The position numbers and the translations under genes were made by a program. This document shows, piece by piece, positions 1 through 64,000 of a stretch of DNA of 64,000 bases. The first letter of the stretch is position 1; each line of letters begins with the position of its first letter. The notes under the pieces were generated by a model. The model saw only the letters and a program-made list of their open reading frames with translations. It searched no databases and had not been told where the DNA came from. This DNA comes from Comamonas testosteroni (GTDB lineage: Bacteria; Pseudomonadota; Gammaproteobacteria; Burkholderiales; Burkholderiaceae_C): contig NZ_CP043568.1 of assembly GCF_014076415.1 (NCBI RefSeq), positions 3,410,001 to 3,474,000 on the forward strand, written 5' to 3'.

Positions 1-61
1 ATCCGCAGCTGAGCAGACAGCGTTTTCGACACTCCAGAGCTGCGCGCACCCCAACCCCTGG

Positions 62-1108
62 CTAAAGGCCCCAGTCCTTGAGCGCAGGCAACGCCAGCTG
101 GGTTGCGGCATAGCCCTCATCGATGGACTCGCGCCCACGGTAGAAATCCATCAGCCCGACATGCGAGAGACGCGGAGCAATCAGCACCTCGGCCGGGTCA
201 CCTGCCATGCGGCTGCGGGTGATGCGCATCTGCATGATGTTGACACTGGCCATGACCACATTGACCAACGAGGGCACAGGCACAGAAGCATCGTCCTCGG
301 CATCTCCCTCCCCCTTGCGGCCCCTGCGCATGACGGATGAGGACAATGTCTTCACGCTCGTCATGCTGCGCTTCCATGCGCCCGTCCAGCCGAGCGGTGA
401 GCCATTCGCCGCCAGAGCTTCGGGAATCTGGCCCAGCGGTACCGGAGGCTCCTCCTCTTCCAGATGCAACTGCGAGACCCTGAGCTCGCGGGCATGCAGG
501 TTGAGCTCGCTTTCGCTCATGTCCACGGGCTTTATATGCCTGCGCATGATGTCGGCATTCAGATCGACGGCGATGACGATGTCAGCACCCATGGCGCGCG
601 CCAAAGACACCGGCACCGGGTTGACCAGACCGCCATCGACCAGCAGCCGCCCCTCCCGCATCACGGGAGTAAACAGGCCGGGCAAGGCGATGGACGCGCG
701 CACGGCCTCGGCAATCGAGCCCTTGCGCAGCCAGACCTCGGCTCCTGTCTGCAGATCGGTGGCAACGCAGCCGAACGGCGTTCCCAGTTGCTCCACGGTT
801 TCCTGGACGAAATTCTCGCGCCAGAACTCGATGATCTTCTCGCCCTTGAGCAATCCGCCGCCCAGATTGAAGTCCATGAAGCCGAAGACCTTGCGCTTGC
901 CCAGGCCCAGTACCCAGCTCTCGAAGGCATCCATTTCGCCGGCCGCGTAGGTTGCACCGACCAATGAGCCAATGGAGGTGCCGCAGATGATGTCGGGGCT
1001 GACACCGGCCTCGCGCAGCGCGCGCAGCACGCCAAAATGCGCCCAGCCTCTTGCAGAGCCGCTGCCCAGGGCCAGCCCCACCACGGGTTTGCGTCGCAAT
1101 TTGTTCAT
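62..1108 (-). CDS. patatin-like phospholipase (RssA/NTE type)
   Basis: This is a 348-residue serine lipid acylhydrolase of the bacterial patatin/RssA family, which hydrolyses acyl esters with a Ser-Asp dyad. An oxyanion-type glycine loop lies at residues 15-21 (GSGSARG). The nucleophile elbow GTSIG has Ser45, and the DGG motif has Asp158. The length is longer than E. coli RssA because of a low-complexity stretch around residues 200-280. No signal peptide is evident, so it is probably cytoplasmic or peripheral to the membrane. The ATG at 1108 is preceded by a good AAGGAAGG ribosome site. It lies 30 bp downstream of ligA on the same strand and may be the last gene of that run. The true substrate cannot be read from sequence. 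Confidence 0.9.
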   Translation of the reverse strand: MNKLRRKPVVGLALGSGSARGWAHFGVLRALREAGVSPDIICGTSIGSLVGATYAAGEMDAFESWVLGLGKRKVFGFMDFNLGGGLLKGEKIIEFWRENFVQETVEQLGTPFGCVATDLQTGAEVWLRKGSIAEAVRASIALPGLFTPVMREGRLLVDGGLVNPVPVSLARAMGADIVIAVDLNADIMRRHIKPVDMSESELNLHARELRVSQLHLEEEEPPVPLGQIPEALAANGSPLGWTGAWKRSMTSVKTLSSSVMRRGRKGEGDAEDDASVPVPSLVNVVMASVNIMQMRITRSRMAGDPAEVLIAPRLSHVGLMDFYRGRESIDEGYAATQLALPALKDWGL

Positions 1109-1138
1109 GTGGCCTTCCTTGCTGCTTCTACAGTCGAC

Positions 1139-3283
<2,145 letters not shown>

Positions 3284-3297
3284 TCAAGGTCCGGGAT

Positions 3298-3320
3298 AAA
3301 AAAGGCCAACATCGTTGGCC
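3298..3320 (-). terminator. intrinsic terminator after zipA
   Basis: Arms GGCCAAC and GTTGGCC flank a 3-nt loop. On the minus strand the stem is followed by a run of six T. It lies between the zipA stop (3330) and the ligA start (3265), so it may partly uncouple the two genes. Confidence 0.75.
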
Positions 3321-3329
3321 CTGTTTGTT

Positions 3330-4679
3330 TTAGCTGAAAAGCCTTCTGGCGAGAAGTGAGCCGGCCGACAGCTCTGCGCTGTCGAGCTTGTCGTAGAGCA
3401 ACTCCAGGTCATGCTGAATCGGGTCCAGCGCCGAGACCGGCAGCAGATAGCCGTTCTGGTCGCAGAGCACGCCGTCCATGGTCTGGCACAGTTGCTCCGC
3501 CACCTGGCGCAGGCGTGCAAACGGCTGCTGGCCGCGCGGCACCTGGGCCACATCCAGGCTGAGCAGGAACTCGCGCACGACGGACTGATCCAGATCGTCG
3601 CCCATGGCAGCCTGGGGATCGTAGTTCAGCACCAGCACGGGCGGCAGGCCCTGGATGGGCGAGGCAAGCACCATACGGCCGGGCATGGGCGTGATGACAA
3701 AGCCCAGGCGCTGGGCATTTTGCTGCACATAACCAGCACTCCAGGATGCCTGACGCGCACGCAGCATAAAGCTCAGCTGCGCATCGTGCTCGCTGGCGAA
3801 CTGATCGAGCTCGCGTGCACGCGAGACCTCGTTGAGCATATTGGGCACGTCTGCCATGGCGCCCAGCGCATCGGCAAAGCGCTGCACCTTGGTGACAAAT
3901 TCCGAAAACTCGATCTCGTTGAGTGCGCCGGTGCGATTGGCCAGTTGGACACCTGCCTGAAAGCCCAGATAGCGCTGGCCGGTCTGCAACGGCTCCCACT
4001 GCTTGCTGTCCTGGTTCATGCCCTCGATGGCAAAGGGCTTGTTTCCGGCACGGCGGGTGCTGGGCTGAGCCTGCAAGGCCACTTCACCAGGAACAATCTG
4101 GGCCACGGTAATCGGAGCAATTGCATCGATCAGCGCATCCAGATGGCCGCGACGCTCCACTGACGGGGCGGGAGGAATCGAAGTGGCCAGAGGAGCGTCC
4201 GTCAGCACAGGCTCCACAGCCTGCGCGGCCTGCTCAGTCACTGCAGCAATGGCTGCATCCGTGCCCTGAGCGTTCACCTCTTGCACAGCATGCGCAGCCT
4301 CATTCGCCTCGGCTTTGTACTGGGCGGCAGCCAGGGCTTCCTGGCGCTGCACTTCCTCATGGGCTTCGCGCGCCACCAGGCGGGCCAGCTCGGCATCGGC
4401 TTCGGCAAAGCGACCTGCGGATTCGGGCATCTGCAGGGGCTCGGTACCGGGAATGGCCTTGCCGAAATCACCCAGCACGGGCTCATGCTGGTATTTGGTC
4501 AGGTCCGCACCATGACCGACGGTGTTCATTCCGGGCTCGAGGCGCTGAGGATCTGTGCTGTCTTCCTCAGGCTCGGCCCGCTTGGGCGCATTGCGACGCG
4601 CAGTCCAGGAGTTGTAGGCAACGATCAGCGCCAACAGCACCACACCCAGGACGGCCAGACTGATTTGCAAGTTACTCAT
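3330..4679 (-). CDS. zipA: cell division protein ZipA-like
   Basis: This 449-residue protein has one N-terminal membrane segment at about residues 4-22, directly after MSNLQ. A long Ala/Glu/Gln/Pro-rich linker follows, and then a C-terminal globular domain (about 280-449) of the ZipA FtsZ-binding type. ZipA tethers FtsZ polymers to the inner membrane at midcell. The open frame extends 29 codons further upstream, but the start at 4679 puts the membrane anchor at the N-terminus as the family expects. The gene sits between smc (stop 38 bp upstream) and ligA (64 bp downstream), the conserved smc-zipA-ligA order of beta-proteobacteria. The linker makes overall conservation low, so context carries much of the call. 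Confidence 0.9.
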   Translation of the reverse strand: MSNLQISLAVLGVVLLALIVAYNSWTARRNAPKRAEPEEDSTDPQRLEPGMNTVGHGADLTKYQHEPVLGDFGKAIPGTEPLQMPESAGRFAEADAELARLVAREAHEEVQRQEALAAAQYKAEANEAAHAVQEVNAQGTDAAIAAVTEQAAQAVEPVLTDAPLATSIPPAPSVERRGHLDALIDAIAPITVAQIVPGEVALQAQPSTRRAGNKPFAIEGMNQDSKQWEPLQTGQRYLGFQAGVQLANRTGALNEIEFSEFVTKVQRFADALGAMADVPNMLNEVSRARELDQFASEHDAQLSFMLRARQASWSAGYVQQNAQRLGFVITPMPGRMVLASPIQGLPPVLVLNYDPQAAMGDDLDQSVVREFLLSLDVAQVPRGQQPFARLRQVAEQLCQTMDGVLCDQNGYLLPVSALDPIQHDLELLYDKLDSAELSAGSLLARRLFS

Positions 4680-4716
4680 GTGAGAAAACGGTTCTTCAAT
4701 AGGGGGATGACCGGGC

Positions 4717-7700
4717 TCAGGATAGCTCAGCCATGGAGAGGGCGGACTCCATGTCCACCGCAACAATTCGTGAAACGCCCTGTTCCTGCATGGTCACACC
4801 AATCAGCTGTTCAGCCATCTCCATGGCGATCTTGTTGTGACTGATGAACAGGAACTGGGTTCCCTTGCTCATGCTGTAAACCAGCTTGGCATAACGTTCG
4901 GTATTGGCGTCGTCCAGCGGCGCATCCACCTCGTCCAGCAGACAGAATGGCGCTGGGTTGAGCTGGAAGATGGCAAACACCAGCGCAATCGCAGTCAGCG
5001 CCTTCTCGCCGCCCGAGAGCAGGTGAATGGTCTGGTTCTTCTTGCCGGGCGGCTGGGCAATCACCTGCACCCCGGCATCGAGAATTTCGTCGCCGGTGAT
5101 CACCAGCTTGGCCTGACCGCCGCCGAACAGTTCGGGAAACATGCGGCCAAAATGGCGATTGACGATGTCGAAGGTGCCGGTCAGCAAATCCCGCGTCTCG
5201 GCATCGATCTTGCGAATGGCCTCTTCCAAGGTGTTCATGGCCTTGGTCAGATCATCCATCTGTGCATCGAGGAAGGTCTTGCGCTCACGCGCCAGGGTCA
5301 ACTCATCCAGCGCGGCCAGATTCACGGCCCCCAGGGCCTGGATTTCGCGGTGCAGGCGGTCGATTTCGCCTTGCAGGCCGTGCATGCGCACATTGCCTTC
5401 GGCAATCGACTGGGCCACAGCAGCCAGATCGGCCTCGGCTTCGGTCAGCAGATTGCTGTACTGCTCCAGACCCAGGCGCGCGGCCTGCTCCTTGAGCTGG
5501 AATTCTGTGATGCGCTGACGCAGCGGGTCCAGTGCCTTTTCCAGGCTCTGACGGCGCTCGTCGCTGGCACGCAGCTTGTTGGTCAGATCCTCATATTCGC
5601 TGCGGCGCTCGGCGACGTCTTTTTCGCGCTGCATCTTCAGATCCAGAGCATCCTGCAGACCGCCCTGCGCCGCGGCATCAGACAGTCTTGCCAGTTCGTC
5701 CTGAGCGCGCTGCTGCTCCTCGGCCAGGGACTTGGCCTGCTGGCTGGCGGTTTCGATGGTACGTGACAGCTCGGCACGGCGAGCATGCAGCGTGCGCTGC
5801 GAGAAGGTCGCTTCCTGGGCCTGACGCTCCAGGCTGCGCAACTGCTCGCGCGATTCGTTCAGGCGGCGCTCGGCCTCCAGCACGCGATCTCCCAGCTGGG
5901 CATGGCGCTCCTGGCTGTCGGCCAGCTGCATGTCCAGCTCTTCAAAGCGTGCCTCTGCGGCGACCTTGCGCTCTTCGATATCGGAGAGCTGGGTTTCGAC
6001 TTCGGACAGATCCGCCGAAATTTGCGCGTTGCGTGCCCGCGCCTGCTCGGCCAGTTGAGACAGGCGCAAGGTCTCGACCTGCAGCTCATGGGCACGACTT
6101 TGCGACTCGCTCGCTTCGCGACGTGCGGACACCAGACGCTGCGAAGCATCGGCATAAGCGCTTTCGGCGCGCACCAGAGCCGAACGCGATTCATCGGCGA
6201 TCAGCGCCTGGGCGCGGACCTCCTTTTCCAGGTGCTCGATTTCCTGCGCCCGCGCCAGCAGCCCCGATTGTTCGGAGTCCTGCGCATAAAAGGTCACGCT
6301 GTGGGCGGTCACCGCATGGCCGGTGGGCACATAAATGGTCTCGCCAGCCTGCAGATCGGCGCGCTTGGCCAGGGCCTCGTCGAGCGTGGGCGCGGTATAG
6401 CAGCCCGTCAGCCAGTCCACCAGCACGGCGCGCAGGCCGGCGTCACTGATCTTGAGCAGATCGCTGAGACGCGCAAAGCGCGAAGCTGACGGGGCGCCGG
6501 CTGCCTGAGCCTGGCTGAAGAAGGCCAGCCGGGCCGGCGGAGCATCCTGCCCCCCCGAGCCCAGAAAACCGCGCACCATGTCGAGGCGACCGACTTCCAG
6601 CGCACCCAGGCGTTCGCGCAGTGCGGCCTCCAGCGCATTTTCCCAGCCCGACTCGATGGCTATGCGGCTCCACAGGCCTTGCATGCCGTCCAACCCATGC
6701 TTGGCCAGCCAGGGCTGAAGCTTGCCATCGGTCTTGACCTTTTCCTGCAAGGCCTTGAGCGCATCCAGCCGTGCCGACAGGTCGGCGTGACGACTGTTTT
6801 CGGCATTCACGGCCTGCTGGCGTGCGCGCCGGTCCTCGTCGAGCTGCGGCACGCTGTCCTGCAACTCGTTGAGGACGGCATCGGCCATCTCGGCCAGCTC
6901 CTGCGCCTCGGCCAGTTGCGCCTGCAGATTGTTCAGACGCGCTTCGTCCGGCGTTTCCAGTGCATTGCGGTCGGCCCGCAAGCGCTCATAACGGGTTTCA
7001 AACTGGCGACGCTGCTCATCGAGACTGCGCTGCTCGGCGGCCAGCACCTGAATCTGCTGCTGCACCTGCACCACCGAGTTGCGCTGGTCGGCATCGGCTT
7101 TCTGCGCCTTGTGCAGAGAGTCTTCCAGATCGGGCAGGCGGGTGCTTTGCTCCTCGAGCTGGGCTGCCAGCATCTCGGCCTGCTCTTCGGCATCCATGCC
7201 CGCACCTTCGATGTTCTCGATCTCGCCCTGGGCCTCTTCGCTGCGGCTGCTCCACAGCAGCAGTTGCTCGGCCAGTTGCTGCAGACGCAGCTGCACGCGC
7301 TGGCGACCTTCGACCACATAGCGGATTTCGGCCTCCAGCTTGCCGACCTCGGCCGTGGCTTCGTAGAGCTTGCTCTGCGCCTGGTTGACCTGATCGCTGG
7401 CGTCGTAGTGCGACTGGCGCAGGGTCTCGAGTCCGCTCTCGTTGTTGCGGATATCGGCCATGCGCTCTTCGAGCTCGTTGACGACCTTGAGGCCTTCGAT
7501 GCGCACGCGGTCCTGCTCGGCCTCGGCCTCGGCCCGCTTCATGAACCACAGCTGGTGCTGCTTGAGCGTGACCTGGGCGTTCAGGCCGTTGTACTTGGCC
7601 GCAACTTCGGCCTGCTTTTCCAGCTTGTCCAGATTGGCATTGAGCTCGCGCAGAATGTCTTCCACACGGGTGAGGTTCTCGGTCGTGGCCGAGAGGCGGT

Positions 7701-8244
7701 TTTCCGTCTCACGACGACGCTCCTTGTACTTGGAAACCCCGGCCGCTTCTTCGAGGAACAGGCGCAGCTCTTCAGGGCGCGACTCGATGATGCGGCTGAT
7801 CGTGCCCTGGCCGATGATGGCGTAAGCACGCGGTCCCAGACCCGTGCCCAGAAACACGTCCTGAACGTCGCGACGACGCACGGGCTGGTTGTTGATGAAG
7901 TAGCTGCTATTGCCCTCTCGCGTGAGCACGCGCTTGACGGCGATCTCGCCAAACTGCCCCCACTGGCCGCCCGCACGGTGGTCGCTGTTGTCGAAGGTCA
8001 GCTCCACGCTGGCGCGACTGGAAGGCTTTCGATGCGTGGTGCCGTTGAAGATCACGTCCTGCATGGACTCGCCGCGCAGCTCGCTGGCCTTGCTTTCCCC
8101 CAGCACCCAGCGCACTGCATCCATGATGTTGGACTTGCCGCAACCGTTGGGCCCCACCACGCCGACCATCTGCCCCGGCAGAATGAAGTTGGTGGGCTCG
8201 GCAAAGGATTTGAAGCCGGAGAGCTTGATGGAATTCAGGCGCAC
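4717..8244 (-). CDS. smc: chromosome partition ATPase SMC
   Basis: This is a 1175-residue SMC protein, full length for the bacterial family. The N-terminal ATPase lobe carries the Walker A loop GPNGCGKSN (about 31-39). Two long coiled coils (about 170-500 and 670-1020) flank a hinge domain. The C-terminal lobe carries the ABC signature LLSGGEKALTA and the Walker B segment LLDEVDAPLDDAN. Together with ScpA/ScpB (not in this window) it compacts and segregates the chromosome by loop extrusion. It is the first gene of the smc-zipA-ligA-patatin run. The upstream stretch 8245-8496 contains no gene and presumably holds its promoter; no clear consensus was seen there. Confidence 0.98.
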   Translation of the reverse strand: MRLNSIKLSGFKSFAEPTNFILPGQMVGVVGPNGCGKSNIMDAVRWVLGESKASELRGESMQDVIFNGTTHRKPSSRASVELTFDNSDHRAGGQWGQFGEIAVKRVLTREGNSSYFINNQPVRRRDVQDVFLGTGLGPRAYAIIGQGTISRIIESRPEELRLFLEEAAGVSKYKERRRETENRLSATTENLTRVEDILRELNANLDKLEKQAEVAAKYNGLNAQVTLKQHQLWFMKRAEAEAEQDRVRIEGLKVVNELEERMADIRNNESGLETLRQSHYDASDQVNQAQSKLYEATAEVGKLEAEIRYVVEGRQRVQLRLQQLAEQLLLWSSRSEEAQGEIENIEGAGMDAEEQAEMLAAQLEEQSTRLPDLEDSLHKAQKADADQRNSVVQVQQQIQVLAAEQRSLDEQRRQFETRYERLRADRNALETPDEARLNNLQAQLAEAQELAEMADAVLNELQDSVPQLDEDRRARQQAVNAENSRHADLSARLDALKALQEKVKTDGKLQPWLAKHGLDGMQGLWSRIAIESGWENALEAALRERLGALEVGRLDMVRGFLGSGGQDAPPARLAFFSQAQAAGAPSASRFARLSDLLKISDAGLRAVLVDWLTGCYTAPTLDEALAKRADLQAGETIYVPTGHAVTAHSVTFYAQDSEQSGLLARAQEIEHLEKEVRAQALIADESRSALVRAESAYADASQRLVSARREASESQSRAHELQVETLRLSQLAEQARARNAQISADLSEVETQLSDIEERKVAAEARFEELDMQLADSQERHAQLGDRVLEAERRLNESREQLRSLERQAQEATFSQRTLHARRAELSRTIETASQQAKSLAEEQQRAQDELARLSDAAAQGGLQDALDLKMQREKDVAERRSEYEDLTNKLRASDERRQSLEKALDPLRQRITEFQLKEQAARLGLEQYSNLLTEAEADLAAVAQSIAEGNVRMHGLQGEIDRLHREIQALGAVNLAALDELTLARERKTFLDAQMDDLTKAMNTLEEAIRKIDAETRDLLTGTFDIVNRHFGRMFPELFGGGQAKLVITGDEILDAGVQVIAQPPGKKNQTIHLLSGGEKALTAIALVFAIFQLNPAPFCLLDEVDAPLDDANTERYAKLVYSMSKGTQFLFISHNKIAMEMAEQLIGVTMQEQGVSRIVAVDMESALSMAELS

Positions 8245-8496
8245 GGTGTCGGTGTCGGTCTAGAGGCTGGCCAGCAAAGGCTTGTGATTGGGAAAGAAAA
8301 ACGGCAAAAGCGGTTGCACAAACGCAAAACTTGAAAAAGCCCTGTTCTTGCTCGCAACCGTCAACAGACGGGAATCATAACGCGGCCTGCCCCCTCGTCA
8401 GCCAAGATTGCTGCATACACGCAAACCATAGCTGCCTGCGCTGGATCGGCAAGAGATTGGGGGGGATTCCGACCAGATAAGAGAGCAGCGAACGCC

Positions 8497-8826
8497 TCAG
8501 GCGCGCGGCTGAAAAGCGATCAGACCCGCCCCCAGCAGACAGACGGCCACCCCACCCATATCCCAGGCGCTTGGTTTGATGCCATCCACCAGCCACAGCC
8601 ACAGAAGCGCCACGCTGATGTAGATGCCGCCGTAGGCCGCATAGATACGACCAGAGGCCGAGGGATGCAAAGTCAGCAGCCAGACAAACAAGGCCAGGCT
8701 GACCGCAGCGGGCAGCAGCAGCCAGGCACTGCCGCCCTGCTTGAGCCAGAGCCAGGGCAGGTAGCAGCCCACGATCTCAGCCACGGCGGTCAAGGCAAAC
8801 AGCAGCAAGGTCTTGATTTCAGGCAA
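8497..8826 (-). CDS. YnfA/UPF0060 family small membrane protein
   Basis: This is a 109-residue protein with four predicted membrane helices covering nearly the whole chain. It matches the UPF0060/YnfA pattern: an N-terminal helix with [14 protein letters not shown], then [12 protein letters not shown], and an end in GLIAFQPR. YnfA is related in fold to SMR drug exporters and has been linked to efflux, but its substrate is not settled. The only possible start in this frame is a TTG at 8826, because a stop lies four codons upstream. A GAGAG sequence at suitable distance supports it. It is a singleton on the minus strand, 50 bp upstream of the end of nothing it obviously works with. Confidence 0.9.
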
Positions 8827-8876
8827 TTCGAACTCTCACACAGCGAAAAGCAGGCATTGTAGAGACCGCAACTGCC

Positions 8877-11800
8877 TCAGCGCATGGACACCGGGCTGAG
8901 AGCCGGCGTCGGAGATCCCGGCACATTGCCATTGGTGACCAGGCTCTCGAACTCGCTGACGGGCACGGGAGGACTCATCAGATAGCCCTGCCACGCATAG
9001 CAGCGTATGCCTTCGAGAAAACGGCACTGCGCCTGCGTCTCCACACCTTCGGCGATCACATGCAGACCCAGACTCTTGGCCAGGGCCACAATGGTGCGGG
9101 CAATGGCCGCGTCATTGGGATCGGTCAGAACGTCACGCACAAAGCTGCGGTCGATCTTGAGCTGGTCCAGCGGCAGCCGTTTCAGATAGGACAGTGAGGA
9201 ATAGCCGGTGCCAAAGTCGTCCAGCGAAAATCCTAAGCCGTAGGACTTCAGACGCATCATCTTGGCGATGGTGTCATCCACATCGGAGACCAGCATGCCT
9301 TCGGTCAGTTCCAGCTTGAGCCGACGCGCATCGGCCCCATGCTCGGCCAGCGCCTTGAGCACCTGCTCGACAAAGCCGCTCTGGTGGAACTGCTTGGGAC
9401 TGACGTTGACCGAGAGTACCAGTTGCGCATAACGTGGATGCTTGGCCCATTTTGCCAGTTGCTGGCAGGCGGCCTGCAGCACCCAGTCGCCCAGGGGCAG
9501 GATGATGCCGGTTTCCTCGGCCAGCGGAATGAAATGCGCAGGCGGGACGAAGCCTTTTTCGGGATGCTTCCAACGCAGCAGACCTTCGGCACCAATCACC
9601 TTGCCCATTTCCACCTGGGGTTGATAGAACAGCTCGAACTCACCGGCCTGCAGACCGGCACGCATGTCCTGCTCAAGCGTACGGCGCTCCTGCAGCGCCG
9701 ATTGCAGCTGGGGATCAAAGAAGCAACTGACATTGCGCCCCTGGCTCTTGGCCTGGTACATGGCCATTTCAGCACGACGCTGCACTTCTTCACCCGTCAG
9801 TTCTGGCTCGCCAAACAGGCTCAGGCCCATGCTGACGGTGATTGAGCGCGAAATGCCACCGATCTCTATGGGCTCACGCAAGCGGCTCAGCCACTGGTCG
9901 GCCTGCTGCTCCAGCCTGGCGGCAGCCGCCACTGAATCGCTGCCAAGGTCCTCGATCAGCAGCACAAAATCATCGCCGCCCTGACGGGCAATCGTTGCCC
10001 CTGAAGGAAGCAGACCACGGATGCGCTGACTCATCGACTGCAGCAGCAAATCGCCCTGATCCAGGCCATAGGTCTCGTTGAAGGCCTTGAAGTTGTCGAT
10101 ATCCAGCAGCACCACACCACCAAAATGGGCCTTGCGCTGGGCCACGGCCAGAGCCTGTTGCAGCCGATCAGCCAGCAGGCGCCGGTTGGGCAGACCAGTC
10201 AAGGCATCGTAGAAGGCCAGACGGCGAACCTCCTGCTCGGCTGCCATGCGCTGGCTCTGATCCTGCAGCACCATCAAGCACCCCTCGGCCTGCAACACGG
10301 CACTGACGGCGACAGGACGGCGCAGACCGTCTATCCCCCTGAGCATCAATGTCTGCGCAGACACCGTGCAAGCCGACGCCTCGGTGGCGAGCTCGTCCCA
10401 CTGAGCCTCCGCACCATCGACACGCTCGGATTGGCGCAGCTGCAACGTCCCGCGGGCCTGAGCCTTGGCGACTTCCCAGCGCTGGATGATGCGCTCGCGC
10501 TCAGCGGCATCGGGGAACATGCGCTCCCACCACTGATGGGTGGATACGCTGGGCTTGCCCCCATGACCGGCCAGACGCAGAAACTCTTCGTTCCAGTAGA
10601 CCAAGCGTCCATCCAGATCCTCCATGACCAGACCCACCGGAAGTCTTTGCATGAGATTGCGCAACTGCTGATGACCCAACCGCTCCATCTGTTCGAGGCG
10701 CTTGCGCCCGCTGATGTCCTGCACCAGCACCTGCAGGCGCCGGGATTCATGACGTCCGGTCAGAAACGCATTGAGCTCAACCCAGACCGGCGCGCCCCCC
10801 TTGGAACGCAGACAGAACTCGCCCGCATTGTGCTGGAAGTGCTGCAGGTCCAGTCCTTCAAGCAGTTGCGCGCAGTGCACCTGGTCTTCGGGCATGACCA
10901 GCTCCAGAACGCTGCGTCTGTGAATCTCCCGGGCCTCGTAGCCCAGCAACCGACAGAAATGCTGGTTGACCTTGAGTATGCTGCGCGTGGCGATATCAAG
11001 CTCGACCACGCCCATGGCAGCCTGTTCGCACATGGCATGAAAGCGCGCATCGCTCTCCTGGCGGGCCTGAGCACTGAACTTGAGGCGCCGACTCCAGCTC
11101 CAGCGGCTTTGCCACCAGCCCGAGACCCAGGCGGCCAACACCAGCCCCGCCAGCAGGCCCAGACCCAGCACCAGCCAGGGCAGATACCTCTCCTCAAGCC
11201 TTCTCTGAGTGCTGAGTGCGGGCTTGAACTGCAGCGACCAGATACGGTCATACACCTGTATCTGCCGCTCCAGAGGCTTGATCAAGGCGAATTCAGGATG
11301 GGTTTCCGCCTCCGCCCACAGCGAGCCGGTGAACAAAACCTCCGAACCGCCGGCAAGCATCGACAGCGGCGTGGTCAGTCTCTTGTGGTCCCCACCGGCC
11401 TTTGGCGATGGATCGGCTGGGCTGAGATCCACCAGTTTGAATGCTACCTGAGGGTAGAGGTTGGCCGGAACCAGTCCCCTCGCAAATTCGCCCAGACGGA
11501 TCCCTGCATTGAGCGTTCCGAGCGGCTTTCCGGAAGATCTCCCGATAGCGGCGGTGCCCCCCTCCTCTTCTGCAGCCCACAACGGAGCCCGCAACACCAC
11601 GCCCCTGGGGCTATCGGGCAGTTGCAGAAAGCGGAATGGAGCCGACATCGACATCTGGCGAGAGTTCCATGCCTGCATCAGGGAATGAAATGCAGCCACC
11701 GGCTGACGCGCGTTGCTTCCCGCCAGTGCCTCGTTACCTATCAGCGGCCAGACGTAGGAAACCTCGAAGGCCTGTGAATCCCGTGCAAGATCGGTGTGCA

Positions 11801-12149
11801 GCTCCGCAGTCACTGCGCGGGTCAGACTCAGGGCCTGAAGCCCCACCAGACTATCCTCACTGAGCAGAGCATGGGCATGCTGGGCAAACACCTGCTGGCC
11901 AGCATCCGCGTTGCTCGCCATTTGCTCGGCGAGCTTGACGAGCAGACGGTCATAACTACCCAGGCGTTGCTCCAGGGCTCGCGCCGCCATATCGGCACTG
12001 AGCTGCAAACGCTGTTGCATGCGCGACTCCTGGCGCTGGTGGAGCATCCAGCCCCCCAAACCGCCGCAGGAAATGCCAAAACCCAATGCCAGCAGTGCCA
12101 ACCAGGGTTTGCGCACTTTCATCACTGGCTGAGTTGCGAATTGCGACAT
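8877..12149 (-). CDS. CHASE-PAS-PAS-GGDEF-EAL c-di-GMP signalling protein
   Basis: This large inner-membrane sensor is about 1090 residues long. A first membrane helix (KPWLALLALGFG) is followed by a periplasmic CHASE domain (with VSYVWPLIGN) and a second helix (LPWLVLGLGLLAG) near residue 320. Two PAS domains, a GGDEF domain and an EAL domain follow. The GGDEF signature reads GGDDF and the EAL signature reads EGLLRW. Other phosphodiesterase residues are intact, including NVSPKQF, ELTEGML, DDFGTGYSS, LKIDRSF and EGVET. Cyclase activity is therefore doubtful and hydrolysis plausible. The frame opens at 12227, but the N-terminus at 12149 (MSQFATQ) or 12122 (MKVRK) puts basic residues right before the first helix. 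No start has a strong ribosome site, so the start is uncertain. Confidence 0.9.
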   Translation of the reverse strand: MSQFATQPVMKVRKPWLALLALGFGISCGGLGGWMLHQRQESRMQQRLQLSADMAARALEQRLGSYDRLLVKLAEQMASNADAGQQVFAQHAHALLSEDSLVGLQALSLTRAVTAELHTDLARDSQAFEVSYVWPLIGNEALAGSNARQPVAAFHSLMQAWNSRQMSMSAPFRFLQLPDSPRGVVLRAPLWAAEEEGGTAAIGRSSGKPLGTLNAGIRLGEFARGLVPANLYPQVAFKLVDLSPADPSPKAGGDHKRLTTPLSMLAGGSEVLFTGSLWAEAETHPEFALIKPLERQIQVYDRIWSLQFKPALSTQRRLEERYLPWLVLGLGLLAGLVLAAWVSGWWQSRWSWSRRLKFSAQARQESDARFHAMCEQAAMGVVELDIATRSILKVNQHFCRLLGYEAREIHRRSVLELVMPEDQVHCAQLLEGLDLQHFQHNAGEFCLRSKGGAPVWVELNAFLTGRHESRRLQVLVQDISGRKRLEQMERLGHQQLRNLMQRLPVGLVMEDLDGRLVYWNEEFLRLAGHGGKPSVSTHQWWERMFPDAAERERIIQRWEVAKAQARGTLQLRQSERVDGAEAQWDELATEASACTVSAQTLMLRGIDGLRRPVAVSAVLQAEGCLMVLQDQSQRMAAEQEVRRLAFYDALTGLPNRRLLADRLQQALAVAQRKAHFGGVVLLDIDNFKAFNETYGLDQGDLLLQSMSQRIRGLLPSGATIARQGGDDFVLLIEDLGSDSVAAAARLEQQADQWLSRLREPIEIGGISRSITVSMGLSLFGEPELTGEEVQRRAEMAMYQAKSQGRNVSCFFDPQLQSALQERRTLEQDMRAGLQAGEFELFYQPQVEMGKVIGAEGLLRWKHPEKGFVPPAHFIPLAEETGIILPLGDWVLQAACQQLAKWAKHPRYAQLVLSVNVSPKQFHQSGFVEQVLKALAEHGADARRLKLELTEGMLVSDVDDTIAKMMRLKSYGLGFSLDDFGTGYSSLSYLKRLPLDQLKIDRSFVRDVLTDPNDAAIARTIVALAKSLGLHVIAEGVETQAQCRFLEGIRCYAWQGYLMSPPVPVSEFESLVTNGNVPGSPTPALSPVSMR

Positions 12150-12253
12150 GCAAAAAACACAAGATTCCTGAGTTGCGAGGTGGCTCCAGTCGTCAATGGC
12201 GCCTTGCAGCAAAGGCTGCAGCACCATGAGCCAACATGAGGAGCGACATAGTT

Positions 12254-12271
12254 TGTAGGAATAAACCTACA
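12254..12271. promoter_or_regulatory. palindrome TGTAGG-N6-CCTACA, possible operator
   Basis: This perfect 6-bp inverted repeat with a 6-nt A/T spacer lies just upstream of the earliest possible start of the GGDEF-EAL gene (12227). The spacing of about one helical turn is typical of a dimeric regulator site. No regulator can be named from the sequence. Confidence 0.4.
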
Positions 12272-12409
12272 TCCAAGGAACATTCACACCAAGTGATTAC
12301 CCTGAAAGACTTGGCATGATTGCATCTGGATTTAGATCAAATCATAGGCATAAGCTTGTATATCCATCACAAAGCGCTGCAAAATCAAGAGCAACTCCAG
12401 GCTTCAAAA

Positions 12410-12423
12410 TTGACAAATGTCAA
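12410..12423. promoter_or_regulatory. FNR/DNR-type site TTGAC-N4-GTCAA
   Basis: A perfect palindrome TTGAC-AAAT-GTCAA matches the half-site layout of FNR/FixK/DNR-family regulators (TTGAY-N4-RTCAA). It lies in the 345-bp divergent gap between the GGDEF-EAL gene and the flavodoxin-like gene, 150 bp before the latter's ATG. Low-oxygen control of one or both neighbours is an inference. The rest of the gap (12272-12572) is AT-rich and shows no gene. Confidence 0.45.
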
Positions 12424-12572
12424 TATTTGCCGGAGCTTAGTCCCATTCAGGCCGCATCACAAACCACGACAACCCGTATCTTTTTAGCAACAACCAAACA
12501 GAACCACAGCGCTCTGCCCGGTTATTTCCACGCGCAAGCGCCTGCGGTTTGTCCAGCGGCAACAAGGCAACC

Positions 12573-13073
12573 ATGTCACAACGCACGACTCTGCTGATCG
12601 TCTACCACTCGCTGACTGGCGGCACCTTCCAGATGGTTGAAGCAGCCAGCACCGGCGCCCGGCAGGAGAAATCCGTCGAGGTCCGCGTACTGCATGCCTC
12701 CCAGGCCGGCCCACAAGACCTGTTGCAAGCTCAGGGCTATCTGTTTGCCACGCCCGAGAATCTGGCCGCCATCAGCGGTCTGATGAAGGACTTCTTCGAT
12801 CGAAGCTATTACGGTGTGCTTGACCGGATACAGGGCCGCCCCTATGCCAGTCTGGTCTGCGCCGGCAGCGACGGCCATAGTGCGGCAAGGCAGATGGAAC
12901 GCATTGCCACCGGCTGGCGCCTGAAGGCCGTGGCAGAGCCGCTCATCATCTGCACCCATGCTCAGACGCCGGAGGCCATACTCGCCCCCAAACAGATCCC
13001 GGCTGCCGATTTGCAGCGCTGCGAAGAATTGGGGCAGTCGCTGGCCACAGGGCTAGCCTTGGGCATTTTCTAG
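12573..13073 (+). CDS. flavodoxin family protein
   Basis: This is a 166-residue small flavodoxin-like protein. The N-terminal strand-loop LLIVYHSLTGGTFQM is the FMN phosphate-binding loop. A second loop (FATPENLAAISGLMKDFFDRSYY) resembles the segment that covers the isoalloxazine ring in NADPH-dependent FMN reductases and WrbA-like proteins. No signal peptide or membrane helix is present, so it is cytoplasmic. The ATG at 12573 (MSQRTT) is chosen over a TTG eight codons upstream because it aligns with the usual family N-terminus. The gene stands alone on the plus strand behind a possible FNR-type site, which would suit an electron carrier used at low oxygen. Its partner enzyme is unknown. Confidence 0.8.
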   Translation: MSQRTTLLIVYHSLTGGTFQMVEAASTGARQEKSVEVRVLHASQAGPQDLLQAQGYLFATPENLAAISGLMKDFFDRSYYGVLDRIQGRPYASLVCAGSDGHSAARQMERIATGWRLKAVAEPLIICTHAQTPEAILAPKQIPAADLQRCEELGQSLATGLALGIF

Positions 13074-13244
13074 AGCCAGCAAGGGTTTACCTGCATCATC
13101 CCGGGCAGGACAGGCTCTGTACAAAGGCAAGAATGAGGCCTTCGAATCGAGCCTTATAAATGTGCCATCATTGGGAACGCATGCTTTTTGTTAATGCGCG
13201 CTCCCATGCAGGCATAGTCTGCGACTCCACCAGCTCTTGCGTCC

Positions 13245-13883
13245 ATGATTGAACCAGACACCGCACGCCCCAAGCGCACGCCACGCGGCCCCAGTCCGCA
13301 AAAGACCCAGGCAACACGCCGCTCCATCGTGGCGGCTGCGTTTGCAGAATTTCTGGAACACGGCTATGCGCGTGGCACCACGGCTTCGGTTGCACAGCGC
13401 GCAGGGCTGTCCAAGGTCACGCTGTTTCGCTATTTCGATAGCAAGGAAGCCTTGTTCGAGGCAGTGATCCAGACACATATTGCCTCGGCCGCAGTGGCCT
13501 TGCAGTCGAGCCCCATGGACGAGCATGAATCCGTGGGCGAGTATCTGCTGCGCACGGTAGGTACCGCAGCAGAGGTCATCGACAGCAGCGGCCGCTCTGC
13601 CACGGCCAGGCTGGTCGTCGCCGAAGGCCTGGAGTTTCCGCTGCTGGCGCAGATGTATCGCCGCTACGTGCATGATGCCTTGCTCGAGCATTTCACCCGG
13701 CTCGCGCAGCTGGCCGCCAAACGTGGCGAACTCAAGGCACCCGAGCTGGTGCAGCACCCGGAATTGCTGCTCGCACCGCTGTGGCTGGCGATGATGAACA
13801 ACACCGTCATCCATCCCGAAGTGCCCATGAATGCCGGAACCCTGTTCCGACTCCAGGTGGCTCTGCTGTTCAAGATGCCTTGA
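13245..13883 (+). CDS. TetR/AcrR family transcriptional regulator
   Basis: This is a 212-residue one-component regulator. The N-terminal helix-turn-helix covers about residues 28-75 (RRSIVAAAFAEFLEHGYARGTTASVAQRAGLSKVTLFRYFDSKEAL), the standard TetR DNA-binding layout. The C-terminal half is an all-helical ligand-binding and dimer domain. A basic Pro-rich tail precedes the HTH. It converges on the end of the RND efflux operon (14013), with a shared terminator between them. It is therefore a candidate regulator of that pump, although TetR repressors of pumps are more often divergent from the first pump gene. No clear operator palindrome was seen in the 170 bp upstream. Confidence 0.9.
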   Translation: MIEPDTARPKRTPRGPSPQKTQATRRSIVAAAFAEFLEHGYARGTTASVAQRAGLSKVTLFRYFDSKEALFEAVIQTHIASAAVALQSSPMDEHESVGEYLLRTVGTAAEVIDSSGRSATARLVVAEGLEFPLLAQMYRRYVHDALLEHFTRLAQLAAKRGELKAPELVQHPELLLAPLWLAMMNNTVIHPEVPMNAGTLFRLQVALLFKMP

Positions 13884-13956
13884 CCTTGGATGTTGGCGCG
13901 CCGGAATCTCAATGGAATCCGGCTCAATCGCTTACTGGTAAAGCGCCAGTAGCTAT

Positions 13957-13990
13957 CAAAAAAAGCCACAGTCTTTCAGGCTGCGGCTTT
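13957..13990 (-). terminator. terminator of the RND efflux operon (GATAGCTA-type repeat adjoining)
   Basis: Arms AAAGCCACAG and CTGCGGCTTT pair with one mismatch. On the minus strand the stem is followed by seven T. It sits just past the efflux operon stop. It overlaps a copy of a dispersed element (about 13933-13963) with a CTGG/CCAG hairpin followed by TAGCTATCAAAA, seen also near 33951 and 25869. Confidence 0.7.
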
Positions 13991-14012
13991 GTTCATTGAG
14001 CGAGATCGCCCA

Positions 14013-15452
14013 TCAACCCTGCTGTGTGGCCTCTTCTCCACCCAGAGCCTTCCACAAGGTCACGCGGTTGAGCTGCTCAGACAGGCGCAGGGCTATCAGG
14101 GTCTGCTGTGCGCTATAGAGGCTGCGCTGCGCATCCAGTACCGTCAGATAGTTGTCCACGCCGGCCTTGAAGCGAGCATTCGACAAGTCGAAGGCTTTCT
14201 GGGTATTGGCCACCATGCTGATCTGTGCGGCCAGCCGCTCATCCCACTGGGCGCGGTCAGCCAGAACATCCGCCACCTCCTTGAAAGCCGTCTGCACGGA
14301 CTTCTCGTACTGACTCAGCGCAATGCGCTGATTGCTTTCGGCCACCTGTACATTGGCGCGGTTGCGGCCGCCATCAAAAATCGGCAGCTTGACCAGAGGG
14401 ATGAAACTCCAGGTGCTGTTGTTGTTGCCGAACAGACGGTCCAGCTCGTTGCTGCCGGTGCCGACACTGCCGGTGAGCGTGATGCTGGGAAACAGCGCCG
14501 CTCTGGCTGCACCGATATTGGCATTCATGGCCTGCAGATTGCGCTCCGCAGCCTGCACATCCGGACGCTTGAGCAGTACCGACGAGGGCAGAGGTACGGG
14601 CACGACCTTGAGAGCCGCCGTGTCTGCCGCACCCGCCAGGGTCTGGGCGTTGGGCAGCAGCTGTGCAGGCACCGGACCACCTGCCAGCAGTTGCAGGGCA
14701 TTGCGATCCCTGTCGACCTGGGAGGTGTAGCTGGCCACATCACCGCGTGCCGTATCGACCGTGGTCTGGTTCTGGGCCAGCACCAAACCGGAGGTCGAGC
14801 CCAGCTCATGCATGCGCCGTGTCAGCTCAAAAGCCTTGATACGGCTGTCCAGCGTGTCCCTGGCCAGTTGCAGGCGCGCCTGGTCGGCCGCCAGCGTCAG
14901 CCAGGCATTGGCAACATCGGCCACCAGACCGATCTGCACATTGCGCCGGTTGTCCTGGCTTTGCAGAAACTGCTGCAGCGAGGCTTCGCTCAGATTGCGG
15001 ATGCGTCCCCACAGATCCAGCTCGTAGCTGGCGAAACCCAGCTGGGCCGTGTATTGCTCGGTGACGCTGGAGCGCCCTGCCGTCGTCAGATCCCCTGCGG
15101 TGCGCGTGCGATTGCTCTGCGCCTGGGCCGTGATGCCCGGCAGCAGATCGGCTCTTGTGATGCCGTACTGGGCCCGGGCCTTCTCGATGTTCTCCAGCGC
15201 GACGCGCAGATCGCGATTGTTGCTCAGTGCCAGCGCCACCACCTCGCGCAGCTGCGGCGACTGCAACCATTGCAGCGCCTGGGCCTGTTGCAGCGCAGCC
15301 TCGCTGGCCTGGGCCGGCACGGCGTTGCCGGACACGGTCTCGGGTACGGGCAGATCAGGCGCTTTATAGGCCGGAGCCAGGTTGCAGCCTGCCAGCAAGG
15401 CCGTCACTGCGGCTGCGGCCAAGGTCGAAAGTTTCATGCTCGGGCGCCTCAT
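14013..15452 (-). CDS. RND efflux outer membrane lipoprotein (OprM/NodT family)
   Basis: This 479-residue outer membrane channel is the exit duct of the tripartite pump. The signal peptide ends in a lipobox LLAGC (Cys23 from this start), so it is lipid anchored. Two repeated outer-membrane-efflux domains follow, rich in long helices (for example LRVALENIEKARAQYG and LAQNQTTVDTARGDVASY). The start at 15452 overlaps the pump gene stop by 4 bp (ATGA), which indicates translational coupling; an internal ATG at 15437 is the alternative. It is the last gene of the operon and is followed by an intrinsic terminator. The closest named relatives by layout are OprM, TtgC and OprB-type channels. Confidence 0.95.
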   Translation of the reverse strand: MRRPSMKLSTLAAAAVTALLAGCNLAPAYKAPDLPVPETVSGNAVPAQASEAALQQAQALQWLQSPQLREVVALALSNNRDLRVALENIEKARAQYGITRADLLPGITAQAQSNRTRTAGDLTTAGRSSVTEQYTAQLGFASYELDLWGRIRNLSEASLQQFLQSQDNRRNVQIGLVADVANAWLTLAADQARLQLARDTLDSRIKAFELTRRMHELGSTSGLVLAQNQTTVDTARGDVASYTSQVDRDRNALQLLAGGPVPAQLLPNAQTLAGAADTAALKVVPVPLPSSVLLKRPDVQAAERNLQAMNANIGAARAALFPSITLTGSVGTGSNELDRLFGNNNSTWSFIPLVKLPIFDGGRNRANVQVAESNQRIALSQYEKSVQTAFKEVADVLADRAQWDERLAAQISMVANTQKAFDLSNARFKAGVDNYLTVLDAQRSLYSAQQTLIALRLSEQLNRVTLWKALGGEEATQQG

Positions 15453-18400
15453 GCTGCGCTCTCCTTGTTGACGTCAGCCGTCTCATCGCTGCGCGAGCGG
15501 CTCTTGAACCAGCTGCGCACCAGCAGGAAGAACACCGGCACGAGGAAGATACCCAGTACCGTCGATGCCACCATGCCGCCCAATACGGCCGTGCCGATGG
15601 CATTGCGACCACCAGCGCCAGCGCCGGTGCCGATGGCCAGCGGAATCACGCCGAAACCGAAGGCCAGAGAAGTCATCAGGATGGGACGCAGACGCAGACG
15701 CACGGCTTCCACCGTCGCGTCGAACAGCTTCTTGCCCTGCTCCTGCAGCTGCACCGCAAACTCCACGATCAGGATCGCGTTCTTTGCCGCGAGACCCACG
15801 GTGGTGAGCAGGCCGACCTGGAAATACACGTCGTTGGTCAAGCCACGGGTATAGGTCGCCAGCAGCGCCCCCACCACGCCCAGCGGCACGGCCAGCATCA
15901 CCGACAGCGGCACCGTCCAGCTTTCATACAGCGCAGCCAGGCACAGGAAGACGAACAGAATCGAGATGGCATACAGCATGGGCGCCTGCGCACCGGACTG
16001 GCGCTCCTGCAGCGAAGCTCCCGTCCATTCGTAGGCAATGCCGTTGGGCAGCTTCTTCAAGATGTCTTCCACCGTCTCCATGGCCGTACCCGAGCTGATG
16101 CCCGCTGCGGCACGGCCTTCAAACTCATAGGCCGGACTGCCGTTATAGCGCAGCAGCTGGGGAGAACCATAGGCCCAGTAGGTTTTGGAGAACGAACCAA
16201 ACGGCACCATCTCGCCCTTGTTGTTGCGTACCGTCCATTTGGCGATATCGCCAGGCAGCATGCGGTACTGGGCATCGCCCATGATGTAGACACGCTTGAC
16301 GCGACCGTTGTTCAAGAAGTCGTTCACATAGGTGCCGCCCATGGCGCTGGAGAGCACGCTGTTGATGTCGCTATACGCCAGCCCCAGAGCAGCAGCCTTG
16401 CGGTCATCCACATCCACGCGCAGCTCGCTGGCGTCTTCCAGATTGGTCGTGCGCACGGCCGTCAGCAGATTGTTGGCGCGCATTTCGCTCAGAACCTGAT
16501 CACGCGCGGCGAGCAGTGCTTCATGGCCCGCACCATTGATGTCCTTGATCATGAAGTTGTAGCCGGAACTCGAACCCAGGCCGCGCACCGCCGGTGGCAA
16601 CACCACTTGCACGCGCGCATCGCGGATGCTGGCCAGATCCTTGGTCGCCTTGTTCGCAATGGCCGCAGCCGATTGCGAAGGCAGCGGACGCATGCTCCAG
16701 GGTTTCAGACGGATAAAGCCGCGCGCCGAACTCTGGTCGCCGTTGAGGCCCGAAACCTGGTTGAAGCTGATCACATCCGGCTGCTTGGCCAGATACTCGC
16801 GCACCTGGTCCAGGACCTCCTGCAGACGGGCGTCAGAAGCGCCAGACGGCAGATTGACGTTGACATAGACAAAGCCCTGGTCCTCATCGGGCAGAAAGGA
16901 GGTGGGCAGCTTGGCCATCAGCAACCAGACTGCGGCCAGAACCGCCAGGAAGATCAGCATCATGCGCTTGGCCCGGCCCAGGCTGAAAGCCACTGTGCTC
17001 TGGTAACGATTGGCCGAAGCATCGAAATTGCGGTTGAACCAGCGAAAGAATCGGTCGTTGATGCCCAGCACCCCGGAGCGTATGGGGCGCTCATGGCCGT
17101 CGCCATGGCTGCGATCCGGAGCCTTGAGAAGCGTTGCGCACAGCGCCGGTGTCAGCGTCAGGGCCACGAACACGGACAGCGCCATGGCCGCCACAATGGT
17201 GATGGAGAACTGGCGGTAGATCACACCGGTCGAGCCGCCGAAGAAAGCCATGGGCACGAACACCGCCGACAGCGTGACCCCGATGCCGACCAGCGCGGGC
17301 GTGATTTCCTTCATGGACTGGCGCGTCGCCTCCTTGGGAGACTTGCCCGTCTCGTGCATCACCCGCTCCACGTTCTCGACCACCACGATGGCATCGTCCA
17401 CCAGCAGGCCGATGGCCAGCACCATGGCGAACATCGTCAGGGTGTTGATGGAGAAGCCCGCGACGGACAGCACGCCGAAGGTGCCCAGCAGCACCACCGG
17501 CACGGCAATGGCGGGGATCAGCGTGGCACGGAAGTTCTGCAGGAACACGAACATCACGATCACCACCAGCACCATGGCCTCGCCCAGCGCATGCACCACC
17601 TCGCTGATTGATGCCCGTACAAAGGGCGTGGAGTCCGAGCTCACGAAGTAGTCGATCTGGTTGGGAAAGAAGGGCTTGAGCTCGGCCAGCTTGGCGGCCA
17701 CTGCATCCGACACCGCCATGGCGTTGGCACCATCGGCCAGGATGATGCCCATGCCCGCACCTGGCATGCCGTTGAGCTTGGCCTGAATGGAAAGATTGTC
17801 GGCCCCCAGTTCCACCCGAGCCACGTCCTTGATGGTGACGACAGAGCCGTCATTCGAAGACTTGAGCACGATGCTCTCGAACTGCTCCACCGTCTTGAGC
17901 TTGGTACGCGCCGTAATGGTTGCGTTCAGCTGCTGGTTCTGCACCGCCGGCAGAGCTCCCAGCTGGCCTGCAGAGACCTGGGCATTCTGCGCGTTGAGCG
18001 CGCTGCTCAGATCGGAGGGAATCAGCCCGTATTTCTCCATCTTGGCCGGGTCCATCCAGATGCGCATCGCATAGGGCGTACCGAAGACGTTGATGTCACC
18101 GACACCCTCGATACGCCCGATGATGTCCACCAGATTGCTGTTGATGTAATCGCCGATGTCCACGGCGGTCACGTCCTCATCGGGCGAATAGAAGCTGTAG
18201 GTAACCAGAAAGTCCTGGCCTCCCTTGTTGATGAAGACACCACGCGTCTTCACAGCGTCCGGCAGGCGGTTGACCGCGCCCTGAATCTTGTTTTGCACCT
18301 GCACCTGCGCCACGTCGACATTGGTTCCCGGGGCAAATGTCAGCGTGATACGCGCCTGACCCGACGCATTGCTGGTCGAGCTCATATAGAGCATGTTGTC

Positions 18401-18616
18401 GATGCCCTTGATCTGCTGCTCGATGATCTGCGTCACCGAGTTTTCTACCGTCTCGGCCGAAGCACCCGTGTACTGTGCGCCGATGGTCACTCGGGGCGGA
18501 GCGATTTCGGGGTACTGCTCCAGCGGCAGCAGCTTGATTGACAAAGCCCCGGCCAGCATGATGATGATGGCGATGACCCACGCAAAGATAGGCCGGTTGA
18601 TGAAGAACTGAGCCAT
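15449..18616 (-). CDS. RND multidrug efflux pump, HAE1 family (AcrB/MexB-like)
   Basis: This 1055-residue inner membrane drug/proton antiporter is full length for the HAE1 family. It has the N-terminal MAQFFINRPIFAWVIAI helix, two large periplasmic loops and twelve membrane helices. The paired aspartates of helix 4 sit in the segment LLVDDAIVVVENVERVM and serve proton relay. The porter and funnel domains show conserved blocks such as GAQYTGASAETVENSVTQ. Exported compounds typically include beta-lactams, dyes, detergents and solvents, but specificity cannot be predicted here. The gene lies 18 bp downstream of the membrane fusion gene and overlaps the channel gene by 4 bp. It is the middle gene of a complete AcrAB-TolC/MexAB-OprM type operon. 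Confidence 0.97.
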   Translation of the reverse strand: MAQFFINRPIFAWVIAIIIMLAGALSIKLLPLEQYPEIAPPRVTIGAQYTGASAETVENSVTQIIEQQIKGIDNMLYMSSTSNASGQARITLTFAPGTNVDVAQVQVQNKIQGAVNRLPDAVKTRGVFINKGGQDFLVTYSFYSPDEDVTAVDIGDYINSNLVDIIGRIEGVGDINVFGTPYAMRIWMDPAKMEKYGLIPSDLSSALNAQNAQVSAGQLGALPAVQNQQLNATITARTKLKTVEQFESIVLKSSNDGSVVTIKDVARVELGADNLSIQAKLNGMPGAGMGIILADGANAMAVSDAVAAKLAELKPFFPNQIDYFVSSDSTPFVRASISEVVHALGEAMVLVVIVMFVFLQNFRATLIPAIAVPVVLLGTFGVLSVAGFSINTLTMFAMVLAIGLLVDDAIVVVENVERVMHETGKSPKEATRQSMKEITPALVGIGVTLSAVFVPMAFFGGSTGVIYRQFSITIVAAMALSVFVALTLTPALCATLLKAPDRSHGDGHERPIRSGVLGINDRFFRWFNRNFDASANRYQSTVAFSLGRAKRMMLIFLAVLAAVWLLMAKLPTSFLPDEDQGFVYVNVNLPSGASDARLQEVLDQVREYLAKQPDVISFNQVSGLNGDQSSARGFIRLKPWSMRPLPSQSAAAIANKATKDLASIRDARVQVVLPPAVRGLGSSSGYNFMIKDINGAGHEALLAARDQVLSEMRANNLLTAVRTTNLEDASELRVDVDDRKAAALGLAYSDINSVLSSAMGGTYVNDFLNNGRVKRVYIMGDAQYRMLPGDIAKWTVRNNKGEMVPFGSFSKTYWAYGSPQLLRYNGSPAYEFEGRAAAGISSGTAMETVEDILKKLPNGIAYEWTGASLQERQSGAQAPMLYAISILFVFLCLAALYESWTVPLSVMLAVPLGVVGALLATYTRGLTNDVYFQVGLLTTVGLAAKNAILIVEFAVQLQEQGKKLFDATVEAVRLRLRPILMTSLAFGFGVIPLAIGTGAGAGGRNAIGTAVLGGMVASTVLGIFLVPVFFLLVRSWFKSRSRSDETADVNKESAA

Positions 18617-18634
18617 GTGTGTCGCCTGCCTTGC

Positions 18635-19969
18635 TTACTTCTTGGCAGGGGCATCGGCAGCGGCCTGCACGGGCGGCGCGCCCCGCAGGCTCTTGCGCTC
18701 GGCCTTGGCCTTCAGATCCACCTCCACGGCCTGGACCTTGTCGCCTGGCTTGATGCGCTGAAAGCCATCCACCATCACACGCTCGCCGGCTTTCAGGCCC
18801 GTCTTGAGCAACCAGAAAGCGCCCACGGCGCGGTCCAGTTCCACGTCTCGCTTTTCAACCACATCGCCGTCCTTGACGACCATGACATTGGCACGCCCGG
18901 TCAGATCGCGGGTGACCGACTGCTGCGGGACCAGCAATGCATCCGGTGCCAGAGCCGTTGGCAGCAGGGCCTTCACATACATGCCGGGCATGAGCATGCC
19001 GTCGGGATTGGGCACCTCGGCACGCAGGGTCAGCGTGCCGGTCGTGTCGTTGACGATCACGCCCGCAAAGGCCAGCTTGCCCTGATGCGGGTAGTCGCTG
19101 CCGTCGTCGAGCTGGATGCGCACGGGAATCTTGTTGCCTTCCACCTTCTGGTAGCGGCCGGAATCCAGATCGCGCTTGAGCTGCATCAGATCGGTGCTGG
19201 ACTGGGTGAAGTCCACATACATGGGATCCAGCCGCACGATGGTGGTGAGCGCCGTGGCCTGATTGGCCGTGACCAGCGCACCGGGCGTGACGGCAGACAG
19301 CGCGATGCGACCGCCGATCGGTGCTTCGATCCGGCTGTACTTGAGATTGATGCGTGCGGTTTCCAGATTGGCCTTGGCCACGGCCACATCCGATGCGGAC
19401 TGGGCCGCCGCCGCCTGGCTTTCGTCAAACGCCTGCTTGCTGATCGCGTCGATCTTGACCAGCTCGGCATTGCGCCGTGCCGTTGCAGCCAGCGTGCGCT
19501 GGCTGGCTTCGGCCTTGGCCACGGCTGCCGCAGCGCTGGTCTCGGCAGCCTTCAACGATGCGGCGTCGATCTGATAGAGCTGCTGACCTTGTTTGACCAG
19601 AGCACCTTCGGTGAACAAGCGCTGCTGAATGATGCCCGAGACCTGGGGACGCACTTCGGCCGTCATGAAGGCACGGGTGCGCCCCGGCAGGCTGGCATCC
19701 AACTGCTGACTTTGCGACTGCAAGGTAACCACGCCGACTTTGGGCTCGGACCTGGGCGGGCCTTTTTGCTCTGCCTCGGGCTTGGAGCAGCCCGCCAGCG
19801 CAGCGGCAATCAGCATGGCTCCCAAAGCCAGTGTCCAGCGCTGCTGGCGATGACCTTGCTGGCTTGCACTGGGCAGGCAAGAAAAATGCGCCTCTCGGCG
19901 CGGGCTCAGCGAAGCGGGCTGATCAATCTTCATACGTGGAGCGGTCTGAACTAAAGAACTTGTCAACAT
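18635..19969 (-). CDS. RND efflux membrane fusion lipoprotein (AcrA/MexA-like)
   Basis: This periplasmic adaptor (444 residues from this start) links the pump to the outer membrane channel. A lipobox-like AALAGC is followed by SKPE. Lipoyl/barrel-sandwich halves (VRPQVSGIIQQRLFTEGALVKQGQQLYQID and RIEAPIGGRIALSAVTPGALV) flank a helical hairpin, and a beta-barrel follows. The cysteine lies at residue 61 from the first ATG, which is far for a lipoprotein signal. The start at 19933 (MKIDQ) or one further in is possible; no start has a convincing ribosome site. It is the first gene of the operon. The promoter region upstream has an A/T-rich stretch and a short ATTGT-N6-ACAAT repeat centred near 19975. 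Confidence 0.93.
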   Translation of the reverse strand: MLTSSLVQTAPRMKIDQPASLSPRREAHFSCLPSASQQGHRQQRWTLALGAMLIAAALAGCSKPEAEQKGPPRSEPKVGVVTLQSQSQQLDASLPGRTRAFMTAEVRPQVSGIIQQRLFTEGALVKQGQQLYQIDAASLKAAETSAAAAVAKAEASQRTLAATARRNAELVKIDAISKQAFDESQAAAAQSASDVAVAKANLETARINLKYSRIEAPIGGRIALSAVTPGALVTANQATALTTIVRLDPMYVDFTQSSTDLMQLKRDLDSGRYQKVEGNKIPVRIQLDDGSDYPHQGKLAFAGVIVNDTTGTLTLRAEVPNPDGMLMPGMYVKALLPTALAPDALLVPQQSVTRDLTGRANVMVVKDGDVVEKRDVELDRAVGAFWLLKTGLKAGERVMVDGFQRIKPGDKVQAVEVDLKAKAERKSLRGAPPVQAAADAPAKK

Positions 19970-20221
19970 TGTGCGCCGACAATATTAATAAAATGTAAAG
20001 CGGCCAAGGGCGCAATGACATGCTGGCAATCACCCGCCTGCCATTCTCCTGTCATGCTGGCATGCGGCGTCGCAGCACCCGCTGGCTTGAGACACCACTG
20101 TAGAAAACCTTGGCAGCAAGGCTCCTCGTCATAACGGACTAGAGCCAGCACCCGCAAAACGCCGAAACCGGCAACTGGCTGCGCTCTCAATATCAGGACA
20201 GAAGCCGCTTCTGCTGCCAAA

Positions 20222-21655
20222 TCAATGCTGCGGCTTGCCCGGGCGTATGCGCAAGATGCTGAAAACTCCGGCCAGCGCCGCAAAACCGCCGGCCACAGCC
20301 AGCGCCAGCAGTTCAGCATTGCCGCCATGCCCGCCCGAGATGGCAAAGATGGTGGCCAGCACCACGGCACCCAGTGTCTGACCTGTCATGCGGGCAGAAC
20401 TCAGCATGCCACCCGCTGCACCACTGCGCGACATGGGGGCCGAAGTGACGATGGTGTGATTGTTGGGCGACTGGTAGAGCGCGAAGCCGCTGCCCGCCAG
20501 CAGCATGCGCCAGACCATGTCCCAGTGCGCCACATCGACCGGCATGGCCGCCAGCAGCCACAGTCCACAGGCAAACATGGCCATGCCGATACCGCCCAGC
20601 AGCCCGTCGGGATACTTGCCGATCAGGCGCCCGGCCACCGGCGCCGTCAGCATGGTGGCCGCCGGCCAGGCCGTGATCAGCATGCCTGCCTCCATGGGTG
20701 ACAGACCGCGCGCCTCCAGCAGCAGGAACGGCAGGGCCAGATACGACAGCATCTGCGCGCAGAAGGCAGAGACCGAGCCGCACATCGACAGCCGGAACAC
20801 GGGAATGCGCATCAGATCGACGGGGAACAGCGGAGCTGTCTTGTGCCACTGGCGGCGCAGATAGACGTAGCCGACCACCAGCCCGCCGCCCAGCAGCCAC
20901 CAGCCCGAAGGCATCAGCGGGCTGCCCGCAGCGCCCTGATCCTGCCCCATGCGCACGCCCAGTTGCTCACCGCCCAGAAAAAGCAGGGTGAACATCAGAA
21001 TATTGAGCAATACGTCAAGCGCCGCTATCGGCTCGCCATCCTTGCGCACCACGGGGTTGGCCGGCAGCGCCTTGCGCCCCATCCACAAGGTGATCAAGCC
21101 CAGCGGCACATTGATGGCAAACAGCCAGGGCCAGTTGGCAACCGACAGGATGGCAGCGGCCACCGAAGGCCCGGCCATGGACGAGGTCGCCACCACCAGC
21201 GAGTTGATGGCCATGCCGCGTCCCAGCATCGCGCGCGGATAGGTCAGGCGCACCAGCGCCGCATTGACGCTCATGATGCCCGCTGCACCCATGCCTTGAA
21301 ACACGCGCGCTGCAATCAGCGTGCTCAGCGAGCTGGCCAGCGTGGCCGCCACCGAGGCAATGACAAACACCGTCATGCCCAGCAGATAGATGCGCCGATA
21401 ACCCAGGCGCTCGCCCAGGGCTGCCAGCGGCAGCAGCAGCACCAGGCCGGCAAGCTGATAGGCGTTGACCACCCATAGCGTCAGGGACGAGCTGGCCTGC
21501 AGCTCGCGCGCAATGGCGGGCAAGGCCAGATTGACGATGCTGCTGTCCAGCACCGACAGCGTCAGCCCCAGAATGATGACCAGCATGGCGCGGCCACGCG
21601 CACCGTCAGGCAGGCCGTCGTAGGCAGGGGAAGCTTGGGCAGTGCTCTCAGTCAT
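20222..21655 (-). CDS. MFS transporter, DHA2/EmrB-QacA type
   Basis: This 477-residue proton-driven exporter is predicted to have 14 membrane helices, as in DHA2 drug exporters. Characteristic early motifs are LSVLDSSIVNLALPAIARELQ (motif D1-like) and LGERLGYRRIYLLGMTVF (motif A). The start at 21655 (MTESTAQ) overlaps the upstream transporter gene by 8 bp in ATGACTGA fashion, so the two are probably translated together. A GTG six codons upstream is the alternative. The pair resembles tandem drug or metabolite exporters. The substrate is unknown, and no regulator gene lies next to it. The downstream stretch 19970-20221 shows no gene. Confidence 0.92.
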   Translation of the reverse strand: MTESTAQASPAYDGLPDGARGRAMLVIILGLTLSVLDSSIVNLALPAIARELQASSSLTLWVVNAYQLAGLVLLLPLAALGERLGYRRIYLLGMTVFVIASVAATLASSLSTLIAARVFQGMGAAGIMSVNAALVRLTYPRAMLGRGMAINSLVVATSSMAGPSVAAAILSVANWPWLFAINVPLGLITLWMGRKALPANPVVRKDGEPIAALDVLLNILMFTLLFLGGEQLGVRMGQDQGAAGSPLMPSGWWLLGGGLVVGYVYLRRQWHKTAPLFPVDLMRIPVFRLSMCGSVSAFCAQMLSYLALPFLLLEARGLSPMEAGMLITAWPAATMLTAPVAGRLIGKYPDGLLGGIGMAMFACGLWLLAAMPVDVAHWDMVWRMLLAGSGFALYQSPNNHTIVTSAPMSRSGAAGGMLSSARMTGQTLGAVVLATIFAISGGHGGNAELLALAVAGGFAALAGVFSILRIRPGKPQH

Positions 21656-22847
21656 GGGCGACTCGGTGCACACGGCCCAGCGTGATCCAGGTCAGCGCCA
21701 CGCCCACAAGGGCCCCTGTCGCCATGCCCACCACCATGGGCAGAGGCTTGCCGTTGGAAAAATGCCCCACGATCTGCATGGCCGCCGCCCCGCTCAGCAT
21801 CTGCAGCGTTCCCAGCAAGGCAGAGGCCGTGCCCGCAATCTCGCCATGCTCTTCCAGGGCCAGCACCGAGGTCGTGGGAATCACCAGACCCATGAAGGCG
21901 CTGGCAATGAAATACAGCACGATCAGCACCGCCAGCTTCTCACCGCCCAGCAGGTAATAGAGCAGCAATGCGGCCATGGTCAGGCCCGAAGCAGAAGCCG
22001 CAGCCTTGACCACATTGACCAGGCCAAAGCGCTGGCCCAGCCGCCCCGTCAGCTGCGCCGCGCCTATAAAGGCGATGGAGTTCAGCGCGAACGCCATGCT
22101 GTACTGGGTGGACGAGAGGCCGTAGTAGTTGATGAGCACAAAGGGCGAGCCCGCCAAGTAGACGAAAAAGCCCGCCATGGCGCAGCCGCCGATGAACACC
22201 AGGCCCAGATAATGCCAGTCACGCAACAGGACCAGATAGGCCTTGAGTGCGCCGACCAGGCTGCTGTCCAGCCGCGCCTCGGCGCTGCGGGTTTCCTCCA
22301 CGCCTCGCCAGGTGGCGATCAGGCCCAGCACGGCTGCGGCAGCCACGACCCAGAACACGGCACGCCAGCCGGCCAGGGCAATCACGCCACTGCCGGCCAG
22401 CGGCGCCAGGATCGGCGAGACGCTGAACACCAGCATCAGCAGCGACATCATTCGCGCGGCGGCGTGGCCGGTATGCAGGTCGCGCACCACGGCACGCGGC
22501 ACAGCCATGCAGGCCGCAGCGCCCAGGCCCTGCACAAAGCGAAACGCCACCAGGATCTCGATATTGGGTGCCAGCGCGCACCCCACGCTGGCGGCGGCAA
22601 AGACCGTCAGACCAAAATACAGCGGGGGCTTGCGGCCCAGCATGTCGGAGACCGGACCATAGAGCAGTTGGCCCACGCCGATGGAGAGAAAAAATGCGGT
22701 CAGGCTGGCTTGCACGGCGCCGACCTGGGCACCCAGGCTGGCGCCGATCTGCGGCAAGGCCGGCAGATACATATCGATGGCGAAAGGCCCGATGGCCGAC
22801 AACAGGCCCAGGATCAGAACCAGACGCAGGGAAACAGAAGCTTGCAT
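21648..22847 (-). CDS. MFS transporter, Bcr/CflA family
   Basis: This 399-residue, 12-helix exporter is of the Bcr/CflA (bicyclomycin/chloramphenicol resistance) family. Visible signatures are the N-terminal SAIGPFAIDMYLPALPQIG, the LLYGPVSDMLGRKPPLYFGL motif A loop, and the VRDLHTGHAAARMMSLLMLVFSVSPILAPLAGS helix 5 motif C region. The frame extends 20 codons further upstream, but the start at 22847 (MQASVSLRL) gives the normal cytoplasmic N-terminus. It is the first gene of a two-gene operon with the DHA2 exporter. Export of a small hydrophobic compound or a sulfur metabolite (as for E. coli Bcr) is possible but not shown. Confidence 0.93.
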   Translation of the reverse strand: MQASVSLRLVLILGLLSAIGPFAIDMYLPALPQIGASLGAQVGAVQASLTAFFLSIGVGQLLYGPVSDMLGRKPPLYFGLTVFAAASVGCALAPNIEILVAFRFVQGLGAAACMAVPRAVVRDLHTGHAAARMMSLLMLVFSVSPILAPLAGSGVIALAGWRAVFWVVAAAAVLGLIATWRGVEETRSAEARLDSSLVGALKAYLVLLRDWHYLGLVFIGGCAMAGFFVYLAGSPFVLINYYGLSSTQYSMAFALNSIAFIGAAQLTGRLGQRFGLVNVVKAAASASGLTMAALLLYYLLGGEKLAVLIVLYFIASAFMGLVIPTTSVLALEEHGEIAGTASALLGTLQMLSGAAAMQIVGHFSNGKPLPMVVGMATGALVGVALTWITLGRVHRVAHD

Positions 22848-23047
22848 AGGGGTGTGATTGTCGTGGTAACTTGATTTATGTGCTGAGCAGTTGCCGGTTT
22901 CCTGCATGACGTTGCAGGCTCACGCCAGTCCGCCGGGCAGCGCCTGTGTCTAAGCCCTCAATTACGAGGCTTTAGACCCGGTCATCCAGGTCATGACCGC
23001 ATGGGCAACAAGCACAATGGACTCAACTACCCCTTCCTACTCTCGCC

Positions 23048-23674
23048 GTGATTGCTGCAAGCTCCTCCCCACGCCTGCCCTCTCCCCTGCTGACCTCGCT
23101 CGCCGTGCTGTGCCTGGCTGCTCAGCCGGCCAGCGCGCAGCCCGTCGTCTCTGCCGCCCCGGCCTTTCAGCTCTCACCGGATGCAAGCATGGTGATAGAC
23201 ACACGTGCCAGGCTGGCCTGGCCGCGCTGCGCCGAGGGCATGAGCTGGAATGGCAAGACCTGCAGTGGCCAAGCCGAGGTCTTCAGCCACAAGCAGGCCA
23301 TGAGCCATGCTGCAGAACGCAGCAAGGCCGAAAACCTGCGCTGGCGGCTGCCGCGCGTCAATGAGCTCAAGCGCCTGCTGGACCGCAGCAGCAAGCCCCA
23401 GGGCCTGAACCCGGAACTCTTTCCCAATGCGCCGCGCGACTGGCACTGGACGGGCACGGCGGCCGTGAATACCCAGCGCCTGAACACCTACAACTACGCC
23501 CAGGTGGACAAATCCAGCAGCATCTCCGGCCTCTCGGCCCAGCAGGCCTGGGCGGTCAACACCGAGACACTGCAGGCCGTGCCCGATATGGGCAAGGGCA
23601 ATGCCTTGCTGCTGCGCCTGGTGCGCCCTGCCACCGAGGCCGAGCTCGGTACCCAGGCTCCGGCCACACCATGA
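23048..23674 (+). CDS. exported DUF1566 domain protein
   Basis: This 208-residue protein has a hydrophobic leader ending PASAQ, so it is probably secreted to the periplasm. The mature part contains a DUF1566/Lcl-type domain: MVIDTRARLAWPRCAEGM near the start, WRLPRVNELKRLLD in the middle, and YWTG-like WHWTGTAA. This fold is found in surface and periplasmic proteins of unknown role, related to FGE-sulfatase/C-lectin folds. The start is a GTG at 23048; the first in-frame ATG would be within the mature protein, so the GTG is preferred. It is a singleton, followed immediately by a strong bidirectional terminator. Confidence 0.8.
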   Translation: MIAASSSPRLPSPLLTSLAVLCLAAQPASAQPVVSAAPAFQLSPDASMVIDTRARLAWPRCAEGMSWNGKTCSGQAEVFSHKQAMSHAAERSKAENLRWRLPRVNELKRLLDRSSKPQGLNPELFPNAPRDWHWTGTAAVNTQRLNTYNYAQVDKSSSISGLSAQQAWAVNTETLQAVPDMGKGNALLLRLVRPATEAELGTQAPATP

Positions 23675-23706
23675 AAAAAGCCTTGCCGCTTTGGCAAGGC
23701 TTTTTT
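23674..23706. terminator. bidirectional intrinsic terminator
   Basis: The perfect 14-bp stem AAAAAAGCCTTGCC / GGCAAGGCTTTTTT has a 5-nt loop. It starts at the last base of the DUF1566 stop codon and lies 15 bp before the convergent SDR stop. The A and T tracts let it work on both strands. Confidence 0.92.
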
Positions 23707-23720
23707 CAACTCCCGCACGC

Positions 23721-24626
23721 TCAGCCTGCGCGCAGCGCCGCCTTGAGGCTCTCGCCCAGTTCGGGCTTGTGCGCAAACGGATCCGTGGGGTTGCGGCCCT
23801 GCACCACATCTTCCAGGCGCACCTGCACCGAACCCAGGGCCTGCGGATGGCTGTAGATATAGAACTGGCCCGACGCAATGGCATCGAACACCTTCTGCGC
23901 CACCTCGGTCGCCGTGACCTTGCCCGAGCCCACGGCCTTGTCGGTCATGGCCTGGCCTATCTTCTGGCTGGCCGTCAAAGGCTGCGCCTCCAGGCCCTGA
24001 GGACGATTGCGCTCACTGTGACCTATGCCCGTGGGCACGAAGAAGGGGCAGAGCAGACTGGCACTGACCTGGTCCGAGACCAGGGCCAGGTCCTGGTACA
24101 GCGTCTCGGTCAGCGACACCACCGCGTGCTTGCTGACGTTGTATATGCCCATGTTCGGCGGCGCCAGCAGACCCGCCATGCTGGCAGTGTTGACGATATG
24201 ACCTTCATAGGCGGGATCGGCCTTGGCGGCCTCCAGCATCATGGGCGTGAACAAGCGCACGCCATGGATCACGCCCCAGACGTTGACGCCCAGCACCCAT
24301 TGCCAGTCGGCAACCGTGTTTTCCCAGACCAGGCCGCCCGCGCCGACGCCCGCGTTGTTGAAGACAAAGTGCGGCGCACCAAAGGTTTCCTTGACTTCGG
24401 CAGCAAGTCGCTCCATCTGGGCCGCATCCGACACATCGACCCTGCGCGCCAGCACCTTGGCACCGGCAGCCTTGAGCTCGGCCTCGGCCTTGTCCAGCGC
24501 CTCCTGCTGCACATCGACCAGCACCAGATTCATGCCTCTGGCGGCTCCGATGCGCGCGCACTCCAGCCCGAAGCCCGAGCCAGCGCCCGTCAAAACCGCC
24601 GTCTTTCCCGCGAAATTCGTGATCAT
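23721..24626 (-). CDS. SDR family NAD(P)-dependent oxidoreductase
   Basis: This is a 301-residue classical short-chain dehydrogenase. The cofactor loop TGAGSGFG lies at about residues 13-20. The NNAG motif (FNNAGVGAGG) and the catalytic Tyr-x3-Lys (YNVSKHAV) are in place. The C-terminus is longer than usual by about 40 residues. The frame runs 64 codons further upstream, but the ATG at 24626 (MITNFAGKTAVLTG) has a GGAGA ribosome site at good distance and gives the usual N-terminus. The substrate is unknown. It is the last of several minus-strand redox genes (CurA-like reductase, thioesterase, second SDR), a set typical of acyl or alcohol metabolism. Confidence 0.9.
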   Translation of the reverse strand: MITNFAGKTAVLTGAGSGFGLECARIGAARGMNLVLVDVQQEALDKAEAELKAAGAKVLARRVDVSDAAQMERLAAEVKETFGAPHFVFNNAGVGAGGLVWENTVADWQWVLGVNVWGVIHGVRLFTPMMLEAAKADPAYEGHIVNTASMAGLLAPPNMGIYNVSKHAVVSLTETLYQDLALVSDQVSASLLCPFFVPTGIGHSERNRPQGLEAQPLTASQKIGQAMTDKAVGSGKVTATEVAQKVFDAIASGQFYIYSHPQALGSVQVRLEDVVQGRNPTDPFAHKPELGESLKAALRAG

Positions 24627-24735
24627 TCTTGTCTCCGTATTTATTTGGACGCAGCTCAAATGCGTTTCCACACTCGAAACCGGCACGGCACAACCAGGGG
24701 ACAGCAAGCAAGGGCCTATGCCGGCCGCGCCGCCC

Positions 24736-24832
24736 CGCAGTGAGGCTGTCGCCCCACTCCGTTGCGCGCAGAGAAAGGGGGCGCCCGGCATGGGGAAGGC
24801 GCGGGGCCGCCCAGGCAAAGCGCCTCAGGGGG
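24736..24832. repeat. GC-rich dispersed repeat, copy 1
   Basis: This copy shares GGGGAAGGCGC and AAAGCGCCTCAGGGGG exactly with 61394-61420. Both copies end within a few bases of the stop codon of a minus-strand gene (24833 and 61424). A weaker relative is near 35034-35060 (GAAGGCGC ... CCCCCTCAGGG). On the minus strand the core can fold as a hairpin, so it may act as a 3-prime end. Confidence 0.6.
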
Positions 24833-25849
24833 TTAGAGCAGCTTCACCAGCTGCTTGCCAAAGTTCTTGCCCTTGAGCAGGCCCAGAAACGCGCCGGGCG
24901 CCGAGGCCAGACCTTGGGAAATCGTCTCGCGCGGCTTGAGCTTGCCGGCAGCCACCAGGCCGCCCAGCTCGGTCAGGGCCTCACCCCAGACTTCCATGTG
25001 CTCGCTGACGATAAAGCCTTCGAGCTTGATGCGGTTGACCAGCAGCAGCGCCGGGTTGGCCAGCGGCAGGGGCTGGCCGTCATAGCCGGCAATCATTCCG
25101 CACAGGGCCACACGCGCAAAGGCATTGGTGCGCAGCAACACGGCATCGAAGATATAGCCGCCCACGTTCTCGAAATAGCCGTCGATGCCGTTCGGGCAGG
25201 CATCCTTCAAGGCCTTGGCCATGGTCTTGACATCGGGGTGCTCGCGGTAATCGATGCAGGCATCAAAGCCCAGCTCATGCACGGCGTAGCGGCATTTCTC
25301 GCCGCCCCCCGCAATGCCCACCACGCGGCAGCCGCGCGCCTTGGCCAGCGCCACAAAGGCGCTGCCCACGGCACCGGTCGCGGCGCTGACGACCATGGTT
25401 TCACCGGCCTTGGGATTGATGATCTTGACCAGGCCATACCAGGCCGTCACGCCCGGCATGCCCACGGCACCCAGATAGTAGGACAGCGGCACATGGGTGG
25501 TGTCGACCTTGCGCAGCGCGCCGGGCACGCTGGGATCGAGCAGCGAGTACTCCTGCCAGCCACCCATGCCGACCACCTTGTCGCCGGCCTTGAACTTGGG
25601 GTGGCGGCTTTCGACAATCTCGCCTACCGTGCCACCCTGCATGACCTCGCCCAGCGGCTGGGGCTGGGCATAGCTCTTGGAGTCATTCATGCGGCCGCGC
25701 ATGTAAGGGTCCAGGCTCAGATAGTGGTGGCGCACCAGCACCTGGCCCTCGCCCACCGTGGGCAGCGGCGACTGCACCAGCTTGAAATTGCTCTCCACCG
25801 CCTCGCCCTGGGGGCGGTTGTCCAGAAGGATTTGCTGATTGACCGTCAT
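24833..25849 (-). CDS. NADP-dependent oxidoreductase, CurA/prostaglandin-reductase type MDR
   Basis: This 338-residue zinc-independent medium-chain reductase resembles E. coli CurA and 15-oxoprostaglandin 13-reductase. Members reduce the C=C bond of enones with NADPH. Seen here are the N-terminal LDPYMRGRMND block, the NADP-binding loop AATGAVGSAFVALAKARGC, and DYREHPDVKTMAKALKDACPNGIDGYFENVGG. No zinc-ligand cysteines are present. The start has an AGGAGA site 6 nt upstream. The stop codon abuts a dispersed GC-rich repeat. The physiological substrate is unknown. The upstream gap (25850-25981) has no gene and contains part of a GATAGCTA-type repeat. Confidence 0.92.
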   Translation of the reverse strand: MTVNQQILLDNRPQGEAVESNFKLVQSPLPTVGEGQVLVRHHYLSLDPYMRGRMNDSKSYAQPQPLGEVMQGGTVGEIVESRHPKFKAGDKVVGMGGWQEYSLLDPSVPGALRKVDTTHVPLSYYLGAVGMPGVTAWYGLVKIINPKAGETMVVSAATGAVGSAFVALAKARGCRVVGIAGGGEKCRYAVHELGFDACIDYREHPDVKTMAKALKDACPNGIDGYFENVGGYIFDAVLLRTNAFARVALCGMIAGYDGQPLPLANPALLLVNRIKLEGFIVSEHMEVWGEALTELGGLVAAGKLKPRETISQGLASAPGAFLGLLKGKNFGKQLVKLL

Positions 25850-25981
25850 ATCTGTCTCCTATTTGAACTTCAATTTGATAGCTATCATCGCCTTATCACC
25901 AAGGATCTGAAAGCATTTTTCATCTCAAACACAGATTGAAAAAGCGCGACATGCTCATCAAAAAGTAGCAGCCTATCTATC

Positions 25982-26404
25982 TCAATCTGTGGCCAAAGCC
26001 TGCAACTCGCCGTCCGCCTTGTGCTTGCGCTTCATGTACTTGAAGGTGCCCGTGGCATGTACGCAGAGTCGGCCCTGTGCATCGTAGATGCGGCCTTCGG
26101 TAAAAGCCATGGTGCCGGTGCGATGCAGCAGCACGCCCTTGCCCACCAGCGGGCCATTGGCCGCCTGCATGAACGAGGTTTTCATCTCGATGGTGACCAC
26201 GCCCTGATCGAAATCCACGCTGCGCGCAGCCACGGCCATGGTCACATCCATCAGTGTCATCGAGGCTCCGCCATGGGTGACGCCGAAGGAATTCAGATGT
26301 TCGGGACGCGGTGTGAAGTGCAGCTCGGACTCACCGTTCTCCATCTTGTGGAGGGTGAAGCCCAGCTCATGCACAAAGGGAATCTCAGGACCAAATGACA
26401 ACAC
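25982..26404 (-). CDS. PaaI-like hotdog thioesterase
   Basis: This 140-residue single hotdog-fold protein is of the PaaI/YbgC-like acyl-CoA thioesterase group. The key motif is FGVTHGGASMTLMDVTMAVAA, with the HGG turn and acidic residue on the hotdog helix that form the active site. It probably hydrolyses an aryl- or acyl-CoA. The start is non-ATG: a GTG at 26404 with an AAAGG site upstream, or the adjacent TTG. It lies between the CurA-like reductase and the second SDR, fitting a catabolic or detoxifying acyl-group theme. Confidence 0.88.
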   Translation of the reverse strand: MLSFGPEIPFVHELGFTLHKMENGESELHFTPRPEHLNSFGVTHGGASMTLMDVTMAVAARSVDFDQGVVTIEMKTSFMQAANGPLVGKGVLLHRTGTMAFTEGRIYDAQGRLCVHATGTFKYMKRKHKADGELQALATD

Positions 26405-26530
26405 CGCGAAACCTTTCAGAAGAGTGATGCGCCGCAGACCGCAGCAGCAAAACCGTGAATGTAAGCGCGGCGGACAGCCTCAGAATGCTGCGCCCCACAA
26501 AAAACATGACTCACCCTTCATCCGCCACCA

Positions 26531-27322
26531 TCAACCACCGACCAGAGCGCTCACACCGCCATCCACTGCCATCCACTGGCCCGTGATGTGCTTGCCGGCG
26601 TCGCTGGCATAGAGCAGCGTCAGCCCCTTGAGATCCTCATCGTCACCCAGGCGGCGCAGCGGGGCATGGGAGCGCATTTCGTCCTCGCCCAGCGTCTCGA
26701 TCAGCACGGCCGCCATCTTGGTCTTGAAAAAGCCCGGGCAGATGGCGTTGACGGTGATGCCGTGCTCGCCCCACTCGCCGGCCAGCGCGCGCGTGAAATT
26801 GATGACGGCGCCCTTGGAGGTGTTGTAGGCAATGGTCTTCATGCCCGTGGGATTGCCGCCCAGGCCGGCGATCGAGGCCAGATTGATGATGCGGCCGCTC
26901 TTGCGCTCCAGCATGGACAGGCGGGCGATCTGCTGGCTCAGCAGAAAATAGCCGCGTACATTCAGGTTCATCACCTTGTCCCAGGCCGCTGTCGGGTGGT
27001 CCTCGGCAGGAGCACCCCAGCTGGCTCCGGCATTGTTGATCAGAATGTCCACATGGCCGAGACGCTGCACGGCCTCCTTGGCCAGGCGTGTGATATCGGC
27101 CTCGTCCGAGCAGTCGGCGGCAATCCAGTCGGCCTCTATGCCAGCGGCCTTGAGTTCGGCTGCGGCCTCTTCCAGATCCTTGGCCTTGCGCGAGCTCAGC
27201 AGAATCTTCGCGCCGGCCTCGCCCAGCGCATGCGCCATCTGCAGACCCAGGCCACGCGAGCCGCCGGTCACCAGGGCCGTCTTGCCCGAGAGATCGAAAA
27301 GTTGCTGCACCGTACGTGTCAT
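26531..27322 (-). CDS. SDR family oxidoreductase
   Basis: This is a 263-residue classical short-chain dehydrogenase/reductase. It has TGGSRGLG near residue 20, the NNAG motif (INNAGASWG), an active-site Ser in NLASIAGLGG, and catalytic YNTSKGAV. A C-terminal WMAVDGGVSALVGG completes the standard fold. Similarity in layout to 3-oxoacyl-ACP reductase or gluconate 5-dehydrogenase is general and does not define a substrate. Two ATGs lie 6 bp apart. AGGAG is only 2 nt from the first but 8 nt from the second (27322), so the second is chosen. Confidence 0.9.
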   Translation of the reverse strand: MTRTVQQLFDLSGKTALVTGGSRGLGLQMAHALGEAGAKILLSSRKAKDLEEAAAELKAAGIEADWIAADCSDEADITRLAKEAVQRLGHVDILINNAGASWGAPAEDHPTAAWDKVMNLNVRGYFLLSQQIARLSMLERKSGRIINLASIAGLGGNPTGMKTIAYNTSKGAVINFTRALAGEWGEHGITVNAICPGFFKTKMAAVLIETLGEDEMRSHAPLRRLGDDEDLKGLTLLYASDAGKHITGQWMAVDGGVSALVGG

Positions 27323-27531
27323 TCTCATGTCTCCTGTTTGTTTTCAAGGTTCAAACCGGGTGCGCAGTGCCTTGCAAGGCCTGCCCGTCAAAAGCTGCAT
27401 GAATTGTGCGGGCGCCTCCAGCCCGTTGTTGTCACCTGCGTGTCGGCGCTGTCCCGCAGGTGGCAGAGCCCACGCTGGCGCGGCTTGCAGGGTCTGCCGG
27501 CAGCCGCCAGGCGAAGCTCATCCGGGCGCCT

Positions 27532-28248
27532 TCAATCGGCAAACAGCGACTGCGTGCCGCCCCAGGCCCCGCCTTCGATCTCCAGCATGCGCAGCTTGGT
27601 CAAAGCGCCCTGACCGCCCGAGAAGCCGCCCGGTGCCCGCCCTGCCGCCAGCACCCGATGGCAGGGAACAATCGGCGCAAATGGATTCGCACCCAGAGCC
27701 TGGCCCACGGCGCGCGCAGCACCGGCCTCACCCAGCGCTGCCGCGACTTCGCCATAAGTGCTGGTCCGCCCTGGCGCCAGGGCGCGCGTGAAGGCATAGA
27801 CCCGGCAATGAAATGCAGGCACGGCGAACTCGTCGAGTGCAATCTCCTGCAAGTCAGGCAGAACACCAACTGCGCCTTGCACCCTCTGCTGCCGCATATC
27901 TCCCAGCACGCCGGCAGCCACGGCCTCTGCGCTGGGCTGCGCCCAGCCCGGCTCGATCTGCGCATTCACTCCGGCCAGCAAACACTGAACCCCGGCCATG
28001 GCCTGCACGGCAAAGCCTGGAACAGCGGAGATGGAGGCCACGGCGCCATATGCCGCAAGCCCGCGCTGCGGCTGCAGCGCATGGCGTTTGGACAGGCCCA
28101 GCAGCATGCGCTCCCGGGTCTCGCCCCAGCTGGCCTCGGGCAATTGCACGGCGCAGACGGCAGCGGCATTCCAGGCCAGTCCACAGGCACCGATGCGCGT
28201 GACAAACAGGGCATGACCGGGAAATGGCAACGAAGCAGCGTGATTCAT
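27532..28248 (-). CDS. ogt: methylated-DNA--protein-cysteine methyltransferase
   Basis: This 238-residue suicide repair protein transfers alkyl groups from O6-alkylguanine or O4-alkylthymine to its own cysteine. The C-terminal HTH/active-site domain shows FTRALAPGRTSTYGEVAAALG, the acceptor motif PIVPCHRVLA, and GGFSGGQGALTKLRMLEIEG. The N-terminal domain is longer and more divergent than in E. coli Ogt. There is no Ada-type zinc domain. The ATG at 28248 is preferred over one two codons upstream, though either is possible. It is divergent from the LexA-box gene at 28365, so it shares a control region carrying two LexA boxes. Confidence 0.9.
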   Translation of the reverse strand: MNHAASLPFPGHALFVTRIGACGLAWNAAAVCAVQLPEASWGETRERMLLGLSKRHALQPQRGLAAYGAVASISAVPGFAVQAMAGVQCLLAGVNAQIEPGWAQPSAEAVAAGVLGDMRQQRVQGAVGVLPDLQEIALDEFAVPAFHCRVYAFTRALAPGRTSTYGEVAAALGEAGAARAVGQALGANPFAPIVPCHRVLAAGRAPGGFSGGQGALTKLRMLEIEGGAWGGTQSLFAD

Positions 28249-28301
28249 GGCCACAGTCTACAAAACGCAGCCAGAGGGGGGGCTTAAAAAATTCTCAAGA
28301 A

Positions 28302-28317
28302 CTGGATACAAAAACAG
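28302..28317. promoter_or_regulatory. LexA (SOS) box 1
   Basis: The sequence CTGGATACAAAAACAG has the exact CTG-N10-CAG layout of proteobacterial LexA operators. It is the upstream member of a tandem pair whose centres are 23 bp apart, in the gap between ogt and the small gene at 28365. Confidence 0.7.
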
Positions 28318-28324
28318 TTAATTA

Positions 28325-28340
28325 CTGTATATTTAAACAG
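28325..28340. promoter_or_regulatory. LexA (SOS) box 2
   Basis: CTGTATATTTAAACAG is a near-consensus LexA box (CTGT-N8-ACAG with an A/T core). It ends 24 bp before the ATG of the 101-residue gene, so it would overlap that gene's promoter or start site. Confidence 0.85.
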
Positions 28341-28364
28341 TCAAAACACTGTGGATATACGGAC

Positions 28365-28670
28365 ATGCAAGAAGCCCATTTCACCGTCTCTCTTTGCGAC
28401 TACCCCGAGCTGCCCGAGGACAAGCGCCAGCAGGCCGAGGCACGCTATGCGCGTGTACTGGCCCGCCAGCTCGGCGGAGAGGAACAGGTCGGACAAGCCC
28501 TGTCGCTGGTGCAAGGCCTGGAGGACACCCCGCCCGAGGAAATCACCGATGACGCCAAGCTCACCTTCCAGCGCTGGATGAAAGCCGCCCGCGCCGCTGC
28601 CGAAGCCGGCCTGCAAGGCATTGGCGGCACCGAAAGCTGTTTTTTCGATGTGCGGCGCATCTACCACTGA
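28365..28670 (+). CDS. small uncharacterised protein behind LexA boxes
   Basis: This is a 101-residue soluble, mostly helical, acidic protein of no family I recognise. It has no signal peptide, membrane helix or obvious DNA-binding motif. Its composition is rich in Ala, Glu, Gln and Leu, and it ends ESCFFDVRRIYH. The frame is open 47 codons further upstream through the LexA boxes, but that part has non-coding composition, and the ATG at 28365 follows the operator pair directly. Two LexA boxes in the 65 bp before the start indicate strong SOS control. Small SOS-induced proteins are often division inhibitors, polymerase accessories or toxins, but nothing here decides between these. Confidence 0.75.
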   Translation: MQEAHFTVSLCDYPELPEDKRQQAEARYARVLARQLGGEEQVGQALSLVQGLEDTPPEEITDDAKLTFQRWMKAARAAAEAGLQGIGGTESCFFDVRRIYH

Positions 28671-28801
28671 GTGAACGGACGCGGGCGGCGCGAGTCCGGA
28701 GGCCGCCAAGCATTGCAAGGGACATGTGCCGCCCTGACCACCGGAGCTCGCTGCAATGCCTACACTGGCGACTTGTTTGACCGTGTGACTGCTCTCTATC
28801 C

Positions 28802-29758
28802 ATGCAAGCCCTGCTAGCCGCCATTGCCCAGATGCCCTTCCCCACCGATGCCCAGCGCATCTTTCATGGCCGCGGCGGGCGGTATCCGGGCTGCGAGCAG
28901 ATCTCGCTGGATGCTTTTGCGCCCGTCATCGTGCTGACCAGCTTTGCCCCCATGGAGGAGGCCCAGCTGAGCCAGATCGGTCAGGCTCTGGAGCAGCGCT
29001 GGCAGCAGATCGCCCCGGCCGGACAGCCTCTGACCTGGGCCTTCCAGACCCGCGAAAGCGGCGGCAAGGTCGAAACCCGCGTCATGGCCGGCGAGCTGCC
29101 CGAGCCGCATGTGGTGACCGAGAACGGCGCCCGCTATCTGATCCATATCACGCGCGGGCAGAACCACGGCCTGTTCCTCGACATGGCTGCCGGCCGAGAC
29201 TGGGTGCGCCGGCAGGTGCTGGCCCATGAGCGGCCCGCGCGCATGAAAGTGCTCAATCTGTTTGCCTATACCTGTGCGTTCTCGGTCGTGGCCAAGCTGG
29301 CCGGCGCGGGCCAGGTTCTCAATATGGACATGAGCAAGGGCGCACTGGCCACCGGCCAGCACAACCATCAGCTCAACGGCGTCAAGGCTGGCGCCAGCTT
29401 TGCCGCCCACGATATTTTCAGCAGCTGGGGCAAGATCAACCGCAGCGGGCCTTACGACCTGATCGTCGTGGACCCGCCCAGCTACCAGAAAGGCAGCTTC
29501 ATCGCCACCAAGGACTATGCACGCCTGATGCGCCGCCTGCCCGATTTGCTGGTGCCTGGCGGCCAGGTCCTGCTGTGCCTGAACGCACCTGAGCTGGGCA
29601 CGGCCTTCCTGCGCGAGCAGATGGCGGAAATCGCTCCCGAGCTGCAGTTTGTCGAGCGCCTGGCCAACCCGGCCGTTTTTGCCGATGTGGATGAAGAACG
29701 CAGCCTCAAGGTCATGGTCTACCACGCGCCGGCGCTGACAGCGACCCAGCAACCATGA
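28802..29758 (+). CDS. class I SAM-dependent methyltransferase (RlmI/RlmK-like)
   Basis: This 318-residue methyltransferase resembles the catalytic half of 23S rRNA methyltransferases RlmI and RlmK/L. The SAM site starts at MKVLNLFAYTCAFSVVAKLAGAG with acidic NMDMS. The DPPSYQKGSF motif aligns with the DPP(S/R)F/Y motif IV of that group. A THUMP or PUA domain is not obvious. The N-terminal 90 residues are divergent, so the substrate (rRNA base or other) is open. The ATG at 28802 is used. It is translationally coupled to the following hydrolase by an ATGA overlap. Confidence 0.85.
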   Translation: MQALLAAIAQMPFPTDAQRIFHGRGGRYPGCEQISLDAFAPVIVLTSFAPMEEAQLSQIGQALEQRWQQIAPAGQPLTWAFQTRESGGKVETRVMAGELPEPHVVTENGARYLIHITRGQNHGLFLDMAAGRDWVRRQVLAHERPARMKVLNLFAYTCAFSVVAKLAGAGQVLNMDMSKGALATGQHNHQLNGVKAGASFAAHDIFSSWGKINRSGPYDLIVVDPPSYQKGSFIATKDYARLMRRLPDLLVPGGQVLLCLNAPELGTAFLREQMAEIAPELQFVERLANPAVFADVDEERSLKVMVYHAPALTATQQP

Positions 29759-30756
29759 ACGGCGGTACAGACAATCTCCACGGCTTGCCTCTGCAGCCCG
29801 TGGACCCGGCTCTGGCACGCACCTTACAGCGCTTTGCCCGGCTCGACGCGGACACGCCGACCCCGCAACTCGACTATGTGCAACGCCGGCGTCTGCTCAG
29901 CGAGCTGCAGGCCGGGCTGATTCGCTCCGCCCTGCCCGGCATTTCCAGGACCGAGCATTTTGTGGCCGCCGAGGGCCGCGAGATCTGCGTGCGCAGCTAT
30001 CGCAAGCAAGGTACGGGCAGCGGCCGGACGCTGGTCTGGCTGCATGGCGGCGGCTGGATGGTAGGCGATCTCAACACCCATGACGACCTGTGCGAGCATC
30101 TGGCCCAGTTCACCGGCCATACCGTGCTGTCTGTGCATTACCGCCGCACGCCGGAGAGCCGATTTCCCGCACCGCTGGACGACGTGATGGCCGTGCTTCA
30201 GTGGCTGAGCGATATGCGCGGGCTGCTGCCTTTTGCGGCTGAGCAGGTCCTGCTCGGCGGCGATAGCGCTGGCGCCCATCTGGCACTGGCAGCAGCGGTG
30301 CGCCAGATTCAGCAACCTACCGATGCGGCCCGCATTGCAGGCCTGCTGCTGCTCTACCCGCCGCTTGAGCCTGATCAGGACAATGACAGCATGCGCAGCT
30401 TTGACGCAGGCTTCGGGCTCACACCGGCGGCCATGCAGCGCTACTGGCAGGAACTCGGCCGACCCGAGGGCCTGGCCGCGCAATGGCTGACGCCGGGCTG
30501 CTGCAGCGCAGCCATCGCCGCTTTGCCGCCCACGCTGCTGATGACGGCCAGCCACGATATTCTGCGCGACGAGGCCGAAGCCTTTGCCCACGCAGCCCAG
30601 GCCCTGGGCGCACCGCTGCAGCTTTTGCGCGCGCCGGCCATGGTTCACGGCTTTGCGCGCTTGCTGGCTGCCAGCCCGGCGGCACGCCAGCAAGTCGAGC
30701 TCGCCTGCTCGGCCTGGGTGGAACTAATAGGGCGCCAGCGTCCTCAGAGCAAATAA
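29755..30756 (+). CDS. alpha/beta hydrolase, HSL/esterase family
   Basis: This is a 333-residue esterase/lipase of the hormone-sensitive-lipase type. The HGGGW oxyanion motif and the GDSAG nucleophile elbow are clear. The catalytic Asp is probably in SHDILRDEAEAF and the His in PAMVHGFARL. No export signal is seen, so it should be cytoplasmic and act on short acyl esters. The start overlaps the methyltransferase stop by 4 bp (ATGA). The stop codon lies in the loop of a 12-bp perfect hairpin (30742-30770). Confidence 0.92.
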   Translation: MNGGTDNLHGLPLQPVDPALARTLQRFARLDADTPTPQLDYVQRRRLLSELQAGLIRSALPGISRTEHFVAAEGREICVRSYRKQGTGSGRTLVWLHGGGWMVGDLNTHDDLCEHLAQFTGHTVLSVHYRRTPESRFPAPLDDVMAVLQWLSDMRGLLPFAAEQVLLGGDSAGAHLALAAAVRQIQQPTDAARIAGLLLLYPPLEPDQDNDSMRSFDAGFGLTPAAMQRYWQELGRPEGLAAQWLTPGCCSAAIAALPPTLLMTASHDILRDEAEAFAHAAQALGAPLQLLRAPAMVHGFARLLAASPAARQQVELACSAWVELIGRQRPQSK

Positions 30757-30770
30757 GCTTTGCTCTGAGG
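30742..30770 (+). other. hairpin enclosing the hydrolase stop codon
   Basis: The perfect 12-bp stem CCTCAGAGCAAA / TTTGCTCTGAGG has a 5-nt loop TAAGC that contains the TAA stop. No T-run follows, so it is not a standard intrinsic terminator. It may stabilise the mRNA end or slow termination. The rest of the gap to 30898 shows no gene. Confidence 0.6.
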
Positions 30771-30898
30771 GCGGGTAGCGGCATGGCCGTGCAGGTGTAC
30801 GCTGCACGGCGCCGGGCCCCGCCCCGCCCCTTTCAAACACAATACCTCGACGCTGATGCATCAAGCATCCGGCGCTCGCCGCCATATCTTTCTTAGTC

Positions 30899-31372
30899 AT
30901 GAGCCCAACTTCCGCCACCCCACAACAACTGATGCGCCTGGCCGTGGATCTGGCCCATGCCAACCGCCTCAAGGGCGGGCGCCCGTTCGGTGCCGTGCTC
31001 GCCCAGGGAAATGAAGTCGTTGCCACCGGCGTCAACGAAATCATTGCCAGCCGCGACCCCAGCACCCATGCCGAAATGCAGGCCATACGCGCGGGCACGC
31101 AGCAGCGCGCCAATCCCAGCCTTGCGGGCCTGTCCATCTATGCCAGCGGCCACCCCTGTCCCATGTGCCTGGCAGCCCTGGTCATGAATGGCGCCGAGCA
31201 GGTGTTCTTCGCCTTCGACAACCAAGACGCCGCGCCCTATGGTCTGTCCAGCGAGAGCAGCTACCAGCGTCTGCGCCTGTCGCTGACGCCGCAGCCGCTG
31301 CCCATCACCCGCATCGACATCGGCATCCGCGCGGCCCAGCTCTATGGGGATGAGGCCTGGCCAGACGCCTGA
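30899..31372 (+). CDS. nucleoside/guanine deaminase family zinc enzyme
   Basis: This 157-residue member of the cytidine/deoxycytidylate deaminase superfamily has both zinc motifs, THAEMQAIRAG (His and proton-shuttle Glu) and HPCPMCLAALVMNG (two Cys). The pattern and size are closest to guanine deaminases of the GuaD/TadA-like branch, which turn guanine into xanthine. A tRNA adenosine deaminase is less likely given the C-terminal tail RIDIGIRAAQLYGDEAW. It is a singleton in a run of plus-strand genes. A nucleobase-salvage role is an inference. Confidence 0.85.
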   Translation: MSPTSATPQQLMRLAVDLAHANRLKGGRPFGAVLAQGNEVVATGVNEIIASRDPSTHAEMQAIRAGTQQRANPSLAGLSIYASGHPCPMCLAALVMNGAEQVFFAFDNQDAAPYGLSSESSYQRLRLSLTPQPLPITRIDIGIRAAQLYGDEAWPDA

Positions 31373-31468
31373 TCCTCGTTGCCGCCAAAACCATAACAAC
31401 AAACCGGGCTGCCCAGGGCGAGCGGCGCGCGCACCGGCGCGCCGCAGCGCAGCCAGCCCCCGAGCTTC

Positions 31469-32701
31469 ATGACATCGACATCCTCCCGAACACACCGCGT
31501 GCCGCCATTGCTGTGGCTGGCCGTGGTGATACTCGTCACCATCAATCTGCGCCCCTTTCTGACGGCTCCGGGTCCCTTGGCACCGACCATACAGCAGGCC
31601 ACGGGCATGGATTTGCGCAGCTTTTCCTGGCTCACGCTGCTGCCCATGGCGCTGATGGGCATTGGTGGCTGGCTCGCTCCCACGGCATTGCGACGCTGGG
31701 GGGCGCGCGCCGCCATCTGCACCTCGCTGCTGCTGATCGCGCTGGGCTGCGCCCTGCGCCTGACGCCTGCAGGAGCTGCGACCGGTAGTCTTCTGATCGT
31801 CACGGCCGGCCTCTGCGGCACGGGCGTGGCGCTGGCACAAAGCATTCTGCCGGGGCTGATCAAGCGCCAGTCTCCCCACAACGTGGCGCCCATGATGGGT
31901 CTGTATTCGGCGGCGCTCATGGGCGGCGGTGCCCTCAGCGCCCAGCTCTCGCCAGTGGCCATGCAGCTGGGTCTGAGCTGGCAGGCTTCGCTGGCCATCT
32001 GGACCATTCCGGTGCTGCTGGCATTGCCGCTGGCCTGGCATGCGCTGACCCTGATGCGCGAGCCCGTTGCCCCTGCACCCTCCGCGCCCCCGATACAAGC
32101 CGACAGCGACACTGGCTGGCTGCTGCACCGCGGCCGCGCCTGGCTGCTGCTGATCAGTTTTGGCCTGATGAACGGCGGCTATGGCTCCACCGTCGCCTGG
32201 CTTGCTCCGTTCTATCAAACCCATGGCTGGACGGCCACGCAAAGCGGCTCGCTGCTGGCCATTCTGTCGATTGCACAGGCCGCATCGGCGCTGGCCATGC
32301 CCGCCCTGGCGCGCAGCAGTCTGGACCGTCGCTCCTGGGTTGTGCTGGCCTTGCTGCTGCAGATCATCGGCTTTGCCGGCCTCGGACTCTGGCCCGATGC
32401 CATTCCCACGCTCAATGCCATCGTGCTGGGGCTGGGTCTTGGCGGTTGTTTTTCGCTCTTCATGCTGGTGGCGCTGGATCATCTTCCCTCGCCCACGCAG
32501 GCCGGCGCCCTGAACTCGCTGATGCAGGGAGGCGGCTTCATCCTCGCCGCACTGGCCCCTCTGGTCATGGCGCAATTGCACCAGATCAGCGGTAGCTGGA
32601 CGGCCGGCTGGCTCTATCAGGCCGGTGTGGCGGCGCTGGTCTGCCTGCTGGTGACACGCTTCAATCCCAAGGGCTACCCACAAGCCATGCAGCGGCCTTG
32701 A
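31469..32701 (+). CDS. MFS transporter, CynX/NimT family
   Basis: This is a 410-residue, 12-helix transporter. The N-terminal VVILVTINLRPFLTAPGPLAPTIQQATG and the middle GTGVALAQSILPGLIKRQSPHNVAPMMGLYSAALMGGGALSAQLS are typical of CynX (cyanate) and NimT/YeaN (2-nitroimidazole) transporters. No cyanase or other cyn gene is nearby, so the substrate stays open. The transporter lies 96 bp after the deaminase gene, so co-transcription is possible. A strong terminator follows. Confidence 0.9.
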   Translation: MTSTSSRTHRVPPLLWLAVVILVTINLRPFLTAPGPLAPTIQQATGMDLRSFSWLTLLPMALMGIGGWLAPTALRRWGARAAICTSLLLIALGCALRLTPAGAATGSLLIVTAGLCGTGVALAQSILPGLIKRQSPHNVAPMMGLYSAALMGGGALSAQLSPVAMQLGLSWQASLAIWTIPVLLALPLAWHALTLMREPVAPAPSAPPIQADSDTGWLLHRGRAWLLLISFGLMNGGYGSTVAWLAPFYQTHGWTATQSGSLLAILSIAQAASALAMPALARSSLDRRSWVVLALLLQIIGFAGLGLWPDAIPTLNAIVLGLGLGGCFSLFMLVALDHLPSPTQAGALNSLMQGGGFILAALAPLVMAQLHQISGSWTAGWLYQAGVAALVCLLVTRFNPKGYPQAMQRP

Positions 32702-32720
32702 ACGCGCCATCTCACCCCTC

Positions 32721-32752
32721 AAAAAAGGCCTGGAAATATCCAGGCCTTTTTT
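32721..32752. terminator. bidirectional intrinsic terminator
   Basis: The 13-bp stem AAAAAAGGCCTGG / CCAGGCCTTTTTT has a 6-nt loop. It lies between the convergent CynX-like gene and the HD-Pnk gene and has A and T tracts serving both strands. Confidence 0.93.
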
Positions 32753-32765
32753 GTTTTGGCTTGAA

Positions 32766-33911
32766 CTACTCGTTGGCCAGCAGTTGCAGCCCATGCGCTT
32801 CGGTCGGCAATGGCACCTCCCATCTGTGCAACATGCCCAGCAATGCGGCATTACCGAGTGTGGTGTCGCGCTTGCTGTTGCGCGCCAGCAAGGTGGACCG
32901 GGTGGCCTCCAGATGCACCAGCTCCACCTGTGCACCATAGGCCAGGCACAGGTCCAGCGTCTTGCCGCGCATCTGCCTGGACAGATGCGTGGCGTTCCAG
33001 ACAAAGGCAGCCTTGGCGCGCAGCAGGCTCTTGGCCTTGTCCACGGCTCGGTGGGCAGCAGCGCCCTCGTTCTCGCCATGGCGCAGGCCCAGCTCGGCGC
33101 GCGCATCGTCGAACGACACCACAGGCAAGCCCGGATGATGCTGGGCAACCCAGTGGTTCTTGCCTGATGCAGGCAGACCGCACATGACGATGACGCGCGA
33201 GCCCGGCTCTTCATGCAAGGCGTAGTCCGGGTGCAGCTCGGCACCGCGGAAATAGCGTACTGCCGTCTCGGCCGAAGCAAAGCTGCGCGGCTTGCGCAAA
33301 CAGCCCTCTTCCAGCGCCAGCTCCCTGAACAGCTCGATATTCACCAGCACATTGCCCACATCGGGGCAGATGCGGCCACGAATATCGGCCCGGGCCAGCA
33401 GCACCAGCAAATGCAGATCGACCTGCCAGGACAGCTCACGAACCACGAACTCGGGCGAGACGCCTCGGCGCGAATTGGCAAAGGCGAAGAAAGGCACCTG
33501 ATGCACCGCAATCAGGCGGCAGACCGCCTCCCGCCAAGCCACAGGCGCGCCCGCCTCCCAGAGCATGAGCCGCACATCCAGCGCGCCCCTGCGTGAATGG
33601 CCGGGCTGCGAGATGCGGCCGTCGTCGGCTATCTGCGTGGTCGAGCACTTGGCCACATCGTGCAGCAGCGCAGCCAGAAAGACGGTCTCGCGCTCCTCGT
33701 TGGTGAGCCGTGCATAGTCGCTGTCCTGCAGCAACTCGGTCACCACCATCTGCGTATGCGTCCAGACATCGCCTTCGGCATGGTAGTGCGGGTCCTGCGG
33801 CGTGGTCTTGGCAAGCTCCAGTTGCGGGAAGGCGTCCAGGCAGGCCGCCCAGTCCACCGAGTCGTGAGCGGAATGCGGCACCAGGGCCGCAATCTGTTTC
33901 CAGCTCCACAT
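32766..33911 (-). CDS. HD-Pnk type bifunctional nucleic acid end-healing enzyme
   Basis: This 381-residue protein is a fusion of two domains. Residues about 35-200 form an HD phosphohydrolase domain with H44, H52, the H84-D85 pair and D176 (LLARADIRGR). Residues about 238-381 form a P-loop kinase of the T4-Pnk/AAA_33 type. It has MCGLPASGKN (245-252), SFDDAR (acidic pair 268-269), WNATHLSRQMRGK and lid arginines. This matches the Runella HD-Pnk architecture, whose HD part removes 2-prime,3-prime-cyclic or 3-prime phosphates and whose kinase phosphorylates 5-prime-OH ends. The P-loop ends in GKN instead of GKS/T. The ATG at 33911 has AGGAG 5 nt upstream. It follows an ATP-dependent RNA ligase gene 72 bp upstream, as reported for other HD-Pnk genes. 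Activity is inferred. Confidence 0.88.
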   Translation of the reverse strand: MWSWKQIAALVPHSAHDSVDWAACLDAFPQLELAKTTPQDPHYHAEGDVWTHTQMVVTELLQDSDYARLTNEERETVFLAALLHDVAKCSTTQIADDGRISQPGHSRRGALDVRLMLWEAGAPVAWREAVCRLIAVHQVPFFAFANSRRGVSPEFVVRELSWQVDLHLLVLLARADIRGRICPDVGNVLVNIELFRELALEEGCLRKPRSFASAETAVRYFRGAELHPDYALHEEPGSRVIVMCGLPASGKNHWVAQHHPGLPVVSFDDARAELGLRHGENEGAAAHRAVDKAKSLLRAKAAFVWNATHLSRQMRGKTLDLCLAYGAQVELVHLEATRSTLLARNSKRDTTLGNAALLGMLHRWEVPLPTEAHGLQLLANE

Positions 33912-33950
33912 AAGTTCTCCTTTCACCGTAGCTTCATCACGCAACTACGG

Positions 33951-33994
33951 TTTTGATAGCTATCAATGCTTTCTGGTAAAGCCCTACCAGCTTT
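33951..33994. repeat. dispersed GATAGCTA hairpin element
   Basis: TTTTGATAGCTATCAA is followed by a small hairpin (CTGGTA / TACCAG at 33973-33978 and 33985-33990) that overlaps the last codons and stop of the RNA ligase gene. The same building blocks occur near 13933-13963 in the other orientation, and a partial copy lies near 25869. It resembles small dispersed repeats of Comamonadaceae intergenic regions. Confidence 0.5.
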
Positions 33995-34820
33995 TGGGGA
34001 TCACATTGGCAAAGATATCGACGCCTGCACGCAGACCGTTGGCGACGATGGGCCGCTCGCTGTGGTGCGAGCCCGACTCCAGGATCACCTGCACGAAGTC
34101 GGAGCGCACGAACTTGTAGCGCTCCACGGTCTGGCCGTTCTCCTCGACCTTGATATACAGACCTTCGGCAAGTTCGGATCTGTCGGTCTGGCGCCAGGCC
34201 AACGGCAAATCCAGCTTCTGCCTTTGCACCTGATCCTCGAACACCGCCTTCCAGCGCGCACTGCGCCCCAGGGACGGTGTCAGCAATGCCAGCAAATCCT
34301 GCAAGCGCCTCGGTGCGATACCGGCGTAGAGCACGGGCACGGACACCACAGGCACACCGGCCAGCAGCGCATGGCGCTGCGGCGTATCCAGAAACTGCTG
34401 CGCCACGCGGTCCCAGACGTCGAACTCGCAAAACCAGTGCGGCAACGCGTCGTAGTACAGAGAATGCTTGGCATACAGCCATTCGCCATACATCACATAG
34501 CGTTCGTCCAGCAAGGCCATCAGTGCCCCTTCATGGGCTCTGGCCCATTGCTTGTAGGCATTGAACTGACGCTCGCGCCCGCCCATCTGATCGGCTTGCA
34601 GATAGTGGCCGCGCGACTGCAGCAGCAAGCTGCCGTCGGCGCCAAAGCTCAGCGCCGCATTGGCGCCATCCAGCTTTTCCTCGACCACGATATGGCGGCC
34701 GGCCAGGGCTTCATAGGACACGGCGTCGGCCTGATCACCGACCTGCAGTCGCGAGCCACGCAGATGCGGCGTGCGAGGATATTTGAGAATCTCCAGATTG
34801 AATAAATGGGAAGTAGTCAT
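33984..34820 (-). CDS. ATP-dependent RNA ligase family protein
   Basis: This 278-residue member of the covalent nucleotidyltransferase superfamily is of RNA-ligase type. The motif I lysine lies in EEKLDG (Lys49). Motif III is MYGEWL (110-115), IIIa is CEFDVWDR, IV is EGLYIKVE, and V is YKFVRSDF. All five motifs are in the right order, so it should form a lysyl-AMP and seal 3-prime-OH/5-prime-phosphate ends. There is no extra C-terminal specificity domain beyond about 40 residues. The frame extends 41 codons upstream, but the ATG at 34820 with a GGAAA site gives a compact N-terminus. It precedes HD-Pnk in the same orientation, forming a healing-and-sealing pair. Confidence 0.88.
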   Translation of the reverse strand: MTTSHLFNLEILKYPRTPHLRGSRLQVGDQADAVSYEALAGRHIVVEEKLDGANAALSFGADGSLLLQSRGHYLQADQMGGRERQFNAYKQWARAHEGALMALLDERYVMYGEWLYAKHSLYYDALPHWFCEFDVWDRVAQQFLDTPQRHALLAGVPVVSVPVLYAGIAPRRLQDLLALLTPSLGRSARWKAVFEDQVQRQKLDLPLAWRQTDRSELAEGLYIKVEENGQTVERYKFVRSDFVQVILESGSHHSERPIVANGLRAGVDIFANVIPKSW

Positions 34821-35372
34821 GTTGTGCTTTCCAAAAAGGGAATAAGCCACGCACCAAAAGGCATGGCAGACAAACCAAGGACAACGAAAGCGGCACTCGC
34901 CGCCACCATCGGGCGAAGACAAAGACACCTGGCCGCCATGCAAAGAACAGGCCGGGATTCAGGGAGTGGAAGAGCGCAGGACCAAGGCGTGAGCCAGGTC
35001 AGAAACGCCAGGCAAGGGCTTGCTCACCGCGAAGGCGCAAGTGCCCCCTCAGGGCGACATGCAACGGGAAAGTAGGAGGCAGCCCGAGTCAGGCACCTCC
35101 GGGGGTTATATATCCACACCGCAGCGCACACGTGAGAGATCAGCGTGTGACGAAGTCGTTTAGCGCAAACGAATGCGGCAGGACATGGTGCACCTCGAAA
35201 ATGAGAGCGAATAACGCAAGTGGGGTATGGCTGGCGAGTGTATTGGCTTGTGACAGCAGCTGCCAAGCGATTTGCAGTCTCTGTGGTGCAAAGACCACGA
35301 ATCTGTTTCACAGGGATGAAACAGAGGCTGGTTACAAATCGTAGTTTTCTTCCTGCACCTGCCAAACTCTCA
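34821..35372. other. 550-bp divergent non-coding region
   Basis: No credible gene is present between the RNA ligase and the lipoprotein gene. Part of a GC-rich dispersed repeat lies at about 35034-35060. Two small hairpins follow, CACACG/CGTGTG (35127-35149) and TCGTTT/AAACGA (35156-35172), and then a 24-bp palindrome at 35302. I looked for a sigma-54 promoter (the RtcR type used by other RNA-repair operons) before the ligase and did not find one. Confidence 0.5.
35302..35325. promoter_or_regulatory. 24-bp palindrome upstream of lipoprotein gene
   Basis: TCTGTTTCA and TGAAACAGA are perfect 9-bp arms around a 6-nt spacer, ending 47 bp before the start codon. The size and position suit a dimeric repressor site, or a leader hairpin if transcribed. 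The regulator is unknown. It does not match a PHO box. Confidence 0.5.
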
Positions 35373-37349
35373 ATGACATCTGCACAGACCTTGCGCCAAC
35401 ATCTTCTGATTTCCCTGATTGCAGCCGCTGCCCTAACCGCCTGCGGTGGTGACGACAACAACACGAACAGCACCACCCCAACACCTGCTCCGGTTCCTGA
35501 AGGCCCGGCACCGGCTCCCGAGCCCGAGAAGACGCCTGTCTCGCTCCTGCTCGAAAAAATCGGCAGCTATCAGTCGGGCATTTTTTTGCAGAGCGCCGCC
35601 GAAATTACGGCTTTCGATCCCGTCACCAAGCGCGGCTTTGTGGTCAACGCCCAGAAAGGTGCGCTGGATGTGCTGGACATGAGCAACCCCGCCGCACCGC
35701 GCATGCTCGCCAGTCTGGATGCCACCAAGCTCTCGCTGGGTGCAGGGGCCTCCATCAACAGCGTGGCCGTGCATGGCGGCCTGGTGGCCGCAGCCGTGCA
35801 GGCATCGGTCAAGACGGACAAGGGCATGGTTGTCATCTATGACGCCGACAAGCTCGGCGTGATCGCAGAAGTGCCCGTGGGCGCCCTGCCCGATATGTTG
35901 ACCTTCACCCCCGACGGCAAGACCATTCTGGTCGCCAACGAGGGCGAGCCCAGCGATGACTACCAGATCGACCCCGAAGGCTCGATCAGCGTGATCGACG
36001 TGAGCACGCCCGCCAAGCCTGTGGCTCGCACTGCCGACTTCAAGGCCTTCAACAGCCAGAAGGCCCAGTTGCTGGCCAAGGGCGTGCGCATCTTCGGCCC
36101 GACCGCAGACGGCCAGGGAACGGCCGCCGTGGCCAACGACCTGGAGCCCGAATACATCGCCGTGGCCCCCGATGGCAAGACGGCCTGGGTGACACTGCAG
36201 GAAAACAATGCGCTGGCCATCGTGGACATTGCCAGCGCCACCGTGAACGAGGTGGTGGCTCTGGGCTACAAGGATCATGGCGCTGTTGGCAACGAGCTGG
36301 ACTTCGCCGACAGTGACGGCAAGAGCCCGGTCATCGACATCACCCGGGCCCCCAACGTCTACGGCATGTTCCAGCCGGACTCCATCGCCGCCTACAAGGC
36401 CGCAGACGGTGCAACCTATCTGGTCACGGCCAACGAAGGCGATGCACGTGCCTGGGGTGAAGGCAACAAAAGCTATTTCGGCACCGCCGCCGACAAAACA
36501 AGCGGCACCCCGGCTGCGGCAGGCGATGTGACCAAGGGCTTTGTGGAAGAGTGGCGCATCAAGCATCTGGTGCACAAGGACGGCTTTCTGCGCCGTGCGG
36601 GCGACGACCTGCCCGCTCATCTGGCCAGGCTGGCCAGCGGCGCCTATCTGAGTGGCGCCAACTTTGCCTGGTGCGGCGCAGTCGGCACAGACCCCAAGAC
36701 CTGCCGCGACGACGACAAACTGGGCCGCCTCAAGGTCACCTGGACCATGGGCTACCAGACCGACAGCAGCGGCAACCCCGTCAAGGATGGCAAGGGATAT
36801 CTGACCTATGACAGGCTATACGCCTATGGAGGTCGCTCCATCTCCATCTGGGATGCCAAGGGCAAGCAGGTCTGGGACTCTGGCGCTGCCATCGAAAAAT
36901 TCATCGCCAGCCCCGAATGCAAGCTGGGCGCCAAACGTGACATTGCCTGCGCCGCCTACTTCAACACCGGTCATGACGAAACGGCCAGGCTCGATGCGCG
37001 CAGCAGCGCCAAGGGTCCCGAGCCCGAAGGCCTGACCGTGGGCCAGATCGGCACCAAGACCTTTGTCTTTGTGGGCCTGGAACGCATGGGCGGCATTCTG
37101 GTGTTCGACATCACCGACCCCAAGGCACCCAAGCAGATCGACTATCTGAACACTCGCGAGAACTGGAGCGCCGGCTTTGACAGCAAGTCCGCGCTGGCAG
37201 GCACCGCACTCAGCGATGTGGGCGATCTGGGCCCCGAAGGCCTGCACTTCATTTCCGCGGCCAAGTCACCCAACGGCAAGCCCCTGCTGATGGTGGGCAA
37301 CGAGGTCAGCGGAACCACAGCCATCTACCAGCTCAATCTGCAGTATTGA
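35373..37349 (+). CDS. choice-of-anchor-I-like beta-propeller lipoprotein
   Basis: This 658-residue exported lipoprotein has a signal peptide ending in AALTACGGDD (lipobox cysteine near residue 24) and a Pro/Glu-rich linker. It continues as a long beta-propeller-like chain with repeated blade motifs (for example FTPDGKTILVANEGEPSDDY, EYIAVAPDGKTAWVTLQENNALAIVDI, FVFVGLERMGGILVFDI). This pattern is typical of the choice-of-anchor I family, related to alkaline-phosphatase-associated and mesenchyme-specific glycoprotein propellers. The enzymatic role is unclear. The first residues fit the ATG at 35373, and the 51 extra upstream codons are not needed. It ends at a clear terminator before the ABC importer leader. 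Confidence 0.85.
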   Translation: MTSAQTLRQHLLISLIAAAALTACGGDDNNTNSTTPTPAPVPEGPAPAPEPEKTPVSLLLEKIGSYQSGIFLQSAAEITAFDPVTKRGFVVNAQKGALDVLDMSNPAAPRMLASLDATKLSLGAGASINSVAVHGGLVAAAVQASVKTDKGMVVIYDADKLGVIAEVPVGALPDMLTFTPDGKTILVANEGEPSDDYQIDPEGSISVIDVSTPAKPVARTADFKAFNSQKAQLLAKGVRIFGPTADGQGTAAVANDLEPEYIAVAPDGKTAWVTLQENNALAIVDIASATVNEVVALGYKDHGAVGNELDFADSDGKSPVIDITRAPNVYGMFQPDSIAAYKAADGATYLVTANEGDARAWGEGNKSYFGTAADKTSGTPAAAGDVTKGFVEEWRIKHLVHKDGFLRRAGDDLPAHLARLASGAYLSGANFAWCGAVGTDPKTCRDDDKLGRLKVTWTMGYQTDSSGNPVKDGKGYLTYDRLYAYGGRSISIWDAKGKQVWDSGAAIEKFIASPECKLGAKRDIACAAYFNTGHDETARLDARSSAKGPEPEGLTVGQIGTKTFVFVGLERMGGILVFDITDPKAPKQIDYLNTRENWSAGFDSKSALAGTALSDVGDLGPEGLHFISAAKSPNGKPLLMVGNEVSGTTAIYQLNLQY

Positions 37350-37381
37350 ACCCTCCAGACAAGCAGTCGCTTTCATGCCAG

Positions 37382-37404
37382 GCCCCGTTCCCACGGGGCT
37401 TTTT
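37382..37404 (+). terminator. intrinsic terminator after lipoprotein gene
   Basis: Stem GCCCCGT / ACGGGGC with loop TCCC is followed by five T. It separates the lipoprotein transcript from the ABC importer leader that begins downstream. Confidence 0.88.
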
Positions 37405-37465
37405 GCTATTCAAATCAAGCAAAGACTGCGCCGAGGGTTTCTCAATTACGTAACAATAAGCGCCA

Positions 37466-37560
37466 GCGGTCGGTGTACCGCCTATGGGTCCCCATTCGTC
37501 GCAAGCCAGACGCTTGCGACCTACTAAACCGCCGTGTATCCGGACGGCGGTGGCTTTTTT
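37466..37560 (+). promoter_or_regulatory. structured leader with attenuator, candidate riboswitch
   Basis: Four consecutive hairpins can form. They are GCGGT/ACCGC (37466-37481), ATGG/CCAT (37484-37495), a perfect 9-bp stem GTCGCAAGC/GCTTGCGAC (37498-37520), and a terminator stem ACCGCCGT/ACGGCGGT (37528-37551) with TTTTTT at 37555-37560. The hexamer ACCGCC occurs both in the first hairpin (37477) and in the 5-prime arm of the terminator (37528), so GCGGT can pair with either, as in attenuators. The T-run ends 14 nt before the importer's ATG, with only the GGAG ribosome site between. The transcript must therefore start upstream and pass this terminator. I do not recognise a known riboswitch class. 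Confidence 0.6.
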
Positions 37561-37574
37561 GAACGGAGCACTTA

Positions 37575-38453
37575 ATGACGCACTCTTTCGCTCGCCGCCA
37601 GGCGCTGCGCGGCTTGGCCGTGGCAGCTCTCGCCTCCTCCTTGCTGTCCGTAGCGCATGCAGACACCCCCGCGGTGCTGCGCGTCTCGGCCATTCCCGAC
37701 GAGGCACCGACCGAGCTGCAGCGCAAGTTCAAGCCCCTGGGCGAATACCTCTCGCAAGCCACCGGCATGAAGGTGGTGTTCACCCCCGTCTCCGACTACG
37801 CGGCCGTGGTCGAGTCTCTGGCCACCCGCAAGCTGGATCTGGCCTGGCTGGGCGGCTTCACCTATGTGCAGGCCAAGATTCGCACCAACGGCACGGCCAT
37901 CCCCATCGTGCAGCGGGCCGAGGATGCGGTCTTCACCAGCAAGTTCATCACGGCCGACCCCGCCATCAAGACGCTGGCCGACCTCAAGGGCAAGACCTTT
38001 GCCTTTGGCGCCCCCTCCTCCACTTCGGGCAGCCTGATGCCGCGCTTCTTTCTGCAGCAGGACGGCCTGAACCCCGAAAAAGACTTCAAGACCGTGGCCT
38101 ACTCGGGCGCGCATGACGCCACCGTGGCCTTTGTAGCCGCAGGCAAGGCCGAGGCCGGCGTGCTCAACACTTCGGTGTGGGACAAGCTGGTCGAATCCAA
38201 GAAGGTGGACACCAGCAAGGTACGCGTGTTCGCCACGACGCCCACCTACTTTGACTACAACTGGACAGTGCGCGGCGACCTGGACCCGGCCATCGTCAAG
38301 AAGCTGACCGCTGCCTTCCTGGCACTGGACCCCAGCAAGCCAGAGCACAAGGCCATCATGGACCTGCAGCGCGCCTCCAAGTTCATCGCCACCGGCTCCA
38401 AGAACTACGACGGCATCGAAGCTGCCGCCAAGTCCGCCGGTTTGTTGAAGTAA
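37575..38453 (+). CDS. PhnD-like ABC transporter substrate-binding protein
   Basis: This 292-residue periplasmic binding protein has a signal peptide cleaved near AHA-D (residues 28-30). The mature chain begins [49 protein letters not shown], the PhnD/phosphonate-binding pattern. The same pattern is used by binding proteins proposed to import selenate or phosphite. [16 protein letters not shown] is the conserved oxyanion-binding segment. Binding of an oxyanion or organophosphonate is likely, but the exact ligand is not readable. It is the first gene of a binding protein-ATPase-permease operon. No C-P lyase, phosphonatase or selenium genes are in the window. Confidence 0.88.
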
Positions 38454-38473
38454 GAAATTCAGCTCTTTTTTGA

Positions 38474-38504
38474 CTGCCAACGCTTATATATCAGGCGTTG
38501 GCAG
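38474..38504 (+). other. intercistronic hairpin in the ABC operon
   Basis: A perfect 10-bp stem CTGCCAACGC / GCGTTGGCAG with an 11-nt loop sits between the binding-protein and ATPase genes, with no T-run after it. Such hairpins often protect the upstream message so that the binding protein is made in excess. The TTTTTTGACTGCC ... GGCAGCTATTG outline also resembles the family's dispersed repeats. Confidence 0.6.
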
Positions 38505-38529
38505 CTATTGTTTTCAGAGTATTCGTCTC

Positions 38530-39372
38530 ATGAGCTTCATGCTGGACGATGTGGGCCTGACCCACAGCAACGGCTTTACCGCCCTGTCCCATATTTCCTT
38601 GTACGCCACCCAGGGCGAGAGCATTGCGCTCATCGGCCCCTCCGGTGCCGGCAAGACTTCGCTGCTCAGCACCATAGGCACAGCCTACCTGCCCACGGCA
38701 GGTCGCATGCAGGTGCTGGGCCAGACCGTGTCTGCGCAATCCGCAGCCCGCGAACTCAAGGCCCTGCGCAGCCGCATCGGCACCGTGCACCAGGCCGCCC
38801 CCATTCCACTGCGTCAACGTGTGGTCACGGCCGTGCTGGCCGGCAAGCTCGGCCAGTGGCCGATGTGGAAGGCGCTGGCATCGCTGGCCTACCCGCAGGA
38901 CATTGCGGGCGCCCGCGAAGCCCTGGCCCGCGTACAGCTTGACGACAAGCTGTTTGCACGCTGCGATCAGCTCTCTGGCGGCCAGTTGCAGCGCGTGGGC
39001 ATTGCCCGCGTGCTCTACCAGCAGGCCGGCCTGATTCTGGCCGACGAGCCTGTATCCGCTCTGGACCCTGCGCTCTCGCAGGCCACGGTGCAATTGCTGG
39101 TTCAGGAAGCTGCCACGCGCAAGGCCACCCTGGTGGCCAGCCTGCATGCCGTCGATCTGGCTCTGGCCAACTTTGGCCGCATCGTCGGCGTGCGCGATGG
39201 CCGGCTGGCCTTTGACCTGCCAGCCGCGCAGGTCGGCGACACCCAGTTGCAAGCGCTCTATGCCCATGCCGATGGCAGAGCGGCCGACCTGCCCATGCTG
39301 CACAACCGCCTGGCTCAGAGCGACCTCGTCAGCGCCGCGCCCACTCCCATCCAGGTGAACGCATGCCGGTAG
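38530..39372 (+). CDS. PhnC-like ABC transporter ATP-binding protein
   Basis: This 280-residue ABC ATPase has Walker [10 protein letters not shown] (about 35-43), the signature [15 protein letters not shown], Walker [14 protein letters not shown] and a switch His (SLHAVD). Its closest pattern is PhnC-type importers. The ATG at 38530 gives the usual short N-terminus; the frame extends 20 codons further up through the intercistronic hairpin. It overlaps the permease gene by 10 bp and works with the PhnD-like protein upstream. Confidence 0.92.
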
Positions 39373-40937
39373 ACATGCCCGATCCAGCCCGGCCATCACG
39401 CCATGACCCCTCCGCTCGCGGCCGCCTGAGCGCTCTGATCCTGACGCTGGCCGTGCTCTGGCCCATGCTGCAGACCTCGGGCTTTTCGCTCAGGCCGTTT
39501 TTCGATGTAGACAATCTCAAAGTCATCGGCGGCTTTCTCGCGCAGTTTCTGCCGCCCGAAACCAATGCAGAGTTCCTGACCTACCTGGGTCAGGCCACGC
39601 TGGAGACCCTGGCCATCGCCACGGCCGGTATGGCGCTGGCCTTCGTGATTGCCGTACCCATGGCCTATCTGTCCACGGGCGCGGCGCGCGAGAGGGTCAC
39701 GCTCAACCCCATCGCCCGCAGCGTGCTCACCATCCTGCGCGGCATTCCCGAGCTGGTCTGGGCTCTGGTGTTTGTGCGCGTCTTCGGTCTGGGCCCCGCA
39801 GCCGGTGTGCTGGCCCTGGGCCTGACCTATGGCGGCATGCTGGCCAAGGTCTATGCTGAAATTCTCGAATCCACAGCCCCCGCTCCGGCCCGCGCCCTGC
39901 GTGCCAGCGGCGCCGGCCGTATCCAGGCCCTGCTCTACGGCCTGCTGCCGCAGGCGGCCACGGAGCTGACGTCCTACACCGTCTACCGCTGGGAATGCGC
40001 GATCCGTGCCTCGGTGGTCATGGGCTTTGTCGGGGCGGGAGGCCTGGGCCAGCTCATGGATCAGGCCATGAAGATGCTCAACGGCGGCGAAGCCGCCAGC
40101 ATTTTGCTGGCCTTCATGCTGCTGGTGGCAGCGGCCGATCTGCTTTCCTGGTGGCTGCGTCGCACGCTCGACGCTGCGCCTGCGGCGCGCCCCCGGCCCT
40201 TCGGCTGGCGAACCGGCACATTTGTGCTGGCTGCCTGTGCGGCCCTGTGGGCCAGCCTGCGGCTTCTGGATATTGATTTCTCGGCGCTGTTCACGGCAGA
40301 TGCCGCCGCCAGCATGGGCGACTTTGTACGCGGTTTTTTCCCGCCCGATCTAAGCCAGCCCTGGCTGCTCAAGGTGCTGCAAGGCATCTGGGAGACTCTG
40401 GCCATCTCCATCGTCGGCACCTTGCTGGCCGCGATCGCTGGCCTGCTGCTGGCCCTGCCGCGCTGGCGTGCGCCATGGAATGTGCTGCTCAATGTGCTGC
40501 GCTCGGTGCCCGAACTGGTCTGGGCCACGATCACTGCGCTGGCCGTGGGCCTTGGCCCGTTTGCAGGTGCGCTGGCCCTGTCCCTGCATACCACCGGCGT
40601 GCTGGGCCGCCTGTTTGCCGAGGCCTTGCAGAATACTCCGGCAGCTCCCGCGAATGCGCTCAAGCTCAGCGGCAGCAATCGCCTGCTGGCATTTTGCTAC
40701 GGCACCCTTCCTGGCGCTGCGCCGCAACTGCTGGCGTACACGCTGTACCGCTGGGAGATGAATATCCGCATGGCGGCGATTCTGGGCTTTGTAGGAGCAG
40801 GCGGGCTGGGCCAGCTGCTGTACTTCGAGCTTTCGCTGTTCCACTATGCCCAGGCCAGCACCGTGATCATCGCCATGCTCTTGCTGAGCATCGCCGTGGA
40901 CTGGAGCAGCGCTGCCTTGCGCCGCGCCATGCGTTGA
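39363..40937 (+). CDS. fused tandem PhnE-type ABC permease
   Basis: This 524-residue inner membrane protein is made of two complete permease halves in one chain. Each half carries its own binding-protein-dependent transport core: [15 protein letters not shown] with [30 protein letters not shown], then [15 protein letters not shown] with [30 protein letters not shown]. Both halves also have [12 protein letters not shown] or [13 protein letters not shown] usual PhnE is about 260 residues and works as a homodimer, so this is a natural pseudo-dimer from duplication and fusion. It overlaps the ATPase gene by 10 bp. Downstream (40938-41102) no gene or clear terminator was seen. Confidence 0.92.
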
Positions 40938-41102
40938 CACGGCTGGCTCCGCGTCAGCTTCCTCAGCTCCCCCGCCAATTCACTACGCAGCCGCCTCCGA
41001 TGGGCCAGCGCTGGCAGCGGCCCGGCCCGCATCCAGGTCTCGATGAGAGCTGAAACCTGAATGACTTCAGCCGCATCTGGCACAGCTTAGGGCGATGCCG
41101 CT

Positions 41103-41558
41103 TCAGACCCCCAGAGGCAGATCGGCTTTTTTCAGCGTGCGCAGCACAAAGCTGGACTGGCTATGGCGTATGCCCTTGATCTTGTAGAGCTTCTCGCGCA
41201 GCAGGCGCTCGTAATCGCGCGTGTCCTTGACAACGATACGCAGCAGATAGTCGTACTCGCCCGAAACCAGATGCGCTTCCACCACTTCGGGAATGGTGGC
41301 CAGCACCTCGCCGAACTTTTCCAGCGTGTTGTCCGAGTGGCTGTCCAGCGTGACCATGACCAGAACCGAATCGGCCAATCCCAGCGCCTGCGGGTTCAGA
41401 CGCACGGTATAGCCCTCGATCACGCCGGCCTCCTCCATCTTCTTGATGCGAGCCCAGCATGGTGACGCACTCAGACCCACGGCTGCGCCAATGTCTTGCA
41501 GACTGGCACGCGCGTTAGCCTGCAATGCAGCAAGAATCTTTTTATCCAGAGTATCCAT
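41103..41558 (-). CDS. Lrp/AsnC family transcriptional regulator
   Basis: This 151-residue Lrp/AsnC protein has an N-terminal winged HTH (LDKKILAALQANARASLQDIGAAVGLSASPCWARIKKMEEAGVI) and a C-terminal RAM ligand-binding domain (VLVMVTLDSHS ... SGEYDYLLRIVVKD). These regulators usually sense amino acids and act as octamers on nearby or distant genes. The start at 41558 has AAGGA unusually close (1-2 nt), so the initiation context is odd but the N-terminus is standard. It is transcribed convergently with the ABC operon. No linked amino-acid gene is present. Confidence 0.92.
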   Translation of the reverse strand: MDTLDKKILAALQANARASLQDIGAAVGLSASPCWARIKKMEEAGVIEGYTVRLNPQALGLADSVLVMVTLDSHSDNTLEKFGEVLATIPEVVEAHLVSGEYDYLLRIVVKDTRDYERLLREKLYKIKGIRHSQSSFVLRTLKKADLPLGV

Positions 41559-41763
41559 ATCCTTTAATTTACCGCCAAAATACCAATAACGGAAAAATTT
41601 TCTGTAGCAACAGCATATTTGCAGAATTTGAAGCAACATTTTCTGCACTGCAAAATGCACACTTGAGTCCATGGAAGCACGTTTACCGACGCAGCAAAAC
41701 CATTCAACATACCGCGCCGTTTACCGTCAGCATCCGGTTGGTTGATCCGCAACACGCATACGC

Positions 41764-41802
41764 AACAGGCCGCATCACTTAAGCACAGTGGTGCGGCCTG
41801 TT
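41764..41802. terminator. strong hairpin between lrp and dehydrogenase operon
   Basis: The 11-bp perfect stem AACAGGCCGCA / TGCGGCCTGTT extends with a few more pairs; a T5 tract follows within a few bases on the plus strand. No plus-strand gene ends here. It may be a second terminator for the minus-strand dehydrogenase operon or an orphan structure. The rest of 41559-41763 holds the lrp promoter region and no gene. Confidence 0.5.
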
Positions 41803-41848
41803 GATTTTTGGACGTCTCAATCGCCTCGGCAAACGGCAGCTGCATGAA

Positions 41849-41882
41849 AAAACCCGGCCGGATTTACATCGGGCCGGGTTTT
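41849..41882 (-). terminator. terminator of the FAD-dehydrogenase operon
   Basis: The 11-bp stem AAAACCCGGCC / GGCCGGGTTTT is followed by T residues on the minus strand. It lies 48 bp past the cytochrome gene stop. Confidence 0.88.
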
Positions 41883-41929
41883 CGGGAGCCGGCCCGGCGC
41901 ACAAGGCACCTGGCGGATGTTCATGCTGT

Positions 41930-43309
41930 TTACAGGGATCGCTGCGGAGCAGCATCGGCCTGTACGTGCCTGCGCACCTTGCTGACCAGGCTTTCGCTCA
42001 CATCCGAAGCCTGGTTGCCCCAGCCCTTGCGCAGGAAGCTGGCCAGTGCAGCCACTTCACCGTCGGTCAGGCGGTCGGCATAGCCCTGCATCACCAGATG
42101 CATGGGACGACGCTCTGTAGCGGGCGAGGAAGCGCCCTTGAGAATCACCGACACCAGCGGGCTGGCATCCTTGCCCACTACCATGGCATTGCCTTGCAGC
42201 TCGGGGAAGATCTCGGGAGCACCCTTGCCGCTGACAAAGTGGCAGGCTGCGCAGTTGTCGAGATACAGGCGAGCACCCAAAGACATGTCGGGCGCTGCGG
42301 ACTTCAGCAGTTCCGCCGTGGCTTCTCCAGCTTTATCAGCCCTGGCAACCGCAGTGCTGCGCGGACCCGGTGTCGCCACTTTTTCAGGGGCCGCATCTGC
42401 GGCCTGGCCGTCCATGGTCTTGAGGAACTTGGCCATGGCGTTCAAATCGGCATCGGTCATGTACTGCATGGAGTGCTCGACCACCAGCGCCATTTCTCCG
42501 TTGGCCACCGCATGGGCGTTGCGGCCGGTTGCCAGATAGGCGGCTACCTGCTCGGTCGTCCATTGCTGAACACGCGAATCCTTGCCGCGCAGTGCAGGAG
42601 CAGACCAGTCGTCCACCATGCCGCCGGCAAGGAAGCCGGAGTCGAGCAGGCGTGTGCCGTTCTGCGCCATGAAGGCAGTGCGGGGGCTGTGACAGGCGGC
42701 ACAGTGACCTGCACCCTCGACCAGGTACTGACCGCGAATCTGCTGATCGTCACCGGCCATGGGCTTGAAGTCTGCATCACCCGACAGCGCAAGCCAGTTC
42801 CAGGCACGGATGCCGAAGCGCATATTGAACGGGAAGCTCAGGCTGGTGGCCTGTACCTCGTTCCTGACGGGCTTCACCTCGGTCTGGAGGTAGTCGAACA
42901 GCGCGCGAATATCGCTTTCCTTCATGAAGCGATAGTTCTCGTAGGGCATGGCCGGGTACAGCTGCTGGCCATGACCACCGATGCCGTCCACCATTGCGGC
43001 ACGGAACTGCTCCAGAGTCCAGCTGCCGATACCGGTTTCCTTGTCCGGCGTGATGTTGGAGGACCAGATGGTGCCCATGGGGCTTTCAATGCCGCGACCG
43101 CCGGCCATGGGCTCACCCCCCTTGGCAGTATGACAGGCCATGCAGTCACTGGCACGCATGACATATTCGCCGCGGCCGGCTTCTGCCTTCCAGTCGGCAG
43201 CCAGCGCTTCATTCGCGGGCGTGGGCTTGAAAGGGACGTAGATCAGCGCCAGCGCCGCCACAACGCCCAGAACGATCAGCGCAATCAGAATGCTGAGGAT
43301 TTTCTTCAT
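41930..43309 (-). CDS. three-heme cytochrome c subunit of FAD-linked dehydrogenase
   Basis: This 459-residue membrane-anchored cytochrome has an N-terminal helix (about 4-26) and three c-type heme sites. These are CMACH at residue 56, CAACH near 205 and CAACH near 355. It is the electron-transfer beta subunit that carries electrons from the flavoprotein to quinone in gluconate, glucose, sorbitol and alcohol dehydrogenases. The ATG has a GAGGAG site. It is the third gene of the gamma-alpha-beta operon, 12 bp after the GMC subunit gene, and is followed by a terminator. Confidence 0.95.
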   Translation of the reverse strand: MKKILSILIALIVLGVVAALALIYVPFKPTPANEALAADWKAEAGRGEYVMRASDCMACHTAKGGEPMAGGRGIESPMGTIWSSNITPDKETGIGSWTLEQFRAAMVDGIGGHGQQLYPAMPYENYRFMKESDIRALFDYLQTEVKPVRNEVQATSLSFPFNMRFGIRAWNWLALSGDADFKPMAGDDQQIRGQYLVEGAGHCAACHSPRTAFMAQNGTRLLDSGFLAGGMVDDWSAPALRGKDSRVQQWTTEQVAAYLATGRNAHAVANGEMALVVEHSMQYMTDADLNAMAKFLKTMDGQAADAAPEKVATPGPRSTAVARADKAGEATAELLKSAAPDMSLGARLYLDNCAACHFVSGKGAPEIFPELQGNAMVVGKDASPLVSVILKGASSPATERRPMHLVMQGYADRLTDGEVAALASFLRKGWGNQASDVSESLVSKVRRHVQADAAPQRSL

Positions 43310-43321
43310 GTCTTGCTCTCC

Positions 43322-45091
43322 TCAGACCAGCGGACGTGGGTTTTTCAGATACATGGTGCGGATCGCATGCAGCGTCCAGTACGCCAGGCCGCCGACCATG
43401 CCGGTGGGGTTGTACTGGGTGTTCTGCACGAAGTTGCCGGCACCGAAGACGAACACGTTGTGCTTGTCCCAGGCCTGGCAATAGCGATTCACCACGCCTT
43501 CCGTGGGCTTGTCGGACATGATGTGACCACCGGTGTTGTGCGTGGTCTGGTAGGGACGCACGTCGAACTTCGCACCGATATTCTTGAAACCTGACTGCAG
43601 CAGATCCGGCTTCAAGGCGTTGCCCACCTCCTCGGCCTTGATCTTCTGGTACTGGGTCATCCGGATGTCGTTGTCCTGCCAGTTGAAGGTCATGCGCATC
43701 AAGGGACGACCATGCGGATCCTTGTAGGTGGGGTCCAGATCAAGATGGTTGTTGCGGTAGGACATGTGCGAGCCGTGCGTGCCGATCGACATGGAATGGC
43801 CATACCACTCGCCAATGCCCTTCTTCCAGCCTGCGCCCCAGCCCGGCGTGCCCTTGGGCAACGGCATGGAACGGATGGGCTGACCATTCATGGTGCCCAC
43901 GCGCCAGTAGGCGCCGCCAATGAAGCCCAGCTTGCCGAAGTCGTTCTGGTTGATGCCGTAGTCGTCGATACACATGCCGTTGGAGCCGTGACCGATGAAG
44001 GGATTGAAGTTCTCCTCCTTGAAGAACAGGGTCACGCCACCATTCATCTGGTAGGCGTAGTTCTTGCCTGTCACCCCGGTGTCGGTCTTGGGATCGTAAG
44101 GCTTGCCGATGCCTGAGACCAGCAGCAGGTGGACGTTGTTGAGCTGAAAGGACGACAGAATCACCAGGTCAGCGGGCTGGAACACTTCTTCGTTCGTGTT
44201 GGAGTCAAAGTAGGTCACGCCGGTTGATGTCTTGCCGTCTTCCGAGCTTTCCACTCGCAGAACCTCGCAGTGCGTGCGATAGGAGAAATTCTTCTTGCGC
44301 TTGAGCGCATCCAGCACCGCCGTCTGGGGCGAGGACTTGGAGTACTGGTAGCAACCAAAACGCTCGCAGAAGCCGCAGAAGTTGCAGGGAGCCATCTGCA
44401 TGCCATAGGGGTTCACGTAGGACGTGGACGCAATGCCGGCAGGAGCCGGGAAGGGATGCAGGCCCATGCTCCTGGCACAGGCTTCGAACTTGCTGGCGTC
44501 ATAGGTCGATGGAAGAGCAGGCATGGGGTACTCTTTCGAGCGCCAGCCTTCAAACGGGTTGCCGCCAGCCTGAATCTGGCCCTTGATATTGCCGGCCTTG
44601 CCCGATACACCTGCCACTTCGTCAAACCGGGTAAAGAAGGGCTCCAGCTCGTCGTAGCTGACGGGGTAATCCATCAGGTTCATGCCTTCCGGAATGATGG
44701 ACTCGCCCCATTTTTCCCTCACATAGCTGCGCAGCTTGATTTCCTCGGGCTGAGGGCGCCACAGCAAACCATTCCAGTGCGTGCCGGCACCGCCCACGCC
44801 ATTCGCAGGCAGGAAGGAACCCATCGAACGGTAAGGCAGAGCGATCTCGCTGTCGTCGCGACGCACCGTCACGGTCGCCTGACGCGGGTGCTGCATGTTC
44901 TTCAGGCGCACGCCATAGGTCAGCTCGTCGATCTGGTTGGGGTACTTGAACTCAGGCACCGTGTTCTGGTCGCCGCCGCGCTCCAGTGCCACGATCTCCA
45001 GGCCCTCTGCCGCCAGCTCCATGCCGGCGATGGAGCCCGTCCAGCCCAGGCCAACGATGACTACGTCTTTTTTCTTTTCAATGCGTGCCAT
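43322..45091 (-). CDS. GMC-type FAD dehydrogenase large subunit
   Basis: This 589-residue catalytic subunit is of the gluconate 2-dehydrogenase/FAD-glucose dehydrogenase group. The dinucleotide fold VVIVGLGWTGSIAGMELA is at residues 10-27. The C-terminal region HNTGGHIM ... FGAGNFVQNTQYNPTGMVGGLAYW holds the catalytic His and FAD contacts. Four clustered cysteines CNFCGFCERFGC near residue 240 match the motif that holds a 3Fe-4S cluster in Burkholderia FAD-glucose dehydrogenase. No own signal peptide is seen; it is probably exported with the Tat-signalled small subunit. The sugar or sugar acid oxidised cannot be fixed from sequence. Confidence 0.93.
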   Translation of the reverse strand: MARIEKKKDVVIVGLGWTGSIAGMELAAEGLEIVALERGGDQNTVPEFKYPNQIDELTYGVRLKNMQHPRQATVTVRRDDSEIALPYRSMGSFLPANGVGGAGTHWNGLLWRPQPEEIKLRSYVREKWGESIIPEGMNLMDYPVSYDELEPFFTRFDEVAGVSGKAGNIKGQIQAGGNPFEGWRSKEYPMPALPSTYDASKFEACARSMGLHPFPAPAGIASTSYVNPYGMQMAPCNFCGFCERFGCYQYSKSSPQTAVLDALKRKKNFSYRTHCEVLRVESSEDGKTSTGVTYFDSNTNEEVFQPADLVILSSFQLNNVHLLLVSGIGKPYDPKTDTGVTGKNYAYQMNGGVTLFFKEENFNPFIGHGSNGMCIDDYGINQNDFGKLGFIGGAYWRVGTMNGQPIRSMPLPKGTPGWGAGWKKGIGEWYGHSMSIGTHGSHMSYRNNHLDLDPTYKDPHGRPLMRMTFNWQDNDIRMTQYQKIKAEEVGNALKPDLLQSGFKNIGAKFDVRPYQTTHNTGGHIMSDKPTEGVVNRYCQAWDKHNVFVFGAGNFVQNTQYNPTGMVGGLAYWTLHAIRTMYLKNPRPLV

Positions 45092-45094
45092 GAC

Positions 45095-45793
45095 TCAGGC
45101 CCTTTCACCCTTGATGGAAACCGGTCCCAATGGGTACTTCTTGTTGTGTTGATCCACCCACTCCATATAGCTCGCTCGAGCGCCTGGGAAGCCGATGTAT
45201 TTCCAGGACTGCATGCCGTGATTGCCGCCATGCACGGGGTCGGCGAAATAGCCTTCCTTGGTATTGGCCAACAAGGTGGCAAAGAAAAGACTCAGTTCAG
45301 GGTCTAGCTTGATCTCGCCCTTTTGCAGCGCGGTCAGAGCTTCGTCCTGCTGCTCTGTGGCAAGGCTTTTGAACTCCTTGCCAAAGCGCTCCGTGCAAGC
45401 CGCATTGAAGGCGGGAATGGCCTTGCGATAGAGCTGCGCAGGGTTCAGAGGCGATTGCCAGCCCCGGTCGGGTGTGGCGACCGGGTCGTGCGGGCCTTCC
45501 ATGTACCAGATCTCGGCATTGCCGTAGTAGCCCTTGAGCTGGCGATCGATGAACACCGGCACATGAGCTTCGATCGCTCCAGGTCCATCCCCTTCTGAAG
45601 GGATCAGGCGAGCTGTTGCCGCCAGAACAAAGGCCCACTCGTCCGCATTGAAGTACTCGGGCCTGTATGCATCCAGTTTGAGCGCAGGCTCCTTGGAGTT
45701 GGCATGCATTGCCACGGCCGTTCCAGCCAGTGCGACGCCAGCACCGGAGGCGAACAGAAAGGATCTGCGGCTTGGTGGGGAAAAGTTGGACAT
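45095..45793 (-). CDS. gluconate 2-dehydrogenase subunit 3 family (small subunit)
   Basis: This 232-residue gamma subunit has a canonical Tat signal, SRRSFLFASGAGVALAGTAVA. It contains a subunit-3 domain with YFNADEWAFVLAATARLIPSEGDGPGAIEAHVPVFIDRQL. In this family the small subunit is needed to fold and export the flavoprotein partner through Tat. It is the first gene of the operon, 3 bp before the GMC gene, with AGGA before its ATG. The operon order small-large-cytochrome equals the FAD-glucose dehydrogenase layout. Confidence 0.92.
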   Translation of the reverse strand: MSNFSPPSRRSFLFASGAGVALAGTAVAMHANSKEPALKLDAYRPEYFNADEWAFVLAATARLIPSEGDGPGAIEAHVPVFIDRQLKGYYGNAEIWYMEGPHDPVATPDRGWQSPLNPAQLYRKAIPAFNAACTERFGKEFKSLATEQQDEALTALQKGEIKLDPELSLFFATLLANTKEGYFADPVHGGNHGMQSWKYIGFPGARASYMEWVDQHNKKYPLGPVSIKGERA

Positions 45794-46241
45794 TGTGCGA
45801 TTCCTACATCGTGTGAACCTCGGCCATGCGCAGCCAGTTGCGCAATGAACGAGTGTTCAGGTTCTTTGAATCAGCGGTGGGTTTCGGGTCAGTTTGGAAG
45901 AAGCACACACCCAAAGAAAATGCCCGCAAAGCGGGCACTCGTACGCAGAGCCAGAGCCTTTTTCAAGCCGGCCCATACCGCCTTAACAATTTGATAATAG
46001 TTGTGCTGGCAAGTATCTGTACCTGGCAAGCAGCTTGCCCACCAGCAGGTCGTAGTTTTTCATTGGAGTGCGCAACTGGGGTTTTCACTTAGATATAAGA
46101 CATAAGACTGCCTGCCACTCTGGGCCCAAGACGATGCGAGGCAGTGCTGCCAGACTCAGGGCAGTGGAGGTGCCGAGGCTCGCCCCCAACTACTTGCCCA
46201 TACGGCGAACAGATGGAAGGTGACGGTGCGCTTTGTCGACA
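45794..46241. other. 448-bp gap with a terminator-like hairpin
   Basis: No gene was found. A stem TGCCCGC/GCGGGCA at 45921-45937, followed on the minus strand by an ATTTTCTTT tract, could end the two-component transcript coming from 46242. The remaining A/T-rich part near 45985-46010 probably holds the dehydrogenase promoter, but no clear -35/-10 pair was assigned. Confidence 0.5.
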
Positions 46242-47708
46242 CTAAGCTGGAGCCCGTGGCAATGAAAACCGGAACGTGGTGCCCTGTCCGTCACCCTCGA
46301 CAAGATGGATGGAGACTCCGTGCAGCTCCAGCATCTGGTGCACGATTCTCAAGCCCAGGCCTCCGTCGCGGCGGGCACCACCTACGGTAAAGGGACGCCT
46401 GAACAGGCCTTCACGCAACTCTGGCGGGATGCCTGGGCCGGAGTCACTGATAGTCACCTCCAGCTCTTGGCCCACAGCTCTTATGGCTATCCTGATCGCC
46501 CCGCCTTCGGGGGTATAGCGCAGGGCGTTATCCAGCAGATTGCTCAGGACGCGCTCTATCATTCCCAGATCTGCACGAACTGCCGGAAGTTGAGGGGCAA
46601 GGTCCGCCTGCAAGGAGATATGGCGCGACTCTGCCGCAAGCTCGAACTTCTGGAAAACGTCCTGCACCAGATCAACCAGAGAGAATGATTCAAGCTCCGG
46701 CTGCACAAAGCCGTATTCCAGCCTGGCCAGCTCGAACAGGCTTTGGGACAGGGCCCCCACCCTTCGACTCTGGTCAAGCGCAATGCCAAGGTAGCGCCTG
46801 CGCTCTGCAGGCTCCAGGCTAGCATCCTTCAGAAGCAAGGTCTCCAGATACCCATGCAAGGACGACAGCGGTGTGCGCAGATCGTGGGAAATATTCGCGA
46901 TCAATTCCCGGCGCTCCTGATCCTGCCGCGTGAGAGCCTCCCATTGCTCGCTGATGCGCAGCACCATCTGCCGATAGGCAGTGTCCAGCACTGCAATCTC
47001 GTCACGGCTGTGATCGGCCACATCCGGGGAGCGTTCAGGCATCTCGGGAGGAACGCCATGCATGTCAAACTGCCGAACCGACTCGGTCAGACGCCGCAAG
47101 GGACGCGTGATCAAGGTGAAGGCGACAAGGCCCGCAGCGAGACAGAGCAGTCCGACCATGCCAATCGACAGCAGTGCCGTCTTCAACACCGCATCTGCCG
47201 AGCCTCTGGCTGCAAGAAGATCATGGGCCTCACCAAGCAGCACCACATAGATGAAGCCGACTTGCCGCCCGTTTACGCTCAAAGGGGCCGCACTGAAGAC
47301 CTTGCGGCCATCGCGGCTGCGCGGATCATCCCCCAAAATGGGCAGCATCTGTCCATCGATGAATCGATGAACCGGCTCAAGATCGACCCGGTCGCGACGC
47401 AAACGCCCCTCGGGTGCTGCATGACCGGCAATGCGGCCGTCGGGCTCCAGCAGGTAGACCTCCACACTCGGGTTCACCATCATCAGCTGGTTGAAGAGAT
47501 TTCGTACCGCGTCAGGCATCAAGCCATTCGCATCGGTCAGCTGTGCATCGCGAGCAATACTCTCGGCGACGTCTCGGGACAAGGCTTGCACCACCTCCAG
47601 CTCATGCATGCGGTTGGAGCGAAGCTGCAGCCAGGCCGAGGTACCGCTGCAGACCAGGAGCAACAGGGCAAACACGATCGCCAACCGCTGGGTCAGAGTC
47701 AGGTTCAT
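46242..47708 (-). CDS. sensor histidine kinase
   Basis: This 488-residue membrane kinase has an N-terminal helix (about 7-26), a periplasmic sensor region of roughly 140 residues and a second helix near 170-195. A HAMP linker follows, then HisKA with the phosphorylated His in NISHDLRTPLSSLHGYLE (near residue 275), and HATPase_c (NLLDNALRYTPEGGAIRI, DSGPGIPPELREGLF, GLGLRIVHQMLELHG). Its gene overlaps the response regulator by 4 bp. The divergent neighbours are exported methionine sulfoxide reductases, so it may sense oxidised or chlorinated envelope damage, in the way HprS does for MsrPQ. That role is an inference from position. Confidence 0.94.
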   Translation of the reverse strand: MNLTLTQRLAIVFALLLLVCSGTSAWLQLRSNRMHELEVVQALSRDVAESIARDAQLTDANGLMPDAVRNLFNQLMMVNPSVEVYLLEPDGRIAGHAAPEGRLRRDRVDLEPVHRFIDGQMLPILGDDPRSRDGRKVFSAAPLSVNGRQVGFIYVVLLGEAHDLLAARGSADAVLKTALLSIGMVGLLCLAAGLVAFTLITRPLRRLTESVRQFDMHGVPPEMPERSPDVADHSRDEIAVLDTAYRQMVLRISEQWEALTRQDQERRELIANISHDLRTPLSSLHGYLETLLLKDASLEPAERRRYLGIALDQSRRVGALSQSLFELARLEYGFVQPELESFSLVDLVQDVFQKFELAAESRHISLQADLAPQLPAVRADLGMIERVLSNLLDNALRYTPEGGAIRIAIRAVGQELEVTISDSGPGIPPELREGLFRRPFTVGGARRDGGLGLRIVHQMLELHGVSIHLVEGDGQGTTFRFSLPRAPA

Positions 47709-48421
47709 TCGCCCTCTCCAGTTTCAGCGAACTTGTAGCCGCGCCCCCAGACCGTGAGGATCCGCGTCGGCTGTGCTGGATTGACCTCCACCTTGGCACG
47801 AAGCCGGTTGATATGGGTGTTGACGGTGTGCTCGTAACCCTCGTGCTGATAGCCCCAGACCGCATTGAGCAGGTCCATACGCGAAAACACCTTGCCGGAC
47901 TGGCGAGCAAAGAAATACAGAAGATCGAACTCACGGGGCGTGAGATCGAGACGGCGTCCGTTAAGACATGCATCTCTTGCCACCGGATCCATGACCAGCC
48001 CATTGACCGACAGGCTGCCCGACTCCAGGCGCGCACTCTGAGCCAGGGCATCGACCCGGCGCAGCAGAGCCTTCACCCGCGCCACGAGTTCCAGAACGGA
48101 AAACGGCTTGGCCAGATAGTCGTCCGCGCCGATCTCCAGCCCCAGAATGCGATGTACCTCACTGGAGCGGGCGCTGATGATGATGATCGGCGTGTAGCGT
48201 GTCATGGCACGCGCACGCCTGCATATCTCCAAGCCGTCCACGCCAGGCAACATCAGATCCAGCACCAGCGCATCCCAGCCACCGCGCTCCAGATGCGCGA
48301 GGCCGTCATCGCCACGGGCGCAATGCACCACCTCCAGCCCCTCGTCCCGAAGGTGGAGCGAAAGCAGATCGGCGATGTGGGCGTCGTCCTCGACCAGCAG
48401 AATGCGACGGGCGATAGTCAT
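47705..48421 (-). CDS. OmpR-family response regulator
   Basis: This is a 238-residue two-domain regulator. The receiver has the acidic pair EDD (11-13), phospho-acceptor Asp55 (LVLDLMLPG) and conserved Lys in YLAKPFSVLELVARV. The OmpR winged helix follows (LTPREFDLLYFFARQSGKVFSRMDLLNAVWGY ... VNTHINRLRAKVE). The start at 48421 is chosen over one 13 codons upstream because it gives MTIARRILLVEDD. It is co-transcribed with the kinase and divergent from msrB. Confidence 0.94.
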   Translation of the reverse strand: MTIARRILLVEDDAHIADLLSLHLRDEGLEVVHCARGDDGLAHLERGGWDALVLDLMLPGVDGLEICRRARAMTRYTPIIIISARSSEVHRILGLEIGADDYLAKPFSVLELVARVKALLRRVDALAQSARLESGSLSVNGLVMDPVARDACLNGRRLDLTPREFDLLYFFARQSGKVFSRMDLLNAVWGYQHEGYEHTVNTHINRLRAKVEVNPAQPTRILTVWGRGYKFAETGEGE

Positions 48422-48474
48422 GAGTAATAAGGTCTCCGGCAGGGACGGTTGATGCAGCACTGTGGAGCACAGCC

Positions 48475-48521
48475 ACGTGATTTCACATTGTGCTCAAACT
48501 GCTCGCATGGAGTTATCACGT
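48475..48521. promoter_or_regulatory. inverted repeat in the divergent regulator/msr promoter region
   Basis: ACGTGAT (48475-48481) and ATCACGT (48515-48521) are perfect 7-bp arms 33 nt apart, in the 177-bp gap between the response regulator and msrB. A short CTGTG-GAG-CACAG repeat lies just to its left. Either may bind a regulator; OmpR-type regulators normally use direct repeats, so this is tentative. Confidence 0.35.
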
Positions 48522-48598
48522 TTTTTTTAACTTTGCGTGAGGACTTCGGGATCGCCACTCCATAAGCTCGATGTCATCGAACCCAGAAAGCCGATGCC

Positions 48599-49090
48599 AT
48601 GACCACCCGACGCCATATGCTGCTGGGCGCAGCAGCCTCCGCCGCCGCGCTTGCCACCGGAATCTTCCAGCGCCATGCGACTGCAGCGACAGAGACCTTC
48701 GAAATCAGCTACACCGATGCCCAGTGGCGTGCCCGGCTCAGTCCTCAGCAATATGCGGTGCTGCGCCAGGAGGCGACGGAGCCGCCCGGCAGCAGCCCGC
48801 TCAACAAGGAGCATCGTCCTGGAACATTTTCCTGCGCCGGCTGTTCCTTGCCCTTGTTTGCCTCCTCCACCAAGTTCGACAGTGGCACCGGCTGGCCCAG
48901 TTTCTGGAAGCCGCTGGACAACGCCGTCGCCACCCGAAAGGACCGAAGCTACGGCATGGTGCGTGTCGAAGCGCACTGCCGGCGCTGTGGCGGTCACCTT
49001 GGCCATGTATTCGAAGACGGACCAGCTCCTACTGGTCTGCGCTACTGCATGAATGGCCTTGCCTTGGCTTTCACGCCCAAACCCGCCTGA
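48599..49090 (+). CDS. msrB: exported peptide-methionine (R)-S-oxide reductase MsrB
   Basis: This 163-residue MsrB has a Tat-type leader TTRRHMLLGAAASAAALATG, so it acts in the periplasm. It reduces methionine-R-sulfoxide in proteins. The zinc-binding cysteine pairs are CAGC and CRRC. The active site sits in HVFEDGPAPTGLRYCMN, with the catalytic Cys in RYC. SGTGWPSFWKP is the substrate-side motif. Its reductant is probably the thioredoxin-like domain of the DipZ-like protein encoded 13 bp downstream. Most bacterial MsrB are cytoplasmic; this exported form belongs to an envelope repair operon. Confidence 0.94.
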   Translation: MTTRRHMLLGAAASAAALATGIFQRHATAATETFEISYTDAQWRARLSPQQYAVLRQEATEPPGSSPLNKEHRPGTFSCAGCSLPLFASSTKFDSGTGWPSFWKPLDNAVATRKDRSYGMVRVEAHCRRCGGHLGHVFEDGPAPTGLRYCMNGLALAFTPKPA

Positions 49091-49103
49091 GGAGAAGCAA
49101 GCC

Positions 49104-50936
49104 ATGCTGCTGATCGTCCTTGCCTATCTGGGTGGTGTGCTGACCATCGTCAGCCCCTGCATCCTGCCCGTGCTGCCTTTTGTGTTCTCTCGCGCGAACC
49201 AGCCCTTTGTGCGCAACGGCCTGCCATTGCTGGCTGGCATGGCATTGACCTTTGCGATCGTTGCCTCTCTCGCCGCCATAGGCGGCGGCTGGGTGGTGGC
49301 TGCCAATCAGTATGGCCGCTGGCTGGCACTGGCTCTGGTGGCGGTTTTCGGGCTGACACTGCTGCTGCCGCATCTGTCGGAACGGTTGACCCGCCCATTG
49401 GTGGCTGTCGGCGCACGCCTGTCGGAGTCGGCACAGATCGGCGGCGCACCGCAAATAGGATCCTCTGTCATGCTGGGAATCGCGACGGGGCTTCTATGGG
49501 CTCCATGCGCCGGACCCATCCTGGGACTGATACTGACCGGTGCGGCCCTGCAGGGCGCCAACACCACCTCGACCCTGCTGCTGCTGGCCTACGCAGCCGG
49601 GGCCGCGACTTCCATGGCCGCAGCTCTGCTGCTCGGCGGTCGGGTATTTGCCGCGCTCAAGCGCTCGCTGGGTGCCGGTGAATGGGTGCGGCGCGGTCTC
49701 GGGGCAGCCATGCTCGCGGGCGTGGCTGCCATCGCCCTGGGGGTCGATACCGGCGTACTGGCCCGACTGTCAACCGCCTCCACCGGTGGCCTGGAGCAGA
49801 AACTGGTCGAGCGCCTGAACCAGCCTCATGGCGAAGACCCCAGGACCATGCGTGGCAATCCGGGCACGATGATGCAGGGACCATCCCTAGCACCTGCTGA
49901 AGGGGCTGCCATGATGTCTGCAGGAGCTGCAATGCGCATGAGCGGACCATCGAGTGCAGCTCCTGCGCTGCCCGATGAAGGCATCGCACCGTCCCTTGGC
50001 GGAGCGACCCAATGGCTCAACTCCAAGCCTCTGAGCGGGCAAGACCTGCGTGGCAAGGTGGTGCTGGTGGATTTCTGGACCTACTCCTGCATCAACTGCC
50101 TGCGCACCCTTCCCTATGTGAAGGCCTGGGCCGAAAAATACCGCGACCAGGGCCTGATTGTGATTGGTGTGCACGCACCCGAGTTCGCTTTTGAGCGCGA
50201 CATCGGCAACGTGAGCAAGGCCATGAAAGACCTGGGCATCAACTATCCGGTGGCCGTTGACAACCAGTATGCAATCTGGCGCGCATTCAAGAACCAGTAT
50301 TGGCCTGCTCACTACTTCATCGATGCCACGGGACGCATCCGCCACCACCACTTTGGCGAAGGCGGCTACGCGGAATCGGAACGGGTGATACAGCAGCTTC
50401 TCCAAGAAGCGGGCAGCTCCCAGTCGGCCATGGGCCTGACGGAGGTAGATGCCGGGGGCGTGCAACTGGCCGCCAACATGGATGAGGTCGCATCTCCCGA
50501 GACCTATCTGGGTTATGAGCGTGCCGAGAACTTTCTCTCCACACCCAAGGCCGTTCCCGACAGGGCGGCAACCTATCTGGAACCGGAACGGCCCAGGCTG
50601 AACACCTGGGGCCTTGCCGGGCAATGGATGGTTGGAGCGGAAAGCGCCTTGCTGACCGGACCATCGGGCCGCATCGTCTACCGGTTCAAGGCGCGGGACC
50701 TGCACCTGGTGCTGAGCCCGGGCCCTGACGGAAAGCCCGTGCGCTTCAAAGTCCGCATTGACGGCAAACCACCCGGCACCGCCCACGGTGTGGACGTGTC
50801 CGCTGACGGCAGCGGCACTGTCACCGGCCAGCGGCTTTACCAGTTGGTGCGCCAGTCCGGAGTCATTACCGAGCATACCTTCAGCATCGAGTTCCTGGAC
50901 AGCGGCGTTTCTGCCTATGCCTTCACTTTCGGATAG
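49104..50936 (+). CDS. DipZ-like protein: CcdA membrane domain plus thioredoxin-like domain
   Basis: This is a 610-residue fusion. A CcdA/DsbD-type membrane domain has conserved cysteines in VSPCILPVLP and LLWAPCAGPILG (about residues 1-235). A low-complexity Met/Pro/Ala linker follows. A periplasmic TlpA-like thioredoxin domain carries the CINC redox pair in WTYSCINCLRTLPY, and a C-terminal beta-rich domain (about 460-610) is of the kind seen in mycobacterial DipZ. It should pass electrons from cytoplasmic thioredoxin across the membrane. Neighbours suggest the receivers are exported MsrB and MsrA. The ATG at 49104 has a GAGGAG site; the longer frame upstream belongs to msrB. Confidence 0.93.
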   Translation: MLLIVLAYLGGVLTIVSPCILPVLPFVFSRANQPFVRNGLPLLAGMALTFAIVASLAAIGGGWVVAANQYGRWLALALVAVFGLTLLLPHLSERLTRPLVAVGARLSESAQIGGAPQIGSSVMLGIATGLLWAPCAGPILGLILTGAALQGANTTSTLLLLAYAAGAATSMAAALLLGGRVFAALKRSLGAGEWVRRGLGAAMLAGVAAIALGVDTGVLARLSTASTGGLEQKLVERLNQPHGEDPRTMRGNPGTMMQGPSLAPAEGAAMMSAGAAMRMSGPSSAAPALPDEGIAPSLGGATQWLNSKPLSGQDLRGKVVLVDFWTYSCINCLRTLPYVKAWAEKYRDQGLIVIGVHAPEFAFERDIGNVSKAMKDLGINYPVAVDNQYAIWRAFKNQYWPAHYFIDATGRIRHHHFGEGGYAESERVIQQLLQEAGSSQSAMGLTEVDAGGVQLAANMDEVASPETYLGYERAENFLSTPKAVPDRAATYLEPERPRLNTWGLAGQWMVGAESALLTGPSGRIVYRFKARDLHLVLSPGPDGKPVRFKVRIDGKPPGTAHGVDVSADGSGTVTGQRLYQLVRQSGVITEHTFSIEFLDSGVSAYAFTFG

Positions 50937-50940
50937 CCAT

Positions 50941-51681
50941 ATGAACACACGCATCATCTCACTGGCCGCGTCGAATCGGCGTAGCCTGCTCCAGACACTG
51001 GCCGGCAGCATCGTTTTGCTGGGCGGCGGACTGTTCTGGCAACCGACGGCCTTCTCGGCCGAAGAAGCGGTTCGCCTTCCTGCCCCTTCCCTGGACTCCC
51101 CGGCTACCGGACCGTCCTCGCAACGCGCGATCTTTGCTGGCGGTTGCTTCTGGGGAGTACAGGGCGTGTTCCAGCACGTAAAGGGCGTGCAGCGCGCGGT
51201 CTCCGGCTATAGCGGAGGTGCTGCATCCACCGCCTCCTACGAGCTGGTCAGCCGCGGCAACACCGGCCATGCAGAATCGGTCGAGGTCACCTTCGATCCG
51301 ACCCAGGTGAGCTATGGAACTCTGTTGCAGATATTTTTCTCTGTCGTCCACGATCCCACCCAGCTCAACCGACAGGGTCCGGACACGGGAACGCAGTATC
51401 GCTCGGCAATTTTCGCAACCAGCCCGGCCCAGCTCAAGACAGCGCAGGCCTATATCGCTCAGCTTGACGCAACACACCTGTACCCCAAGCCCATAGTCAC
51501 CCGCCTCGAGGACAAGGCCAGCTTCTATCCGGCCGAGCTCTACCACCAGGATTTCATGACCGAAAACCCGCGTCACCCCTATATCGTCTTCAATGATTTG
51601 CCCAAGGTAAACAACCTCAAGCGCTTCTTCCCAGACCGCTACCGGAGCGAGCCGGTGCTGACCAAGAAAGCGCACCCGTAG
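50941..51681 (+). CDS. msrA: exported peptide-methionine (S)-S-oxide reductase MsrA
   Basis: This 246-residue MsrA has an N-terminal Tat-like leader (SNRRSLLQTLAGSIVLLGGG) and a mature domain starting near residue 60. The catalytic site is FAGGCFWGVQGVFQ. GTQYRSAIF and EDKASFYPAELYHQDF are the other conserved blocks. It reduces methionine-S-sulfoxide, complementing the exported MsrB. It starts 4 bp after the DipZ-like gene and ends the operon. Together the three genes are a split version of the fused TlpA-MsrA-MsrB protein of Neisseria. The 263-bp stretch after it shows no gene. Confidence 0.94.
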   Translation: MNTRIISLAASNRRSLLQTLAGSIVLLGGGLFWQPTAFSAEEAVRLPAPSLDSPATGPSSQRAIFAGGCFWGVQGVFQHVKGVQRAVSGYSGGAASTASYELVSRGNTGHAESVEVTFDPTQVSYGTLLQIFFSVVHDPTQLNRQGPDTGTQYRSAIFATSPAQLKTAQAYIAQLDATHLYPKPIVTRLEDKASFYPAELYHQDFMTENPRHPYIVFNDLPKVNNLKRFFPDRYRSEPVLTKKAHP

Positions 51682-51944
51682 CAGTCTGGCGAAATATGCT
51701 GCAAGCGTGCACCGCACGGAGACCGCTTGCAGCGTACCCACCGAAAATCAGGGCGATCAGCGCCAGCGCCAGCGCCCAGCGTGAAGACCCAGTCTCCCCG
51801 AGAACGGGAAGCCTGACAGGGCATCAGCGCTATGCGCCAGGCTGCGGAGGGTTCACGCCAGGCAGCCATGGATCACCGGAAGCGCAAGACAGCCGTGGCG
51901 CAGCCGCCACGGGGATGCGCAGCAGTTTGCCTACAATTTGATGC

Positions 51945-52439
51945 ATGCAGCAAAGCCCCTCCTCCTCAACCGATGTTGCTGCTGCAGTTGAGCGGCTTGT
52001 CCAGTTGTACGAACAGCTGACCCCTGGCCACCTGCTGCAACTCGACAGCTATTACGCAAGTGATGCGCACTTCAAGGACCCCTTCAATGAAGTGCGTGGT
52101 GTGACAGCCATCGCCGGCATATTCGCCCATATGTTCGACACGCTGCAAGAGCCGCGCTTTGTCGTCACCCAGCGCCTGGTACAGGGCCGGCAGGCTTTCC
52201 TGGCCTGGGAATTTCACTTTCGCTTTCGACGCAGGCGGCCCGGCTCCGAGCAATGCATTCGTGGCGCCACCTTGTTGAATTTCAATGCACAAGGTCTGGT
52301 CTGCCAGCATCGCGATTACTGGGATGCGGCCGAAGAACTCTATGAAAAGCTGCCACTGCTTGGATCCTTGATGCGCTGGCTGCGCAAAGCAGGTTCTGCG
52401 TCCAGGAAGACGCCCCATGCTCACCGTTCATCACCTTGA
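51945..52439 (+). CDS. SnoaL-like / NTF2-fold protein
   Basis: This is a 164-residue protein of the nuclear-transport-factor-2-like fold. The segment LYEQLTPGHLLQLDSYYASDAHFKDPFNEVRGVTAI is the typical first half, and ending DYWDAAEELYEKLPLLGSLMRWLR is the usual tail in the type linked to cyclopropane-lipid operons. The pocket residues and reaction are unknown. In many proteobacteria the same gene sits at the front of the oxidoreductase-DUF1365-cyclopropane synthase operon, which here starts 1.2 kb downstream. It overlaps the decayed GST frame by 23 bp. No strong ribosome site was seen. Confidence 0.82.
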   Translation: MQQSPSSSTDVAAAVERLVQLYEQLTPGHLLQLDSYYASDAHFKDPFNEVRGVTAIAGIFAHMFDTLQEPRFVVTQRLVQGRQAFLAWEFHFRFRRRRPGSEQCIRGATLLNFNAQGLVCQHRDYWDAAEELYEKLPLLGSLMRWLRKAGSASRKTPHAHRSSP

Positions 52440-52758
52440 AACTTCGCTTTCGCAGCGCATGCTCTGGCCGCTTCAGGAGCTCGATGCTCCTTACGAACTG
52501 CGTCGCTGCCAGCGCGATCCCCGGACCCACCTCGCGCCACCGGAGCTCAAGCGCGTGCATCCGCCGGGCAAATCGCCGGTGATCACCGATGTGGAGACAG
52601 CGCTGGCCTTCATGGATGAGCATCTGGCAAAGCATCGCTGGTCTGCAGGCGAGCATCTGAGCATGGCCGACCTCCAGATGAACTCTGCCGTTGAGCATGA
52701 GCGTGCGGCATACCAGCGAGCCTTGAGCAAGAGCGAGCCGGTCATCATGCAATCCTGA
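52417..52758 (+). pseudogene. glutathione S-transferase remnant with internal deletions
   Basis: The 113-residue frame still reads as GST at both ends. The N-terminal thioredoxin-like start (MLTVHHLETSLSQRMLWPLQELDAPYEL ... PPGKSPVITD, residues 1-58) matches GSTs of the HHLE type. It then jumps directly to the C-terminal helix TALAFMDEHLAKHRWSAGEHLSMADLQMN, skipping the rest of the N-domain and much of the helical domain. A second skip near residue 94 leads to AAYQRALSKSEP. A normal member has about 210-230 residues. The reading frame, ATG and AGGAAG site are kept, so deletions were in frame. No GSH-binding core remains, so activity is unlikely. Confidence 0.8.
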
Positions 52759-52840
52759 GCCGGAAACAGACTTCTCCAGACAGCGCTGATTGCCCGTTTC
52801 GAGTGCGCCAGGACTTGGCGTATTTGTTCACGCCGCCCCG

Positions 52841-53479
52841 TCAACCCGCCGCAGCCAGCCCGTCAAACGTGGTACTCGTCACCCAGTCGATGATCTGCGC
52901 ATGCGTGTACTGCCCCGACTCCTTGAGCAGGGCAACGACAGGGTCGCAAGCCCGTGCAAACAGCGTATACAGCACCAGTTCTGGGGGCAGCGCGGCATGC
53001 AGCTGGCCGCTGGTCTGGGCTTCGGTGATCCAGATGCTGAGCCGGTTGCTCAGGGCAATCAGCCGGTCCATATAGGCATCGTTGGATTGCAAAGAAGCAC
53101 TTAGATTCGAGTTCTGTGCCGGCAGCGAAGGCATTTCACCCTCCAGCTGCGTCTGCATGGCCCAGCGCGTCACGGCCTTGAGCTGATCCAGCGGGCGCAT
53201 GGGAGCACCTGTCTCGGCCGCCTGGCTTGCTTCGTCGCGCAAGCCGTCCACGAAGGCCAGGGCACGATCCAGCACGCCGATCATGGCGGCTCCCGCCAGT
53301 TCCTCCTTGGAGGTGAACAGCTTGTAGAGGCTGGCCTTGGCCATGCCGGCTTCGGCAGCGACCTCGTCCACCGTCATGGCGTCATAACCCTTGGTGGCCA
53401 GCAGCCGGTTGACGGCCACCACGATGGCCTGCTCACGCACGCGCTGTATCTGCTGTTTGATGGAGGAGCGGCTTGTCAT
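52841..53479 (-). CDS. TetR/AcrR family transcriptional regulator
   Basis: This is a 212-residue TetR-type regulator with the HTH at about residues 12-60 (REQAIVVAVNRLLATKGYDAMTVDEVAAEAGMAKASLYKLFTSKEELAG) and a helical C-terminal sensor domain. It is divergent from the lipid-modification operon, separated by 140 bp that hold a perfect TGAACT-N4-AGTTCA palindrome. The layout indicates that it represses the operon and itself in response to a lipid or hydrophobic signal. In other bacteria comparable operons are under ECF sigma factors, so a TetR here is notable. Confidence 0.93.
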   Translation of the reverse strand: MTSRSSIKQQIQRVREQAIVVAVNRLLATKGYDAMTVDEVAAEAGMAKASLYKLFTSKEELAGAAMIGVLDRALAFVDGLRDEASQAAETGAPMRPLDQLKAVTRWAMQTQLEGEMPSLPAQNSNLSASLQSNDAYMDRLIALSNRLSIWITEAQTSGQLHAALPPELVLYTLFARACDPVVALLKESGQYTHAQIIDWVTSTTFDGLAAAG

Positions 53480-53551
53480 GGGCTTATTTTAGACCTGATA
53501 GGCCACACCTCATACTAGATAGTGCAAAGTGGAAATGTTTGGTTTATAGTT

Positions 53552-53567
53552 TGAACTCATCAGTTCA
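53552..53567. promoter_or_regulatory. candidate TetR operator TGAACT-N4-AGTTCA
   Basis: This perfect 6-bp inverted repeat with a 4-nt spacer lies in the divergent promoter region between the TetR gene and the FAD oxidoreductase gene, 52 bp before the latter. Size and position match TetR-family operators. Confidence 0.65.
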
Positions 53568-53619
53568 TGATTTGACCTTGCTGGTGCAAACGGACTGATA
53601 AACCAGGAAAGGCATTCGC

Positions 53620-54957
53620 ATGCATCGCATTGCAGTCATAGGGTCTGGGATTGCGGGTCTGGCCGCTGCCCGTCGTCTGACAGGCGCGCCTGGCCAGCAT
53701 CGCGTGACATTGCTGGAAGCGGGCCACCATTTCGGCGGGCATGCCAACACCGTCGATATGACGCTGAATGGCGTGAGCCAGGGTGTGGACACGGGCTTTC
53801 TCGTCTTCAATCACCGTACCTATCCGCTTTTGACGCAGCTGTTCGAAGAGCTGCAGGTGCCTACGGCGGCCGCCGAGATGTCGTTTTCCGTGCAGGTGCC
53901 GCAGGCCGATGGCAGGCCGGGCCTGGAGTGGAGCGGCAGCTCGCTGAACGGCGTATTCGCGCAGCGCCGCAACCTGCTGCGTCCCCGTTTTCTGAAGATG
54001 CTGGCGGAGATCCTGCGCTTCAACCGGCTGGCCACACGCATTGCGCAGGAAGGCGATGAAGCGCGGCTGCGCAGCTCCATCGAAGTCTTTCTGGATGAAC
54101 ACGGCTTCGGTGCCGCCTTCCGCCAGGACTATCTGCTGCCCATGATGGGCTGCATCTGGTCCTGCCCTATTGACCAGATGCTGCGCTTTCCCGTGGCCAC
54201 GCTGATCCGCTTCTGCCACAACCATGGCCTGATCCAGGTCTCCGACCGGCCCCAGTGGTACACCGTGCGGGGCGGCTCGCGCCAGTATGTGCGGCGCATG
54301 CTGGCCGCGCTGCAGCACGATGGCCGCCACGAGGCCCGTCTGAACGCGCCCGTGCTGGGCCTGCGCCGCGTGGAACATGGCGTGTTGCTGCAGATGGCGC
54401 ATGGCACGGAGCACTTCGATGCCGTGGTGCTGGCCTGCCACAGCGACCAGGCCCTGCACCTGCTGGGCCTCGATGCCACGCTGCAGGAGCGCAGCGTGCT
54501 GGGAGCCATCCGCTACCAGCCCAATCAGGCCGTGCTGCACACCGATGCCAGCGTGCTGCCCAGCCGCCAGGCGGCCTGGTCCGCCTGGAACTACGAACGC
54601 GCGGCCGATGCGGGTTGCAACCGGATAGGCGTCTGCCTGCACTATCTGATCAACCGGCTGCAGCCTCTGCCGTGGCAGCAGCCAGTGATGGTCTCCTTGA
54701 ATCCGGTGCGCCCCATCGACGACAGCCAGGTCCACGCGCGCATCGAGTACAGCCACCCTGTGTTCGATCTGGCCGCCATCGAGGCCCAGGGCCAGGTCGC
54801 AGCTCTGCAAGGCCAGCGCCGGACCTGGTTCTGCGGTGCCTGGTGTGGCTACGGCTTTCACGAAGATGGTCTGCGGTCGGGGCTCGACGCGGCCGATGGC
54901 CTGCTGGACGTCTTGCCCAGGCTGCCCGTCAGCCCTGCCATCAGGGGGGCAGCATGA
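53620..54957 (+). CDS. NAD(P)/FAD-dependent oxidoreductase (amine-oxidase-like)
   Basis: This 445-residue flavoprotein is related to phytoene desaturase/amine oxidase folds. The FAD-binding GSGIAGLAAARRL is at residues 8-20, with the acidic residue in LLEAGHHFGGHANTVDM. The ATG has an AGGAAAGG site. It is the first gene of a tightly overlapping operon with DUF1365, a cyclopropane-synthase-family methyltransferase and others. This oxidoreductase-DUF1365-Cfa core is seen in several proteobacteria under light or singlet-oxygen sigma regulons, and related enzymes make modified (for example furan or methylated) fatty acids. The reaction on the acyl chain is inferred, not shown. Confidence 0.9.
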   Translation: MHRIAVIGSGIAGLAAARRLTGAPGQHRVTLLEAGHHFGGHANTVDMTLNGVSQGVDTGFLVFNHRTYPLLTQLFEELQVPTAAAEMSFSVQVPQADGRPGLEWSGSSLNGVFAQRRNLLRPRFLKMLAEILRFNRLATRIAQEGDEARLRSSIEVFLDEHGFGAAFRQDYLLPMMGCIWSCPIDQMLRFPVATLIRFCHNHGLIQVSDRPQWYTVRGGSRQYVRRMLAALQHDGRHEARLNAPVLGLRRVEHGVLLQMAHGTEHFDAVVLACHSDQALHLLGLDATLQERSVLGAIRYQPNQAVLHTDASVLPSRQAAWSAWNYERAADAGCNRIGVCLHYLINRLQPLPWQQPVMVSLNPVRPIDDSQVHARIEYSHPVFDLAAIEAQGQVAALQGQRRTWFCGAWCGYGFHEDGLRSGLDAADGLLDVLPRLPVSPAIRGAA

Positions 54958-55706
54958 ACGCTCGGCCCCTCATCGGCTTCGGCCATGTCTGGCATCGACG
55001 TCTGCGCCCCGTCGAACATGCCTTCCGATATTCGGGCTACTTCCTCATGCTGCCAATGCGCAGCTTGCGCATGCAGCCCGATAACGTGCTGCGGCGCAAC
55101 CGGCTCGGCTGGATCAGCTTTCACGACAGCGACCACGGCGAGGGCGGAGCCGATGCCCTGGACTGGTTCGAGCAACTGCTGCACAGCGAAGGCATTGGCG
55201 ATGCCGATGGTGAAGTCTGGCTGCACACCTTCCCGCGCGTGCTGGGCTACGTCTTCAAGCCCGTAAGTTTCTGGTATGCGCACCGCAGCGATGGCTCGCT
55301 GGCCGCCGTGCTGGCGGAAGTCAACAACACCTTTGGCGAGCGCCATGCCTATCTGCTGGCAGGCCCCGACCTGGCCTGGGGCCGCGAGCAGATGGCACGC
55401 AAGCAGTTCCATGTCTCGCCGTTCTGCGAAGTGCGTGGCGAGTACCGCTTCCGCTTCGAGCGCAGCGAGAAACGCACCCTGGCGCGCGTGGATCTGCATG
55501 ACGAAGACGGCCCTCTGCTACAGACCAGCGTAGGCGGCACGCTGCATCCGTTGGATGCGACCACCGTGCGCCGCGCCTTCTTCGGCACTCCCTTGATGAC
55601 GCTGGGCGTCATCGCCCGCATCCACTGGCAGGCGCTGCTCCTCTGGGCCAAGCGCCTGCCCTTCCATGGCAAACCCACCAAGCCCGAGCGCTTCGTCACA
55701 CGATGA
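54954..55706 (+). CDS. DUF1365 family protein
   Basis: This 250-residue cytoplasmic protein is of family DUF1365. Typical blocks are GHVWHRRLRPVEHAFRYSGYFLMLPM, NRLGWISFHDSDHGEG, VWLHTFPRVLGYVFKPVSFWYAHR, and the C-terminal RLPFHGKPTKPERF. The role is unknown, but it almost always neighbours a FAD oxidoreductase and a cyclopropane synthase. It overlaps both neighbours by 4 bp (ATGA) here. The long open frame upstream of the ATG belongs to the shadow of the oxidoreductase gene. Confidence 0.9.
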   Translation: MNARPLIGFGHVWHRRLRPVEHAFRYSGYFLMLPMRSLRMQPDNVLRRNRLGWISFHDSDHGEGGADALDWFEQLLHSEGIGDADGEVWLHTFPRVLGYVFKPVSFWYAHRSDGSLAAVLAEVNNTFGERHAYLLAGPDLAWGREQMARKQFHVSPFCEVRGEYRFRFERSEKRTLARVDLHDEDGPLLQTSVGGTLHPLDATTVRRAFFGTPLMTLGVIARIHWQALLLWAKRLPFHGKPTKPERFVTR

Positions 55707-56977
55707 ACACCACCGCCGCCCCCTTGCTGAGCCCCGCCGCCGCAGCACCGCGCCGCACGCCTGCGCGGGCACGCCGTGTACTCCATCTTCTCGAACGCCT
55801 GCCACACGGGCGGCTGGACCTGGAGCAGCCCGATGGCCGGCTGCTGCACCTGCCCCAGCCCCGGCCTGCACCCGGCCCTGCCGACGCGCACTTCGTGCTG
55901 CATGACTGGCAGGCGCTGGAGCGCACCCTGAAATCGGGTGACATCGGTCTGGCCGAAGGCTACATCGCCGGCGAATGGGACAGTCCCGACCTGGCTGCGC
56001 TGCTGCGCCTGTGCATGACCAACCGCGACCATATGCAAAGCCTGGTCTACGGCAGTTGGTGGGGTCGGCTGGGCTATCGCCTGCGCCACCTGCTGCAGCG
56101 CAATACGCGGGCCGGCAGTGCCAGGAACATCCATGCTCACTACGACCTTGGCAATGATTTCTACCGCCTTTGGCTGGACCCGGGCATGAACTACAGCGCG
56201 GCCTGGTTCGAGGGCCGCACGGGCAAGGCCTTGCACCACGCCAACCTGCAGGACGCCCAGCAGGCCAAGCTCAGGCGCACGCTGAACGAGGTGAGTCTGC
56301 AGCCCGGCCAGCGCCTGCTGGAAATCGGCTGCGGCTGGGGTGGCCTGGCAGAGACTGCGGCCCGCGAATGCGGTGCCCGGGTCACGGGCGTGACGCTGTC
56401 GCGCGAGCAACTGATCTGGGGACAGCAGCGCATGCTGCATGCAGGGCTGGCCGATGCCGTGGAGCTGCGCTACCAGGACTACCGCGACCTGCCGGCCCTG
56501 CATGCGGGCCAGCCCTTCGACGCCATCGTCTCCATCGAGATGTTCGAGGCCGTGGGCCGCGAATACTGGCGCGGCTACTTCCAGATGCTGCGGGACTGCC
56601 TCAAACCCGGCGGCCTGGCCTGCATACAGACCATCACGCTGCGCGAAGACCTGTTCGAGCGCTATCTGCGCTCCACCGACTTCATACAGCAGTACATCTT
56701 CCCGGGCGGGCTGCTGCCCAGCATTTCCGCCTTCGAGCAGGAAGCTCGGCGTGCCGGCCTGGTGGTGGAGCGCCGCATGGCCTTCGGCCGCGACTATGCG
56801 GAAACGCTGCGGCGCTGGCGTCAGTCCTTCGAGCAACAGCTCGACGCCGTGCGCGCCCAGGACTTCGACGAACGCTTTGTGCGCATCTGGCGCTTCTACC
56901 TCGCCTACTGCGAGGCGGCCTTCGACGCCGGCAACACCGATGTCGTGCAGTTCACGCTGCGCAAGCCCCTGCCATGA
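55703..56977 (+). CDS. cyclopropane-fatty-acyl-phospholipid synthase family methyltransferase
   Basis: This 424-residue SAM-dependent enzyme is of the CFA synthase family. The SAM motif is LEIGCGWGGLAETAA. The lipid-site blocks are SVEMFEAVG-like SIEMFEAVGREYW, FIQQYIFPGGLLPS, and a Cys in YLAYCEAAFDAG near the position of the catalytic Cys of E. coli Cfa. It transfers a methyl (or methylene) group to an acyl double bond in membrane lipids. In this operon context a methylated or otherwise modified fatty acid is as likely as a plain cyclopropane ring. It overlaps genes on both sides by 4 bp. Confidence 0.93.
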   Translation: MNTTAAPLLSPAAAAPRRTPARARRVLHLLERLPHGRLDLEQPDGRLLHLPQPRPAPGPADAHFVLHDWQALERTLKSGDIGLAEGYIAGEWDSPDLAALLRLCMTNRDHMQSLVYGSWWGRLGYRLRHLLQRNTRAGSARNIHAHYDLGNDFYRLWLDPGMNYSAAWFEGRTGKALHHANLQDAQQAKLRRTLNEVSLQPGQRLLEIGCGWGGLAETAARECGARVTGVTLSREQLIWGQQRMLHAGLADAVELRYQDYRDLPALHAGQPFDAIVSIEMFEAVGREYWRGYFQMLRDCLKPGGLACIQTITLREDLFERYLRSTDFIQQYIFPGGLLPSISAFEQEARRAGLVVERRMAFGRDYAETLRRWRQSFEQQLDAVRAQDFDERFVRIWRFYLAYCEAAFDAGNTDVVQFTLRKPLP

Positions 56978-57564
56978 CGGCCCCACCCCTGCGTCCACAC
57001 CGCCGCCAGGCCCTGGCCTGGGGCGCGGCCCTTGCCCTTGCACCTTCATTGACCACCATGTCCAACGCACTCCACGCCAAGACCCCTGCTGCAGACCTTC
57101 CGGCCGAGCTGCGCAGTGCCCTGCCGGCCGCGCGTCTGATGGGCACCGGCGTGCTGCGCTTCTTTGGTCTGCGCGTCTACGAGGCACGGCTGTGGGCCGC
57201 GCCCGGCTCGCTGCCAGATGACTACGCCCTCCACCCGTTTGCGCTGGAGCTGGTCTATGACCGCAAGCTCGAAGGCGCGGCCATTGCCGAGCGCTCCATC
57301 GCCGAAATGCGCAGGGTGGGCAGCTTCACCGACGAGCAAGCCCGCCGATGGTTGGCCCTGATGAAGCAGGCCTTCCCCGATGTGGTGGCCCAGGACCGGC
57401 TGCTGGGGCTGAACGACGGCCAGGGCGAGGTGCGCTTCTTCCACAACGGTCGCCAGACCGCACAGCTGCGCGATGCTGACTACGCTCGCCTGTTCTTCGG
57501 CATCTGGCTGGCGCCGCAGACCTCGGCACCAGCCATGCGCAGCTCGCTGCTGGGCCTGGGCTGA
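56974..57564 (+). CDS. chalcone-isomerase-like exported protein
   Basis: This 196-residue protein is of the chalcone-isomerase-like group found in bacteria. The leader includes HRRQALAWGAALALAPSLTTM, with a twin arginine and hydrophobic stretch, so export via Tat is plausible. The core shows LMGTGVLRFFGLRVYEARLWA, LELVYDRKLEGAAIAERSIAEMRRVGS and ARLFFGIWLAP, which are the family blocks. In the plant enzymes this fold binds fatty acids or flavonoids, and a fatty acid ligand suits this operon. It overlaps the Cfa-like gene by 4 bp. Confidence 0.85.
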   Translation: MTAPPLRPHRRQALAWGAALALAPSLTTMSNALHAKTPAADLPAELRSALPAARLMGTGVLRFFGLRVYEARLWAAPGSLPDDYALHPFALELVYDRKLEGAAIAERSIAEMRRVGSFTDEQARRWLALMKQAFPDVVAQDRLLGLNDGQGEVRFFHNGRQTAQLRDADYARLFFGIWLAPQTSAPAMRSSLLGLG

Positions 57565-57582
57565 GCGCCAACGGACCCCGCC

Positions 57583-58872
57583 ATGGCCACACACCCTGCC
57601 GCTGTCTCCACGCTGCCCTGGCGCACGGGGCTGGCCTATGGCTCTCTGGCTGCGCCGCTGGCGTTCGTGTCCCTGCCGCTGTATGTGAACCTGCCCTACC
57701 ACTACGCCAGTGTGGCCGGTGCGCCGCTGGCGGGGCTGGGTGCCGTGCTGCTGGCCACGCGCGGCTTGGACGCCCTGGTGGACCCCGCCATCGGCCGCCA
57801 GGCCGACAGGCTGCTGCGCCTGGGTACGCGCCCGGCCTGGTGCGCTGCAGCGCTGGCCAGCCTGCTGATGGCGCTGGGCTTCTGGGCGCTGTGGCATCCG
57901 CCGCGCGGTGGCCAGGCCGCCATGCTGGGCTGGCTGGCCTGCAGCCTGCTGGTGTGCACGCTGGCCTACAGCTTCGTCACCATTCTCCACCAGGCCTGGG
58001 GCACGCGCTGGGGCGGTCAACCCGCCTGGCGTGCCCGCGTCACGGCGTGGCGCGAGGGCTCCACGCTGGCTGGCGTGCTGCTGGCCAGCGTGCTGCCGGC
58101 ATGGATGGGTTTTGACGCCACCAGCGCCATGCTGACGCTGGGCCTGGCGCTGGGGCTGCTGGGGCTGTACCGGCTCAAGGCGCCCGTGACGTCAGTGACG
58201 CAGGTGCAGCAGGCCGCGGCTGACGCCTCTCAGATCTCACCGTGGGCGGATGCCGGATTTCGGCGGCTGCTGGCCGTGTTCATGCTCAACGGCGTGGCCG
58301 CTGCCATTCCCGCCACCTTGCTGCCCTTCTTCGTGGCCGACAGATTGCAGACGCCCGAACTGCAGCCCTTGCTGCTGCTGTGCTTTTTTGGTGCGGCGGC
58401 CCTGGGCCTGCCGCTGTGGGTGAAGGCCGTCTCGCACTGGGGCCTGGCGCCCAGTTGGCGCGCAGGCATGCTGGCCAGCGTGCTGGCCTTCGGCTTCACA
58501 CCCTGGCTGGGCACGGGCGACGGCCTGGCCTTTGCCGTGATCTGCCTGGCCAGCGGTCTGGCCCTGGGCGCGGACCTGGCCCTGCCGGGCGCACTGCTCA
58601 CGGGCGTGATCCACGAGTCCGGCCAGGGCGGCCGGGGCGAGGGCCGCTACCTGGGCTGGTGGACCTGCGCCACCAAGCTAAACCTGGCCCTGGCCGCAGG
58701 CCTGACCTTGCCCCTGCTCTCTGCCGCAGGCTACCGCAGCGGCGACAGCGATGAGGCCGGCCTGCAGGCGCTGGCCTGGGCCTATGGCGGCCTGCCCTGC
58801 CTGCTCAAGCTGGCGGCGGCGCTGCTGCTCTGGCGCGCCGAGCGACGCCATTCTTCCTGGAGGCACACATGA
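57583..58872 (+). CDS. MFS transporter (GPH/MFS_2 type)
   Basis: This is a 429-residue transporter with 12 predicted helices. ARGLDALVDPAIGRQADRL after the second helix is the DP-x2-G motif of glycoside-pentoside-hexuronide type carriers, and LPAWMGFDATSAML and GVIHESGQGGRGEGRYLGWWT follow. It sits inside the lipid operon, so a lipid precursor or related metabolite is the likely cargo instead of a sugar. It starts 18 bp after the previous gene and overlaps the next by 4 bp. Confidence 0.87.
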   Translation: MATHPAAVSTLPWRTGLAYGSLAAPLAFVSLPLYVNLPYHYASVAGAPLAGLGAVLLATRGLDALVDPAIGRQADRLLRLGTRPAWCAAALASLLMALGFWALWHPPRGGQAAMLGWLACSLLVCTLAYSFVTILHQAWGTRWGGQPAWRARVTAWREGSTLAGVLLASVLPAWMGFDATSAMLTLGLALGLLGLYRLKAPVTSVTQVQQAAADASQISPWADAGFRRLLAVFMLNGVAAAIPATLLPFFVADRLQTPELQPLLLLCFFGAAALGLPLWVKAVSHWGLAPSWRAGMLASVLAFGFTPWLGTGDGLAFAVICLASGLALGADLALPGALLTGVIHESGQGGRGEGRYLGWWTCATKLNLALAAGLTLPLLSAAGYRSGDSDEAGLQALAWAYGGLPCLLKLAAALLLWRAERRHSSWRHT

Positions 58873-59429
58873 GCAACATCATCCGATCCACCTCGTTTTC
58901 GCCGCTGTGGCATGCCTGCCTGGGCGCAGCATTGGCGCTGAGCCTTGCAGGCTGCGCCGGGCCTTCCGTGCAGGACTATGCCAAGGAGCAGCCGCAACTG
59001 GACCTGCGCCAGTACTTCAACGGGCCGCTGACGGCACACGGCATGTTCACGGACCGCTCAGGCAAGGTGGTCAAGCGCTTCACGGTGCGCATGACAGGGA
59101 GCTGGAAGGGCGACGAGGGCACGCTGGACGAGCACTTTGTCTACAGCGACGGCAGCACGCAGCAACGCGTCTGGCATATCCGCCATCTGGGCGACGGGCG
59201 CTACAGCGGCCGCGCCGACGACGTGGTGGGTGAAGCCCAGGGCCAGAGCGCCGGCAATGCCATCCGCTGGAGCTATGTGCTGGCCCTGCCCGTGAATGGA
59301 AGAGTCTGGAATGTCAGCATGGATGACTGGATGTACCTGATCGACGGACGCACCCTGCTCAACCGCACCGCCATGAGCAAGCTGGGCCTGCATCTGGGCG
59401 ATGTGACACTTGCCATCGTCAAGGAGTGA
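58869..59429 (+). CDS. DUF3833 family lipoprotein
   Basis: This 186-residue protein has a signal peptide ending in a lipobox, LSLAGCAGPS (Cys near residue 29), so it is lipid anchored. The mature part is of the DUF3833 type with QLDLRQYFNGPLTAHGMFTDRSGKVVKRFTVRMTGSWKG and NVSMDDWMYLIDGRTLLNRTAMSKLGL. It is a regular member of cyclopropane-lipid operons; the function is unknown. The ATG overlaps the MFS stop by 4 bp. Confidence 0.88.
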   Translation: MSNIIRSTSFSPLWHACLGAALALSLAGCAGPSVQDYAKEQPQLDLRQYFNGPLTAHGMFTDRSGKVVKRFTVRMTGSWKGDEGTLDEHFVYSDGSTQQRVWHIRHLGDGRYSGRADDVVGEAQGQSAGNAIRWSYVLALPVNGRVWNVSMDDWMYLIDGRTLLNRTAMSKLGLHLGDVTLAIVKE

Positions 59430-59434
59430 AGATC

Positions 59435-60226
59435 ATGTCGCTGCTCTGTGCACGGCTGAACCCGCCACTGCGCGACTGGCAGGGTCGCTCGGCCTGGATT
59501 CTGGGAGCCTCCTCGGGCATAGGTCGCGCCACGGCCGACGCGCTGCACAGGCGGGGAGCCAGGGTGATCGTTTCCGCGCGCCAGGGCGACGCCCTGCGGG
59601 ATTTCGTGCGCAGCCACGACGGCTGTCTGGCCCTGCCACTGGACGTGACCGACGCCGCTGCCGTGACTGCAGCAGCCCGGGAGGTGCAGGTTCATTGCGG
59701 CAAGGCTCCCGACCTGATTCTCTATTGCGCAGGCCGCTACAAGCCCCAACGCGCCACGGAGTTCGAGCTCCCCGAAATGCAGCGCCACCTGGCCGTGAAC
59801 TATGGCGGCGCCCTGCATTTGCTCGATGCCGTGCTTCCGATGCTGCTTGCGGCGGGGCAAGGCCATCTGGCACTGGTCGGCTCGGTGGCCGGCTATCGCG
59901 GGCTGCCGATGTCCCTTGCCTACGGCCCGACCAAGGCAGCACTCAACAACCTGGCCGAAAACCTCTATCTGGACCTGCACGACCGGGGGCTGGGCGTATC
60001 CATCATCAACCCCGGCTTTGTCGATACACCGCTGACGGCGCAGAACCAATTCAGCATGCCCGCACTGATCGATGCCGACGAGGCCGCCCGGCATATGCTG
60101 CAAGGCTGGGCCCTGGGACGTTTCGAGATGAATTTTCCGCGACGCTTCACCCGCTGGATGCGTCTGCTGCGCTGCCTGCCCGATGCCTGGTACTTCTTGG
60201 CTGTGCGCCGCATCACCGGCAACTGA
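59435..60226 (+). CDS. SDR family oxidoreductase of the lipid operon
   Basis: This is a 263-residue classical SDR with GASSGIGRAT near residue 26 and catalytic YGPTKAAL. It also has the NPGFVDTPLTAQN segment near the cofactor site. The ATG at 59435 is chosen because AAGGAG (59421-59426) is 8 nt upstream; the GTG at 59426 would overlap that site. It is the last gene of the operon. The substrate is probably an acyl or carbonyl intermediate. The 215 bp after it hold a terminator for the tRNA on the other strand. Confidence 0.9.
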   Translation: MSLLCARLNPPLRDWQGRSAWILGASSGIGRATADALHRRGARVIVSARQGDALRDFVRSHDGCLALPLDVTDAAAVTAAAREVQVHCGKAPDLILYCAGRYKPQRATEFELPEMQRHLAVNYGGALHLLDAVLPMLLAAGQGHLALVGSVAGYRGLPMSLAYGPTKAALNNLAENLYLDLHDRGLGVSIINPGFVDTPLTAQNQFSMPALIDADEAARHMLQGWALGRFEMNFPRRFTRWMRLLRCLPDAWYFLAVRRITGN

Positions 60227-60397
60227 CTGCCTGGTCCTGCGCGAGCTGCTGAGGCTGAGCAAACGCTCTGCCACGGAGTCATGCTCTTGGGCACACGGCG
60301 CCCGCCAGGTTCCAATGGCTCGCACGCGAGCCCGAACACCACAGGTCTGAAGCAGCTCGGCATGCATCAACAGGATGAATGCGGCCCGCAGCCCAAA

Positions 60398-60435
60398 ACA
60401 AAAAGCCCTCTTGAATCAGTGATTCAAGAGGGCTT
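60398..60435 (-). terminator. terminator of tRNA-Val
   Basis: An unusually long perfect inverted repeat of 16 bp (60403-60418 / 60420-60435) is followed on the minus strand by T residues. It lies 6 bp past the tRNA 3-prime end. Confidence 0.85.
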
Positions 60436-60441
60436 GCTATC

Positions 60442-60516
60442 TGGTGGGTGATACATGGATCGAACATGTGACCCCTGCCGTGTGAAGGCAGTGCTCTACC
60501 GCTGAGCTAATCACCC
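60442..60516 (-). tRNA. tRNA-Val (anticodon CAC)
   Basis: A 75-nt cloverleaf with CCA encoded. Acceptor arms are GGGTGAT and ATCACCC with discriminator A. The D arm is AGCTCAGCGGTAGAGC, the anticodon stem CTGCC/GGCAG with loop TTCACAC (anticodon CAC at 60482-60484), and the T arm holds GTTCGATCC. CAC reads GTG valine codons. It lies between dnaQ and the lipid operon. No integrase or att repeat was found next to it. Confidence 0.95.
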
Positions 60517-60532
60517 GATGAGCGTCATTGTA

Positions 60533-61264
60533 TCAGGGATTGGCGCTCACATTTTCAAAGCTGCGCCAAGCGGTCTTGCCGCCGCTTGATTTATCCATCT
60601 GCTTGAGCACATCGTCGTGGGCCGCCTGCTCCTGCTCGTTGGCACGCAGCACCGGCAGCTTGAAGCTGCTCAGGTCCACAGAGGCAACGATCATCGTCCC
60701 GGCCGCCGGGGCATCTGCAGGCTCCTCTGTCATGAGCAAGGCATCTTGCCCGCGCGTCAAATTGATGTAGACATCCGCCAGCAGCTCCGCATCGAGCAAG
60801 GCACCGTGCAGCGTACGGTTGGAGTTGTCGACACCCAGACGATCACACAACGAGTCCAGCGAGTTGCGCTTGCCCGGGTACATCTCCTTGGCCATGACCA
60901 GGGTGTCAATGACGCCCCCCACGCACTGCTTGAGCGGCGGACGCCTGGCCAGCTTGAGCTCGTTGTTCAGAAAGCCCAGGTCGAACGGTGCATTGTGGAT
61001 GATGAGTTCTGCGCCTTGCAGATACTCCCAGATCTCGTCGATCTTCTCCTCGAAGCGCGGCTTGTCCTTGAGGAACTCCGTGGTGATGCCGTGCACGCGC
61101 AAGGCATCGGGGTGGCTGTCGCGACCCGCATTGAAGTACAGATGCAGATTGTTGCCGGTGAGCTTGCGGTTGACCAGCTCCACGCAGCCCAGCTCGATCA
61201 GACGATCGCCATCGATGGCCGACAGGCCGGTGGTTTCCGTATCCAGAACAATTTGGCGCGACAT
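60533..61264 (-). CDS. dnaQ: DNA polymerase III subunit epsilon
   Basis: This 243-residue proofreading exonuclease is of the DEDDh family. Motif I is VLDTETTGL (residues 6-14), motif II is HNAPFDLGFLN, and motif III is LHGALLDAELLADVY. The C-terminal part carries the region that binds the alpha subunit. The start matches the family (MSRQIVLDTETTG). It is upstream of the tRNA gene on the same strand and downstream of fdx, separated by a dispersed repeat. Confidence 0.97.
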   Translation of the reverse strand: MSRQIVLDTETTGLSAIDGDRLIELGCVELVNRKLTGNNLHLYFNAGRDSHPDALRVHGITTEFLKDKPRFEEKIDEIWEYLQGAELIIHNAPFDLGFLNNELKLARRPPLKQCVGGVIDTLVMAKEMYPGKRNSLDSLCDRLGVDNSNRTLHGALLDAELLADVYINLTRGQDALLMTEEPADAPAAGTMIVASVDLSSFKLPVLRANEQEQAAHDDVLKQMDKSSGGKTAWRSFENVSANP

Positions 61265-61339
61265 TCAATTTCTCCCAATTACCTGCGGCGCTCACATCGC
61301 CCAACAATTTCTAAAACAAGCGCGCACCAAGGCCAGGAC

Positions 61340-61420
61340 ACCGAGGTAGCGCCGCCGCGCTCCGAGGGTGTCGTCCCCCTCCGCGTAGAGAGAGGGGAAG
61401 GCGCAAAGCGCCTCAGGGGG
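61340..61420. repeat. GC-rich dispersed repeat, copy 2
   Basis: This is a second copy of the element at 24736-24832. GGGGAAGGCGC (61394) and AAAGCGCCTCAGGGGG (61405) are shared exactly. It lies directly after the fdx stop codon on the minus strand, as the first copy does after its neighbour. Confidence 0.6.
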
Positions 61421-61423
61421 TGC

Positions 61424-61762
61424 TTAATGATTCTCTTTGGCGTGATTGATGGAGTACTTGGGGATCTCCACCGTCACATTCTCGCGCGCCAGAATGGCTT
61501 GGCAGGACAGGCGCGACTGAGGCTGCAGGCCCCAGGCCTTGTCGAGCAGGTCCTCTTCCTCTTCCTCCGCCTCGTTCAGGGAGTTGAAGCCCTCCTTGAC
61601 GATGACATGGCAGGTCGTGCAGGCGCAGCTCATATCACAGGCATGCTCGATATTGATGCCGTTGTCCAGCATGGCTTCACAGATCGAAGTGCCGACGGGA
61701 GCTTCGATCTCTGTACCGTTGGGGCAGTACTCGGCGTGAGGAAGAATTTTGATGATGGGCAT
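61424..61762 (-). CDS. fdx: ISC-system 2Fe-2S ferredoxin
   Basis: This 112-residue adrenodoxin-type ferredoxin is part of the iron-sulfur cluster assembly system. The cluster cysteines are in ACDMSCACTTCHVIV and a later SCQA. It supplies electrons for cluster building on IscU. It is 15 bp after hscA in the usual hscB-hscA-fdx order. The stop abuts a dispersed repeat. Confidence 0.96.
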   Translation of the reverse strand: MPIIKILPHAEYCPNGTEIEAPVGTSICEAMLDNGINIEHACDMSCACTTCHVIVKEGFNSLNEAEEEEEDLLDKAWGLQPQSRLSCQAILARENVTVEIPKYSINHAKENH

Positions 61763-61777
61763 TGTTCTGTTTATGAA

Positions 61778-63637
61778 TTAAATGGTGTTGACACTCTTGC
61801 CAGCCAGCGCCTGCTGGATGCTGCGATTCATGCGTTCGGCCGCAAACGACTCGGTTCCCTTGGCCAGGGCCTGCGTCGCGCCTTCCACAACGGCCGGATC
61901 ATCGCTGGCGACGGCCGCGCGTAGCGCTGTCATCAGGCCCTCGATGCTGTCGCGCTGCTCGGCGCTGAGCACATCCCCGTCCACGTCCAGCGCGCTCTGC
62001 GTGGCCAGCAGCATGCGATCGGCATCCACGCGGGCCTCGACCAGGGCGCGGGCTTTCATGTCTTCCTGGGCCGTGGCAAAACCGTCCTGCAGCATCTGGG
62101 CGATCTGGTCGTCGGAAATGCCGTAGGAAGGCTTGACATTGATATGTGCTTCGACGCCGCTGGTCTGCTCCTTGGCGCTGACGGACAGCAGGCCGTCGGC
62201 ATCGACCGTGAAGGTCACGCGGATGCGCGCCGCACCGGCAGCCATGGGCGGAATGCCGCGCAGCTCGAAACGCGCCAGACTGCGGCAGTCCGCCACCAGA
62301 TCACGCTCGCCTTGCACCACATGAATGGCCAGAGCGGTCTGACCGTCCTTGTACGTCGTGAAATCCTGCGCACGAGCCGTGGGAATGGTCTCGTTGCGCG
62401 TGATGATGCGCTCGGACAGGCCACCCATGGTTTCCACACCCAGCGACAGCGGGATCACATCCAGCAGCAGCAGGTCGCCGGCGGTATTGTTGCCGGCCAG
62501 TTGATTGGCCTGAATGGCAGCGCCCAAGGCCACCACTTCGTCGGGGTTGAGATTGGTCAGCGGCTCGCTGCCAAAGAAGTCGGCCACGGCCTGGCGAATC
62601 TGGGGCATGCGGGTGGAGCCGCCGACCATGACCACGCCCTGCACCTCATCGCGGCCCAGGCCTGCATCCTTGAGCGCGCGGCGCACGGCCGCAAGGCTCT
62701 TACTGGTTAAGTGAGCAGTCAGCGCAATGAACTCCTCACGCTTGACATCAAAAGACACTGAACCCGAGGAAACATCAGCGGTAAACGCTACAACTTCTGA
62801 TTCAGTCAGGGCCTGCTTGCAATGGCGCGCAGCAATGCGCCAGGCGGTCTTGTCTGCTGCCGACTCCAGCTGCGTGCCGGTCTTCTCCGCCACCCAGGCT
62901 GCCAGCGCGTCATCGTAGTCATCGCCGCCCAATGCCGAGTCACCACCTGTGGCGATCACTTCGAACACGCCTTGCGAAAGACGCAGCACCGAGATATCGA
63001 AGGTGCCGCCACCCAGATCGTAGACGGCATAGACGCCCTCTGCCGCGTTGTCCAGGCCGTAGGCAATGGCTGCCGCAGTGGGCTCGTTGATCAGGCGCAG
63101 CAGATTGATGCCGGCCAGCTTGGCCGCATCCTTGGTGGCCTGACGCTGAGCATCGTCAAAGTACGCAGGCACGGTGATGACTGCACCATAGAGATCGTCG
63201 TCAAACGTGTCTTCGGCACGGAAACGCAAAGTTGCCAGAATTTCGGCACTGATTTCCACGGCCGTCTTGGCGCCGTCCACGGTTTCGACGGAGATGACGC
63301 TGCTGTCATCGGTCTTGAAGCGATAAGGCAGCTTCTCGGGCGATTCGATATCGGCCAGGCTTCGCCCCATGAAGCGCTTGGCCGAGCTGATAGTGTTGGC
63401 AGCATCCTGCGACTGTGCGGCCTTGGCATCAAAACCGATCTGTCGGCGGCCCATTTCCATGTAACGCACCACCGATGGCAGCAGCACACGCCCCTGATCG
63501 TCGGGCAGGCATTCGGCCACGCCGTTGCGCACTGCAGCGACCAGAGAGTGCGTGGTGCCCAGGTCGATACCTACTGCAATGCGTCGCTGGTGGGGATCGG
63601 GGGATTGGCCGGGCTCGGAAATCTGCAAAAGCGCCAT
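61778..63637 (-). CDS. hscA: Fe-S protein assembly chaperone HscA
   Basis: This is a 619-residue DnaK-type chaperone. The ATPase domain begins [28 protein letters not shown] and [12 protein letters not shown] are present. The substrate domain has [13 protein letters not shown]. HscA takes the IscU scaffold with HscB and releases the cluster by ATP hydrolysis. The ATG at 63637 (MALLQIS) is preferred over one seven codons upstream. It lies between hscB and fdx. Confidence 0.97.
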
Positions 63638-63731
63638 GAAATTCTTCTTTTGAAACATCAGAGGCCAGCGTGGCTGGCCCGCTCAAGGTGGATACGCTGC
63701 GTGCCTGGGGCACGGCGCGTTGCTCTGGCTC

Positions 63732-64000
63732 TTATTGTCCCAGTTGATCGCGACGGCGATCCACATCTTGCGCAAATCGCGCAACAAACATGAGGGCTCT
63801 CACCTGCTGCACGGCAGCGGCGGCATCGCCAGCCTCGTCCAGCAACCGGCCACATTCGCCAAGCATCTGCTTTTTGGCAGCGAGCATCTCGGCCTCCAGA
63901 GCATCGAGCTCCTGCTCGCTGGCAGCGTCTTCCAGCGCTTCGCGCCACTCCATCTGCTGCATCAGAAATGCCGCAGGCATGGCCGTGTTGTCTTCGGCCC
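63732..64000 (-). CDS. hscB: co-chaperone HscB, C-terminal part (cut by window edge)
   Basis: Only the last 88 residues are inside the window; the gene continues past 64000. The visible part (AEDNTAMPAAFLMQQMEWREALEDAASEQELDALEAEM ... FVARFAQDVDRRRDQL) is the helical IscU-binding domain of HscB. The N-terminal J-domain is outside. Order hscB-hscA-fdx supports the call. Confidence 0.93.
   Translation of the reverse strand, partial: AEDNTAMPAAFLMQQMEWREALEDAASEQELDALEAEMLAAKKQMLGECGRLLDEAGDAAAAVQQVRALMFVARFAQDVDRRRDQLGQ

Follow-up and report, generated by a model that had tools for sequence, protein, structure and literature searches.

A conserved leader with a very short reading frame precedes an RNA ligase/HD-Pnk operon of Comamonas testosteroni and may couple RNA repair to translation failure

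The 64,000-nucleotide stretch of Comamonas testosteroni DNA analysed here (hereafter the window) carries two genes on its minus strand, at positions 34820-32766, both of which are real. In order of reading, the ligase gene comes first and the HD-Pnk gene second, and a hairpin lies beyond them:

33984..34820, minus strand: ATP-dependent RNA ligase of 278 aa, ATG at 34820 (PF09414 RNA_ligase)
32766..33911, minus strand: HD-Pnk of 381 aa, ATG at 33911, with an N-terminal HD domain of phosphoesterase type and a C-terminal P-loop polynucleotide kinase-type domain
32720..32753, no strand assigned: terminator-like palindromic hairpin, 15 pairs followed by a T-run, between the convergent HD-Pnk and MFS genes

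The first-pass annotation of this DNA had described the first protein as a ligase with nucleotidyltransferase motifs including Lys49. This assignment is borne out by Pfam, which places PF09414 over residues 43-237 (E 3.8e-36), and by the invariance of K49, D51, R70, E113, E132, D134, E219, G220, Y222, K224 and K236 in 43 aligned ligases; motifs I, Ia, III, IIIa, IV and V are all present in the window ligase. Its structure model (pLDDT 91.6) finds its best Foldseek match in T4 Rnl2 (E 4.3e-8), and the fold neighbours comprise T4 Rnl2, Naegleria Rnl and the editing ligase REL1. The fold points to RNA rather than DNA as the probable substrate. Pfam finds only PF09414 in the window ligase and no T4_Rnl2_C domain; the latter is present in a different ligase of locus L108.

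The second protein had been read as an HD domain fused to a P-loop kinase, and this too holds. Pfam matches HD (PF01966) at residues 66-141 (E 1.3e-5, over the cut-off) and AAA_33 (PF13671) at residues 240-362 (E 5.9e-19), and the HD residues H52, H84, D85, H105 and D176, as well as the kinase residues G250, K251, D268, R271, R315 and R348, are invariant in 43 HD-Pnk sequences. The structure model has a pLDDT of 95.7. The kinase part has profile matches to T4 Pnk and Pnkp kinase entries, and its Foldseek neighbours are mammalian PNKP, PFKFB kinases and the Clostridium Pnkp kinase; PFKFB and seryl-tRNA(Sec) kinase match it as well as, or better than, the Pnk types. Membership of a defence family was rejected, the PADLOC matches to the HD domain being weak only and of the Cas3-HD kind.

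The adjacency of the two genes is beyond chance: in 100 genomes, that of the window included, a ligase match lies within about 150 nt of each of the 25 full-length HD-Pnk matches. One of two kinds of PF09414 ligase is found in 69 of 78 HD-Pnk loci (80 were kept of 103 among the matches listed, and two of these, L131 and L132, failed the HD-Pnk cut); the nine loci without a ligase include L099 and L123, which start at a contig edge, and L133, whose HD-Pnk is doubtful. Partial ligase matches (G023, G049) and weak HD-only matches (G070, G093) were left out of the membership counts, and in G046 the ligase lies at a contig end, without HD-Pnk. A class-wide search added no full-length ligase to those already known. 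Within Comamonas the presence of the pair is patchy; its neighbours are the same in close genomes, and in others it occupies a different site. The reading of the pair as a mobile element was not adopted. RtcB is present in 21 of the 24 Comamonas genomes with the pair and in 7 of the 22 without it (46 genomes; 7 of the 53 of the genus, all less than 90% complete, were left out), and its co-occurrence with the pair rules out the pair as an RtcB substitute. Neither protein of the pair has an RtcB domain according to Pfam, RtcB being encoded elsewhere in the genome. Immediately upstream of the ligase, L084, L089 and L117-L119 carry a methyltransferase gene, as does, by eye, L082. The identification of this methyltransferase as Hen1 was rejected: generic class I methyltransferases match first, and 3jwi and 3jwg (entry name Methyltransferase type 12), which we take to be bacterial Hen1, rank 16 and 18. 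The two-gene operon of the window is without a Hen1 methyltransferase.

Domain architecture, conserved residues, predicted folds and an adjacency that extends over many phyla agree with the end-healing-and-sealing pair that the first-pass annotation had predicted, and the two genes probably form an RNA-repair operon. As members of their families, HD-Pnk would clean 2',3'-cyclic or 3'-phosphate ends and phosphorylate 5'-OH ends, and the Rnl2-like ligase would seal the healed ends. The HD-Pnk/ligase pair itself is of a known kind and not new. The strong terminator claimed as a boundary of the operon is matched by the downstream hairpin with its T-run at 32720-32753. The description of the locus as a self-contained cassette with a 550-bp non-coding flank survives only in part. 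There is indeed a two-gene pair, and the upstream gap measures 552 bp (34821-35372, given an ATG of the divergent gene at 35373, a start chosen by likeness to that of its relative in G002); "non-coding" and "self-contained" are both incomplete, since the flank holds a conserved leader with a small upstream reading frame (uORF) that travels with the operon. Conserved in this gap are a promoter-like site, the small reading frame and an RNA hairpin; its features, in order of reading, are as follows:

35237..35266, minus strand: promoter-like site of sigma-70 type, TTGGCA-18-TACACT, upstream of the leader (consensus scan)
35191..35196, minus strand: Shine-Dalgarno GAGGTG of the leader frame; GAGG invariant in 26 of 26 leaders of alignment A9
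35160..35186, minus strand: predicted uORF of 8 codons, MSCRIRLR, stop TAA (comparative)
35155..35160, minus strand: strand A, AACGAC, matching in position GCCGACGAC of other genera
35127..35149, minus strand: leader hairpin CACACG...CGTGTG, which folds in each of 26 leaders
35117..35126, minus strand: conserved element CGCTGCGGTG, with two possible pairing partners, uORF codons 3-5 and a downstream strand
34890..34895, minus strand: TGCCGC, a weak candidate for the downstream strand that GCGGTG would pair with in the window clade (6 pairs, of which the window has 2 as G-U)
34875..34886, minus strand: strand B region CGTTGTCCTTGG (alignment A12), matching in position GTCGTCGG of other genera
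34827..34832, minus strand: Shine-Dalgarno GGAAAG of the ligase; GAAAG invariant in alignment A12

A consensus promoter scan of 32600-35500 returned two sites, against 0.5 in shuffles, and the second hexamer reads TACACT, TAAACT or TAGACT in relatives. In the window, strand A shares one base with the uORF stop, and its CGAC is invariant in A9. The leader hairpin has two 7-nt arms separated by an insert of 9 to 39 nt (26 leaders) and, because the arms are nearly invariant, yields little covariation evidence. The downstream partner of CGCTGCGGTG is CATTGCGGCGC in many relatives and TGCCGC in the window clade; RNAalifold pairs CGCTGCGGTG with uORF codons 3-5 on A12 and gives no such pairing on A9, and the outer pairings also differ between these two runs on overlapping Comamonadaceae alignments. 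The DNA between the leader element and the ligase is variable. The folding of the leader (34818-35163) exceeds that of shuffled sequences by a small margin only (z -1.45; 7 of 100 shuffles fold equally well). A search against the 4227 models of Rfam gave no significant match in the window, where one match to U4 has an E of 1.3, and no match in ten related loci, a set without the Achromobacter, Pseudomonas and Janthinobacterium leaders.

Among 27 distinct upstream regions of ligases with at least 70% identity, 26 contain the uORF, with 8 codons in 25 cases and 9 in one. The 8-codon frames comprise 15 distinct sequences in which start and stop are kept; both TAA and TGA serve as stops, and the sole length change in these close relatives is a gain of 3 nt that keeps the frame. 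The same layout, with a different peptide, recurs in more distant Burkholderiales, Pseudomonas and Pectobacterium. The 51 loci collected, which were chosen for having the layout, encode 34 distinct peptides from uORFs of 8 (41 loci) or 9 codons (10 loci), with a Shine-Dalgarno-like motif in 50. A macrolide-arrest motif (R-x-R) was dropped as a general explanation because it is missing from many peptides of other genera. In five loci (L150, L152, L153, L154 and L156) the stretch retrieved does not include the divergent neighbour, and the leader still precedes the ligase. No such layout turned up in 23 loci of other or unassigned phyla, in 18 loci with the second ligase kind or in 5 HD-Pnk loci without a ligase, so the pair can exist without the leader. 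A blastn block search misses three of the 17 pair-bearing genomes searched (G007, G014 and G031), which have diverged leaders.

In more distant Burkholderiales and some Gammaproteobacteria, the uORF of 8-9 codons runs directly up to GCCGACGAC, whose pairing partner, GTCGTCGGC, lies shortly ahead of the ligase start. RNAalifold was run on 20 non-Comamonas loci aligned by sequence alone; of the 25 such loci, four near copies were left out, as was L165, in which the strand A motif is missing. It returned this A:B helix, with 8 pairs, as the only consensus helix. Compensatory changes on both sides affect three of the eight pairs, and 93.9% of the alignment cells pair, against 5 to 67% in slid versions; the covariation score was reached in 1 of 500 shuffles and the number of pairs with two-sided changes in 45 of 500. 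When loci are scored one by one, no more than 5 of 100 strand A shuffles equal A:B in 19 of the 51. Within the clade of the window the long-range helix is weak: in 24 of 26 Comamonadaceae leaders it fails to stand out on its own, and in the window itself it is degenerate, strand B pairing with AACGAC at 5 of 6 positions. An alternative partner for strand B in several lineages is the ligase start region; this competing B:C pairing stands out in 7 of the 51 loci only (L034, L035, L068, L073, L053, L155 and L059), where 0 to 4 of 100 shuffles equal it. One helix only is common to all genera.

A helix search run without the uORF rule returned mostly unrelated helices, and a uORF-linked ranking placed another frame first in most Comamonadaceae loci; L056, whose ligase is cut by the contig start, is void in the former search as in the search of other phyla.

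A strict scan of 3.58 Mb on both strands gave 19 matches, which fall in about 17 distinct places; each one precedes this ligase. Pattern scans gave three matches in 200 genomes (two of them lie some 300 nt ahead of the ligase, and a rearrangement has parted the third from it) and four in 45 genomes, all before the ligase. As far as sequence comparison reaches, these data demonstrate the conservation of the leader, its position, one covarying helix and, within the scanned DNA, its restriction to this operon. The leader region lies outside the coordinates of the first-pass annotation and appears to be the new part of the locus.

From these observations we infer that the leader is a switch, and we slightly favour the reading of an operon leader gated by uORF translation, which would couple RNA repair to translation failure; the direction and the signal of switching are likewise conjectural, the direction being deduced from geometry. 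The uORF stop touches strand A, and strand B, with which A would be able to pair, lies just ahead of the ribosome-binding site of the ligase. On reaching the uORF stop, a ribosome would cover strand A, strand B would then close the ligase start and expression would be low; if the uORF is not completed, owing to broken or scarce tRNA or to damaged ribosomes, A would pair with B and the ligase would be translated. In Comamonadaceae the same logic may use CGCTGCGGTG, through pairing with uORF codons or with the downstream strand. That such leaders make up a new class of RNA switch that senses ribosomes, is distributed among Burkholderiales and some Gammaproteobacteria and turns on ligase and HD-Pnk when broken tRNA or damaged ribosomes make translation falter, is a more tentative proposal, which we regard as possible and doubtful.

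The same data could reflect an ordinary HD-Pnk/ligase operon with a translation-enhancing or mRNA-stabilising 5' UTR, the tiny frame being a by-product of conservation at the RNA level. Nucleotide conservation in the leader core is high, the hairpin arms being nearly invariant, and for this reason conservation of the frame within Comamonadaceae is weak proof of translation. However, the peptides diverge across genera, yet the frames keep their start, Shine-Dalgarno, stop (TAA or TGA) and length of 8-9 codons, and the 3-nt change preserves the frame, so that we hold this explanation to be rather unlikely. The leader might instead sense arginine tRNAs, the CGC and CGT codons of the uORF being the signal and damage to their tRNA turning on repair: arginine accounts for 62 of the 261 internal codons of 36 distinct uORF sequences, always as CGC or CGT, and 32 of the sequences have at least one such codon. 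Yet the other four (e.g. MPYASQHA and MPCINLYI) have none, the codons may be set by RNA pairing, and the sequences are related, so the counts are not independent; such a sensor seems unlikely to us.

Equally unlikely in our estimate is a transcription attenuator, in which A:B would be an unusually long-looped terminator stem followed by a U-rich run and a ribosome at the uORF stop would prevent termination. Its sign is opposite to that of the main model, uORF translation turning the operon on. A T-rich run does follow strand B in several loci (e.g. L064, L068, L070, L073 and L080), but none does elsewhere (e.g. L034, L062, L112 and L172), A and B are some 45 to 270 nt apart, a long distance for an intrinsic terminator, and the pyrimidine-rich tract of several lineages pairs with the Shine-Dalgarno region of the ligase. 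Finally, the element could be a separate small RNA, or part of the divergent gene at 35373, placed before the ligase by accident, as the variable DNA in between and the G002 leader, still beside the divergent gene after a rearrangement, might suggest. We judge this very improbable: the leader precedes the ligase in the five stretches without the divergent gene and in other genera, and 19 of 19 strict-scan matches precede this ligase.

To our knowledge, neither a leader nor a uORF has been described for the HD-Pnk/ligase operon, and a search of the open literature in full text, a scope beyond which most subscription papers lie, found no leader for it. We also know of no trigger or target for these pairs, which are found in many phyla. 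If the leader is indeed a switch gated by its uORF, the translation machinery would be the sensed target, the operon would sense the very lesion that it mends with no regulatory protein, and the leader would provide a reporter handle for finding the inducer.

Among the closest known systems is the HD-Pnk of Runella slithyformis, which Munir and Shuman reportedly described in J Bacteriol in 2018 together with ligase-linked homologues in many phyla. It shares with the window protein an HD phosphoesterase domain fused to a P-loop polynucleotide kinase, in an operon with a putative ATP-dependent ligase. No essential difference was seen in the proteins; two kinds of PF09414 partner ligase can be distinguished here. 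The same heal-and-seal logic is followed by T4 Pnkp with RNA ligases 1 and 2 and by bacterial Pnkp/Hen1: the window ligase is nearest in fold to T4 Rnl2 and the kinase is near the Pnkp kinases, whereas an HD domain takes the place of the phosphatase, no C-terminal domain like that of Rnl2 was found, and the methyltransferase neighbouring the pair in some lineages is not recognisably Hen1. Leader peptides control stress genes in mexXY (through the PA5471 leader), erm and tna. Like these, the window-type leader is predicted to combine a very short frame, competing RNA helices and a link to the state of translation; unlike them, its peptide varies widely, strand A abuts the uORF stop and the downstream genes repair RNA. 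Damaged tRNA also bears on the control of another RNA repair operon of bacteria, RtcBA under RtcR (Hughes et al. 2020, PMC7790460), as we propose for the window pair. RtcB, however, is a different ligase, and control is exerted by a protein, a CARF-domain activator that binds tRNA fragments (PMC7790460), rather than by a uORF leader. A protein-free control of the ligase/HD-Pnk operon, if true, would stand as a second, independent solution beside the Rtc protein sensor of tRNA fragments.

As judged by sequence comparison, the ligase/HD-Pnk gene pair and its invariant residues are established, and its leader is conserved, with a short reading frame (uORF) at a fixed position and one covarying helix; within what was scanned, this leader is confined to the ligase/HD-Pnk operon. 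A plausible reading is an RNA-repair operon whose RNA leader is gated by the uORF. The first-pass annotation had claimed the gene pair and a terminator. The pair is confirmed. Its products carry the Pfam domains listed below, the two genes are 72 nt apart, and the expected catalytic residues (those of the ligase and those of the HD and kinase domains) do not vary when 43 sequences of each protein are aligned. The pair indeed ends in a T-run hairpin, common to a convergent MFS gene. The features of the operon are:

35266-35237, minus strand: promoter-like site in the conserved leader block
35186-35160, minus strand: uORF of eight codons (MSCRIRLR), preceded by a Shine-Dalgarno, in the conserved leader block
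34820-33984, minus strand: ligase, 278 amino acids (Pfam RNA_ligase, E 3.8e-36)
33911-32766, minus strand: HD-Pnk, 381 amino acids (HD domain, then P-loop kinase domain)

The structures closest to the predicted ligase (mean pLDDT 91.6) are the RNA ligases T4 Rnl2, Naegleria gruberi Rnl and trypanosome REL1, and Pfam recognized no Rnl2 C-terminal domain in the window ligase. Structures matched by the HD-Pnk model (pLDDT 95.7) include mammalian PNKP, PFKFB kinases and the Clostridium Pnkp kinase; its HD part resembles the HD of CCA-adding-type enzymes.

An alignment of the DNA upstream of 14 Comamonas loci revealed a conserved block 5' of the ligase, with variable DNA between the two. In this block the uORF is followed by a hairpin (CACACG...CGTGTG) and by the element CGCTGCGGTG. 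The 64 loci with a ligase identity of at least 70% comprise 27 distinct upstream regions, 26 of which contain the uORF (eight codons in 25, nine in one). The 25 eight-codon frames correspond to 15 distinct sequences, start with ATG and stop with TAA or TGA; the sole length change is of three nucleotides. The one upstream region without the uORF is that of genome G002, where the uORF lies 24 kb off and the ligase retains the leader part 3' of it. In this relocated leader, a gene named by eye as transposase-like (L148, 6201-7205) sits just after the uORF and may explain the split from the operon. Using the leader block as query, blastn found one copy in each of 14 of the 61 genomes searched, all pair-bearing, and nothing in the pair-bearing G007, G014 and G031. 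A leader motif search in 200 genomes of the family returned three copies. One is the split G002 leader; the other two are in another genus, about 300 nt 5' of a ligase. Five loci keep the leader 5' of the ligase in fetched DNA that does not include the divergent gene facing it in the window.

The same plan is encountered in Achromobacter, Bordetella, Burkholderia, Janthinobacterium, Undibacterium, Variovorax, Pectobacterium, Pseudomonas and further loci, with 54-68% ligase identity: a start codon (often GTG), eight to nine codons and a stop, with GCCGACGAC or a variant of it (strand A) no more than a few bases away and the reverse complement of strand A (strand B) located shortly 5' of the ligase start. 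Collecting loci by the layout itself yielded 51 (26 Comamonadaceae-type and 25 other), with 34 distinct uORF peptides, of eight codons in 41 loci and nine in 10, and a Shine-Dalgarno-like motif at 50. Arginine accounts for 62 of the 261 internal codons in 36 distinct uORFs, every one being CGC or CGT, which may hint at a role for one arginine tRNA.

Once these loci had been collected, a rule was fixed that asks for 7-10 codons, the strand A motif and strand B; it was applied to 39 further rows, 38 of which were valid (all but L056). Nine rows match, with at most 4 of 200 shuffles matching in each, and most of the nine repeat, exactly or nearly so, loci that had been used before (L033, L069, L051, L050, L058, and L063, which resembles the already used L171). 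Among sequences unused for the rule, L074 (partly seen before the rule was set), L174 and L175 match, and L164, L127 (copy L170), L071 (copy L169) and L079 do not; frames of 8, 7 and 14 codons were seen by eye at the uORF place in L164, L071/L169 and L079, respectively. None of 23 loci of other phyla or unassigned matches the rule. A strict scan covering every fetched locus (3.58 million bases with both strands counted) gave 19 matches, about 17 distinct places because some loci overlap, each directly 5' of a ligase of the window's kind. The layout is absent from 18 loci with a second kind of ligase (in L085 and L091, judged on the DNA 5' of HD-Pnk) and from five HD-Pnk loci without ligase. 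A uORF and strand A pattern was matched four times in 45 genomes, of which 15 have a full-length ligase of the window's kind; all four matches are 5' of the ligase. No Rfam family matches the leader, either in the window or in ten related loci; the sole window match at gathering score is a tRNA gene (60445-60516, minus strand). No report of such a leader was found in the mainly open-access literature searched.

Covariation was assessed on a sequence-only alignment of 20 of the 25 non-Comamonadaceae loci, leaving out four near copies and L165, whose uORF is followed by ACGAC without the longer strand A motif. Strands A and B rank among the best conserved columns, and RNAalifold returned a single consensus helix, A with B, of eight pairs. 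Three of these show changes in both strands that preserve the pairing, as in GCTGACGA:TCGTCAGC of Janthinobacterium and GCCGACAAC:GTTGTCGGT of Variovorax. Counting nine pairs, 93.9% of cells pair, versus 5-67% in slid versions. The covariation score was equalled in 1 of 500 shuffles and the number of both-side-changed pairs in 45 of 500, counts that are not probabilities because the aligned sequences are related. Taken individually, 19 of the 51 loci have A:B equalled by at most 5 of 100 strand A shuffles; only two of them, L158 and L159, are Comamonadaceae-type.

Several lineages offer another partner: strand B, alone or together with the following pyrimidine tract, can also pair with the Shine-Dalgarno/start region of the ligase (C), as in GTTCGTTG:CAACGAAC (L053), GTCGGCTCCG:CGGAGACGAT (L034) and GGTTTTTCC:GGAGAAACC (L073). 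At most 4 of 100 shuffles equal this B:C pairing in seven loci, which is not so in most others. A:B and B:C are mutually exclusive, and strand A is the place that a ribosome would occupy on reaching the uORF stop; from these two points we infer that completed uORF translation would keep the ligase start closed and that its failure would open it. In Comamonadaceae, RNAalifold pairs CGCTGCGGTG with uORF codons 3-5 on one alignment and not on a shorter one, and in most relatives CGCTGCGGTG can also pair with CATTGCGGCGC or a variant closer to the ligase. The window clade keeps the uORF and the hairpin, the partners of the leader pairings being partly degraded, and the window leader (35163-34818) folds only slightly better than shuffles (z -1.45).

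In 100 genomes, the window's own among them, ligase matches occur in 28 (two partial) and HD-Pnk matches in 27 (two weak, HD-only), and all 25 full-length HD-Pnk genes have a ligase at most about 150 nt away. Among 250 genomes sampled from the order Burkholderiales, six have a close full-length ligase and seven an HD-Pnk, the seventh (G289) with a different ligase directly upstream. The pair does not replace RtcB, which is present in 21 of 24 pair-bearing Comamonas genomes versus 7 of 22 without the pair. In the pair-less Comamonas genome G023 (L048, 5044-7608), what looks like an operon of three genes encodes an AAA_15-type ATPase with DUF3696, a PIN-like protein and, after these, a distant PF09414 ligase. 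A comparable ligase match occurs in G049.

Among the best 80 of 103 loci from a scan of named genomes, 78 qualify as HD-Pnk (L133 doubtfully), with a ligase of the window's kind in 52, of the second kind (about 210-270 amino acids, motif IV EGxVxR) in 17 and none in nine; the ligase is upstream in 67 of 69, and pair-bearing loci span Pseudomonadota, Myxococcota, Acidobacteriota, Cyanobacteria, Bacteroidota, Bacillota and others. In two Acidobacteria (L085 and L091) the second-kind ligase is downstream of HD-Pnk. Variants were also observed around the pair. A conserved class I methyltransferase gene, not recognisable as Hen1, is the next gene upstream of the ligase in L084, L089, L117, L118, L119 and, by eye, L082 (Myxococcales, an Actinomycetota bin, Oscillospiraceae). 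A NADAR-Macro fusion protein directly upstream of the pair in L103 (6173-7156) hints at a link with ADP-ribosylation reversal. Related Cys/His-pair proteins, HNH-like by eye, adjoin the pair in L056, L064, L076 and L115, sitting between the two genes in L056 and L064; the L064 and L076 copies have no Pfam match. In Pseudobacteroides (L108, 6079-9116) HD-Pnk is preceded by two ligases, the first of the window's kind and the other carrying the T4 Rnl2 C-terminal domain. Burkholderia aenigmatica has an additional HD-Pnk-like gene (L068, 15134-16168), about 6 kb away from its HD-Pnk.

What this analysis adds is the leader; the pair itself is of a known kind, since the association of HD-Pnk with a ligase has reportedly been described in the work on Runella HD-Pnk.
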